Shown: one piece after another, positions 1-43,441 of the stretch | Layout of the letters: each line of letters starts with the position of its first letter | Position numbering within the stretch: the first letter of the stretch is position 1 | Assembly (NCBI GenBank): GCA_022777585.1 | Contig: JALFFZ010000079.1 | Span: forward strand, 1 to 43,441 | Length of the DNA stretch: 43,441 nucleotides | Origin: Bacteroidales bacterium | GTDB taxonomy: Bacteria; Bacteroidota; Bacteroidia; Bacteroidales; UBA932 | Direction: 5' to 3' | Notes under the pieces: generated by a model | Databases searched by the model: none | Seen by the model: the letters and a program-made list of their open reading frames with translations, nothing else | Told to the model about the DNA's origin: nothing | Program-made: the position numbers and the translations under genes

Positions 1-161
1 CCTCAAGTCGCATCGTGGGGTAAGGGGATGGTGGCTACATATTGATGTTGTGCTGTTGCTTTTTACTGAAAGCTGCTACTAACGACTCATAAATCTACCC
101 TTAATCGTGTATTGGATGATAGTTGCGGATTTTAGGTATAATAATTTAATCTAGGATTAAG

Positions 162-2336
162 ATGATAGATTATATACAAATAGGAATAGAGAAAGGACTT
201 ATTTCCCTCAACGAGGATAAGTCTCGAATTAAATATATATGGCAAAAGAAAGAGCGCAATTATAATGATCCCGAAGAAAAGGTACAAGCATTAACTTTTC
301 TTCAGTTGATACTTGACTATAATTATCCAGTGTATCTTATTCGCTTGTTTGTGCCCGTAACGATGGGAAGCGAAGTTAAGGAGGCTGATATTGTTGTCTA
401 TGGTGATGAATTGTGCCTCAGTCCTTTAATCCTTGTTGAATGTAAAAAACAGGAAGTAAGTGAGGCTGAGTTTCAACAGGCCATCAATCAAGCATATAGT
501 TATGCATTTGCTTTGCCTGGTGAGGTGAAATATGTTTGGGTAACCTCTGGTATTAAGAATGAATATTTTGAAGTTGACAAGACTCAAAATACGCGTAATC
601 AGCTTCCTGATATACCACAGTATGGTGTTCAAGAAATAGCTAACTACAAGTATGTTTATGGTGCAGAACATCTTCCGAAAGAAGACGGAAAACAGCGTTT
701 TTTTGATTTGTCTATTATTGACCAAGCAGATTTGACACGTCGTTTTAAACAAGCTCATGAAGCATTATGGGCAGGGGGCCAGTTGAATCCATCTGAAGCT
801 TTTGATGAACTTGATAAGCTCATATTTTGCAAGATCTGGGATGAACGCAAGCCAAGAAAGATGGGTGAACCATACGATTTCCAAATCATAACAATATCAA
901 AGAAAGAAGAAAAGGACGAGCACAAACGCAGGCTTAAAGAAAATGACAATCTGTATAACAGGGTAAAAGCTCTTTATGAAGAAGGTCGAAAGCGTGATGC
1001 AGAAGTGTTTCGTGACAACATTCGATTAACTCCTGAGAAAATTAGGACTGTTGTGAGCTATCTTGAAAGTGTAAACCTTGGGGAAACAGATCTTGATAGT
1101 AAGGGACGTGCGTTTGAAACTTTTATGGGTTCATTCTTCCGCGGAAATTTCGGGCAATACTTTACACCTCGTGAAATTGTAAAATTCATTGTTGATGTGC
1201 TTCCTATTACGCATGATTCAAAAGTATTGGATACATCATGTGGTAGTGGCGGATTCTTGCTCTATGCTCTCAATAAAGTACGAAACGAAGCCACAGATTA
1301 TTATCCGAATTACAAGAATGATGCAAAGCAATATGCCAAGTGGTTCCCTTATTGGCATGACTTTGCTGAGAAGAACCTTTATGGTATAGAAATCAATGAG
1401 CAGATTTCACGTGCAGCCAAGATGAATATGATTATTCACGATGATGGTCATACAAATGTCATAACATCTGATGGACTGGTCTCTGATGCCACCATCAAAG
1501 AGCGTACAGGTAATAAAGGCTTCGAGTATGGAACATTTGATTTCATCATTACTAATCCACCTTTCGGAAGTAACATCCGGCAGACAGAACAGGCATACCT
1601 TAAAACCTATCAGTTAGGTAAAAAGGAAGAAGATTGGCTTGCGGTCAAAGCTAAGGCTGGTGATAATACCCGTGATGGACAACAAAGTGAGGTCCTATTC
1701 ATTGAGCAGGATTATTTGTTCTTAAAAGAAGGAGGAATGCTTGCCATTGTATTGCCTGATGGTATTCTTACAAATAGCAGTATGCAGTATGTGCGTACTC
1801 AATTGGAAGACTGGTTCCGTATCGTCGCTGTTGTGAGTATGCCACAAACAGCATTTACCGCAAATGGAGCAGGAGTAAAAAGTTCTGTTTTATTCCTAAA
1901 GAAATGGCCGAAGGATCATACGGAAGAACTTGAAAGCAAGAAGAAATCAATTGAGGCGAAGCTTCTGAAAGATGCTGACTACATTGCGAAAAGAGATCTC
2001 TGGGACAGGGAAATTAGGGAAAAACAGAAAGAAAAAGTTAACTCGATGAAGTCGCGCGATTTAAAGTCAGCTACTGCTATTAAGCAAACTCAAGCTTACA
2101 AAGACTGGAACGCAGAGTTGTTGGCTGAATATGCAGCTAAGATTGACGATTTGAAGTCAAAGCTTACAGATAACTATCTTGAACGCAAACAGAAGGAACT
2201 TCCTGATTATCCTATTTTCATGGCAATAGCAGAAGATATAGGCTATGATGCAACAGGCAAGAAAACTGCGGTTAATGAGTTGGATATTATTGGTGAAGAA
2301 TTAAAAAAGTTCATTATTAGTTTGGATAGAATATGA
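162..2336 (+). CDS. Type I-like restriction-modification methylase (HsdM-like N6-adenine MTase) with N-terminal HSDR_N/PD-(D/E)xK-like domain
   Basis: MTase motifs FGQYFTPREIVKFIVD..VLDTSCGSGGFL (SAM binding) and NPPFGS (motif IV). N-terminus has EADIVVYGDELCLSPLILVECKKQEVSEAEFQQAINQAYSYA, which matches the D...ExK pattern of HSDR_N domains. Confidence 0.9.
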   Translation: MIDYIQIGIEKGLISLNEDKSRIKYIWQKKERNYNDPEEKVQALTFLQLILDYNYPVYLIRLFVPVTMGSEVKEADIVVYGDELCLSPLILVECKKQEVSEAEFQQAINQAYSYAFALPGEVKYVWVTSGIKNEYFEVDKTQNTRNQLPDIPQYGVQEIANYKYVYGAEHLPKEDGKQRFFDLSIIDQADLTRRFKQAHEALWAGGQLNPSEAFDELDKLIFCKIWDERKPRKMGEPYDFQIITISKKEEKDEHKRRLKENDNLYNRVKALYEEGRKRDAEVFRDNIRLTPEKIRTVVSYLESVNLGETDLDSKGRAFETFMGSFFRGNFGQYFTPREIVKFIVDVLPITHDSKVLDTSCGSGGFLLYALNKVRNEATDYYPNYKNDAKQYAKWFPYWHDFAEKNLYGIEINEQISRAAKMNMIIHDDGHTNVITSDGLVSDATIKERTGNKGFEYGTFDFIITNPPFGSNIRQTEQAYLKTYQLGKKEEDWLAVKAKAGDNTRDGQQSEVLFIEQDYLFLKEGGMLAIVLPDGILTNSSMQYVRTQLEDWFRIVAVVSMPQTAFTANGAGVKSSVLFLKKWPKDHTEELESKKKSIEAKLLKDADYIAKRDLWDREIREKQKEKVNSMKSRDLKSATAIKQTQAYKDWNAELLAEYAAKIDDLKSKLTDNYLERKQKELPDYPIFMAIAEDIGYDATGKKTAVNELDIIGEELKKFIISLDRI

Positions 2337-3853
2337 AACTAACAGGAATTATTGAGGATGTATTTCGTGGCGTAACAATCTTTCGAGGTTACGCTACATT
2401 AAAAACTTTAGCGAGATTATCTGCCTCTACTAGTTATCAAAGAGACAAAGACCCAGACAGAATAGATGCAATCAAAGATTACATCTCAAATTCATCATAT
2501 GTGTTCTATCCTGAATTAATTCTAGGTTGGCAATTGGATAATCCTGACGCTATTCGAATTATTAAAGAAGAAGAAAACACGAGTAGTGTTTCTTTGAATA
2601 ATGGTATTAAGATTAAAAAGGCAAAATTCAAATTTAAAAGTTTGCCTCTGGGTGAAGAGCCAAAAACAAAAGTAGTTACAATTGAAATTCCAGACTCCAT
2701 CAATGAGTCAATTTTTAATCGCATTGATGGCAATCATCGTTTATCCGTTGTAGATAAAATTAAAGACGAAACAGGAACATACGACAGCGAAATATGTAAT
2801 CAGATAGTTCCTTTCAGTCTGATCATCCAGAACAAATCCAACGATGCGAACAAATTTGAATCTGCATATTTCTATTTGATCAATTCCAAGGCAAAGGCAT
2901 TGACCACAGAAGAAAATCTGAAAGCAATCTTTAAAGCCGATTTTTCAGATATAGAGAAAGAATTACTTTTATCCATAGATAAGCCTCAAATAGATTGTAT
3001 ACAGTACATTTCCGAATATCTAAAGGGAAATCCTATAGACTTTGTACAAGATAAAGAAATTTTCGACTCAGAGATTTACACTTTTTCATGTAAACTTGCA
3101 AAAATAGTTGCAAATACACTAAGTAATTTTAGTGACGACAAAAAAGTCGAATTGCTTTATTCAATTAAATATATCAATAGCATATTTATCACAAGAAAGA
3201 TAAAAACCGATAATCGTGAAGTTTTTCTTGCACTCGTTATTGTTCATTATGCCCAAAACGACATTTTTGATAAATTTGTAGAATGGATCAACACAAATGA
3301 TGTTGGAACTATTGAAAATTTGGATTGTGAACACATTATTCAACTTTTCGATACTCTTCACAAACAGACTTCTTATAAGGTCTTTGTTGCAGTTCCATAT
3401 ATATCATTTAAGAGGGTTAATGAATATAATAAGCTTTTTAAGGAAGTTTTAAGTGATATCTCAAAAAAGATTGGGTTTGGATTAGAATTAATACCCATCA
3501 TGAGATTTAGAGGAGAATCCCAAAGGATTGACCAACGCTTAATTAATTGCATTAAAGAATGCGATATTTTCATAGGAGATTTGTCGACTGTAAATGATAA
3601 TGTTATCTTTGAAGTGGGATTAGCAGAAGGGTGTGGGAAGAAAATCCTTTTAATTAAGGCTGAAGAAGATACAGACCGCATTCTTTTTGATCAAGCGACC
3701 GTTCTTGACAAAGGTAAGATAGTGCCATTTGACATGGACAAACTACAATATATACCGTATTCAAATTCGGGTTATTATAATGATATAAAAAATATCATTA
3801 GAAATAACATCCCAGTTATTGTTGAACAATTAAGAAACGAAGGTCATGTATAA
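2333..3853 (+). CDS. DGQHR/DndB-like domain protein with C-terminal nucleoside 2-deoxyribosyltransferase/TIR-like domain
   Basis: N-terminal half: STSYQRDKDPDRIDAIKDYI..YPELIL..NRIDGNHRLSVVDKI..FYLINSKAKALTTEE, a DGQHR/DndB-type pattern. C-terminal: YKVFVAVPYISFKRVNEYNKLFKEVL...CDIFIGDLSTVNDNVIFEVGLAEGCGKKILLIKAE, a deoxyribosyltransferase/TIR-like Rossmann pattern. 4-bp ATGA overlap with the upstream gene and 8-bp overlap with hsdS. Confidence 0.75.
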   Translation: MKLTGIIEDVFRGVTIFRGYATLKTLARLSASTSYQRDKDPDRIDAIKDYISNSSYVFYPELILGWQLDNPDAIRIIKEEENTSSVSLNNGIKIKKAKFKFKSLPLGEEPKTKVVTIEIPDSINESIFNRIDGNHRLSVVDKIKDETGTYDSEICNQIVPFSLIIQNKSNDANKFESAYFYLINSKAKALTTEENLKAIFKADFSDIEKELLLSIDKPQIDCIQYISEYLKGNPIDFVQDKEIFDSEIYTFSCKLAKIVANTLSNFSDDKKVELLYSIKYINSIFITRKIKTDNREVFLALVIVHYAQNDIFDKFVEWINTNDVGTIENLDCEHIIQLFDTLHKQTSYKVFVAVPYISFKRVNEYNKLFKEVLSDISKKIGFGLELIPIMRFRGESQRIDQRLINCIKECDIFIGDLSTVNDNVIFEVGLAEGCGKKILLIKAEEDTDRILFDQATVLDKGKIVPFDMDKLQYIPYSNSGYYNDIKNIIRNNIPVIVEQLRNEGHV

Positions 3854-5240
3854 TGTTCCTCAACATATAGATAACAACAAAGTCTTCATCCTTCAACGGT
3901 CAGAGATAGAAGGACGTCTTGATCCTAAGATGGCTTTATATAATCGTAAAGTCTTGCACTCATTGTACCCAAAGGTGAGATTGAAAGATGTACTTTTATG
4001 TAAACCGCAGTATGGAGCAAGTGAGTCTGGATTCCCAAGAAGTTCGAGGGAAGAACCTCGTTATATAAGAATTACAGATATAGACGAGAATGGATTGATT
4101 TCTTATAACGAATTGGGGGCAACAGCAAAGAATATTGAAGATAAATACATTCTTGGTGAGAAAGACATTTTAATTGCAAGAAGTGGAGCTACCGTAGGAA
4201 AGGCATACATTCATAAGTCTGCTCCTTATGCTTGCTTTTTTGCAGGTTATCTTATTCGTTTTATTATCAATACGAATAAAGCACTTCCGGAATACATATT
4301 CACTTACACACAACTTAACCCTTACAAAGAGTGGGTTAATGCAATCCAGCGTCCAAGTGGCCAACCCAATATTAATTCTGAAGAATATCAATCTCTTGAA
4401 ATACCTCTACCCAACATAGAGAAACAACAAGTAATAGTTGATCTAATCAAGTCTGCATATTTGCGAAAGAAACAAAAGGAATCCGAAGCCCAACAGCTTT
4501 TGGATAGCATTGACACATATATACTCAACGAGCTTGGAATAACTCTACCGAAAATCAAGACAGATTTAAAGAATAGAATATTCAATGTGAATAGAAGCGA
4601 ACTTGAAGAAAGATTAGATCCAACTGTTTACAAAGATGGTGTTAAACTCTGTTCAAATAATTATGATAATGTGAAGTTGTCTAGTGTTGCATATGTTAAT
4701 CCTACAGGGACGTTTAAGGGAAAAGATATTGAGACCCCAATATCTTTTATACCTATGGAGTCTATAGATGAAATCTATTCAGAAGTAAGCAAACTCGAAG
4801 ACACAACGATAGAAAATGCATCAGGTTTCACTAAATTCAAAGAGGGGGACTTGCTTTGGGCAAAGATAACCCCTTGTATGCAGAATGGAAAGTCAGCCAT
4901 AGCCAAAAACTTGACAAATGGCTTGGGATGTGGCTCAACAGAGTTCTTTGTCATGCGTCCTAAAGATGAACGACTTGCAATAGAATATCTTCACGTAATT
5001 CTTCACATGAAGTGTGTAAGAGAAACAGCGATGCTTTACTTCGGCGGTTCTGCTGGACAACAACGTGTTTCATCTGCATTTCTTGAGAATTTTAATTTGC
5101 CTCTTCCTCCAAAAGATAAGCAGATTGAGATAGCGAACCATGTTTATACTATACGCCAAAAAGCAAAAGCCTTACAAGAAGAAGGCAAAGTCTTATTGGA
5201 GGAAGCAAAAAGAAAAGTAGAATCAATGATAATTGGATAA
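3846..5240 (+). CDS. Type I restriction-modification specificity subunit (HsdS), two target recognition domains
   Basis: Two TRD-like halves, each introduced by a related segment (VFILQRSEIEGRLDPKM and IFNVNRSELEERLDPTV). IPLPNIEKQQVIVDLIKSAYLRKKQ and LPLPPKDKQIEIANHVYTIRQKAKAL are typical S-subunit spacer helices. Confidence 0.93.
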   Translation: MYNVPQHIDNNKVFILQRSEIEGRLDPKMALYNRKVLHSLYPKVRLKDVLLCKPQYGASESGFPRSSREEPRYIRITDIDENGLISYNELGATAKNIEDKYILGEKDILIARSGATVGKAYIHKSAPYACFFAGYLIRFIINTNKALPEYIFTYTQLNPYKEWVNAIQRPSGQPNINSEEYQSLEIPLPNIEKQQVIVDLIKSAYLRKKQKESEAQQLLDSIDTYILNELGITLPKIKTDLKNRIFNVNRSELEERLDPTVYKDGVKLCSNNYDNVKLSSVAYVNPTGTFKGKDIETPISFIPMESIDEIYSEVSKLEDTTIENASGFTKFKEGDLLWAKITPCMQNGKSAIAKNLTNGLGCGSTEFFVMRPKDERLAIEYLHVILHMKCVRETAMLYFGGSAGQQRVSSAFLENFNLPLPPKDKQIEIANHVYTIRQKAKALQEEGKVLLEEAKRKVESMIIG

Positions 5241-5243
5241 CAA

Positions 5244-5630
5244 ATGGAACCAGAAATAGTAAAGACAACAATAACGCCATTAAAGGATTTACTTCCAGAA
5301 ATATATGGAGATGCTTTAAAACCAGGAATGAAAGCAGTTGGCCATGCTATCGGAGATGCACTAGAGATGTGCTTACTCCCTATAACAGCTATGGGATATG
5401 TACCAAAGTTAGCAAAAAAGTGTTTAGACAAACATCTTAAAACATTTGAACAGAAACTGAATAAAATACCAGAGGACAAGAAAACAGATATTCATCCGCA
5501 GATATCAATTCCTGTTATTCAGAAATTATTATATACAACAAATGACACTATTGCAGAACTTTTTATATACATGGAATCTTACCTAACTTGGCCAGACGGT
5601 ATAGTGTACTGCGCTCAACTCCGTTTATAG
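5244..5630 (+). pseudogene. DUF4393 (Abi-alpha-like) protein, 3'-truncated
   Basis: LKDLLPEIYGDALKPGMKAVGHAIGDALEMCLLPITAMGYVPKLAKKCLDKHLKTFEQKLNKIPEDKKTDIHPQISIPVIQKLLYTTNDTIAELFI is DUF4393-like. After ELFI the sequence becomes the antisense of the convergent HTH gene. Confidence 0.6.
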
Positions 5631-5844
5631 CAACAACTTGGCGAGCTGTCAGGTACTCTCGGATGTCAGGCACGTTCTGCGCATATGTAACAAATAAGGC
5701 TTCTTTCTTCTCTTTGTCCTTCTTACGCTTGTTTGCTACTTTGCTGCACTTCGGAGAGCAGTAAACGCTGTCTAACGTCTTAATAATAAAGACTTTGCCA
5801 CAAATCGGGCACTTTCTCTTGATTTCAATTCCTAAATTTGCCAT
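5563..5844 (-). pseudogene. Zn-finger plus helix-turn-helix/excisionase-like protein, C-terminally truncated
   Basis: CPICGKVFIIKTLDSVYCSPKCSKVANKRKKDKEKKEALF zinc-binding N-terminus, then DIREYLTARQVVAINGVERSTLYRLAKLGKIPCI (HTH_17-like). Ends abruptly at GKIP. Confidence 0.65.
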
Positions 5845-5998
5845 GTCTTCTACTTGTAAGTTTTACTAAGTCCTATATGTATGTTTAAGTATGTTTATGT
5901 CCAACCTTATCTACCATTAAGTCTTGCTACAAGTATGTAACAAAAAAGCCGTAAAAAAGGGGGAATAAGCACATAGAAAACATAATCCCATAAAAAAC

Positions 5999-6033
5999 AA
6001 ATGGCGTGTAACTCATTGAGCTACACGCCATTT
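5999..6033. terminator. Perfect 12-bp inverted repeat with 11-nt loop (terminator-like hairpin)
   Basis: AAATGGCGTGTA-actcattgagc-TACACGCCATTT. Confidence 0.6.
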
Positions 6034-6066
6034 GATAGTGTTTTGTTATGTCTTTACTTATGTGTC

Positions 6067-7197
6067 TCATTTGACCTCCACAAACTTGAATTCCGGGAGT
6101 CCCCTCGCTGCCGAGAATGCATCAAAATCATACTTGTCCCAATTTCCGAGAAAACTCTTGATGTCAGCTCCCCAGGTATGTTCGGCAATCATTCCCAGCC
6201 GGACGGCGAAGTCCACGGCAGTCCGGGAATACGGTTCAATGTCACCTTTTCTCAACCATTGTGAGAAAAGACGTCCAAGCGCCCTGAATTCCGCCATCCG
6301 CAGAGGAGAACTGCCATATCCATAAATCCAGGTATCGCCGATTTCCGATTCCAATATGGGGAGCATTGATTTCTCAGCCGACAGAATCTCAACCACACGG
6401 TTCAGCGAAGACGCCTCAATCCTGGCATTCGGATAACGCGACCTGAGTCTGCGGTATATATCCCTGACCTGTCCGACTGTATGAGGTCCGTGATTGTCAT
6501 TGGTAAAATTGATAAAGAGAGCAGTCTCGCCATCCGGAAGAATGATATCTTCGCCGTAACCCTTCTGATATATGAGGATTATTTCCTTCCCGGAGACATC
6601 GCGCCAAAGACATATCGGGGGAATCTCAGGAACGGAAGCTGCCGGATTTGACCCGATGTGAAGAAGTTCAATGCCGGCATCAGCCAAAATCGGGACAATC
6701 CCCCTGGTATGGCCCGGGACATCGGTCATCTTCGCAGAAATCGTCTTTTTGCCAAACCTTTCATCAAGCCTCTTTGAAAGATAAAGAGACTATTCGAACA
6801 TATCCCTGTTCATAGACTCGGACTCAACGGTATAAGGGACACCGTTCCACACGATGTCCCCATTTTCAACTGCCGTCTCAAATGTCCTGAGGGATTCCCC
6901 GTCCGCCTGTTTCAGATATGCATCCACTAGCCAGGAACCCATTGTCCACACGTATCTTTCTTCTCCTCCGCTTTCACGAAGGCTTTTGGCCACCTCAATC
7001 GCCTTCGGAATGAATTCCTCAATATATCTCTTCTCAACATTGGAATTCAAATCTGTAAAACCGATATCAAGATGTGTCTTGAATACGACAACGACATTCT
7101 TTACATCTTTGTCGGCTGCTCCGGCATTGACGAAAGCCAAAGTGAGAACCATCAGGCAGAGCATCGCACGAAACCCTGCACCAAATAACCTCAGCAT
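6067..7197 (-). pseudogene. GH38/DUF5054-like alpha-mannosidase-family protein, interrupted by in-frame TAG and probably 3'-truncated
   Basis: One frame reads MLRLFGAG..VVVFKTHLDIGFTDL..SESMNRDMFE*SLYLSKRLDERFGKKTISAKMTDVPGHTRGIVPILADAGIELLHIG... The TAG at 6790-6792 is the only interruption. Stops at EFKFVEVK without the usual C-terminal beta domains. Confidence 0.75.
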
Positions 7198-7199
7198 TT

Positions 7200-10100
7200 T
7201 CAAAGTTCAATCTTTACAAACACATTACCTTTCGGAGCTACCTCCGCCCTGCCTTCCACAGACTCCTCGAGCACATTCACAAAGCTGTATGGCAGAAGTT
7301 TGCCGTCAACACCTGTAATCTTCAGTTCAGTAGGTCTGCCATCAGTCTCCACTATGTTCAGAATCACTGACTTGCCCCCGAAACGGGAAGGCCAGCAGGA
7401 TGCAACGGTAAGGTTAGGAGCCTCCACATTGATGAATGATCTTTCCCGTGGATTCCTTACGTAAGCCGATGTCTTGCTTGAAGGCATAACCCTGGCATAT
7501 ACAGGAACCCTGTTGCTGCGGCCGAACTCAGTCGCTGCCGAGTTTGAAGAATCCGTAGTGGAAGTCAGCGCATAAGACCACCTGAGTTCACCTTCCTGTG
7601 AAGCACGGAAGTTGGTAGTCCAATAATTATTCATTACCCAGGAATAAATATGCTGCTTCTCGTGCTTATGGACAAGACGGTACGGATCATTGAGGAGCTC
7701 GCCCATCATAAACAGCGGAATTTCATCGGAGCTGACTATGACCTGGCTCCCGGCATTTCTCGCAGCAACATAATTCTGCACCGTGTTCCAGCCTGCAGAA
7801 GTGCGCGGAATCTGGTTTTCCCCGGCACAGACTGTGCCGCCCGGAACATCGAAATAAAGCTTTCCGTCCGGAAGTTCAACAGGGAATGCGACATAGATGC
7901 CCGACGGATCAGTCTCCGGAAGTCTCTGCAGGGAATATGAGAACTCAATCCTCTTGACATCATTGAAGAGACGCACCTCAACCCTGACTCCGGCATCTGA
8001 ACAACCGCGGAGCTTGCCCTTATAGTTGACTGATGTATAAATAGAGCCCTCCGATATGCCGGTAAACCGCACATTGGTCAGTCCCTCCCTGGAATATTTC
8101 TCAAACACCTTCCTTTCCATCTGGTGTCTGTCACCCTCAAGAGACTCGTAAATTACGGCACCCGCCGTCCATTCACAGGACTGGTCTATGAGCTCGGCAC
8201 CAGTTTCCTTGTCAATGATGGACGAAACACCACCTCGGTCGCCGTCAAAAGCGAGAGTGTAGAATTCGTTGCCAATCTCAATTTCCCCTGAGACACTCTT
8301 CCAATGCGGATTGACTGCATTTCCACCCTCTACCACAAGTTCGTATGTCCGATAGCCCATGGCAGGAATATCCTCCGCAAGAATAGCATAATACCTTCCT
8401 TCACTCCTGGAATTCAAAGGCTGCCATTTCAGCTTTCTTCCGTCCTCATCAACAATTGAGAAATTCTTGTCTCTCGGGACGAGTTCATAGTCGATATAGA
8501 CCTTCACCAGCTCTGTACGCGGACGTGCCATCGCATTGAAGAAAGTAAGCGTAGGCCTCTCTCCCCTGTATAGTTTCCCCTGAAGACGTCCGGCAGCAGC
8601 CTCATACATCATCTGGGTATTCTTCAACGCATCCCATACATAGGAGCCTTTCTCGGCCCACTGAACCTGGGAATTCTCGCAGAGAGGATTCCTGATGCTC
8701 TCGGCGGCACCGAATGTATGCTCGTTGTAGAAAAGCAGGTTCTCATTGATTCTGTCAATTTCGGCAGTGGTGGAGAAAGGATAGGAATCCCCTTCAAACG
8801 CAGCCATGGAGAGCATTCCACCTATTGTAAGCATATCGGACTGGGTAGTCCTGGATGCGGCGGTCTCTCTTGCTGCAGAGCCGAATCCGTCGGTCCACCA
8901 GTCAGGATAGGCAGCCCTGTAAACCGGCAGATTGTCAGAATATTCACTGTCAACCCTGTCCAGGAACTCCCTGATGGTGGCATTCCTCAATTTCGGCCAG
9001 GCATAGTGGTCATTCCACCTTCTGATAAGGTTTGCCTCTCTCATTGAAGGAGGCGAGTTGTCAGTATAATATCCTGAATACTGGACAGATACAAGAGGGA
9101 TATCGTAGCCCCGGTGCTTGAGGGAGGATATGTATGAGAACACTCCGCTCTCAACGCCCTTGTCATCTTCCTTGTCAATGCCCCAGGCATTGGCTGTATT
9201 GTAATGATCCGACCTGTATGAAATCAAGCTGTTCCCGGATGGAGACTCCCATTTGTAGAGAGTAGGTCTGTCAAACGGAATGTCAGCCCTGTGTCCGTTG
9301 GAGCCCATTGTGAGATACTTGACACCTATTCCGGAAAGATAGTCGGCGAGACACCAGGCTACACCGTTCACGTCATTCTGCATTGCCGTCACAACAGGAA
9401 TACCCATTTCACGGAATGTCTTGATTGGGGAAAGGAATGTCTTGTAATTGTCCTCGCCTGAGAGTTCGGACATATTGAAGAACATAGCTGTAACCTCAAT
9501 CTGTCCGTTCCTTACGTAATGCAGGAATTTCTCAATTTGCTCCTGCGGTCTGGACTTCAGCCATTCCCTGACTGCCCAGGATGCCTCACAAGTCCATCTG
9601 AAACGGGAATCATCCGGATAGGACTCAGTGGCCTCACAATACTCGATGGCATAGTCAATGTAGCGGAGATGCTCGGTAAGTATCTCCGTCTGAGGTTTGG
9701 TGTATCCTATATCCGTATGAGTCTGCTGAACAAGATAAATCGTCCATTTATCGGCCGGAAGAATCCTCAGCGTTGTCTCCATCTTCTCCTTCCCGCAGAG
9801 GATGTCGATTTTCACATCTTTGTCCTGATACTGTTCCGGTATGGATATCTCTGCAGAATTGAGGCCTGGTGCCAGATCCACAGTTCCGATCTCAGACCCG
9901 TCGCAAAGGCATTTAGCCCTCACTGTCTTCTTTCCCCAGTTGACGGCTGAGACAATGACAGGGCTACGCAATTCCTTGCCGTCCTTGCCATAAACAAGGG
10001 CAGGAACAGATTTCACGGAAGCAAGTGACACACCGCCGCTTACCTTCGCAAGAGCAATCTTGCCGGAAGCCTCAAGCCTGATATCGTCAAGCACCGTCCA

Positions 10101-10640
10101 GCTTCCTGCGACATTGGTAATCCGCAGGACATTGTCACCCTCAAGTACGGATCGGGCAGGGATTGAGACCCTTACCGGAATTGATGGCGCAGACTTGATT
10201 CCCTTGCCAAGAAAATTCTGGTCCTTGCCTGCAGGGAGTCTGATTTCCGTGGAGAAATCGTTCAGTTCAATGCGAAGTCTTGGCGGGGCAGACGGATGTA
10301 TTTCAACCATATCCATTACAAGCTCCACCTTGTCCGGAACATTCGATGCCACGTTGAATCGGACCATCAGCGTGCCTTTCCTCCGTCCTGCCCAGGCATC
10401 ATCCTGGCCCGGCATTACAAAAGGGATATCCTGAGGGCCGCTCTGACCAACGGAATAGATAGCCGCAGCATCAGGAAACACCTTGGTGATGTCATTATAG
10501 CCCCTTTCAGCTACAGCGAACTCGGCATAACTGTCATCCTTGACACCAATCTGCCATACAACATTGTTCTGAGCACCGGCCCAAAGGCCGACACCCAGAA
10601 ACAACGAAGCAGACAATACAATCTGTCTGAAGTTTTTCAT
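7200..10640 (-). CDS. GH38 alpha-mannosidase-like glycoside hydrolase with N-terminal carbohydrate-binding-like domain
   Basis: YLVQQTHTDIGYTKPQTEI..WTCEASWAVREWLKSRP..GQIEVTAMFFNMSELSGEDNYKTFL..NDVNGVAWCLADYLSGIGVKYLTMGSNGHR (GH38 catalytic pattern). Signal peptide MKNFRQIVLSASLFLGVGLWAGAQ. Confidence 0.88.
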   Translation of the reverse strand: MKNFRQIVLSASLFLGVGLWAGAQNNVVWQIGVKDDSYAEFAVAERGYNDITKVFPDAAAIYSVGQSGPQDIPFVMPGQDDAWAGRRKGTLMVRFNVASNVPDKVELVMDMVEIHPSAPPRLRIELNDFSTEIRLPAGKDQNFLGKGIKSAPSIPVRVSIPARSVLEGDNVLRITNVAGSWTVLDDIRLEASGKIALAKVSGGVSLASVKSVPALVYGKDGKELRSPVIVSAVNWGKKTVRAKCLCDGSEIGTVDLAPGLNSAEISIPEQYQDKDVKIDILCGKEKMETTLRILPADKWTIYLVQQTHTDIGYTKPQTEILTEHLRYIDYAIEYCEATESYPDDSRFRWTCEASWAVREWLKSRPQEQIEKFLHYVRNGQIEVTAMFFNMSELSGEDNYKTFLSPIKTFREMGIPVVTAMQNDVNGVAWCLADYLSGIGVKYLTMGSNGHRADIPFDRPTLYKWESPSGNSLISYRSDHYNTANAWGIDKEDDKGVESGVFSYISSLKHRGYDIPLVSVQYSGYYTDNSPPSMREANLIRRWNDHYAWPKLRNATIREFLDRVDSEYSDNLPVYRAAYPDWWTDGFGSAARETAASRTTQSDMLTIGGMLSMAAFEGDSYPFSTTAEIDRINENLLFYNEHTFGAAESIRNPLCENSQVQWAEKGSYVWDALKNTQMMYEAAAGRLQGKLYRGERPTLTFFNAMARPRTELVKVYIDYELVPRDKNFSIVDEDGRKLKWQPLNSRSEGRYYAILAEDIPAMGYRTYELVVEGGNAVNPHWKSVSGEIEIGNEFYTLAFDGDRGGVSSIIDKETGAELIDQSCEWTAGAVIYESLEGDRHQMERKVFEKYSREGLTNVRFTGISEGSIYTSVNYKGKLRGCSDAGVRVEVRLFNDVKRIEFSYSLQRLPETDPSGIYVAFPVELPDGKLYFDVPGGTVCAGENQIPRTSAGWNTVQNYVAARNAGSQVIVSSDEIPLFMMGELLNDPYRLVHKHEKQHIYSWVMNNYWTTNFRASQEGELRWSYALTSTTDSSNSAATEFGRSNRVPVYARVMPSSKTSAYVRNPRERSFINVEAPNLTVASCWPSRFGGKSVILNIVETDGRPTELKITGVDGKLLPYSFVNVLEESVEGRAEVAPKGNVFVKIEL

Positions 10641-10649
10641 AATCCAACA

Positions 10650-11957
10650 CTATTTTTTAATCCAGGTTACATTCGCGAATTCTGCCACGTGTTTGCCTGT
10701 CTGGTCCGGAAGCTGGTCTCCCCAGTTCACAGTCATAGGCCAATATGCCTTCAGGCCATCCTCTGCACCTGTGAAGTTGTAACCCTGCTCAACATCTGCC
10801 TTAATCTGCTCGGCTGTCCTTACATCACGCCAGATTGTCACGTGCTGAACGTCTCCACGCATATACCTTGAGGAGTAGTACGGAGAGGTTCCGACCTGCA
10901 GTCTCGAAGTAGGTGTATTCATTCTCCCGCACTTGCCTGTGGACTTCAATTCACCGTTAACATAGAGGGCAATGCCGACATTGGCCTGGTATGTTATGGC
11001 AATATCATACCAAACACCGACAGAGAGAGGAGAGAATGATACGCCTCTCCAGCCACCGTCTCCCACATAGAACTGAAGCTTGCTGCCACTGCCCCTCAAC
11101 ATCATTCCGGCAGACGGATTAGCAGACTCGCAGGATATTATGCACTGGTCGCCAGGCGCGAGCTCCGTGTAACGAGCCCTGAGTTCAATCGTGAATGTGT
11201 CGCCCATATCCCAGTCAGAATACGGTCCCAGATTCATATAAGAATCTTTTCCAAACCTCGGAATTGACTCCTCAATTTCAGTAGGGAATGCATACTCAAC
11301 AGGTTCAAGTGTCAGGAAATCAAGATCCTCCTTTGACTTCTTTATGAAAGTCTGTACTGTCACCTTTCCGCCCTTCTTCCAGGATCTCAAGTTGGTCTTG
11401 GCAGGGGAATCATAAATATCCATTGTTTCAATGATGCCATCCGCATTCTCCCATGTGAGACGGTAGAACGTGGACGAGGCTTCATTCCACTCCACATCGA
11501 CAGAGCCGTCATATTTAGGGATAAACGTGGTAATCCTCTTTGGAGTTTCCTTCAGAATATCCTTGATACCGTAAGCCACGCCATAAACTTGAGACGGTAT
11601 TGACTTGTTGCCTGCAGCATCATAAGTCATTACATCGAAATAATAACTTCCACCTTCAAGATTGTCAATAAGCATTCTTGCCTTTCCGTCATCACCTATT
11701 ATTTCTGACACACTGAACACTACAGTAGTATCGTCATAGCTGACCGTACATTCAGTTGCGGACCTTAGATATCTTGTATCGCCGATAATCTCAACCCTGT
11801 TCACCCCCGAACGGACTTTCAGAGAGTCAAGCTTGCCGACATATATCTTCTCGCCCTTGGAAGTCCATTCTTTCTGTGTATCGTCAATGCCATAACATCC
11901 GGCAACTGCAACAGATAGGAAGGTCAATCCTGCAATGAGTTCTATTATACGTTTCAT
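10650..11957 (-). CDS. DUF4998 plus LamG-like (concanavalin fold) surface lipoprotein
   Basis: Lipobox VAVAGCYG. DUF4998-like N-terminus (SKGEKIYVGKLDSLKVRSGVNRVEI). C-terminal LamG pattern (FTIELRARYTELAPGDQ..WYDIAITYQANVGIALYVNGELKSTG..LQVGTSPYYSSRYMRGDVQHVTIWRDVRTAEQI). Confidence 0.8.
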   Translation of the reverse strand: MKRIIELIAGLTFLSVAVAGCYGIDDTQKEWTSKGEKIYVGKLDSLKVRSGVNRVEIIGDTRYLRSATECTVSYDDTTVVFSVSEIIGDDGKARMLIDNLEGGSYYFDVMTYDAAGNKSIPSQVYGVAYGIKDILKETPKRITTFIPKYDGSVDVEWNEASSTFYRLTWENADGIIETMDIYDSPAKTNLRSWKKGGKVTVQTFIKKSKEDLDFLTLEPVEYAFPTEIEESIPRFGKDSYMNLGPYSDWDMGDTFTIELRARYTELAPGDQCIISCESANPSAGMMLRGSGSKLQFYVGDGGWRGVSFSPLSVGVWYDIAITYQANVGIALYVNGELKSTGKCGRMNTPTSRLQVGTSPYYSSRYMRGDVQHVTIWRDVRTAEQIKADVEQGYNFTGAEDGLKAYWPMTVNWGDQLPDQTGKHVAEFANVTWIKK

Positions 11958-11998
11958 ATAGTCTAATTTTCCAGTCTATTGTCGAGATTTGTAATAAT

Positions 11999-13213
11999 CT
12001 ATTCCTCCGGTTCTGACTCAATCTGTCCCCAAAGAGTAAGTTCTGACATACAAGAGAGCTTCATCTCAGAGTGGACACCGAGTATTTCAAACCTGATATA
12101 CCTGATCGGTTCCGCATTCCTGTCAAAGATGAACTCTTCACCCTCAGTGAGAAGTTGGATATCCTCGTCAGAAACCTGTCCCTGCGGCAATCCTGACGGT
12201 TTGACAGATGTGAATGAACCTATCAGCTTCCATCCGTCCAGGGGATCGGAAGTAATGGCAGGAAGTTCCGTGCAGCCATAGACATTGAAAATCCTCCAGG
12301 CTCCGTGCTGCCACCTGACATCCTCGCCGCTTCTCTGCCAGGTCTTGAGCCTGGACATCTTCGCCACGACACCGAGATCGAAAGTAAACCTGTGAGGTAA
12401 CTCTAATGGCCATTTTGTATGGATAAAGTTCCTGTCGTCGATTACCCCATCCCAGGCATTTGACATCGGGGCATGATACTGGTCCAAAGCAAGGTCGCCG
12501 TTTACCATCCCCGGCTTCACGGCTGTGAACAGTTTCTTGTCAAGCAGATCTTCTCTCCAAGGGGTTGTCGTAAATTCGAGAACCTGGGACCTGTTTCCCC
12601 AATGGTCCTGAACATAAAGGCCGAAGTCATTCTCATCATCAGGAAGTCCCCTGACGGCATATACGCCTCCCGCCTTTTCGGTATAATATACATCATAGTA
12701 CTCCATCTCACCAGAAAGGGTATCCCTTCTGGTAACATAGATTCCAATATTCGCCTTGGTGGCATTTTCAAAGGAAACCATAAAGCCTCCGAAATCCACA
12801 GCCCACTCCAGGGACTCGAAAACAGACTGTATAGGAGGAGTGAGAGGGGTAACTGTCACGGTGACCGGTGAGGAAGCATTCTCAAACTTGTCATAGGCTC
12901 TGATTTCGACAGGATAATCCTTTGTGTCGCCAAAACCCTCTATTAAAAGGGAATCCACATAGGAAGACGCCCTTGCTTCCCTCTTGGAGCCGTCGGTTCC
13001 GATAAACTCCGCCTTCACATAGGACAAGTCCATATCTGCAGGGAGTTTGTACCTAATAACCGCAGCTCCCGGCTTATTGGTCACTGTCACCTCGCTTACC
13101 GGTGAAGGAGCCTTCCCGTCGTCAGTGCCATACGGATGCAGAAGGTCCACCTCGGAGCATCCGGACAATACGGCAGCCGCCAGTATGGAAATTAAAGTTA
13201 TATTGTGTCTCAT
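11999..13213 (-). CDS. DUF4959/DUF5126/DUF5000-type PUL surface lipoprotein
   Basis: Lipobox VLSGCSE. APSPVSEVTVTNKPGAAVIRYKLPADMDLSYVKAEF is typical of SusD-adjacent DUF4959. C-terminal F5/8-like discoidin region (FTFDLGVVAKMSRLKTWQRSG..IRYIRFEILGVHSEMKLSCMSELTLWG). Confidence 0.8.
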   Translation of the reverse strand: MRHNITLISILAAAVLSGCSEVDLLHPYGTDDGKAPSPVSEVTVTNKPGAAVIRYKLPADMDLSYVKAEFIGTDGSKREARASSYVDSLLIEGFGDTKDYPVEIRAYDKFENASSPVTVTVTPLTPPIQSVFESLEWAVDFGGFMVSFENATKANIGIYVTRRDTLSGEMEYYDVYYTEKAGGVYAVRGLPDDENDFGLYVQDHWGNRSQVLEFTTTPWREDLLDKKLFTAVKPGMVNGDLALDQYHAPMSNAWDGVIDDRNFIHTKWPLELPHRFTFDLGVVAKMSRLKTWQRSGEDVRWQHGAWRIFNVYGCTELPAITSDPLDGWKLIGSFTSVKPSGLPQGQVSDEDIQLLTEGEEFIFDRNAEPIRYIRFEILGVHSEMKLSCMSELTLWGQIESEPEE

Positions 13214-13231
13214 TGTCTTGATTATTAAAGG

Positions 13232-15157
13232 TTACCAGAGATAACTCTGCTGGAGTTTATTGTTCCTGTACAAATCGTCAAGCTTAATCGGCCAGAAATA
13301 ATTCTTCGGAGTAAATGTCGGGAATTCAATATATGCAGGAGTGTAGAATGAATCATCAGACTCGGTTATACTCCATCCCCTTACAGGACGGTTGCAATAA
13401 TCAAGTGCAAGTTTCCATCTCCTGAGGTCGTAAAAACGCTGTCCCTCGAAAGCAAGCTCAATCATTCTTTCTCTCTGAATGATATCCCTCATTCCATCTT
13501 TTGTCTTAGGCTTGTCAGGATTATTGGAATACCTCGCCCAAGTCTCGGCCAAACCGCCGGTCTCCTTGTCCAATCCTGCCTTGTTCCTGACTTTCTGAAT
13601 GTACTCATATACTTCCTCGTCCGGGGCATCCTTACACTCATTCAGACACTCGGCATAGAGAAGGTAAAGGTCTGAAAGCCTTATAATCGGGAATGGATAG
13701 TGTGAGCACTGCTCACCGGAGTGGGTGGACTGCGTCATCACGAGTTCATAGCTTACAAGCTTCTTTGCGTAGAATCCGGTAACGGAGTAGTTCTCTAAAG
13801 AGCGTCCCGCGAGATCTCCTGACTTGCTGTGAAGAACGTATGAATTCTCGTCGCTCGGGACCTCAAGATTGAACCATTTTCCGTTGTCAAAGCCCACCCA
13901 GGCGTAGAATCGCGGTTCCCTGTACAGATGGAGCCTTGATGTCCTGGCTGTAGTGTCAGCATAGTACATATGATCCTTAGGGACCTTGATTACATCATAT
14001 CTGCCCTTATAGTCATACTCCTGGTCCTCATCAATCGGAAGGCCGTTCCTGGTATAGAACTCTTCCACAATCTCCAGAGTAGGATTATGCATCATCTTGA
14101 CCCAGCTAAGCCGGTTGGAAAGGTGATAGTTGGTAAGAGGAGCATTTGAAATACCTGTAAGATCCCTGGTATTCCTCCTTCCAAGGCCCCAGAGAAGTTC
14201 ATCGCTGAATTTCTTTGTAAGAGTGTGTCTCAAGGTAAGTTCAAGCCTTGTAGTATCGGATATGTTCTTTACAGGCTCATCGAATTCATACAACTCGTGT
14301 CCCGCCGCAATTGCCGCATCAATGGCTTCCTTGCAGGCATCCCTTGCAATCTCCCATTTTGTCGCATCATATTCAGGATTAATCATATTCCGGCCTTCGG
14401 CATCCTTCCATCCTGCAAAATCCTCATTGCCATTGTAGAGCGGGCTGGCCGCATAGGTAAGAAGACGGGCCTTGATGGCCATTGCGCCCGGCTTTGTAAT
14501 TCGACCAAGTTCAGTATCCCTAGACCTGATATATTCAGGCAATGCATTGCTGCTGATTGCCTCATCCAGCAGAGCCACAATCTTGGCGACAACATCGTCA
14601 ACCGGCTCTCTTACCACCTTTACCTCCTCCGGGGATGCATCCACCGGGATATTCACGTCAACGAAAGGGATAGGACCATAAAGCTGGAACAACCAGATAT
14701 GAAGATAGGCCTTGATGAACTTCACCTCCGCTATCCATCTTTCCTTTTCCGTTTGTGATAAATCAGGAACTTTGTCCACATTTTCAAGGAAAATATTGCA
14801 GTCCCTGATGCCGACGAACAGATTTGAGCCACCTTGTCCGCCGCTCCAATAGTTAAGATAAGGGTCATTGGTATTCTGAAGCCCCCTGGCAATACGGAAT
14901 GCCGTCTCATTCTGATAGTAGTATGTCTTGTCCGAGCAATTCCAGACCTCATCGCTTGATCCGATACCCGGATTTCCCCAAGGGCTTGCTGTACTTGGGA
15001 CATAGTTGTAGCAGGTGTACAACATCTTCTCCGCACTATTCCTTGTCTGGAAAGTCATATCCATAGTCGGGATGTTGTCCGGAACAATGTCCAGATAACT
15101 GCAGGACACTGCAGACAGGACTGACAGGACGAAGATTGATATCTTTTTCATTTTCAT
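13232..15157 (-). CDS. SusD/RagB family nutrient-binding outer-membrane lipoprotein
   Basis: Lipobox AVSCSYLDIVPDNIPTMDMTFQTRNSAEKMLYTCYNYVPS. IQRERMIELAFEGQRFYDLRRWK and C-terminal YFWPIKLDDLYRNNKLQQSYLW. Confidence 0.95.
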   Translation of the reverse strand: MKMKKISIFVLSVLSAVSCSYLDIVPDNIPTMDMTFQTRNSAEKMLYTCYNYVPSTASPWGNPGIGSSDEVWNCSDKTYYYQNETAFRIARGLQNTNDPYLNYWSGGQGGSNLFVGIRDCNIFLENVDKVPDLSQTEKERWIAEVKFIKAYLHIWLFQLYGPIPFVDVNIPVDASPEEVKVVREPVDDVVAKIVALLDEAISSNALPEYIRSRDTELGRITKPGAMAIKARLLTYAASPLYNGNEDFAGWKDAEGRNMINPEYDATKWEIARDACKEAIDAAIAAGHELYEFDEPVKNISDTTRLELTLRHTLTKKFSDELLWGLGRRNTRDLTGISNAPLTNYHLSNRLSWVKMMHNPTLEIVEEFYTRNGLPIDEDQEYDYKGRYDVIKVPKDHMYYADTTARTSRLHLYREPRFYAWVGFDNGKWFNLEVPSDENSYVLHSKSGDLAGRSLENYSVTGFYAKKLVSYELVMTQSTHSGEQCSHYPFPIIRLSDLYLLYAECLNECKDAPDEEVYEYIQKVRNKAGLDKETGGLAETWARYSNNPDKPKTKDGMRDIIQRERMIELAFEGQRFYDLRRWKLALDYCNRPVRGWSITESDDSFYTPAYIEFPTFTPKNYFWPIKLDDLYRNNKLQQSYLW

Positions 15158-15169
15158 TTCTCCGAAAGA

Positions 15170-18100
15170 TTAGAAGTTTACATTCAAACCGAGGTTGAAC
15201 ACTCTCTGAATAGGATAATTCAAACCGTTTCCTGACATTTCCACATCCCACATCTTGAATTTGGACAATGTGAAGAGGTTGGTTCCGCTGAAATAAATCC
15301 TGAAGGTCTTCATCCTCATGGCATCACAGGCTTTCTTAGGGATGGTATAACCTATCTCAAGAGTCTTGAGCCTCAGGTATGAGCCGTCTCTCAGCCACCA
15401 GGTGCTGGCTTTGTTGTTGTTCGACACAATCTGCGGAGAGAGCCTCGGATACATCGCATAGCAGTCCCTGTCGGACTCTGTCCAGCGGTTGTCGGCAAAT
15501 TCCTTCATCATCGCATTGGAAGTCACAGAGTCCCAGTCGCCGAGATTGACAAAAGGAGCTGTCCTCGCGTGGCTGATCATAAACGAGCATTCGGTAGCCG
15601 CCTGGAAGAAGCAGGACACATCGAAATTCTTGAAGCCTGCTGAAACGCCGAATCCGAAAATATAATTTGGAACCGACGGATAACCTATCGGCACGTAATC
15701 CTGACCGTTGATAATACCGTCCTCATTGATATCTTTGTACTTGATATCGCCAGGCATCACAGCTCCGAACATCTGCTGAGGAGAGTTCGCGATGTCAGCC
15801 TCGTCAATGAACAGGCGTTCGGCAATGAGACCGGTAATCTGGTTGAGCCTCTTTCCCTCCCAGGAAAGCCACTCATATCCGTAGTCCGGTTCCTCATAGA
15901 CATCATATTTGCCGGTGGCGTAAGTCATATTGAATCTTCCCGATATCCAGGAACCGCCGGCGAAGCTCTTGTTGGCATCCACGGATATTTCATAGCCGTG
16001 GGACGATGCCTCGCCGACATTTGCACGCAGAGGAGCCTGCAGACCCATTGTAGAAGGTATTGACTTCCTGTCCATCAAGATATTGGTCCTCTTTTCACGA
16101 TAGTAGTCAGCCTGCACGACAAGCCAGTCCCAAAGTCCGAGTTCAACTCCGACATCAAACTTTTTGGCAACCTCCCAGGTAATCTTGTCATTTGGATAGC
16201 GGGAAATGCTCACGCCGTTCTTCTTGAACCCAAATTCATCTCCAAACTCGACACCAACGCCTGTATTCATATTCACATTGGAAAGATAGAAGAACCTGTC
16301 GCTCGATGAGCCAATCTGGTCGTTTCCCGCGAGTCCATACGTCGCCTTTAGTTTGAGAAGGGTTATGACCTTCTTCAACTTAGGCCCGAAGAATTTCTCG
16401 TTGGAAATGATATAGCCGGCACCAACTGAAGGGAAGAAACCGAAACGCTCTCCTTTCGCAAATCTTTCGGAACCGTTGTAACCGAAATTGGCCTCAATCA
16501 GATAACGGCTGCCGTATCCATAGGTGAACCTTCCTGCAAATCCGAGATTCCTGTATGGAAGAGAGCTCTGGAGATCACCCATATTGGCATAGAGCTTATT
16601 CTGCATTGTATATACGAGAAGACCGGACACATCGTGCTTGTTCTTGAATTTGCGGTTGTAATCAATGGCAGCTTCAAGATAAGTGGTGGTCTGGATGTCC
16701 TTGCCACCCTGCTTGTAATCCAGATATTCGGTTCCTCCGTCAGGATTGATGCAATTTATAGTATAGGTATTGTCAGCTACATCATAGGAGGACATTGTGT
16801 ACCAATAAGGATTGTAGTACCGCTGAAGGTCAAAGTACGAGTATCTTGTTGTATTGAACAAAGCCCTGGCGCTCAAGCCCTTGGTAATGAAATCCAGTTT
16901 CTGCTTGAGTTCCACCTGCGCAATGAGGTTCAACTTGTTGTATTCCTTGTATCCCCTTACCATCCTGGCGTAAGGGTTGAGATAATTTCCGTCAGAGGTG
17001 TTTCCGAACATGATATGCGTGTTTGAACCTCCTGACAGAGCACCCTCATAATACATAGGGAAGGATACAGGATCCGATGCAAGAGCCATCCTGTAGAGCG
17101 TACTACCGCCGTCAAGAGGGCCGGTGTAATCCTCGAATGTTCCGCTGAAACGGACTGAAAGTTCCGTAGTGGAGGTCACATTGATATTTATGTTGGACCT
17201 CAACTGTGTGGACCGCAGGGAAATGTTATTGTTGAAAGAGTTACTGTTGTTCTCCTTGAGAAGGCCTGTATCATTGTTGAAAGTCGCCGCAATGTAGTAT
17301 CTGGCGACCTTTCCACCTCCACTCAGGTTGGCATTGACACGTTGGTTGGTGGTATAGTCCTTGAACATCTCTCCTATCCAGTCAATTGCCGGATATGCAT
17401 ACTTGTTCACTCCTCTTTTCGTGAGTTCAATCTTCTTGTCAGGGAATGGACGCGGAGCAAGAGGATCTCTGGTGGACACCGCCTCGTTGTACAATGTCAT
17501 CCAGGTTACAGGGTCAACCACCTCAACCACACTTGTCGGCATCGAGAAAGAGTTCTCGAAACGGACATTTAGACTGGCGCGGCCCTCTTTACCTTCCTTA
17601 GTCGTCACGAGAATTACACCATTGGCTCCGCGGGCACCGTAAAGTGCTGTTGCAGTGGCATCCTTGAGAACGGAGAAGGAGGCAATGTCATCCGGTTGGA
17701 GACGAGCCAGGTCGTTTGATGAAAGCTCTACATTGTCAATGAGGATGAGCGGTCCACGGGCATTGGAGTTGAACGTGGTCACACCTCGTATGAAAAACTC
17801 CGCATTGTCCTTTCCTGGCTCTCCCGAGAGTTGCTGAGTAATCATACCGGCAATCCTTCCGCCCAGGGCGGTAGTGAGGTTGCTGGAAGGGACTTTGAGC
17901 TCCGCAGGACGGATGGTGGCAATCGAGCTGACAACGCTCTCCTTCTTCTGCTTGGAGAATGCTACAACCATCGCATCTTCAAGAGCCGTGTTCTCCTCTT
18001 CCATCACGATGAGATACACCGATTTGTCAGTAACCCTGATTCGCTTGTCCTGATAACCGATGAGTGTGGCAACAATGTTCTGCCCCTCTGATACTTTTAT

Positions 18101-18334
18101 GGAAAAGCCTCCTTGCTCATCCACAAGCATTCCGTCAGTAGTACCTTCGACCATGACGGCAGCCCCCAGGACCGGTTCTCCATTCGAGTCAACTACTCGT
18201 CCTGTCACAGTCTTCTTAGGCCCGTCAAGAATCCCCGCCGCAAACGCAACGCCCTGACCGAGGGTCAAAGAAATGACAACCAGACTGAAGAAATTGAATA
18301 GAACCTTCACTGGAGAAATGTCTGAATTTCTCAT
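15170..18334 (-). CDS. SusC/RagA family TonB-linked outer-membrane receptor
   Basis: Carboxypeptidase-like domain KTVTGRVVDSNGEPVLGAAVMVEGTTDGMLVDEQGGFSI. Plug domain SVLKDATATALYGARGANGVILVTTKEGKEG. C-terminal RVFNLGLNVNF. Confidence 0.96.
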   Translation of the reverse strand: MRNSDISPVKVLFNFFSLVVISLTLGQGVAFAAGILDGPKKTVTGRVVDSNGEPVLGAAVMVEGTTDGMLVDEQGGFSIKVSEGQNIVATLIGYQDKRIRVTDKSVYLIVMEEENTALEDAMVVAFSKQKKESVVSSIATIRPAELKVPSSNLTTALGGRIAGMITQQLSGEPGKDNAEFFIRGVTTFNSNARGPLILIDNVELSSNDLARLQPDDIASFSVLKDATATALYGARGANGVILVTTKEGKEGRASLNVRFENSFSMPTSVVEVVDPVTWMTLYNEAVSTRDPLAPRPFPDKKIELTKRGVNKYAYPAIDWIGEMFKDYTTNQRVNANLSGGGKVARYYIAATFNNDTGLLKENNSNSFNNNISLRSTQLRSNININVTSTTELSVRFSGTFEDYTGPLDGGSTLYRMALASDPVSFPMYYEGALSGGSNTHIMFGNTSDGNYLNPYARMVRGYKEYNKLNLIAQVELKQKLDFITKGLSARALFNTTRYSYFDLQRYYNPYWYTMSSYDVADNTYTINCINPDGGTEYLDYKQGGKDIQTTTYLEAAIDYNRKFKNKHDVSGLLVYTMQNKLYANMGDLQSSLPYRNLGFAGRFTYGYGSRYLIEANFGYNGSERFAKGERFGFFPSVGAGYIISNEKFFGPKLKKVITLLKLKATYGLAGNDQIGSSSDRFFYLSNVNMNTGVGVEFGDEFGFKKNGVSISRYPNDKITWEVAKKFDVGVELGLWDWLVVQADYYREKRTNILMDRKSIPSTMGLQAPLRANVGEASSHGYEISVDANKSFAGGSWISGRFNMTYATGKYDVYEEPDYGYEWLSWEGKRLNQITGLIAERLFIDEADIANSPQQMFGAVMPGDIKYKDINEDGIINGQDYVPIGYPSVPNYIFGFGVSAGFKNFDVSCFFQAATECSFMISHARTAPFVNLGDWDSVTSNAMMKEFADNRWTESDRDCYAMYPRLSPQIVSNNNKASTWWLRDGSYLRLKTLEIGYTIPKKACDAMRMKTFRIYFSGTNLFTLSKFKMWDVEMSGNGLNYPIQRVFNLGLNVNF

Positions 18335-18369
18335 GATTGGTTAATTTAATATAGTTAATGTTATCATAG

Positions 18370-18383
18370 TATGTTTGAACATT
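18370..18383 (-). promoter_or_regulatory. Putative GntR operator A (susC promoter side)
   Basis: Reverse complement AATGTTCAAACATA; same motif at 18430, 19520, 25797 and 25654. Confidence 0.55.
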
Positions 18384-18429
18384 TGCAAATATTATACATT
18401 GTACGGACATTTCCAAATATTTTATAATA

Positions 18430-18443
18430 TTTGTGCAAACATA
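18430..18443 (+). promoter_or_regulatory. Putative GntR operator B (susC / decayed GH92 intergenic region)
   Basis: TTTGTGCAAACATA. Confidence 0.5.
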
Positions 18444-18513
18444 CTTGCGAATGTCTTGATATATTCCCGTAAAATGACAAAATTTGAAGAAATCCATAAA
18501 TACGATAAGCTAA

Positions 18514-19463
18514 ATGAAGGCAAAACAGACTATTATTCTCATATTATCCACATTGTTCTCACTCACTGCAATTGCAAAGGAACCGGCAGATTACGTCGAC
18601 ATGTTCATCGGCACATCCAATTCCCGCTGGATGCTCGGGCCCTATGCCCAGCGCCCGTTCGGAATGGTTCAGCTCGGCCCGGACAATCACGAAGGGTGAA
18701 ATGTTCGGCGGTGACGCATTCTGGAACTCCTATTGGAACCTTAACGGGCTCTGGTCACTTGCCACTCCGGAGATAATTGACAACTGGGTCGAAACCCAAC
18801 TTGAGATGTTCAGGCACACCGGATGGACTGGGAAGAGATTTACAAGGCAGTTCTCAAGAATGTAACCGAACCCGGAGCGGATCATCCCGGAGGAGGCAAT
18901 GCCGGGAATCCCCTCCTCGACATATACATAAAGTATGGATATATGCCACGTGAGTATGGAGTGATTTCAAAAACACTCGATTACGCATACGATGACTGGT
19001 GTGTCGCCATGATGTCGGATGCCGTTGGTGACAAGGAAACAGGAAAGATGCTGAAACAACGCTCCGAAAACTGGAGAAATGCATTCAATCCTGCTACCGG
19101 CTATGTCACGATGAGGGACAACTTCGCGGCGCACGTATTCGACAGGACAATGGGCAGATGAGCGCCTGGTTCGTGATGAGCGCAATGGGCTTGTTTGAGA
19201 TGGATGGCTGTTGCACTCCATATCCCGAATTCGACATAAGCAGCCCTTTGTTCAGTAAAATTACCATTTCACTGGATAGCCGGTACTATAGCGGAAAAGA
19301 GTTCACAATCAATGCTATAGGAAACTCCGACAAGAATATCTACATCCAGGAGGCATATCTCAATGGAAAGAAACTGTCATCTCCTAAGCTCAAGTTCAAT
19401 GATGTTGTGCGGGGTGGAGAACTGACACTGATAATGGGAGATTCCCCTAAAGAGTGGAATTAA
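18514..19463 (+). pseudogene. Decayed GH92 alpha-1,2-mannosidase: ordered fragments with internal deletions and frameshifts
   Basis: Fragments in three frames: PADYVDMFIGTSNSRWMLGPYAQRPFGMVQLGPDNHEG / EMFGGDAFWNSYWNLNGLWSLATPEIIDNWVETQLEMFRHTGWT / DWEEIYKAVLKNV..GYMPREYGVISKTLDYAYDDWCVAMMSDAVGDKETG..NWRNAFNPATGYVTMRD / DNGQMSAWFVMSAMGLFEMDGCCTPYPEFDISSPLF. Each aligns by eye with the intact GH92 at 25817-28993. Confidence 0.88.
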
Positions 19464-19519
19464 CATTTCTTTTCATTATTTGTTTACAAAATTTGGATTT
19501 ATGTAAAAATTTATTCATA

Positions 19520-19533
19520 TTTGTTCAAACATA
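19520..19533 (+). promoter_or_regulatory. Putative GntR operator C (autoregulatory)
   Basis: TTTGTTCAAACATA, ending 12 nt before the gntR start codon. Confidence 0.55.
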
Positions 19534-19545
19534 TTTGAAATACTT

Positions 19546-20271
19546 ATGAAACTTGACCACAATTCATCAAAACCCCTGCACCAGCAGGCTGAGGAGATAT
19601 TGAGAGAGATGATTCATGAAGAAGAGTACCGCAACGGGAAGCTTCTTCCCAATGAGGTGGAATTGTCAAAGGAACTGAACATTTCGAGAAACACACTTCG
19701 GCAGGCCATCAACCGCCTGGTCTTCGAAGGACTTCTCATCCGCAAGAAGGGATACGGAACCTGTGTCGCACCGCAGGATGTGATGAGCAATGCGCGCAAC
19801 TGGATGAGTTTCACCCAGGAAATGGCGGCATTGGGGATGAAGGTGCAGAATTTCGAGCTGCATATCAGTTTCAAATCTGCCCCGAAGGAGGCTACCGACC
19901 TCTTCAACGTGCCTGAGGACAAGAAGTTGCTCTGCCTTGAACGGCTCAGGGGCAAGCCGGAGCTCCCGTTCGTATTCTTCATATCATATTTCAATCCGGC
20001 AATTCCGATGTCGGTGTCTGAGGACATGAGCAAGCCTCTTTATGACATTCTCAATAACAATTACGGAATCAAGGTCAAGACCTCCAAGGAACATATTTCA
20101 GCAAAGGCTGCCAATGCAGAGTTGGCTGAGAAACTCGGCATATTGGAAGGCGAACCCATTCTTGTCAGGAAGAGATTCGTCTATGATGTGAACAATGCCC
20201 CTATTGAATACAACATTGGATACTACCGTGCCGACTCATTCACCTATACGATTGAATGCACAAACGAATAA
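19546..20271 (+). CDS. GntR-family (HutC/UTRA) transcriptional regulator
   Basis: KPLHQQAEEILREMIHEEEYRNGKLLPNEVELSKELNISRNTLRQAINRLVFEGLLIRKKGYGTCV is a wHTH of GntR type. C-terminal UTRA pattern ending PILVRKRFVYDVNNAPIEYNIGYYRADSFTYTIE. Confidence 0.95.
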   Translation: MKLDHNSSKPLHQQAEEILREMIHEEEYRNGKLLPNEVELSKELNISRNTLRQAINRLVFEGLLIRKKGYGTCVAPQDVMSNARNWMSFTQEMAALGMKVQNFELHISFKSAPKEATDLFNVPEDKKLLCLERLRGKPELPFVFFISYFNPAIPMSVSEDMSKPLYDILNNNYGIKVKTSKEHISAKAANAELAEKLGILEGEPILVRKRFVYDVNNAPIEYNIGYYRADSFTYTIECTNE

Positions 20272-20280
20272 ACTAAAACT

Positions 20281-21435
20281 ATGAACAAGAACACTTCAAA
20301 AGTGCTGCCCGTCCTATTCGGCTTCTTCGTAATGGGATTCTGCGACGTGGTCGGAATCTCAACCAGTTACGTAAAACAGGATTTAAACCTCAGCGAGACC
20401 CTCGCGGGATTCATTCCGTCGATGGTATTCATCTGGTTCCTGCTCCTCTCCATCCCCGCCGCCATGGCAATGAACAAGGTCGGCAGGAAGACAATGGTAC
20501 AGGTCAGCAACGTCATCACATTCATTGGAATGCTGCTGCCTTTCATCAGCTACAACTTCGTCACCTGCATGCTGGCATTCGTGCTTCTCGGAGTGGGGAA
20601 CACGATTCTCCAGGTATCGCTCAACCCGCTGCTTACCAACGTCGTGAAAGGCAACGCCCTCACGAGTTCGCTGACAGCAGGACAGGTGGTCAAGGCAATC
20701 TCCTCATTCTGCGGTCCGTTCATTGCGGCTTTCGCGGCAGGCTCCCTCGGAAACTGGAAGTTCCTCTTCCCGATTTTCGCGGCCGTGACATTGCTCTCGG
20801 GCCTCTGGCTTCTCCTCACCCCTATCAGGGAAGAAGAGCCGGACGCCGGGACATCCTCGGCGGGAGCGGTTTTCGGACTTCTGAAGGACCCGGAAATCCT
20901 CTTCCTCTTCCTGGGAATATTCTTCATTGTCGGACTTGACGTCGGAGTCAACACCGTATCCCCGAAACTTCTGATTGAAAGGGCCGGATGGTCTGTGGAA
21001 AAGGCCGGCCTCGCATCCAGCGTCTATTTCATCTGCCGTACCGCAGGAGCTTTCGCCGGTTCCTTCCTCCTCGCCAGGGTCAATGATATCAAGTACTTCA
21101 GGTACAATATTATAGGAGCATTGGCAGTGCTTCTTCTCCTCTTCGTGACCAAGGGCACCGTACCAATGCTGATTCTCATCGGACTCATCGGATTCCTCTG
21201 CTCCAGCGTATTCTCCATCATCTACTCCGCCGCCCTCAAGGCAAGGCCGGAGAAAGCCAATGAAATCTCAGGCCTCCTGATAACCGGCGTTTCCGGCGGT
21301 GCAGTCATCCCGCCTCTGATGGGCGTTCTGGCCGACCTTACCGGAAGCCAGTCAGGTTCGCTCATCGTGATCGGCCTCTGCGTGCTCTATCTCGTATGGT
21401 GTGCTCTGGCATTGGGACGCAATAAGGAAGCGTAA
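20281..21435 (+). CDS. MFS sugar transporter
   Basis: About 12 hydrophobic segments; GFFVMGFCDVVGISTSYVKQDLNLSETLAGFIPSMVFIWFLLLSIPAAMAMNKVGRKTMV. Directly downstream of gntR in a PUL. Confidence 0.88.
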   Translation: MNKNTSKVLPVLFGFFVMGFCDVVGISTSYVKQDLNLSETLAGFIPSMVFIWFLLLSIPAAMAMNKVGRKTMVQVSNVITFIGMLLPFISYNFVTCMLAFVLLGVGNTILQVSLNPLLTNVVKGNALTSSLTAGQVVKAISSFCGPFIAAFAAGSLGNWKFLFPIFAAVTLLSGLWLLLTPIREEEPDAGTSSAGAVFGLLKDPEILFLFLGIFFIVGLDVGVNTVSPKLLIERAGWSVEKAGLASSVYFICRTAGAFAGSFLLARVNDIKYFRYNIIGALAVLLLLFVTKGTVPMLILIGLIGFLCSSVFSIIYSAALKARPEKANEISGLLITGVSGGAVIPPLMGVLADLTGSQSGSLIVIGLCVLYLVWCALALGRNKEA

Positions 21436-21466
21436 GGACAACTTCCCCTTCGTCTTTATCATAACT

Positions 21467-21514
21467 GCGGAATTAAAACCGCGATTTTATGCAAAATCGC
21501 GGTTTTAATTCCGC
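21467..21514. terminator. Perfect 22-bp inverted repeat with 4-nt loop (terminator and/or operator)
   Basis: GCGGAATTAAAACCGCGATTTT-atgc-AAAATCGCGGTTTTAATTCCGC followed by GTTTTT; next promoter element TATATTTG at 21524-21531. Confidence 0.7.
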
Positions 21515-21523
21515 GTTTTTATA

Positions 21524-21531
21524 TATATTTG
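21524..21531 (+). promoter_or_regulatory. Bacteroidetes -7 element for the AAA ATPase gene
   Basis: TATATTTG matches TAnnTTTG, 16 nt upstream of the ATG at 21548. Confidence 0.5.
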
Positions 21532-21547
21532 CAAAAATGAATTGAAT

Positions 21548-22723
21548 ATGGAACAATTATACGAACTCTATGCAAAGAAACTGAAGACATTGTCAACAGA
21601 ATTCGTCCGCTATCTTTATCAGCAAATCAACTGGAATTCCCAACTGATCGTCATCATGGGTGCCCGCGGCGTAGGTAAAACCACAATGTTGCTGCAACGT
21701 ATCATCCTGTCCGGCGAAAAAGATGAATCACTGTATATCTCAGCAGACAACACATTCTTTGCCGGCAACACACTATACGACGTCGCAACAAGATTCGCAC
21801 AGTCTGGCGGGAAAGTACTATACATTGACGAGATACACAAATATCAGGGATGGTCAAAGGAAGTCAAAATGATGTACGACTATCTCCCTGAGATCAAGGT
21901 AGTGATTAGCGGTTCTTCAATTCTGGAACTCATCAATGGAACAGATGCGGATCTCAGCAGGAGGGCTATAAGATACAAACTCGAAGGTCTCTCATTCCGT
22001 GAATATCTCAATTTTACTCTTGGCCTGCATATTCCGGCATACTGTCTCGAGGAAATCCTCGCAGGGAAGGTGGAGATTCCGGCGGAAGTAAAGTATCCTC
22101 TGGCTCATTTCAAGGAATACCTCACCAAAGGATATTTTCCATTCTTCAAACAGGATGACTATTTTCAGCGGCTTGAAAACGTAATCAACCAGACAATGGA
22201 AGTGGATATCCCGGTTTATGCCAAGATGAATGTATCCACAGCACGCAAACTGAAACATCTTCTATATATAATATCGAGAAGTGTTCCGTTCAAGCCGAAT
22301 TTTACAGAAATCGGCAGAGCTCTATCCTCAGACAGGGGAACTGTAGCTGACCATTTGGTCTATATGGAGAAGTCCACTTTGATCAGACAGCTTAATTTCG
22401 CTCCGGACGGGATGGAGCTGGTACAGAAAACGGATAAAGTCTATTTGGGCAATACGTGCTTCATCTATGCTCTCGCAGATGAAAAACCGGACATCGGGAA
22501 CATTAGAGAGACCTTCTTCTATTGTGCTATGTGCGTCAACCACAAGGTGACATCTTCCCCGACAGCTGATTTCCTTGTGGAAGGCCACACATTTGAAATC
22601 GGTGGAAAATCCAAGAATCAAAAGCAGATCAAGAATATCAATGACGCATACATAGTGAAAGACGACATCGAAAACGCCTACATGAATATCATCCCGCTCT
22701 GGATGTTTGGGTTTAACTACTAA
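21548..22723 (+). CDS. AAA family ATPase (AAA_14/DUF4143-like)
   Basis: Walker A GARGVGKTTML, Walker B KVLYIDEIHKYQGW, sensor VVISGSSILEL, C-terminal TADFLVEGHTFEIGGKSKNQKQI. The ORF track uses TTG 21542; ATG at 21548 is the likelier start. Confidence 0.88.
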   Translation: MEQLYELYAKKLKTLSTEFVRYLYQQINWNSQLIVIMGARGVGKTTMLLQRIILSGEKDESLYISADNTFFAGNTLYDVATRFAQSGGKVLYIDEIHKYQGWSKEVKMMYDYLPEIKVVISGSSILELINGTDADLSRRAIRYKLEGLSFREYLNFTLGLHIPAYCLEEILAGKVEIPAEVKYPLAHFKEYLTKGYFPFFKQDDYFQRLENVINQTMEVDIPVYAKMNVSTARKLKHLLYIISRSVPFKPNFTEIGRALSSDRGTVADHLVYMEKSTLIRQLNFAPDGMELVQKTDKVYLGNTCFIYALADEKPDIGNIRETFFYCAMCVNHKVTSSPTADFLVEGHTFEIGGKSKNQKQIKNINDAYIVKDDIENAYMNIIPLWMFGFNY

Positions 22724-22800
22724 GGAATATGAAGAAATACGGGACAATCTCAAAACCAGACTCGAGGCTCACGCCGAATAATGAATAAGGACAATTGTAA

Positions 22801-22828
22801 AAGGCCGCAGGTATGATCCTACGGCCTT
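22801..22828. terminator. Imperfect hairpin downstream of the ATPase gene
   Basis: AAGGCCGCAGG-tatgat-CCTACGGCCTT. Confidence 0.5.
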
Positions 22829-22956
22829 CAGCGTTCAGGAACATGAATTTATTGACTGCTTCAGTCTGAATAAGGACTTCAAAAAAGATAGGTTCTCAAA
22901 GAAGAAGTTCAGTTAGGTGGAAAGTATAGTTCAAGTTAGGTAAGCAGCAGGCATCG

Positions 22957-24732
22957 TTATTTCATAAACGCTTTTATCATCATTATCCGTTCCCCGGAGT
23001 CATTCACAATCCTGTATGAACAGGCAGCAGCGGATATCACCAGAGACTCGGCATATGTAAGGTCGAATGTCATCCCGCCTTCAGTAATGATCTTTGCGGA
23101 CTTGCCCTCGACAAGATTGAGAGCGTGACATTTGCCTTCGGTCTTCACTTCCACCTCGGTATCAACCACATAGCGATGTACATCGTAGGAATGGTTGGCG
23201 TGTGTAGGAAGATGCCATAGCTCCCAGCCGTCACCCTCTTCAATAAGCGAAGGGTGGGAGACGAACTCCTCGGCAATGCGTTTGCCCTTTCGGTCGAAAT
23301 ACAGGTTCTCCATCGCTCTCCTGATGTTCAGCGGCCTCGGACGTCCATCCAGGTCGAGGGCCATCCAGTCGTACATCTTGAATGTGAAGATGTACGGAGT
23401 CGTGCTGATTTCCAGGACCAGGTTGTTGCGTCCCGAGCTGTGGAGGGTTCCCGGAGGAATCAGGTACAGACCGTGCTTCACGGCCGGTTCGGCATTGATG
23501 TACTTCGGGACGTCGAGCGGAGTGGCAGTCTCGTGGCTCCGTGTCAGGGCCGCCTCGAATTCTTCAGGGACAATGTCATCCTTGAATCCGAGATAGACCT
23601 CTGCACCCGACTTGTGGTCGAGGATATAGTAGGTTTCCTCCTGAGTGAGCACCTCTCCGAAGTTCTTCTGTATGTATTCCCTGCGCGGATGACATTGTAT
23701 TGAAAGATTGCCTCCGTCGAAATTGTCAAGATAGTCAAGACGGATCGGGAACTCGTCGCCATACTCGCGGTAGCAATCGTCTCCCACAACATCCCGGCCG
23801 GCCTCGTACATTATGGAATCGAACGAAAGCTCAAGCATCTTGTCACCGCCGCTGAGGATAATTCCGTTCTCCGGCACAATCAGTTCGAATGACCAGGCAT
23901 AGTTAGGTACATCCTGAGGAAGATCACCGATGAACTCCTTGATGCGCTGTCCTCCCCAGGCTCCCGGCTCGAACCATGGGCGTACCCTGAAACCGTTCCG
24001 GGCAAGCCTGTCCAGGCCGGCGCGGACCACATCGCCTTCCGCCCAGGTAATCTCCGTCTCGCGCTGGGCATCCACAAAAATGTCAATTTCAGGCATCAAT
24101 GCCTTCTTGTGCCTGTTGAGAACGACCCAATCAATGAAGTAGAAGCGCTTGTACATCTTCTTCGGAGCATCCGGGGCAGCCGCGCCGAGATTTCTCACGC
24201 TGCCCGCCCTCGAACGGAACTGTATCTCGTTCTTCGGGATATCCAGATAAATCAATGTCCCCTCCCATCCGGCGAGAGACGCACCGATCCCGTAAATGAT
24301 ATTGAGCGGTGCCGAAGCATCGGCCTTTATGGATGCAAGCTTGTCCCCATCAAAGAAATCCTTGAGTTCAAGGCTGGCCCTGTAACCGAAAATAGGGTCA
24401 TCACCGCCAAGGAACGGTTCTATCATCATATCTATCTCCGCAGGACTCTTCAAGGCCGAATCCACGCTCCACCAGAGGGCAGTCTTCCCGGCGGCCGAAA
24501 GCGCTTCGTTAAGGCTTGATACGAATTCATCAAACCTTACTCCGACATATCCGTCAATAATCACCGTTCCGCGTTCCGGAATCCGGGCGGCAAGTTCGCT
24601 GAAATCCGATGAGACAGTCCCGTCGCCGAGATCGTGGACCGGATATATGTCGTAGTCCATAGCTCCCGGCTTTTTCTTGCTCACCGGCATGAGATACTGA
24701 GTTGTCTTTCTGATTTTTGTCATAACCGTCAA
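22957..24732 (-). CDS. Class I mannose-6-phosphate isomerase with about 200-aa N-terminal extension
   Basis: C-terminal MPI-like cupin region: WFEPGAWGGQRIKEFIGDLP, NLSIQCHPRREYIQKNFG, QEETYYILDHKSGAEVYLGFKD, YLIPPGTLHSSGRNNLVLEIS. Confidence 0.85.
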   Translation of the reverse strand: MTVMTKIRKTTQYLMPVSKKKPGAMDYDIYPVHDLGDGTVSSDFSELAARIPERGTVIIDGYVGVRFDEFVSSLNEALSAAGKTALWWSVDSALKSPAEIDMMIEPFLGGDDPIFGYRASLELKDFFDGDKLASIKADASAPLNIIYGIGASLAGWEGTLIYLDIPKNEIQFRSRAGSVRNLGAAAPDAPKKMYKRFYFIDWVVLNRHKKALMPEIDIFVDAQRETEITWAEGDVVRAGLDRLARNGFRVRPWFEPGAWGGQRIKEFIGDLPQDVPNYAWSFELIVPENGIILSGGDKMLELSFDSIMYEAGRDVVGDDCYREYGDEFPIRLDYLDNFDGGNLSIQCHPRREYIQKNFGEVLTQEETYYILDHKSGAEVYLGFKDDIVPEEFEAALTRSHETATPLDVPKYINAEPAVKHGLYLIPPGTLHSSGRNNLVLEISTTPYIFTFKMYDWMALDLDGRPRPLNIRRAMENLYFDRKGKRIAEEFVSHPSLIEEGDGWELWHLPTHANHSYDVHRYVVDTEVEVKTEGKCHALNLVEGKSAKIITEGGMTFDLTYAESLVISAAACSYRIVNDSGERIMMIKAFMK

Positions 24733-25635
24733 TTAAAGAAATAATGATGCAGCACCTATCATTGCCGCATTATCCAGCAAAGAAGATACTTTGACATCAA
24801 CAGGCATTCCGCAGCCTGCAAGCGTCCGTTCAAGAGAAGCGGAAAAAAGGTTGTATGCACGGGAAATATTGCCACCGAGCACTACTGACCTGGATCCGAA
24901 TGCAGATAACACCGGGAGCAGGAATTCCGCAAGCCTTGTTCCATACTCATCGAAGAGCTGCCTGGCAGCTTCGTCCTGAGCATATCTTTCAGCCACTTCC
25001 CTGGCCCCGGCGACTCTCTGCCCTGTCAGTTCCCCGTACCTTTTGACAATCCATCGGGTCGAGAATGCTTCATCTGCTATGGAATCCCCGAACGGCAGAC
25101 AGTAAACCCAACCGTTGTCAGGAACACCTTCGCCGGATGTGACCAGTTTGCCGTCATCCACGAATCCGGAGCCGACACCTGTCCCAAGAGTAAGAGCCAC
25201 CACCCTGTCAGCCCCTTTGGCAGCTCCGTGAAGAGCCTCGCCGAGAGCGAATGCCGATGCATCATTGACGAATCTCATCTGCACGTCGCCTGCCTCTGAA
25301 AACAGGACAGAACGCATTGTCTCAGCCACGTCGAGTCCATAAACGCTTTCATATTTCCCCACTCCGCTTATAAGGGATATGCCCCGGACATAGTCGAACG
25401 GCCCAGGAAAGGCAAATCCCACACGGCTGACCTTTCCCCCGAAGCCTGACATTGACCGTCTTACATTTTCCGCCCAGGCATTCACGACCTCCACGGCCCC
25501 GGCAGAGCTGTCAACCGGAGTGGTCACCGGTTCTGAACAGATACTGCCGTCTTCAATGTCAACTACAGCAGAACACACATGGGATCCACCGACATCGACA
25601 CCTATCACATAATTTTCCTTCATGATTACATTCAT
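24733..25635 (-). CDS. ROK family sugar kinase
   Basis: VIGVDVGGSHVCSAVVDI, VGFAFPGPFDYVRGI, VALTLGTGVGSGFVDDGKL, VVLGGNISRAYNLF. The ORF track starts at 25731; MNVIMKENYVIGV at 25635 (or ATG 25623) is the likelier start. Confidence 0.9.
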   Translation of the reverse strand: MNVIMKENYVIGVDVGGSHVCSAVVDIEDGSICSEPVTTPVDSSAGAVEVVNAWAENVRRSMSGFGGKVSRVGFAFPGPFDYVRGISLISGVGKYESVYGLDVAETMRSVLFSEAGDVQMRFVNDASAFALGEALHGAAKGADRVVALTLGTGVGSGFVDDGKLVTSGEGVPDNGWVYCLPFGDSIADEAFSTRWIVKRYGELTGQRVAGAREVAERYAQDEAARQLFDEYGTRLAEFLLPVLSAFGSRSVVLGGNISRAYNLFSASLERTLAGCGMPVDVKVSSLLDNAAMIGAASLFL

Positions 25636-25653
25636 CTTTAAACAAAATCGATG

Positions 25654-25667
25654 TATGTATGAACATT
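25654..25667 (-). promoter_or_regulatory. Putative GntR operator E (ROK/mannose-6-P isomerase promoter)
   Basis: Reverse complement AATGTTCATACATA; one deviation from the TGTTCAAACATA core. Confidence 0.42.
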
Positions 25668-25796
25668 CAACCCGACGCAAATATAAATAAATTTTTTGAT
25701 ATACAATAGCAGATATATAAAAACGTTGCATTTATCGCTTTTGCAACCATTTATTCCACTTGCTTTATAACGGAATATTTGTTTACTTTGCGCAAT

Positions 25797-25810
25797 ATTG
25801 TTTAAACATA
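25797..25810 (+). promoter_or_regulatory. Putative GntR operator D (GH92 promoter)
   Basis: ATTGTTTAAACATA, immediately upstream of the GH92 start. Confidence 0.5.
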
Positions 25811-25816
25811 CGCAAA

Positions 25817-28800
25817 ATGACAAAAAAGATTCTATCAACTCTGTTTATTGCCACGACATTGGCGTCAGGTGCCTTTGCAAAGGATATAGCCACCCTGTGG
25901 ACAATAGGCGAAAAAGACGGCCGCAGTTCGGAGTTCGCCCTGGCTCCGGAAGGGTACAAGGATTTCATTGAACATGATTTCGGGTACGAGGACAAGTATT
26001 TCATCGCAGGATGGTCGGAAACCGACAAGGATTTCCCTTATGTTCTGCCGGGACCGGTGGATACCTGGGGAGGAACCTGGCGTACCTCGGGATGGAGGAC
26101 GCACGAGGTGAACATTCTGTTCTCATTGGCCGAAGAGCCCGGGAAGAATGAGGAATTCAGGCTCGACCTCGACCTCGCGGATTTCGCGAAGACTTTCCTT
26201 CCTCTCGTAAAAATCACGGTGAACGGAGAAATTGTGCAGAAAACGCAGCTCGAAGCAGAGGGATTCGATGTCAGGAAACAGAGGCATCCGAACCGCAATG
26301 AGAAGATAAAGGACGAATCCAGCCTGAAGAGCGACAGCGAGAATGCCACGCCTGCAGAAATCAGCCTCCCCCTGAAGGGAAGCGCTCTGCACAAAGGCGG
26401 CAACCGGGTGAACATAACCATCCTCGAGGGCTCATGGATCAAGTTCGACAGGGTGGCTCTCAGCGGTCCGAAAGGGACCCGGACGACAAGGCCGGGAAAT
26501 GTATTCATAAGAAGCATCCGGCCGGCCGGTTATGAGATTGAAAAGGACGGAAGGAGATTCCAGCCTCTTCTCGTGGATCTGGAGCATCTCGGCGGAGAGC
26601 CGGTGCTCAGCATTGAGGTCGATGGCAAGACGGTGATGGAGAAGAAGATAGAGAAAGGAAGATATTGTCTGGAGGCTCCGATGCCGGCGACTGCCAAATG
26701 CAGGAAAGGCAGATATGAGGTGAAATGCGACGGCAATGTCATCGCAGACGGAACCGTAAGGAGAAGTCCTGAAAAGCTCCAGACACCTGCCGACTATGTG
26801 GATACGAGAATCGGCACAGCACACTCCAGATGGATGATAGCTCCGGGCCCGTGGATGCCTTTCAGCATGGTAAAGATGAGTCCGGACAATCAGAACGCCG
26901 GATGGATGGCAGGATACCAGCCTTCATTCGAGAGCATCGGATGTTTCAGTCACATTCACGAATGGACGCTCGGTGGACTCGGAATAATGGCCTCCAACGG
27001 AGAACTCAAGACCAGGGTAGGCGATGAACTCAAGCCTGACGAGGGTTACAGGTCAAGGATTGACAAGAGGACGGAAACCGCAGGAATCGGCCTGTACAGC
27101 GCTGACCTTTCGGATTACGGCATCAAGGCTGAAGTCTCGGCCACGACACGTTGCGGTTTCACAAGGTTCACATTCCCGGAGGACAGAGGCGACGGGCGCG
27201 TCATCATCGAACTCCATCCTCAGGCAGAATACAATTTCTTCCTGAAGGATATTGACGTGAAGAAAGTATCCGACACACGCATCGAAGGATATGTTCACCA
27301 GTTCTCCCCGGGTGTATGGAGCAAGGATGCAGATCAGGACTACACAGTGCATTTCGTCGTGGAATTCGACAGGCCGATGAAGAGCCTCGGCTCATGGCGC
27401 GGGAATGAGGTGAAGGAGGATGTTGACGGATTGAAGAGCGGAGAATGCAGGGAGGCCGGACTGTTCGCATCCTTCGACCCGAAAGATGGAGCTGTAGTCA
27501 ATGTGCGCACGGCCATTTCCCCGGTCAGCGTCAGGAACGCATCGGAAAATCTAGAGAAAGAACTGGCGGGTCCTTTCGGATGGTCTCTGGATGCAGTTGT
27601 CAGAAATCAGCAGGATGTCTGGAACGACATTTTCTCAAGGCTGACAATCAGCACTGATGACAGGCTGGAGAAAGTCCGCTTCTACAACAATATGTACCGC
27701 GCCATCTGCAGCCGCAACATCTGGAGCGACTGCAATGGAGAATGGATTTCCACTGACGGCAAGCTCCGCCGCGTAGCTGACCCGGAAAATGATGTAATGA
27801 TCGGCTGCGACGCCTTCTGGAATACATTCTGGAACCTCAACCAGTTCTGGAATCTTGTGACGCCTGAATGGAGCGGCAGATGGGTGCGCTCACAGCTCGA
27901 AATGTACAAGGCCAACGGATGGCTTGCAAAGGGTCCTGCCGGACTGAACTACATCCCGGTAATGGTAGGCGAGCACGAAATTCCGATGATAGTCGGCGCA
28001 TACCAGATGGGCATCAGGGATTTCGATGCAAGACTTGCGCTCGAGGCTGCCGTCAAGATGCAGACTACACCGGCCAGGAAGGTATTCAAAGGCTTCGCCG
28101 GCAACAGGGATCTCGCTACTTATTTGGAACACGGCTATGTGCCGTGCGACAAGGGCCGTTTTTCCAACACTATGGAATATTCCTTCGATGACTGGACAGT
28201 CGGCCAGCTGGCAAAGGCTCTCGGCGACGAGGAGACCTATCTCAAATTCAACGAAAGAGGATACTGGTGGAAGAATGCAATCAGCGATGACGGATATTGC
28301 CATATGAAGGACAGCAATGGAGAATGGGTGAAGGACTTCGACCCGTTCCGCAGCGGCGCCAGCCGTCATTATGTGGAGGGCAATGCCTGGCAGCTGACAT
28401 TCTTTGTTCCGCAGGATGTTCCTGCCCTCGTCGAAAAAATCGGCAGGGAAAGATTCTGCGAGAGACTTCTCTGGGGATTCAATCAGGATGAGGCATTCCG
28501 CTACAATGCCCCTAATGACCAGTACTGGGATCACCCTGTAGTCCATGGCAACCAGCAGTCAATGCATTTCGCATATCTGTTCAACTATGCCGGCCAGCCT
28601 TGGAATACACAGAGATGGAGCAGGTCGATTCTGGAGCGCTACTACGGCTACGGAGAGGCCAATGCCTACCTCGGCGATGAAGATCAGGGCCAGATGAGCG
28701 CCTGGGCGATAATGACTTCCATCGGCCTTTTCCAGACTGACGGAGGCTGCCGCATCGATCCTGTCTATGAAATTGCAAGTCCGGCATTCGAGGAGATTGA

Positions 28801-28993
28801 AATCAATCTCGGAGGCCGATACGGCCGCGGTGACAAGTTCGTGATCAAGGCCCGCAATGCATCCAGGAAGAACATCTACGTTCAGAGCGCCGTTCTCAAC
28901 GGCCAAAGACTTGACGGATTCACGTTCCCGGCTTCGGAGCTGCTGAAGGGAGGAGAGCTCGTGCTTGAGATGGGGCCGGAGCCCAAGAAATAA
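25817..28993 (+). CDS. GH92 alpha-1,2-mannosidase with N-terminal carbohydrate-binding-like domain
   Basis: PADYVDTRIGTAHSRWMIAPGPWMPFSMVKMSPDNQN, IGCDAFWNTFWNLNQFWNLVTPEW, HYVEGNAWQLTFFVPQDVPAL, NAYLGDEDQGQMSAWAIMTSIGLFQTDGG. Signal peptide starts at MTKKILSTLFIATTLASGAFA (25817), not at the ORF-track start 25760. Confidence 0.95.
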   Translation: MTKKILSTLFIATTLASGAFAKDIATLWTIGEKDGRSSEFALAPEGYKDFIEHDFGYEDKYFIAGWSETDKDFPYVLPGPVDTWGGTWRTSGWRTHEVNILFSLAEEPGKNEEFRLDLDLADFAKTFLPLVKITVNGEIVQKTQLEAEGFDVRKQRHPNRNEKIKDESSLKSDSENATPAEISLPLKGSALHKGGNRVNITILEGSWIKFDRVALSGPKGTRTTRPGNVFIRSIRPAGYEIEKDGRRFQPLLVDLEHLGGEPVLSIEVDGKTVMEKKIEKGRYCLEAPMPATAKCRKGRYEVKCDGNVIADGTVRRSPEKLQTPADYVDTRIGTAHSRWMIAPGPWMPFSMVKMSPDNQNAGWMAGYQPSFESIGCFSHIHEWTLGGLGIMASNGELKTRVGDELKPDEGYRSRIDKRTETAGIGLYSADLSDYGIKAEVSATTRCGFTRFTFPEDRGDGRVIIELHPQAEYNFFLKDIDVKKVSDTRIEGYVHQFSPGVWSKDADQDYTVHFVVEFDRPMKSLGSWRGNEVKEDVDGLKSGECREAGLFASFDPKDGAVVNVRTAISPVSVRNASENLEKELAGPFGWSLDAVVRNQQDVWNDIFSRLTISTDDRLEKVRFYNNMYRAICSRNIWSDCNGEWISTDGKLRRVADPENDVMIGCDAFWNTFWNLNQFWNLVTPEWSGRWVRSQLEMYKANGWLAKGPAGLNYIPVMVGEHEIPMIVGAYQMGIRDFDARLALEAAVKMQTTPARKVFKGFAGNRDLATYLEHGYVPCDKGRFSNTMEYSFDDWTVGQLAKALGDEETYLKFNERGYWWKNAISDDGYCHMKDSNGEWVKDFDPFRSGASRHYVEGNAWQLTFFVPQDVPALVEKIGRERFCERLLWGFNQDEAFRYNAPNDQYWDHPVVHGNQQSMHFAYLFNYAGQPWNTQRWSRSILERYYGYGEANAYLGDEDQGQMSAWAIMTSIGLFQTDGGCRIDPVYEIASPAFEEIEINLGGRYGRGDKFVIKARNASRKNIYVQSAVLNGQRLDGFTFPASELLKGGELVLEMGPEPKK

Positions 28994-29001
28994 CAGAGCA
29001 C

Positions 29002-29037
29002 AAAAAAATCGGGCCGGGTAACCGGTCCGATTTTTTT
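29002..29037. terminator. Bidirectional rho-independent terminator between GH92 and tsf
   Basis: AAAAAAATCGGGCCGG-gtaa-CCGGTCCGATTTTTTT. Confidence 0.9.
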
Positions 29038-29054
29038 ATATAGAAATCTGAATA

Positions 29055-29897
29055 TTAGTCGCTCAAAGAGAACCTCTTGAATGAGAGAACCTTTGCATCC
29101 TTGTCAGAAGCCTGGATGTAACCGAGAACTGACACCTTGTTGTCCCAGATGTAGTCCTGATCCTCGAGGGTCTGCTCCTTGAAGAACTTCTTGAGCTTGC
29201 CCTTTGCGATGTTCTCGAGCATGGCATCAGGCTTGCCGGCCATCTTCGGATCCTCAGCGATCTGCTGCTTGTACATTGCGAGCTCCTTCTCTACAGTCTC
29301 CTTAGGGCAGTCTGCCTCGGAAACTGAAACAGGGTGCATTGAGGTAACCTGCATTGCAACGTTCTTGCCGACCTCCTCGGAAACCTCCTTGTTGAAAGCA
29401 ACGATGGAAGCCACCTTGGAATTGTTGTGAACATACTGTGCAATGTATGGAGCCTCGAGAGTAGAATAATATGCAAGCACGTGCTTCTCGCCGGTCTTGC
29501 CGGTCTGGGCGGAAATCTCCTCCTCTACAGTATGGCCGTTAGGCATCTGAACTGTCTTGAGAGCCTCAGCGTCAGCCGGGAAGGCTGCGATGGCCGCATC
29601 AGCGATACCATTGGCGAGAGCCTTGAAGTCAGGAGTAGCCGATACGAAGTCAGTCTCGCATCCAAGGCATACGATGATGGCCTTGCCACCATTGATGCGG
29701 ACGAGGACAGCTCCCTCGGTTGTCTCGCGGTCAGCCCTCTTGGCTGCAACGAGCTTACCCTTCTCACGGATGATGTCCACTGCCTTCTCGAAATCGCCTT
29801 CTGCCTCGGTAAGGGCATTCTTGCAATCCATCATTCCGGCGCTGGTCATCTTGCGCAATTTCATTACGTCAGCTGCTGTAATCTGCATAATCTTCAA
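29055..29897 (-). CDS. tsf: Translation elongation factor Ts
   Basis: ITAADVMKLRKMTSAGMMDCKNALTEAEGDFEKAVDIIREKG, CETDFVS; next to rpsB. Confidence 0.98.
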   Translation of the reverse strand: MKIMQITAADVMKLRKMTSAGMMDCKNALTEAEGDFEKAVDIIREKGKLVAAKRADRETTEGAVLVRINGGKAIIVCLGCETDFVSATPDFKALANGIADAAIAAFPADAEALKTVQMPNGHTVEEEISAQTGKTGEKHVLAYYSTLEAPYIAQYVHNNSKVASIVAFNKEVSEEVGKNVAMQVTSMHPVSVSEADCPKETVEKELAMYKQQIAEDPKMAGKPDAMLENIAKGKLKKFFKEQTLEDQDYIWDNKVSVLGYIQASDKDAKVLSFKRFSLSD

Positions 29898-29906
29898 AGT
29901 TTAATA

Positions 29907-30749
29907 TTATTCTGCATTCTCCTCAGTGGCAGCCTCAACCGGTGCCTCTGCCTTTGGAGCCTCCTCTGCGGCCTCATCGGCCTTGGCGGCCTTGCGAGGA
30001 CGGAGCTTCTTTGCTGCCGGTTTCTCGGCAGCCTCGGCCGGAGCCTCTTTCTCCTTCTCGAGCTTCCTCTCGTTCAATCCCTCCTGAATAGCCTCACAAA
30101 GTGCATTGGTGATGTACTCGATGGACTTTGTGGCGTCATCATTTGCCGGAATCACATAATCAATCGGATTAGGATCGCAACATGTATCAACCATAGCGAT
30201 TACCGGAATGTTGAGACGGTTTGCCTCCTTGACTGCATTGGCTTCCTTCTGAATATCAACTACGAAGAGTGCTGACGGGAGACGGCTCATATCCTTGATG
30301 GAACCGAGGTTCTTCTCAAGCTTTGCCCTCTGGCGGTCAACCTGGAGACGCTCACGCTTTGCGAGCTTGTCGTATGTACCATCTTCCTTCATCTTGTCGA
30401 TGGTGTTCATCTTCTTGATGGCCTTACGGATGGTCGGGAAGTTGGTGAGCATTCCGCCCGGCCATCTTTCCGTTACATAAGGCATATTTACTGAAGCGGC
30501 CTTCTCGGCGATAACGTCCTTTGCCTGCTTCTTGGTGGCCACAAAAAGAATCTTGCGGCCTGAGCGCGCAAGCTCCTTCATAACCTCTGCGGCCTCGTCT
30601 ATCTTGACGACACTCTTGTGCAGGTCAATGATGTGAATCCCGTTCCTCTCGATGAAAATGTAAGGAGCCATCTTAGGATTCCACTTCCTGGCAAGATGCC
30701 CGAAATGTGCACCTGCTTCGAGTAATTCCTGGAAATTTGTTCTTGGCAT
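29907..30749 (-). CDS. rpsB: 30S ribosomal protein S2
   Basis: LLEAGAHFGHLARKWNPKMAPYIFIERNGIHIIDL, VTERWPGGMLTNFPTIR. Confidence 0.98.
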   Translation of the reverse strand: MPRTNFQELLEAGAHFGHLARKWNPKMAPYIFIERNGIHIIDLHKSVVKIDEAAEVMKELARSGRKILFVATKKQAKDVIAEKAASVNMPYVTERWPGGMLTNFPTIRKAIKKMNTIDKMKEDGTYDKLAKRERLQVDRQRAKLEKNLGSIKDMSRLPSALFVVDIQKEANAVKEANRLNIPVIAMVDTCCDPNPIDYVIPANDDATKSIEYITNALCEAIQEGLNERKLEKEKEAPAEAAEKPAAKKLRPRKAAKADEAAEEAPKAEAPVEAATEENAE

Positions 30750-30966
30750 TTTTTTGTGTTGTTTCTTGTGTTACACTTTCCCTGAAGGCCATTGCCTCAG
30801 CCTCCCGGGCTCTTTTCTTCAATCCTGAAGCAGCGGCACTGTGCCGGTCTTCGGGATTTTCCGCAGTCTCGGCAATCTTCAAGCAGCTCTGTCGGAACTC
30901 ACGCCCCTGACGAGGTCAGAAAATTTGTCAACCGGACTGTGCGAATAAATCAGCAGTAAGCAGGCA

Positions 30967-31359
30967 TTAACGCTTGCTGAACTGGAAGCGGCGACGTGCA
31001 CCAGGCTGACCAGGCTTCTTCCTCTCGACTTCTCTTGCGTCGCGGGTGAGGAATCCTTCGGCCTTGAGTGCTGAGCGGTAAGCCTCGCTGTCAATCTCGC
31101 AAAGTGCGCGGGAGATACCGAGTCTGAGCGCCTCAGCCTGACCTTTGATTCCACCTCCGCAGAGGTTTGCCTTAACGTCAAACTGACCTGTCGTTCCAGT
31201 CACTGTAAATGGCTGATTCACAATGTACTGATAAGTCTCGTCAACGAAGTAGTCATTGACTTCCCTACCGTTTACCGTGAACTTGCCTGTGCCGGCTACG
31301 ACATAAACACGAGCCACAGCTGATTTACGTCTTCCAAGGGCGTTTACTGTTTTTTCCAT
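30967..31359 (-). CDS. rpsI: 30S ribosomal protein S9
   Basis: [28 protein letters not shown]-terminal [17 protein letters not shown]. Confidence 0.98.
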
Positions 31360-31368
31360 TTGCTCTGT

Positions 31369-31821
31369 TTAAATTTCGTTCAACTTAATTTCTCTTGGCT
31401 GCTGTGCCTGGTGCGGATGCTCAGGACCTGCATATACGAACAGGTTGCCGAGAATCTTGTCACCAAGACGGGTCTTAGGAAGCATTCCTTTCACAGCTCT
31501 CCTGATGAGTTCAGCAGGTCTTGTCTGAAGAATCTCCTTAGGCGTGGTGAAACGCTGTCCGCCCGGATATCCGGTGTAACGCGTATAAACCCTGTCGGTC
31601 ATCTTCTTTCCACTGAGGGCCACTTTCTCGGCGTTGACCACGATGACGTTGTCACCGCAGTCCACGTTCGGCGTGAACCCTGGCTTGTTCTTGCCGCGGA
31701 GGACAAGAGCAACTCTGGACGCAAGACGGCCGAGAGCCAGATCGGTAGCATCAATGACGACCCACTCCTTCTTTACAGTCTCCTTGTTAAGGTACACTGA
31801 TTTGTAACTTTGTGTGTCCAC
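31369..31821 (-). CDS. rplM: 50S ribosomal protein L13
   Basis: EWVVIDATDLALGRLASRVALVLRGKNKPGFTPNVDCGDNVIVVNAEKVALSGKK. Confidence 0.98.
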   Translation of the reverse strand: MDTQSYKSVYLNKETVKKEWVVIDATDLALGRLASRVALVLRGKNKPGFTPNVDCGDNVIVVNAEKVALSGKKMTDRVYTRYTGYPGGQRFTTPKEILQTRPAELIRRAVKGMLPKTRLGDKILGNLFVYAGPEHPHQAQQPREIKLNEI

Positions 31822-31856
31822 TGTCTTGATCTTTAAATGGTTAATAATAAAATATT

Positions 31857-31883
31857 GCGATCCCTACACATTATAGGGGTCGC
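31857..31883 (-). promoter_or_regulatory. 5'-leader hairpin of the rplM-rpsI-rpsB-tsf operon
   Basis: Minus strand GCGACCCCTA-taatgtg-TAGGGATCGC, directly downstream of the -7 element. Confidence 0.55.
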
Positions 31884-31914
31884 AAAGGTAAGAAATATTT
31901 TGCAAATGGCAAAA
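31883..31914 (-). promoter_or_regulatory. Bacteroidetes-type housekeeping promoter for rplM
   Basis: Minus strand TTTTG-N19-TACCTTTG, matching TTTG...TAnnTTTG with 19-nt spacing. Confidence 0.75.
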
Positions 31915-32248
31915 TCAGGGAGAAAATTTCTTTTTCAGTCACGGCAATCGGGCTTTCCCGGCATCCAGGACAGTGCCCAAAATGGTCATTTTATCACATA
32001 AAAGGCATGAAGGCAGTTTTGGACATCGTCCTCAATTGCGGGCGTCCGGAAACCGAAGGATGAAAAAGACATTAACGGAAAACACAATAATCATCAGCTT
32101 TATAACTTACAATCAAATATTTACACTTATCCTATCTCATAAAGACAGAGCGAAATTAGTCACTTTTAGAACATAATTCAGCATAAATTCGTGAACTATT
32201 TACAATGTTCAAAAGGTCATATCAGTTTCAATATAGGAAAATTTAACC

Positions 32249-32256
32249 TATTTTTG
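32249..32256 (+). promoter_or_regulatory. -7 promoter element of the lipoprotein operon
   Basis: TATTTTTG matches TAnnTTTG, 20 nt upstream of the 32276 start; weak -33 (GTTT) 20 nt upstream. Confidence 0.45.
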
Positions 32257-32275
32257 CTCCGTACCCAATACGTAT

Positions 32276-34069
32276 ATGGAAAAAGTATATTCAATATTAT
32301 CAACCGCATTGGCCGTTGTAACCATAGCTACGGTTACTCCTGCCTGCACCGGAATAGAGACGGAAAGGCGGAGCGAAGGCCCGGTAAGGGTGGCCTTCAC
32401 CACAACACAGCCCGGAACCAAAGCCGAACTGGATCCTTCCGCCGGCAGGTTCACCTGGGAAACAGGGGACAAGGTCGCAGTGTGGGCCGACAATCAGTCC
32501 GGAAGCCCTGTCCTCGAGGCCAGAGAGTTCACCCTTCTTGCACGAGACAATTACGACAAAGGATATTTCACATCCACATTGGACACCCCGATGGAGGAGG
32601 ATACCTATAATTATTATATAGCATTCCCGCTTCCTTCATCATTTTCCGGAAAAAATGCAGTCTTCAACCTCCCGTCCAGACAGGACGGAAAGGCCTCCGG
32701 AGCCTGCATTGCAATCTCCGATGCCATAGAGGCAGGGGCACTCAGGGAATTTGACGAGCAGAGGCCCGTTTCAGAGACCATAAGCCTCGACCTCAGGCTC
32801 AGACATCTCCTGCACTATCTCAGATTCTACATCCCGCAGGGAGAGAATGCGTTGAACGAACCCATAACCTCATTGGAGTTCTCAATGCCGCAGGGCATAG
32901 CCGGAACGGTGAATGTCAACATGGCGGACGGCAGCGCAACCCTCACCGATGCACAGACATCCGTCACACTTGCCCCGGAAGAGGCAGTACAGGACGGAGA
33001 GTTCATTTCCTCGTCCATATTCCCGCCACAGAGGACATACGTCAATGACGAGTTCCTGAATGTCAGGGTATTCTCCGAGAACTGGTACTCCGATATCGAG
33101 CCAATCAGGCTGGAAGGCAGGGATTTCCAGGCAGGGCACATCACCACGGTACCGCTCAGGGCGAAGACCGTATCCCCTGTCTATAATCTCACATTCACCC
33201 TTATCTCCAACAATCTCGGGCAGGAGGTAAAGAACCTCACATTCACTTTCGACAACGAAGTTACCTGGGGAGGAGAGAGATGGACATCCTTCTCATACGC
33301 CGACCCGGACGGCTCCACCTTCATACCGGGCGAGAAAATCGTACTCAAGACATTGGACGAGAGCGAGTTCTGGGCCCTCTCCGGCACAGGGTTGACAGTA
33401 AGTTACGAGAGCGAAGACGCCATCGTCAGCGAAAAAATCACATTCCCGGACATGGCATCCTCAAATTCCGTCAATGTGGCCCTGAACTGCCCTTACCTGA
33501 TGTTCGAGGACTTCAGCTGCATCCAGAGCAGTTTCAACAGCGGAGACAAGCACTCTGCTTCAAACACAGGCAACAAGAGTCCATACTACATCGAGAGCGG
33601 CTGGAGCGTAGCCCGGGCAGGAGGAGAGGCAGGTACAGCGATCAGACTTGCCGCCCACAGGGAAGCTGTGGCCTGCTATCATTCAAGATGCGACTCCCCA
33701 CTTCTGTCCGGAATCAAAGAAGGGCACACCGTAAATATCTCATTGACATTTAATTATTCGATGAACAGACAGGAAGGAGGTATCGGATCCAAGCCAAAGC
33801 TGGGCGCAACCGTCAATGTCGGATGGACTACAGATACCGGCAACCTCTCAAGCGGAAACGAAACGGGAACATTCCCTGATTCCTTCTATGTAAATGAGGA
33901 GACAGGCTCATATTCAGAAATCGGCAACGAGCACAGTACCCAGCTTGACGGCATAACCAACGCAATGCGCCTGTCAATAAGAGAGTTGGCTGAAACAAAG
34001 GCAGATATGACCAATGGCACCTACTGGCTCTACCTCGACAACATAAAAGTATCGATAGCAAATAACTAA
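32276..34069 (+). CDS. Fimbrillin-family-like surface lipoprotein
   Basis: VRVAFTTTQPGTKAELDPSAGRFTWETGDKVAVWADN (fimbrillin/Mfa-like N-terminus); LDLRLRHLLHYLRFYI; lipobox-like VTPACTG. Confidence 0.7.
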   Translation: MEKVYSILSTALAVVTIATVTPACTGIETERRSEGPVRVAFTTTQPGTKAELDPSAGRFTWETGDKVAVWADNQSGSPVLEAREFTLLARDNYDKGYFTSTLDTPMEEDTYNYYIAFPLPSSFSGKNAVFNLPSRQDGKASGACIAISDAIEAGALREFDEQRPVSETISLDLRLRHLLHYLRFYIPQGENALNEPITSLEFSMPQGIAGTVNVNMADGSATLTDAQTSVTLAPEEAVQDGEFISSSIFPPQRTYVNDEFLNVRVFSENWYSDIEPIRLEGRDFQAGHITTVPLRAKTVSPVYNLTFTLISNNLGQEVKNLTFTFDNEVTWGGERWTSFSYADPDGSTFIPGEKIVLKTLDESEFWALSGTGLTVSYESEDAIVSEKITFPDMASSNSVNVALNCPYLMFEDFSCIQSSFNSGDKHSASNTGNKSPYYIESGWSVARAGGEAGTAIRLAAHREAVACYHSRCDSPLLSGIKEGHTVNISLTFNYSMNRQEGGIGSKPKLGATVNVGWTTDTGNLSSGNETGTFPDSFYVNEETGSYSEIGNEHSTQLDGITNAMRLSIRELAETKADMTNGTYWLYLDNIKVSIANN

Positions 34070-34082
34070 CATAAAAAACATC

Positions 34083-34811
34083 ATGCGTATTAAAACTATG
34101 TCTGCAGCCTTGGCCGCATTGACCATCCTGGCAGCCTGCTCCAAGCAGAGCGGTTCGGAAGGCAATGTACGCATCGCCCTGGAGCAGCAATCCAAGCTCG
34201 TTGACGTCTCCACCAAATCTTCCGTAGGGGACTTTACAACTCTTCCTTCGGCATCAGCATTCACAGTGAAGATCAGCGACGCCCAGGACAACATCACGCC
34301 AGTGACCGACCTCTCGGCCCCTGTTACTCTTACGACTGGAAACTATATCGCATCAGCCACTTACGGCAGCCTCTCGGACGAAGGATTCGACAAGCCTTGT
34401 TTCAAGGGAGAGCAGAGTTTCTCTGTAAACGGCAGCGGTTCACAGACAGTCACCATCAAGGTAAAGCTTGCCGGCTGCATCGTGAAATTCAGCTTCACCG
34501 AAGCATTCACCAACTATTTCAGCGACTACAGCTTCACCGTCACCACTGGCGGCGGAACCGAGATTTCCGTTCCGAAGAGCGAGACCCGCGCCATCTTCAT
34601 GGATGCGTACACATTCAGGCTCAGCGGTACACTTACCAGCCAGAGCGGAGCCACCCAGACTTTCGCAGAGAAGGAGTTCAAGAACCTTGAGCCGGCAACC
34701 TGCTACACGGTCAAGTTCGACGCCTCCAATGTAGGTTCAAATTCCATAACCATCTCCTTTGACGAGACCACCATCGACACGGACCTCGTAGAAGTGGATT
34801 TAAATGACTGA
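34083..34811 (+). CDS. DUF4493-like lipoprotein
   Basis: Lipobox LAACSKQ; LVDVSTKS..FTVKISDAQDNI..VTLTTGNYIASATYGSLSDEGFDKPCFKGEQSFSVNGSGSQTVTIKVKLAGCIVKFSFTEAF. Confidence 0.75.
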   Translation: MRIKTMSAALAALTILAACSKQSGSEGNVRIALEQQSKLVDVSTKSSVGDFTTLPSASAFTVKISDAQDNITPVTDLSAPVTLTTGNYIASATYGSLSDEGFDKPCFKGEQSFSVNGSGSQTVTIKVKLAGCIVKFSFTEAFTNYFSDYSFTVTTGGGTEISVPKSETRAIFMDAYTFRLSGTLTSQSGATQTFAEKEFKNLEPATCYTVKFDASNVGSNSITISFDETTIDTDLVEVDLND

Positions 34812-34815
34812 TATT

Positions 34816-36057
34816 ATGAAACTTAGGAAAATATTCACATTGTCACTTGCCGCACTCGCCCTTGCAGGCTGCGCCGATGATAAATTCGCTTTCGACAAGA
34901 ACGGAGAGGGAAAAGGAACACTCTCATTTGCAGGTCTCAGCATTGACTACTCCGAGGAGATGGTCACAAGGGCCGAGGCTGCGGACGGAACCTATATGCT
35001 CTATGTCTATGACTCAGGCGAGTCCCTCGTATGGTCAGGTCAATATTCCACCATCCTGGAGGGTACCGGAAGCATTTCCCTGCTCGCCGGAGACTACAGA
35101 ATCAACGTCCGTTCCACATCTGCGGCTGTACCTGACGCCAAGTTCTCATCTCCTGTCTATGGGGCATCGCAGACCTTCACAATCACGGCCGGAGAGACCA
35201 CGACACTGGGGACAATCACCTGCACCCTTCTCCAGTGCGCCGTCTCGGTGGAGTACAATGACGACTTCCTCTCATTGGTGACGGGCGACGGAAATACCAG
35301 CGTGGAAGTAACAGCGGGCTCCCCTCTCGACTATGTGCTCAGCTACAATTCGGGCACTCCGAAATACGAGAGGCGCATCGGCTACTTCGCTGTAAACGGA
35401 AACAATACGACAATGGTTGTCACCTTCAAGGGAAGCATTGAGAACAAGACCCAGAAGATGACCACCACGATTACCAATCTCAAGCCTCGCGACTACCACA
35501 TCGTCAAGTTCATGAAGAAGGTTGACGCCACAGGCTCCGTGACAATCGGCATTGAAATAGACGGTCTCGTGGCAGATGCCACACTCGACAATGACATCGA
35601 GGCTTCCGAGCAGGGTGACGGCAATGACCCGGAGGCTCCTGCCGGAGACGGCGGAATCCGTCTCGTATCTACCTGCGACTATGATATCACACAGCCGATT
35701 ACAGTACCTGCATCAGGCAATCCTTTCGACCTTACTCTCCAGGCCGTAGTTCCTAACGGAGTTCTCCGCTTCACAGTGGACATCGCTTCCACCAACGAGG
35801 ACTTCATCAACTCCGTCAACACCGTGGGAGGAACCAACCTTGACCTCATCAATCCTTCCGAGGAAGCAATGGGCGTATTCGACATCGTGCCATTCCCTCA
35901 CGGAGCGGAGCTCGCAGGACAGACATTAGTGGACTTCGACCTCTCTGGCGCCCAGACCGCAATTCTCGGCTTCCCTGGCAGCCACACATTCAGGATGAAT
36001 GTTGTGGACACGAAGGGTTGCAGGAACAGCATTGACGTAATATTCATTGTCGAATAA
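34816..36057 (+). CDS. DUF4493-like lipoprotein
   Basis: Lipobox LAGCADD; GTLSFAGLSIDYSEEMVTRAEAADGTYMLYVYDSGESLVWSGQYSTI..LLAGDYRINVRSTSA. Confidence 0.75.
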   Translation: MKLRKIFTLSLAALALAGCADDKFAFDKNGEGKGTLSFAGLSIDYSEEMVTRAEAADGTYMLYVYDSGESLVWSGQYSTILEGTGSISLLAGDYRINVRSTSAAVPDAKFSSPVYGASQTFTITAGETTTLGTITCTLLQCAVSVEYNDDFLSLVTGDGNTSVEVTAGSPLDYVLSYNSGTPKYERRIGYFAVNGNNTTMVVTFKGSIENKTQKMTTTITNLKPRDYHIVKFMKKVDATGSVTIGIEIDGLVADATLDNDIEASEQGDGNDPEAPAGDGGIRLVSTCDYDITQPITVPASGNPFDLTLQAVVPNGVLRFTVDIASTNEDFINSVNTVGGTNLDLINPSEEAMGVFDIVPFPHGAELAGQTLVDFDLSGAQTAILGFPGSHTFRMNVVDTKGCRNSIDVIFIVE

Positions 36058-36074
36058 GAAGAGGAGGGAAGAAA

Positions 36075-37892
36075 ATGAAAAAGACATTTGCACTTATCAC
36101 AATAGCTGCGGCGGCCCTCTTGTCCTGCCAGAAGCAGCAGACCACACCTGAAGGGGAAGGTGCCCTCATACTCTCGGTCAGCACTGGTGAGACCAGGGCG
36201 GCAATGACATCTGACGAACTTCTCGCCAATGCAGACATCCGCATATACAAGGATGACTTCTCCGGAATGGTACGCCACTACAAGTATTCCGAGCTTCCGC
36301 AGAGAATCTATCTGCCGTCAGGAGGATACAGAATCGACGTGGTTGCCGGTGAGGCTGCGAAGGAGACCCCTTCATACGCATCCTGGGAGCAGAAAAGTTA
36401 CAAGGGAAGCAAGGCAGTCACCATCACAGCCGGAGGCTCCGAGAACATCACGGTGGTGGCCGCAATGAACAGCATCGTATCGAACATTTCATTTGACAGC
36501 ACGATAGACAGCTATTTCCAGGCAGGTTATTCCTGTTCTGTAAGTCTCTCCACAGTGGAGGGGGCAAGTCTCTCGTACAGCAAGTCCCAGAGCGGAACGG
36601 ACGGATATTTCATCGCATCCGGATTCGAGCCATCCCTCGACTGGACATTCAGCGGAACCCTCACAAGCGGCGAGTCCTTCACCAAGAGCGGACGGATTCA
36701 GAACGTAGAGGGAGGAAAGCGCTACAAACTCCTCCTCAAATACGTGGAAAAGAACGGCCTCCTCGATGTTGAAATTCTCGTGGACGACACCCTCAATGAG
36801 GTTTACGACGACATTATCTTCGTTCCGGTATCAACAGGGCTCGCATCTACCGGAAAATATGAGGTCTGGGGAACCAAGTTCACCGCATACGCCGACGTGG
36901 ACGAGAATGAATATGACCGGACCAAGGTTTACTTCGAGTACAGGGTTGCTGGAAGCGATGGCGCGTGGAGCCGCTCGGTGGCTGCCACAAGGATCAGCGA
37001 AGGCTCATACTCTGCCCTGATCAACGGCCTGGCCGGAGAGACTGAATACGAGTACCGCCTCGTAGTGACCAAAGCCGCTGACGGAAGCGAGGAAATCGTG
37101 GATGGCACCAAGACTGTCACCACTGAGGCAACCCCTCAGGTACCGAACAGCAGTTTCGAGACTGTCAGTCACGCCGAGAGCAGCAACTACTACTCATTCT
37201 ATGACCCTGCCTCATCCGACCCTGCTCTCCAGAGCAAGTGGTGGTGCAGCGGAAACAAGGGCTCTACAACAGTAGGTTCTTCCTACCAGATTACATACCC
37301 TGACACCGGAGACAAGCAGGACGGAAACCAGTCAGTATGTCTGGAGTCAAGATATGTAATTGTAAAGTTCGCTGCAGGAAACCTGTTCTGCGGGCGGTTC
37401 GGAGCCACAATCGGAACAAGCGGCGGTACTGTCTATTTCGGACGTCCATTCACAGCCCGCCCTACCGCAATGCGTTTCTGGGCCAAGTATTCATCCGGAA
37501 AGATAAACCGTGTCGGCAACGGCCCTGCGGGAGTCCAGTCAGGTGACTATGACAAGGCCTCCCTGCGAATCGCCCTCGGCACCTGGGATTACAAGAAGTA
37601 TGGCGGCGATGCAAACAGCCCTATTCTCGTGAACACCACGGACGAAAGCACATTCATGGATTACGCCACGGACGAGTCAACCATAGCCTTCGGAGAGAGG
37701 ATTCTGACAGCCGATGCGGATAACAGCACCAACGTATGGCAGCAGATTACCATTCCTCTGGACTACAAGACCACAACCGAATATCCTACACATATCATGA
37801 TTGCCTTTGCGGCAAGCATGTACGGTGACTACTTCACAGGTTGTGACTCCAGCAAGCTGTGGCTTGACAAGATAGAACTTCTCTACGAATAA
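36075..37892 (+). CDS. DUF4493 plus C-terminal PCMD-like domain lipoprotein
   Basis: Lipobox LLSCQKQ; IRIYKDDFSGMVRHYKYSELPQRIYLPSGGYRIDVVAGE; C-terminus VPNSSFETVSHAESSNYYSFYDP..WWCSGNKGSTTVGSS..LWLDKIELLYE. Confidence 0.8.
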   Translation: MKKTFALITIAAAALLSCQKQQTTPEGEGALILSVSTGETRAAMTSDELLANADIRIYKDDFSGMVRHYKYSELPQRIYLPSGGYRIDVVAGEAAKETPSYASWEQKSYKGSKAVTITAGGSENITVVAAMNSIVSNISFDSTIDSYFQAGYSCSVSLSTVEGASLSYSKSQSGTDGYFIASGFEPSLDWTFSGTLTSGESFTKSGRIQNVEGGKRYKLLLKYVEKNGLLDVEILVDDTLNEVYDDIIFVPVSTGLASTGKYEVWGTKFTAYADVDENEYDRTKVYFEYRVAGSDGAWSRSVAATRISEGSYSALINGLAGETEYEYRLVVTKAADGSEEIVDGTKTVTTEATPQVPNSSFETVSHAESSNYYSFYDPASSDPALQSKWWCSGNKGSTTVGSSYQITYPDTGDKQDGNQSVCLESRYVIVKFAAGNLFCGRFGATIGTSGGTVYFGRPFTARPTAMRFWAKYSSGKINRVGNGPAGVQSGDYDKASLRIALGTWDYKKYGGDANSPILVNTTDESTFMDYATDESTIAFGERILTADADNSTNVWQQITIPLDYKTTTEYPTHIMIAFAASMYGDYFTGCDSSKLWLDKIELLYE

Positions 37893-37896
37893 GTTT

Positions 37897-38643
37897 ATGC
37901 GCGGAAATACTCTACTAAAAGCGGTGCTCAGTATCATAACGCTGACCCTTGCCCTTGGGGCAGGGGCTCAGCGTTATGACAGAGGCTATAACCTGTCAAA
38001 TTCAGGCAGCTTCGTGAAAAAGGGCACCTGGATGGCCGGAGGGACAGCCAGCTATTCATTCCACGACAACGAGGACTACAACCTCCTTATCATCGAGGAC
38101 ATCAACTCCACGGGTTATGGAGTCAATGTCAGTCCCGCATTCTGCTATATGGTAAGGAACAATATGGGAATCGGCATGAGGGTGGAGTACGGCCGCAACA
38201 TGCTCAAGCTCGACGACGCTCACGTCGATATCGAGGACGTTTCGATGGATGTGAAGGACTATCACTGGATCAAGCAGATGGTAAATGCCAAATTCATCCT
38301 CAGGAACTACATTCCACTCGGTGATTCGAAGCGCTTCGCAATGTTCACGGAGTCCCAGCTCTCGTTCGGTTACGGACAGGCGAAGGTGGTAAACGGCAAC
38401 CTGGAGTATCCGAAGGGAGCATACGACAACATTACCAACCTCAGCGTGAACCTCTGTCCCGGACTCATGGCTTTTGCAGACGAGCATTTCGCCATCGAAC
38501 TGAGTGTCAAGATGCTCGGCCTGAGCATAAGCCACGTCGAGCAGACCAAGAATCAGGTTTACTACGGCAGCCGCAACTCCACATCGATCAATTTCAAGAT
38601 CAACGTGCTCACAGTAGGTGTCGGAATATATTATTATCTTTAG
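37897..38643 (+). CDS. Outer-membrane beta-barrel protein (paralogue 1)
   Basis: Signal peptide; GTWMAGGTASYSFHDNEDYNLLIIEDINSTGYGVNVSPAFCYMVRNNMGIGMRVEYGRNML; alternating beta pattern ending VLTVGVGIYYYL. Confidence 0.7.
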   Translation: MRGNTLLKAVLSIITLTLALGAGAQRYDRGYNLSNSGSFVKKGTWMAGGTASYSFHDNEDYNLLIIEDINSTGYGVNVSPAFCYMVRNNMGIGMRVEYGRNMLKLDDAHVDIEDVSMDVKDYHWIKQMVNAKFILRNYIPLGDSKRFAMFTESQLSFGYGQAKVVNGNLEYPKGAYDNITNLSVNLCPGLMAFADEHFAIELSVKMLGLSISHVEQTKNQVYYGSRNSTSINFKINVLTVGVGIYYYL

Positions 38644-38646
38644 CCT

Positions 38647-39432
38647 ATGAGGAAGATTATAGCAATATTCATCGCACTTCTCCCGCTCGTGACAGATATG
38701 TCGGCAAGGGACCGCAACAGGGAACCGCGGGTAATGGGAGTACCTATGAGCGTCAAGGATACAAGTTCCAACGGCAGGAGACTGGCCCAGAGGCTGTTCA
38801 TCAGCAAGGGAGAAGTCGGCCTTGGAATATCCTTCTCCTATCTTGACATTGACAGCAATGACAGCGACTACCTCATGCTGCTTCAGAACTGCAACGCCTA
38901 CGCGAAGACTTTCAGCGTGATACCGACTGTCTCCTACGCCATAAAGGACAACAAAATCATCGGAATGCGTTTCAAGTATTCCACCTCATCGGGCAATATC
39001 TCCGAAGCTGACCTGAGCCTTTTGAGCGAGGATCTGACATTGAATGTAAGCAAGATCAGGGCAAACGGAGACACCTACCAGACGGCAGTCTTCTACAGGG
39101 CCTACCTCGGGCTCGACAGCCACGGGCGCTTCGGGCTTTTCAATGACGTCCAGCTTGCCTATACCCACGGCAGGACAACATTCTCCTACGGGGATACGGG
39201 TCTCAATGCCTACAACCTCTCGGACAAGGTCAACCTGAGCCTGCATCCGGGCCTTGAAGTATTCGCAATGAACAATATAAGCCTCAGTGTCAGCCTCGGC
39301 TTCGGAGGCCTGAGATACACAAACATCAGATGTATGGAAGATGGCCATATCACCGGCAGGAGAATAGCAGGAAACGCCCGTTTCTACATGGATGTCACTG
39401 ACATACGCATAGGTCTCACAATCCACATCTAA
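38647..39432 (+). CDS. Outer-membrane beta-barrel protein (paralogue 2)
   Basis: GEVGLGISFSYLDIDSNDSDYLMLLQNCNAYAKTFSVIPTVSYAIKDNKIIGMRFKYS; same layout as the 37897 gene. Confidence 0.68.
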   Translation: MRKIIAIFIALLPLVTDMSARDRNREPRVMGVPMSVKDTSSNGRRLAQRLFISKGEVGLGISFSYLDIDSNDSDYLMLLQNCNAYAKTFSVIPTVSYAIKDNKIIGMRFKYSTSSGNISEADLSLLSEDLTLNVSKIRANGDTYQTAVFYRAYLGLDSHGRFGLFNDVQLAYTHGRTTFSYGDTGLNAYNLSDKVNLSLHPGLEVFAMNNISLSVSLGFGGLRYTNIRCMEDGHITGRRIAGNARFYMDVTDIRIGLTIHI

Positions 39433-39435
39433 AGT

Positions 39436-41037
39436 ATGAGAAAATTCATTTCAATCCTGTCAGCAGCTGCGGTCATTGTATCCTGCATCCACAATGACCT
39501 GCCCTACCCTGTCATTGAGGCGTCAATCACATCATTGGAGGTGGAGGGAGCAAGTTCAGTGGAAATCAACAGTCTTAGGCAGATTATCACCATAACGCTC
39601 GAGGAGACCACGGACATCAGGAATGTACAGGTCAAGAACATTGGGTTCAACACCCCTGAGGTGAAGCCTTCCTGGAACATCTGCGGCTTCCGCGACCTCA
39701 GCAAACCGCTGAAGCTCACGCTCACCACATACGGTGACTATGAATGGACAATAGAGGCGAAGCAGCCAATAGAACGCTGGTTTTCAATGTCTTATCAGGT
39801 CGGGGAAAGCGCAGTTGACTATGAGAACAAAAGAGTTGTGGTCAAAGTCGCCGCTACGGCCGATGTGGCAAATCTTTCCATAACAAGCTGCAAGCTCGGG
39901 CCAAAGGACATAACCACCTATACTCCGGACCCTTCCACCATCAGGGATTTCAGCGAGGAACAGACAATACAGGTCGCCTACCATAGCGTCAGGGAGGAGT
40001 GGAAGATTTTTGTGGAGAGAAGTTCGACAACTGTCAGATTCCTGAAACTCGACCCTTGGACCAGAATCGCCTGGCTTACCGCCGAGGGAATTGCCGGCAA
40101 TGACAATGGATTCAGGCTGAGGGAGTCAGGCACGGAGGAATGGCAGGCAATCAGTCCAAGCTCCGAGACCGGAGGCAAGTTCACCGCAAGTGCGGACGGG
40201 CTGAAGCCTGAGACAACCTACGAATGCAAGGCGTTCAGCGGAAACGAGGAAACCGAGATTCAGACATTCACGACAGAGGATGAAAGACAGTTGCCTAACG
40301 CAGGCTTCGAGACCTGGTCCAATGCTGAATCCGACAAATACTACTCGTTCTTCGATCCTGCATCTCCGGATCCTGAGCTGCAGACCAAGTGGTGGGGCAG
40401 CGGAAACAAGGGCTCGACTACAGTGGGTGCCAGCCATACCATTACAATGCCTTGCACCGATGATGCAGTGGAGGGAAAGAGTTCCCTGCTCATGGCATCA
40501 GACTATGTGGTCATCAAATTCGCGGCAGGAAACGTATTCTCCGGGGAATACTACAAGACCATTGGAACCAGCGGCGGTGTCATCCGCATGGGAAGGCCGT
40601 TCACACACAGGCCTCAGAAACTCACGGCCTGGATCAGGTACAGGGCAGGAGTCATCACCGACAAGACATTCGGGGACAAGCCTGACAATGACCCTGTGAA
40701 GGTCGGAGACCGCGACAGAGGAAGCATCTGGGTGGCTCTCGGTGACTGGGACTACCACAAATACGGCGGCTCGGAGGAATCCCCTGTGGAGCTCAACACT
40801 ACCGACAAGAGCACGTTCTTCGACCCTAAGGGCGAGAATGTCATAGCATACGGCAATTTCGTGGCTGACAGGGACTATGACCAGTGGACGAAGGTGGAAG
40901 TGCCTCTTGAGTACGTGACAACGTCCAAGAAGCCTACCCATATCATTGTATCCTGCGCATCGAGTATGCTGGGTGACTATTTCACCGGCAGTGCAGACTC
41001 AAGGATGTGGATAGACGATATCCGGCTGGAATATTGA
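39436..41037 (+). CDS. PCMD-like domain lipoprotein
   Basis: Lipobox IVSCIHND; C-terminus LPNAGFETWSNAESDKYYSFFDPASPDPELQTKWWGSGNKGSTTVGASHTI..GDYFTGSADSRMWIDDIRLEY, clearly paralogous to the 36075 gene. Confidence 0.8.
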   Translation: MRKFISILSAAAVIVSCIHNDLPYPVIEASITSLEVEGASSVEINSLRQIITITLEETTDIRNVQVKNIGFNTPEVKPSWNICGFRDLSKPLKLTLTTYGDYEWTIEAKQPIERWFSMSYQVGESAVDYENKRVVVKVAATADVANLSITSCKLGPKDITTYTPDPSTIRDFSEEQTIQVAYHSVREEWKIFVERSSTTVRFLKLDPWTRIAWLTAEGIAGNDNGFRLRESGTEEWQAISPSSETGGKFTASADGLKPETTYECKAFSGNEETEIQTFTTEDERQLPNAGFETWSNAESDKYYSFFDPASPDPELQTKWWGSGNKGSTTVGASHTITMPCTDDAVEGKSSLLMASDYVVIKFAAGNVFSGEYYKTIGTSGGVIRMGRPFTHRPQKLTAWIRYRAGVITDKTFGDKPDNDPVKVGDRDRGSIWVALGDWDYHKYGGSEESPVELNTTDKSTFFDPKGENVIAYGNFVADRDYDQWTKVEVPLEYVTTSKKPTHIIVSCASSMLGDYFTGSADSRMWIDDIRLEY

Positions 41038-41042
41038 CGCAG

Positions 41043-41068
41043 AAAGGGTGGCTCACGGGCCACCCTTT
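41043..41068. terminator. Bidirectional terminator between the lipoprotein operon and metG
   Basis: AAAGGGTGG-ctcacggg-CCACCCTTT. Confidence 0.8.
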
Positions 41069-41097
41069 TCAGTGATATGCGGCTCAGGCCGCAAATG

Positions 41098-43275
41098 CTA
41101 TCCTATCTCGGCTCCGTTGAGCAGAACCTCCGCAGGAGTGATGAACCTCATCTTCCCGTCCCCCTGACGTGCCATGAGAATCATTCCCTTGGACTCGATA
41201 CCGCGGATCTTCCTTGGAGCAAGATTGGCGAGAATGCATATCTGCTTCCCGACCATATCCTCCGGTGAATAGAACTCGGCGATACCGGAGACAATGGTAC
41301 GCTTGTCAATGCCGGTATCGATGGTAAGCTTCAGCAGCTTGTCAGTCTTGGGCACACGCTCAGCCTCAAGCACGGTGGCCGTGCGGATATCCATCTTCTC
41401 GAAATCCTCGAAAGTGCATTCAGCCTTCTGAGGGGCCACTACCTTGGCAGCCTCAGCCTTTGCGGCAGCCTCACGCTCTGCCCTGATGGCATCAAGGCGG
41501 GCGAGCTGGGCATTGATTGCCTCATCCTCAATCTTGGCGAAGAGGAGCTCCGGCTGGTTCAGCTGGTGGCCGGCAGGGAGAAGGTCAGTATCTCCGAGAC
41601 GTGACCAGTCAAGGCAGACTCCGCAGGAAGGGAGGCAATCTGCTGAAGAGACAGTATGGAGAGCGGCCCCTTCGCCAGGCCTGTAAGTATTGACAGTCTC
41701 CTGCTCACCCTTACGGTGGTCAACTCCAGCATTGATGCCGACTCCCAGCATATTGCGGAGCTTCTCCGCAGCGAACGGGGTAAACGGCTCGAACGCGATG
41801 GCCAGATCGGCGCAGATCTGGAGGCAGACATTGAGAATGGTGCCGGTATGCTCCAGATCAGTCTTTGCCACCTTCCAAGGCTCGGTATCGGAAATGTACT
41901 TGTTGCCGACACGGGCAATCGACATCGCATCCTTCAGGGCCTCGCGGAAATGATAGCCCTCGATGTTCCTTTCAAGGGAAGCCCTCAGCGCAGGAATCTC
42001 CGCCAGAGTCTCCCTGTCAATGTCGAGGAGATTGCCGCAGGCCGGAACCTTGCCACCGAAATATTTGTGGGTCAGGACAACAGCCCTGTTCACGAAGTTG
42101 CCGAAAATGGCCACGAGCTCGCTGTTGTTGCGCGCCTGGAAATCCTTCCAGCTGAAATCATTGTCCTTGGTCTCGGGAGCATTGGCAGTGAGGACATACC
42201 TCATCACATCCTGCTTGCCCGGGAACTCTGTGAGGAATTCGTGAGCCCATACAGCCCAGTTGCGGGAAGTGGAAATCTTGTCTCCCTCGAGATTAAGGAA
42301 CTCATTGGCAGGGACATTGTCCGGGAGGATATAGCCGTCGCCATAGGCCTTCAGCATTGAAGGGAAGACGATGCAATGGAACACGATATTGTCCTTTCCG
42401 ATGAAGTGGACGAGCTTCGTGTCCCCGCTCTTCCACCATTTGTCCCAGCTCTCCGGGAGCAGCTCCTGGGTATTGGAAATATAGCCAATCGGCGCATCGA
42501 ACCACACGTAGAGAACCTTGCCCTCGGCACCTTCCACAGGTACAGGGACGCCCCAGTCCAGGTCGCGGGATACGGCGCGCGGCTGAAGACCGCCGTCAAT
42601 CCAGCTCTTGCACTGGCCATAGACATTGCTCCTCCACTCCTTGTGATCCTCCAGAATCCACACGCTCAGCCATTTCTCATACTGATCCAGCGGGAGATAC
42701 CAGTGGGAAGTCTTTTTCTTCACAGGCTCCGCTCCGCTGAGCTTGGACTTCGGATTGATGAGTTCTTCCGGGCTGAGGGTGCTGCCGCATTTCTCGCACT
42801 GGTCGCCATAGGCTCCCTCAGCTCCGCATTTAGGGCAGGTTCCGACTATGTACCTGTCAGCGAGGAAAGTCTTCGCCTCCGGGTCGTAGTACTGCTCTGA
42901 CTCCCTGGTGATGAACTTGCCCTCGTCATATAGCTTGCGGAAGAACTCCGAGGCATTCTTCTCGTGAACCTTCGAACTGGTACGTCCGTAAATGTCGAAA
43001 TTGATACCGAGGCCCGAGAAAGAGTCCTTGATAATCTTGTGATACTTGTCCACAATATCCTGCGGAGTACAGCCCTGCTGACGGGCCTTGATCGTAATCG
43101 GCACACCGTGCTCGTCGCTGCCGCATACATAGAGCACATCCTCTCCCCTCATCCTGAGATATCTGACGTAGATATCAGCAGGCACATAGACACCGGCGAG
43201 ATGGCCGATGTGGACAGGGCCGTTGGCATAAGGCAACGCGCTGGTCACAAGTGTTCTTTTGAATTTCTTATCCAT
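41098..43275 (-). CDS. metG: Methionyl-tRNA synthetase with C-terminal tRNA-binding domain
   Basis: [53 protein letters not shown] zinc site, [11 protein letters not shown]-terminal [44 protein letters not shown]. Confidence 0.98.
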
Positions 43276-43379
43276 ATTCCACTACTGTCCCGTTTAAACT
43301 AATTAATACTGAATAAGTTAGGATATTCGTCAGTTGAAACGGAATTTTGATTTTTGTTAAACAATTGATTTATAGGCAC

Positions 43380-43414
43380 TTTCTCAAATAACACAAAGCC
43401 TAACGTTTGAGAAA
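43380..43414. repeat. 9-bp inverted repeat, 17-nt loop, near the window end
   Basis: TTTCTCAAA...TTTGAGAAA. Confidence 0.4.
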
Positions 43415-43441
43415 TTGTATACAATGATTGCTCTAGCCCTA

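What the first reader, a model, noticed from the sequence alone, without database searches (positions are those of the whole stretch)
162..5630. Candidate undescribed defence operon: R-M genes with an embedded DGQHR + deoxyribosyltransferase/TIR-like gene
Four co-directional genes overlap or nearly touch (4-bp overlap at 2333, 8-bp overlap at 3846, 3-nt gap before 5244), so they are probably translationally coupled. The gene between M and S is not a standard R-M component. Its N-terminal half reads as a DGQHR/DndB-like domain, known from DNA-modification-linked systems such as Dnd. Its C-terminal half reads as the nucleoside-deoxyribosyltransferase/TIR-like Rossmann fold seen in nucleotide-acting immune effectors. 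Adding a DUF4393 (Abi-alpha-like) gene suggests sequence-specific methylation coupled to a nucleotide- or NAD-consuming abortive module. No HsdR helicase gene is visible in the window.
Basis: partly seen in the sequence, partly recalled or inferred. Interest (0 to 1): 0.85.

Follow-up and report, generated by a model that had tools for sequence, protein, structure and literature searches.

The report
Restriction system with embedded nucleotide-cutting effector
A bacterial DNA-cutting immune system (a Type IIB restriction-modification pair) carries, wedged between its two genes, a third gene conserved across many phyla whose protein joins a nucleotide-binding switch to an enzyme domain predicted to break nucleotides such as NAD+, probably as a back-up self-destruct that fires when restriction fails.

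Summary
The gene layout is real. Three corrections change its meaning. (1) "HsdM" is a nuclease-methyltransferase fusion. Its best solved relative along almost its whole length is RM.BsaXI (E 3e-67), with the nuclease residues intact. So M+S is a Type IIB (RM)2S system and needs no HsdR. (2) The 506-aa gene (D) is a ParB/DGQHR nucleotide-binding domain fused to an NDT/TIR-like N-glycosidase. D is a coherent family: 82 loci examined, 67 with Type IIB RM and S alongside (orders M-D-S or M-S-D), in Bacteroidota, Spirochaetota, Pseudomonadota, Bacillota and others. In about six loci it follows the hsdR of a classical Type I system instead. D co-varies with M, its start overlaps the preceding stop, and it is dispensable: most Bacteroidales with this M-S pair lack D. 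(3) The catalytic Glu (E427) is conserved, but the Tyr of true deoxyribosyltransferases is always Phe (F351), which points to a ribo-substrate (NAD+ or NMP). The DUF4393 gene is truncated at a rearrangement or misjoin near 5567 and is not a conserved partner. Best mechanism (inferred): D is a toxin-like N-glycosidase held by, or sensing, the RM-S complex, like PrrC with EcoprrI. No searched library models D as a family. New variant of a known kind.

The parts
162..2336 (+). RM gene: PD-(D/E)xK nuclease - helical linker - N6-adenine methyltransferase fusion (Type IIB RM subunit, BsaXI-like)
   Evidence: HSDR_N_2 res 37-152 E 4e-18 and N6_Mtase res 312-618 E 1.5e-35; family profile vs RM.BsaXI 8w0p E 3e-67 over profile 11-696
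270..617 (+). N-terminal nuclease domain of RM; E38, D76, E93-x-K95 and Q110 invariant in 51 homologs
   Evidence: E93/K95 align with BsaXI catalytic E105/K107 (PMC11997821)
2333..3853 (+). Gene D: 506-aa ParB/DGQHR - N-glycosidase (NDT/TIR-like) fusion, 4-bp overlap with RM, 8-bp overlap with S
2333..3361 (+). D N-terminal domain (res 1-343): ParB/Srx-fold NTP-binding DGQHR domain with Q36-R37, R130-I-D-G-N-H-R136 (nt 2720-2740) and F180xxxN184
   Evidence: TIGR03187 E 1e-8; motifs conserved; AF2 pLDDT 91.6; Foldseek to Noc/ParB-CDP/CTP and Srx, DndB/GmrSD_N-type viral models
3368..3850 (+). D C-terminal domain (res 346-506): NDT/DNPH1/TIR-like N-glycosidase; E427 (nt 3611-3613) in the catalytic-Glu position, F351 (nt 3383-3385) in the Tyr/Phe sugar-selectivity position, N423-V424 invariant
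3846..5240 (+). S gene: HsdS-type specificity subunit with two Methylase_S stretches
   Evidence: PF01420 E 1.8e-21, two stretches; EcoKI HsdS 2e-10
5244..5630 (+). Truncated DUF4393/Abi_alpha-like (PDC-S47) fragment; not a conserved component
   Evidence: PDC-S47 E 1e-29 but only 1-107 of 265 positions; no homolog at other D loci
5563..5844 (-). Truncated Zn-finger/HTH (excisionase-like) gene converging on the DUF4393 fragment; marks a rearrangement or assembly junction near 5567
   Evidence: homologs have 183-392-aa open frames and align only up to residue 90-92; GC 32-39% in the operon to the left, about 50% to the right of 6067

Best explanation
The locus is a complete Type IIB restriction-modification system (RM fusion + S) with an optional embedded effector, D. 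SHOWN by sequence: the RM subunit carries nuclease and N6-methyltransferase, S carries two target-recognition domains, and D joins a ParB-fold nucleotide-binding domain to an NDT/TIR-like N-glycosidase domain whose catalytic Glu is conserved; D is inherited with RM-S across phyla and its gene overlaps theirs (translational coupling is inferred from the overlaps). INFERRED: D is made in step with RM/S and docks on, or is kept inactive by, the RM-S complex. The ParB-type domain acts as an NTP-gated switch. When the complex is inhibited, titrated or finds DNA it cannot restrict, D is released and its C-terminal domain cleaves the N-glycosidic bond of a ribonucleotide pool (NAD+ most likely, NMPs second), stopping phage growth at the cell's expense. 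This is the logic of PrrC with EcoprrI, using an NDT-type NADase like that of Retron-Eco1.
For: RM is Type IIB: RM.BsaXI E 3e-67 with catalytic ExK aligned (PMC11997821). D is a tight family (next-best NDT proteins score 75 bits or less, members 170 or more), with RM+S adjacent in 67/82 loci and in both further full-length cases from an unseeded phylum survey. D was never found without M in the two surveys, but M is often found without D: 3 of 16 and 3 of 5 M-bearing genomes have D, so D is accessory. D also follows EcoR124-type hsdR in classical Type I loci, so it is tied to S-containing methylase complexes rather than to one nuclease. Start-stop overlaps, D-M distance correlation 0.58, and gene order needing 3 changes against 17.9 in shuffles. 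E427 in 67/67; F351 in 67/67. A Phe there means ribo-substrates: MilB F17Y flips CMP to dCMP (PMC4081090), AvNRT Phe7 (PMC7308715), NADase TIRs have Phe/Ala whereas NDT/DNPH1 have Tyr (PMC11204291). Precedents: Retron-Eco1, whose effector is NDT-like, acts by NAD+ hydrolysis (PMC12405507); PrrC is silenced by a linked R-M enzyme and freed by an anti-restriction peptide (PMC2610378).
Against: No phenotype, enzymatic activity or RM-S/D complex was tested. D lacks homology to PrrC. The substrate prediction rests on one residue and fold similarity; full-length Foldseek ranks NDTs above TIRs. The DGQHR relatives DndB and DpdB work in DNA modification rather than killing. The relative placement of the two domains of D is uncertain (pTM 0.64 for the full length, segment 454-460 below pLDDT 50). 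Both the distance correlation and the gene-order clustering could partly reflect host relatedness.
Confidence: 0.45

Rival explanations
1. D is a pool-sanitising anti-anti-restriction enzyme: it hydrolyses phage-made modified nucleotides (hydroxymethyl or hypermodified NMPs) so that phage DNA stays sensitive to the RM-S complex. The ParB-type domain binds the modified nucleotide or regulates the enzyme.
For: C-terminal domain resembles MilB (prefers hmCMP, PMC4081090) and DNPH1 (profile; fold); type IV (Mrr, GmrSD) enzymes against modified DNA are recurrent neighbours of the cassette; sanitising would explain why D pairs with very different R-M types.
Against: Phage modified precursors are deoxyribonucleotides, whereas F351 predicts ribo-substrates (PMC4081090). 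The MilB hmCMP motif F-L-(G/A)-(G/A)-P-F-(R/K) is not conserved in D.
Confidence: 0.2
2. D is a regulatory or processing subunit of the methyltransferase complex (DndB/DpdB-like): it controls methylation or restriction at target sites, and the glycosidase-like domain is a ligand sensor or acts on DNA bases.
For: N-terminal domain is closest to DndB/DpdB/DGQHR; gene overlap of D with its upstream neighbour is at least as tight as that between M and S; D is found almost only next to M-S.
Against: M-S pairs without D are common, and the catalytic Glu is invariant, which a pure sensor domain would not need.
Confidence: 0.25
3. D is an unrelated defence gene using the R-M operon only as a transcriptional shelter, with no functional link to RM-S.
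For: Other unrelated defence-type genes (RhuM, DUF1016, Mrr) sit in or beside the same cassettes.
Against: D is almost never found outside S-containing R-M operons in the set, tracks M in distance (r 0.58) and keeps its order by clade.
Confidence: 0.1

Closest known systems
BsaXI / BcgI-like Type IIB restriction-modification
   Same: RM fusion (PD-(D/E)xK + N6-MTase) plus separate HsdS-type S; nearly full-length profile match to RM.BsaXI, nuclease ExK aligned
   Different: Carries an embedded third gene D that is no part of the described two-subunit (RM)2S enzyme; M is shorter at the C-terminus (724 vs 916 aa); recognition and cleavage not tested
DndB / DpdB / GmrSD-SspE DGQHR-DUF262 (ParB/Srx) family
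   Same: QR pair, (I)DGxxR motif, FxxxN, ParB/Srx fold, N-terminal switch position ahead of an effector as in GmrSD
   Different: Motif is DGNHR; effector is an N-glycosidase-like domain rather than HNH; no phosphorothioation or deazaguanine genes; score below the TIGR03187 cut-off
NDT-like effector of Retron-Eco1 (Ec86)
   Same: NDT-type fold; effector of a defence system that acts by NAD+ hydrolysis in the published case
   Different: Partner here is an R-M complex, not RT-msDNA; fused to a ParB domain; NADase activity untested
PrrC anticodon nuclease with EcoprrI (Type Ic)
   Same: Accessory toxin-like gene genetically linked to R-M genes
   Different: No sequence relation (PrrC: ABC-ATPase + tRNase); silencing not shown for D
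MADS (mad1-8)
   Same: M and S hit mad2/mad5 models weakly
   Different: Far below cut-offs (298 vs 720; 72.5 vs 400 bits); the only extra co-directional genes here are D and the DUF4393 fragment

Membership tests
Type IIB R-M (BsaXI/BcgI-like) | Endonuclease and N6-MTase in one RM polypeptide | tested here: met
   HSDR_N_2 + N6_Mtase; RM.BsaXI match over 11-696
Type IIB R-M (BsaXI/BcgI-like) | PD-(D/E)xK catalytic residues | tested here: met
   D76, E93, K95 invariant in 51 homologs; E93/K95 align with BsaXI E105/K107
Type IIB R-M (BsaXI/BcgI-like) | Separate S subunit with two TRDs | tested here: met
   Methylase_S two stretches, S next to RM in 67/82 loci
Type IIB R-M (BsaXI/BcgI-like) | Double-strand cleavage on both sides of a bipartite site | not testable with these tools
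   needs enzyme assay
Type I R-M | HsdR translocase subunit | tested here: inconclusive
   none next to M or S in the window; own genome has one SWI2_SNF2 hit of 44 bits on another contig; the contig starts 161 bp upstream of M
Type I R-M | HsdM_N-type M subunit without nuclease | tested here: not met
   M has HSDR_N_2, no HsdM_N, unlike L065 hsdM
DGQHR/DndB family | Signature motifs QR, DGQHR, FxxxN | tested here: met
   Q36R37, D132GNHR136, F180xxxN184; note RIDGNHRL was a search pattern, so its total invariance is by construction
DGQHR/DndB family | Curated model cut-off | tested here: not met
   TIGR03187 35.2 vs 58.85 bits; DndB 13.9 vs 29.1
Dnd phosphorothioation | dndC/D/E genes | tested here: not met
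   no further dnd-like gene among the adjacent window ORFs
Nucleoside 2'-deoxyribosyltransferase | NDT fold and catalytic Glu | tested here: met
   2a0k E 1e-6, Foldseek NDT first, E427 67/67
Nucleoside 2'-deoxyribosyltransferase | Active-site Tyr selecting deoxyribose | tested here: not met
   F351 in 67/67, aligned with TbNDT Tyr and MilB Phe
TIR NADase effector | TIR domain above curated cut-off | tested here: not met
   CAP12-PCTIR_TIR 12.8 vs 24.7 bits; PADLOC TIR effector model hits 52/67 members, best 1e-12
PrrC-type R-M-silenced toxin | Toxicity released when R-M is inhibited | not testable with these tools
   needs co-expression and phage assays
MADS | mad2/mad5 above curated cut-offs | tested here: not met
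PDC-S47/DUF4393 (Abi_alpha) | Complete domain | tested here: not met
   1-107 of 265 positions

The most novel reading that the evidence does not exclude
A cross-phylum class of Type IIB (and some Type I) R-M systems carries a dedicated ParB-fold/N-glycosidase effector that monitors the restriction complex and destroys NAD+ or ribonucleotides when restriction is blocked: an R-M-guarded NADase, a second independent invention of the PrrC strategy.
Probability: 0.35. Interest if true: 0.82.

Novelty: new variant of a known kind. Interest (0 to 1): 0.62.

Why it matters
It gives a defined, testable gene triplet in which ordinary restriction appears wired to a nucleotide-destroying effector. If confirmed it would show that R-M systems commonly carry their own tamper alarm, would link the ParB/DndB switch family to NDT/TIR-type effectors, and would revise the annotation of M-S loci of this family (PADLOC files this M as a Type I methyltransferase), which are Type IIB systems.

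Tried and rejected
Plain Type I R-M missing HsdR: rejected, because M is a Type IIB RM fusion. Accidental insertion between M and S: rejected by synteny across phyla. MADS: below cut-offs. DUF4393 as a component: truncated and not recurrent. An apparent D-profile hit on M genes vanished with a profile that leaves out the M-D fusion L016, so it was contamination. L016 (Leisingera, 747 aa) is an RM-D fusion without S: M profile 129-498 joined to D 97-486, most simply a deletion product, not a natural architecture. Phages: no D homolog. Plasmids: only L016. Papers: none of the ten library searches returned a paper describing this protein or cassette; the library holds no bioRxiv preprints and few subscription papers, so prior description cannot be excluded. 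A preprint on genes embedded in defence systems (Payne et al., from memory) could not be read and is the most likely place.
Full report
OBSERVATION. The four ORFs, their coordinates and overlaps are exactly as stated. The window is the whole of contig C146 of a 178-contig, about 88%-complete genome, so nothing is known upstream of base 1.

THE M GENE IS A TYPE IIB RM SUBUNIT. The 724-aa protein has an N-terminal HSDR_N_2 domain (res 37-152, E 4e-18) and an N6_Mtase domain (res 312-618, E 1.5e-35) but no HsdM_N. In 51 homologs E38, D76, E93-x-K95 and Q110 are invariant, as is NPPF at 465-468. The family profile's best match among solved structures is RM.BsaXI (8w0p, E 3e-67), over profile positions 11-696, that is nuclease, linker and methyltransferase. 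E93/K95 align with BsaXI E105/K107; alanine at those two positions, or at E73 or D90, inactivates BsaXI (PMC11997821). BsaXI is an (RM)2S Type IIB enzyme (PMC11997821). The S gene has two Methylase_S stretches and resembles EcoKI HsdS. The absence of HsdR is therefore expected. The own-genome search for SWI2_SNF2 found one 44-bit hit on another contig.

GENE D. Residues 1-343 model confidently (pLDDT 91.6, pTM 0.82) as a ParB/sulfiredoxin-type fold. The best PDB matches are Noc and ParB, including CDP- and CTP-analogue-bound ParB, with Srx further down. Among viral models, DndB-like and GmrSD N-terminal proteins are recurrent matches. Sequence models agree: TIGR03187 DGQHR E 1e-8, DndB in 8 and DpdB in 6 of 67 members. 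The three motifs given for the DGQHR/GmrS group in PMC4619093 (QR, DGQHR, FxxxN) are present as Q36R37, D132GNHR and F180xxxN184. Residues 346-506 are an NDT/DNPH1/TIR-like domain: profile hits to NDT 2a0k (1e-6), the CMP N-glycosidase MilB and Rcl; Foldseek NDT first, then RPPT-TIR and DNPH1. E427 occupies the catalytic-Glu position and is present in 67/67; F351 is Phe in 67/67. That position is Tyr in NDTs and DNPH1, and Phe or Ala in NADase TIR domains (PMC11204291). In MilB F17Y switches CMP to dCMP (PMC4081090). In AvNRT a Phe there goes with strict ribonucleoside use (PMC7308715). I therefore predict a ribonucleotide-type substrate, NAD+ being the most likely; this is inference.

THE CASSETTE IS CONSERVED. 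A scan of GTDB genomes gave 132 relatives, of which 80 loci were kept. With the window and the plasmid case L016, 82 loci were read: M-S-D 40, M-D-S 24, split-M-S-D 3; the rest are mostly contig ends, Type I loci or degenerate cases. In L054, L055, L065 and L085 the gene before D is an EcoR124-type HsdR; L074 and L077 look the same by size and position but were not tested against Pfam. Because the scan was seeded with RIDGNHRL, the total conservation of that motif is by construction, but the neighbourhood is not. An unseeded profile survey of 396 genomes of the phylum found three full-length D genes (the window and two new), all with M and S adjacent. D overlaps its upstream partner by 4 or 1 bp in 27/38 S-D and 14/24 M-D pairs. 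D-M distances correlate (r 0.58, permutation p 0.0005). Gene order needs only 3 changes on the D tree against 17.9 for shuffled labels, and the window's D groups with Treponema and Cryptobacteroides copies, which indicates transfer of the cassette between phyla.

D IS OPTIONAL. Among 393 Bacteroidales genomes 16 have this M and 3 have a full D. In the eleven others whose context was read (some on short contigs) M is followed by, or near, S without D, sometimes with other inserted genes. In the phylum set 5 have M and 3 have D. D is thus an accessory, not a core R-M subunit.

MECHANISM. An accessory with an intact N-glycosidase-type site, an NTP-switch-type domain, overlapping genes with RM/S and association with two R-M architectures fits best with an effector controlled by the methylase-specificity complex. 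PrrC sets the precedent for R-M guarding (PMC2610378) and Retron-Eco1 for an NDT-like effector acting by NAD+ hydrolysis (PMC12405507). A paper in that reference list reports, by its title, that DNA methylation activates the same retron; only the title was seen. Rivals are listed with their refutations. None of the functional steps has been shown.

DUF4393 AND THE JUNCTION. The DUF4393 gene matches PDC-S47 over 107 of 265 positions. The convergent Zn-finger/HTH gene at 5563-5844 is cut at the same place: homologs have 183-392-aa open frames and align only up to residue 90-92. GC changes from 32-39% in the operon to about 50% beyond 6067. This is a deletion, element boundary or misjoin near 5567. 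No other DUF4393 match exists in the genome, and none occurs among the genes of the other D loci. Recurrent neighbours elsewhere are Mrr-type and other Type IV enzymes.

NOVELTY. No model in Pfam, NCBIfam or PADLOC describes D as a family; only partial-domain hits occur, and the ten paper searches returned no description of it. The R-M part is a known kind; the R-M plus D cassette is a new variant.

Noticed in passing
window 5563-5844 (-) and 5244-5630 (+): Two convergent truncated genes meet near 5567, with a GC shift across the junction: a mobile-element boundary, deletion or assembly misjoin.
   Followed up: partly
window 6067-7203 (-): Two adjacent ORFs (6067-6729, 6790-7203), the first with a partial DUF5054 match, look like pieces of one broken gene next to the 1146-aa gene at 7200-10640.
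   Followed up: no
L016:7891-10131 (Leisingera thetidis plasmid NZ_CP109788): In-frame fusion of an RM piece (profile 129-498) with D (97-486) without S, annotated as N-6 DNA methylase; looks like a deletion remnant.
   Followed up: partly
L005-L015, L128-L151: Many other Bacteroidota proteins of about 120-400 aa carry the same type of NDT-like C-terminal domain without the DGQHR half, suggesting a widely shuffled effector module.
   Followed up: no
L091:8819-11383: 854-aa D variant (Cyanobacteria bacterium UBA2855) with about 390 extra N-terminal residues of unknown identity.
   Followed up: no
L098:1037-9104: A divergent D (579 aa) without R-M genes nearby, downstream of KAP NTPase, FRG-domain and DUF5655 genes.
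   Followed up: no
L050, L052, L094 (629-aa gene) and L058, L064 (875-aa gene) downstream of D: Recurrent large genes directly downstream of the M-S-D cassette in Alphaproteobacteria; possible further partners.
   Followed up: no

Follow-up and report, generated by a model that had tools for sequence, protein, structure and literature searches.

The window analysed here, the whole stretch of 43,441 nucleotides of contig JALFFZ010000079.1 (Bacteroidales bacterium, GCA_022777585.1), carries a restriction-modification (R-M) locus in its first 6 kb. The features of this locus, in window coordinates, are as follows.

162..2336, + strand: Type IIB-like RM subunit, 724 aa, with an N-terminal PD-(D/E)xK endonuclease (HSDR_N_2) and an N6-adenine methyltransferase (Pfam, RM.BsaXI match).
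2333..3853, + strand: accessory gene X, 506 aa, with a DGNHR domain and an NDT/TIR-like domain (ORF list, Pfam, NCBIfam, alignment, AlphaFold model).
2333..3364, + strand: N-terminal DGQHR/DndB/ParB-Srx-type domain of X and helical linker (conserved residues, structural matches).
3365..3850, + strand: C-terminal NDT/TIR-like domain of X, about residues 345/349-506 (profile and Foldseek matches).
3846..5240, + strand: S (target recognition) subunit, 464 aa, with two Methylase_S stretches (Pfam Methylase_S, 1.8e-21).
5244..5630, + strand: Abi_alpha/PDC-S47 gene, 3'-truncated, matching residues 1-107 of a 265-aa model (PADLOC PDC-S47, 1.1e-29; Pfam Abi_alpha, 4.3e-4).

X is a separate gene, the middle one of a three-gene operon, between the genes for the RM and S subunits. 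Its start codon shares letters with the stop of the upstream RM gene (ATGA), its 3' end overlaps the start of the S gene by 8 nt, and it is translationally coupled to both. The original prediction, which placed an NDT/TIR-like domain at the C-terminal end of an R-M gene, quoted segments that do lie in frame within the ORF at 2333-3853. It was right about where the domain lies, but its start coordinate (3373) falls out of frame and misses by a few bases the domain's beginning at about K349 (codon 3377), and the label of the gene has to be dropped, as X has its own ORF and is no R-M subunit. For the window, we therefore rejected the reading of X as a piece of such a subunit; the lone in-frame fusion that we met resembles a deletion. 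This fusion is found on a Leisingera thetidis plasmid (NZ_CP109788.1, L008:8891-11134), where a methyltransferase runs in frame into the rest of X, with the end of the methyltransferase and the start of X missing.

The flanking genes were assigned from their domains and closest solved relative. The RM subunit matches HSDR_N_2 (3.9e-18) and N6_Mtase (1.5e-35) in Pfam, has the nuclease residues E38, D76, E93-x-K95 and Q110 and an NPPF methyltransferase motif at 1554-1565, and finds its best solved relative in RM.BsaXI (E=1.2e-41). Among 68 relatives compared, D76, E93 and K95 are kept in 66/66 having a residue there, with or without X. The locus has both gene features expected of Type IIB systems, an RM fusion of PD-(D/E)xK nuclease and N6-adenine methyltransferase and, as a gene of its own, an S subunit bearing two target recognition domains. 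Enzymes of the BcgI/BsaXI kind are built from RM and S subunits only (PMC3874165; PMC11997821), and RM and S together look like a BcgI/BsaXI-like enzyme. Because such enzymes consist of RM and S only, no HsdR is needed at this locus. We rejected the loss of an HsdR gene in assembly as the main reading, given that the RM subunit has a PD-(D/E)xK domain of its own and the Type IIB enzyme RM.BsaXI as its best solved relative. Membership in the MADS family was rejected as well, since the methyltransferase and S genes match mad2 and mad5 only distantly, missing the equivalog cut-offs (MAD2, 298.3 vs 720 bits; MAD5, 72.5 vs 400 bits), and other families score far better. A search of the window for inverted repeats that could serve invertible S-gene switching gave none that was convincing.

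The Abi_alpha/PDC-S47 gene is the next gene after S on the same strand and is a linked, candidate member of the system. Between 5244 and 5844 this gene (+) and an HTH_17/AlpA-like treble-clef gene (-) both seem to be cut short where they meet, head to head, at about 5567; an insertion, a deletion or contig chimerism may have made this junction. The G+C content is 32-40% over the R-M locus (window 1-6000) versus 43-56% in 6001-43441, which suggests either that the DNA was acquired or that the contig was joined.

To place X in its wider genomic context, we scanned one genome per species for relatives with a RIDGNHRL-type motif. The best 80 of 131 relatives were kept and, with two from viral contigs, make up 82 loci that include a few near-duplicates; the context may differ for relatives with other motifs and for the 51 weaker ones. 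R-M genes adjoin X in 77/82 loci, partial or frame-shifted neighbours counted. The gene order is M-S-X in 44 loci, M-X-S in 21 and Type I M-S-R-X in six, the last with an HsdR of ~1000 aa (split in one of the six); the remaining 11 are disrupted, cut by a contig end or different. The commonest junction of X with its upstream gene is a 4-nt overlap of the ATGA type. A tblastn search for X gave one match in plasmids and none in phages.

X does not always accompany its R-M partners. A related RM gene was found in 16 Bacteroidales loci, three of them with X; no X was seen in the other 13, at least 10 of which show RM, S and both flanks. Nuclease residues are equally intact in RM relatives without X. 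As related two-gene systems of RM and S exist without it, X is an optional add-on, and these X-less loci make it unlikely that X is essential to the R-M enzyme.

Some loci of the collection depart from these arrangements. Slots similar to that of X are occupied by BRO-N between M and S (L115:577-1419, L116:4640-5500) and by a DUF4325 STAS-like gene between M and S (L120:337-1152), and a Hypoth_Ymh (HEPN-like) gene lies just 5' of X in L082:7246-7977. RM and S are fused into one 1206-aa, AloI-like ORF without X in L112:3383-7003. On a viral contig (L090:2129-7976; IMG/VR 2721755263_000003), X stands beside a 1016-aa protein with an RdRP match (PF05183, E=4.8e-10), and the same contig has an ORF in which sigma-70 regions precede a Methylase_S domain. 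Two homologues of X (L080:6819-9383, L088:33-2249) have an extra N-terminal region and an insertion before an NPNVMYELG motif.

The conservation of X was assessed in an alignment of 69 full-length sequences, X of the window and 68 homologues with 21-58% identity to it; the homologues come from many phyla. Invariant in the N-terminal part are R18, G19, S30, Q36, R37, E61, the block R130-IDGNHR-L137 (2720-2743), F180, I183, N184 and W318, and in the tail F351, N423, V424 and E427. Two further tail positions vary in a restricted manner, D416 being D in 64 sequences and N in five, and N421 being N in 54 and R in 15. The codons of the key tail residues lie at 3578-3580 (D416), 3593-3595 (N421), 3599-3601 (N423) and 3611-3613 (E427). 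Such conservation is compatible with an active enzyme family that shares a putative nucleophile and has pocket residues particular to each subtype.

For the N-terminal domain, the homology to the DGQHR/DndB family is clear from sequence comparison. TIGR03187 (DGQHR, NCBIfam) matches X of the window with 35.2 bits (E=1.1e-8), short of its curated cut-off of 58.85, and finds 61 of the 69 sequences at E<=0.001; the Pfam DndB match of X of the window likewise stays under its curated cut-off. The original prediction of a DGQHR domain thus stands for the type of domain but not for the motif, as the pentapeptide reads DGNHR in 69/69. Structural comparison of this domain with viral proteins led to DndB, DUF262/GmrSD_N and ParB-Srx; the NCBIfam model DpdB matches three of the 69, and GmrSD_N four. 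A PDB search with the N-domain profile gave nothing useful. A superfamily uniting GmrS and DGQHR domains has been described (PMC4619093), and it is the relationship to DGQHR, GmrSD_N and DndB that suggests sensing of modified DNA by X.

The C-terminal domain is related to nucleoside deoxyribosyltransferases (NDTs) beyond chance. Pfam PF05014 (NDT) matches X of the window with E=6.6e-5 and 23.5 bits, below the curated cut-off of 28.8, and 36 of the 69 sequences at E<=0.01, the best with 5.4e-8. A profile built from 68 C-domains finds T. brucei NDRT (3.8e-6) and CMP N-glycosidase (3.6e-5). The AlphaFold model (pLDDT 88.8 for the whole of X, 87.0 for the C-domain alone) shows the beta-alpha order of the NDT fold in the tail, and Foldseek with the AF2 model of the C-domain ranked NDTs first (CtNDT, E=1.1e-6), followed by SARM1 and other TIRs and DNPH1. 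The SARM1 TIR domain matches at 6.3e-5, weaker than the NDTs, whose fold is related to that of TIRs; TM-scores are moderate (0.4-0.6), as expected of distant relatives. In alignment with T. brucei NDRT, E427 falls on the Glu of the FEVG motif, on the helix after the third strand where NDTs have their catalytic Glu, and is the predicted nucleophile of the X tail. Both checks thus bear out what was first read from the sequence, namely a Rossmann-like NDT/TIR fold, found in the model, and candidate catalytic residues in GDLS (D416, D in 64/69) and FEVGLAE (E427, 69/69), found conserved in the alignment.

The computed features of the tail are compatible with NDT and TIR chemistry alike: its N-V-x-x-E-x-G signature resembles that of CAP12/PycTIR, while the best fold match is to NDTs. 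The CAP12/PycTIR model (PF10137) reaches 12.8 bits with X of the window, missing its cut-off of 24.7, and matches nine of the 69 sequences at E<=0.01. Since the invariant N-V pair is not known as a hallmark of NDTs, the substrate cannot be read from the sequence. A related NxNVxxExG domain occurs in many other small Bacteroidales proteins (L131-L155), in one case fused to an Mrr_cat nuclease (L145).

Sensor and tail of X differ in their histories. The homologues L045 and L081 share 52% identity in the N-terminal part and 13% in the tail, and L010 and L013 share 21% and 62%, respectively. On the N-part tree, a quick tree with long branches, the four tail subtypes need 12 changes, the subtypes having been set from motifs in the tail sequences before the tree was built and two labels corrected; in the AU test, the hypothesis that one tail subtype arose only once is rejected (p=0.0013). 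Judged by this test, the N- and C-domains have been recombined, as in modular sensor-effector proteins.

The results computed for X comprise the predicted fold, an invariant putative nucleophile and DGNHR block, the conserved linkage and coupling to RM and S genes, related two-gene systems that do without it and effector subtypes that have been exchanged between sensor domains; from here we infer its silencing, trigger and substrate. The reading we favour, and to which we give an even chance, is that X is an optional R-M accessory in which a DGNHR domain, as the sensor of DNA or NTP, is coupled to an effector tail with glycosidase activity of the NDT/TIR type that aborts infection. The intact R-M complex would hold X inactive. 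Inhibition or bypass of the R-M enzyme, or the binding of foreign or modified DNA, would make the DGNHR domain switch, probably via NTP binding or hydrolysis, and E427 would attack an N-glycosidic bond in NAD+ or in deoxynucleotides. This would abort the infection, much as PrrC backs up EcoprrI; PrrC sits within a Type I R-M system that keeps it silent (PMC3874165; PMC12707154), and the hypothesis of immunity-suicide coupling (PMC3506569) is a further precedent. NDT-like effectors occur in retrons, and Retron-Eco1, according to the title of a cited paper, assembles NAD+-hydrolysing filaments (PMC8989520, PMC12548924). By analogy, NDT-like retron effectors and TIR NADases may supply the chemistry for the proposed mechanism. 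The guard role is just one use of an X-type module.

Other readings give the same two domains different tasks. X may act on DNA, with a DGNHR NTPase loading DNA and the NDT-like site removing or exchanging a base, as a third, base-excising or base-modifying activity of the R-M system. On DNA, the base-exchanging enzyme DpdA has as its partner DpdB, an ATPase of the DGQHR/ParB-like kind (PMC12839542); the NCBIfam model of DpdB is the one that matches three of the 69 sequences, and NDT domains of Abi proteins have been proposed by Anantharaman et al. 2013 to act on DNA (PMC3710099). Yet the solved NDT, DNPH1 and TIR relatives use free nucleosides, nucleotides or NAD+, and we identified no surface for DNA binding in the tail, so we consider this reading unlikely. 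In a bolder form, which we hold to be quite improbable, X would be a base-excising or base-exchanging enzyme whose NDT-like site receives DNA from the DGNHR NTPase, and N-glycosidic chemistry would serve these R-M systems, besides methylation and cleavage, to mark DNA or to destroy it.

Alternatively, X may be no toxin but a DndB-like regulator that restrains or activates either modification or restriction and whose NDT-like domain senses a ligand and tunes the R-M enzyme. A regulatory role in Dnd systems is ascribed to DndB (PMC12707154, PMC12839542), and the coupling of X to RM and S and its presence with Type IIB-like and Type I enzymes alike would suit such a role. However, a pure sensor is not expected to retain an invariant catalytic-type Glu, related two-gene loci lack X, and the swapping of C-domain subtypes suggests diversification of an effector, which leaves the regulator with a rather small chance. 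The GmrSD_N matches to four of the 69 sequences and the viral structural matches to DUF262/GmrSD_N are consistent with a second restriction arm, in which DGNHR recognises foreign DNA that escapes R-M (GmrSD-like, Type IV) and in which killing or nucleotide depletion by the tail does not depend on R-M status; the strict linkage to RM and S argues instead for a functional tie to the R-M complex, making an independent arm very unlikely.

Among known systems, PrrC/EcoprrI and RloC come closest to the favoured reading of X, that of a latent effector whose gene is embedded in an R-M operon and which would guard against antirestriction. PrrC is an anticodon nuclease, whereas X combines DGNHR and NDT/TIR-like domains of a different presumed chemistry, and its sequestration by R-M is putative; neither the NTPase nor the tRNA anticodon nuclease domain of PrrC was found in X, which gave only DGQHR/DndB and NDT/TIR-like matches. 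The Type IIB systems BcgI and BsaXI share the flanking RM fusion with its PD-(D/E)xK domain and the S subunit but are described as two-subunit enzymes, while X loci have a third gene between or after RM and S. Members of the DndB/DGQHR family and DpdB have, like X, a DGxHR-motif domain in DNA-modification loci. X differs from them in its DGNHR motif, its fused NDT-like tail and its TIGR03187 score below the cut-off, and no dndCDE or dpd genes were seen among the genes of window 162-5844, whose upstream side ends at the contig end. With NDT, DNPH1 and CMP N-glycosidase (PF05014), the tail shares the fold, the aligned Glu (FEVG/YELG) and D-L-S at the end of strand 3; in contrast to these enzymes it is fused to a DGNHR domain, has NxNV before the Glu and, in the window, scores below the Pfam cut-off. 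CAP12/PycTIR shares the N-V-x-x-E-x-G motif and retrons the use of an NDT-like effector in defence, whereas X stands in an R-M context with no CD-NTase, cyclase or reverse transcriptase adjoining. MADS has a related methyltransferase and S subunit (mad2/mad5), from which the present genes are set apart by scores far below the cut-offs, with no further mad gene among the neighbours.

PADLOC gave no model for X beyond a weak TIR effector match, and in the open-access literature searched we found no description of a DGQHR or NDT gene of this kind in R-M loci. All the domains and neighbours belong to known kinds. What seems not to have been described before is the fusion, together with its R-M linkage in two classes of R-M system and the modularity of its tails. 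X is probably a widespread, undescribed companion weapon of restriction systems. If so, Type IIB and some Type I systems, usually treated as complete with RM and S or with R, M and S, would have a widespread third component, and if X acts as a PrrC-like guard with glycosidase activity, the coupling of R-M to a suicide effector would be a general, modular strategy with exchangeable tails.
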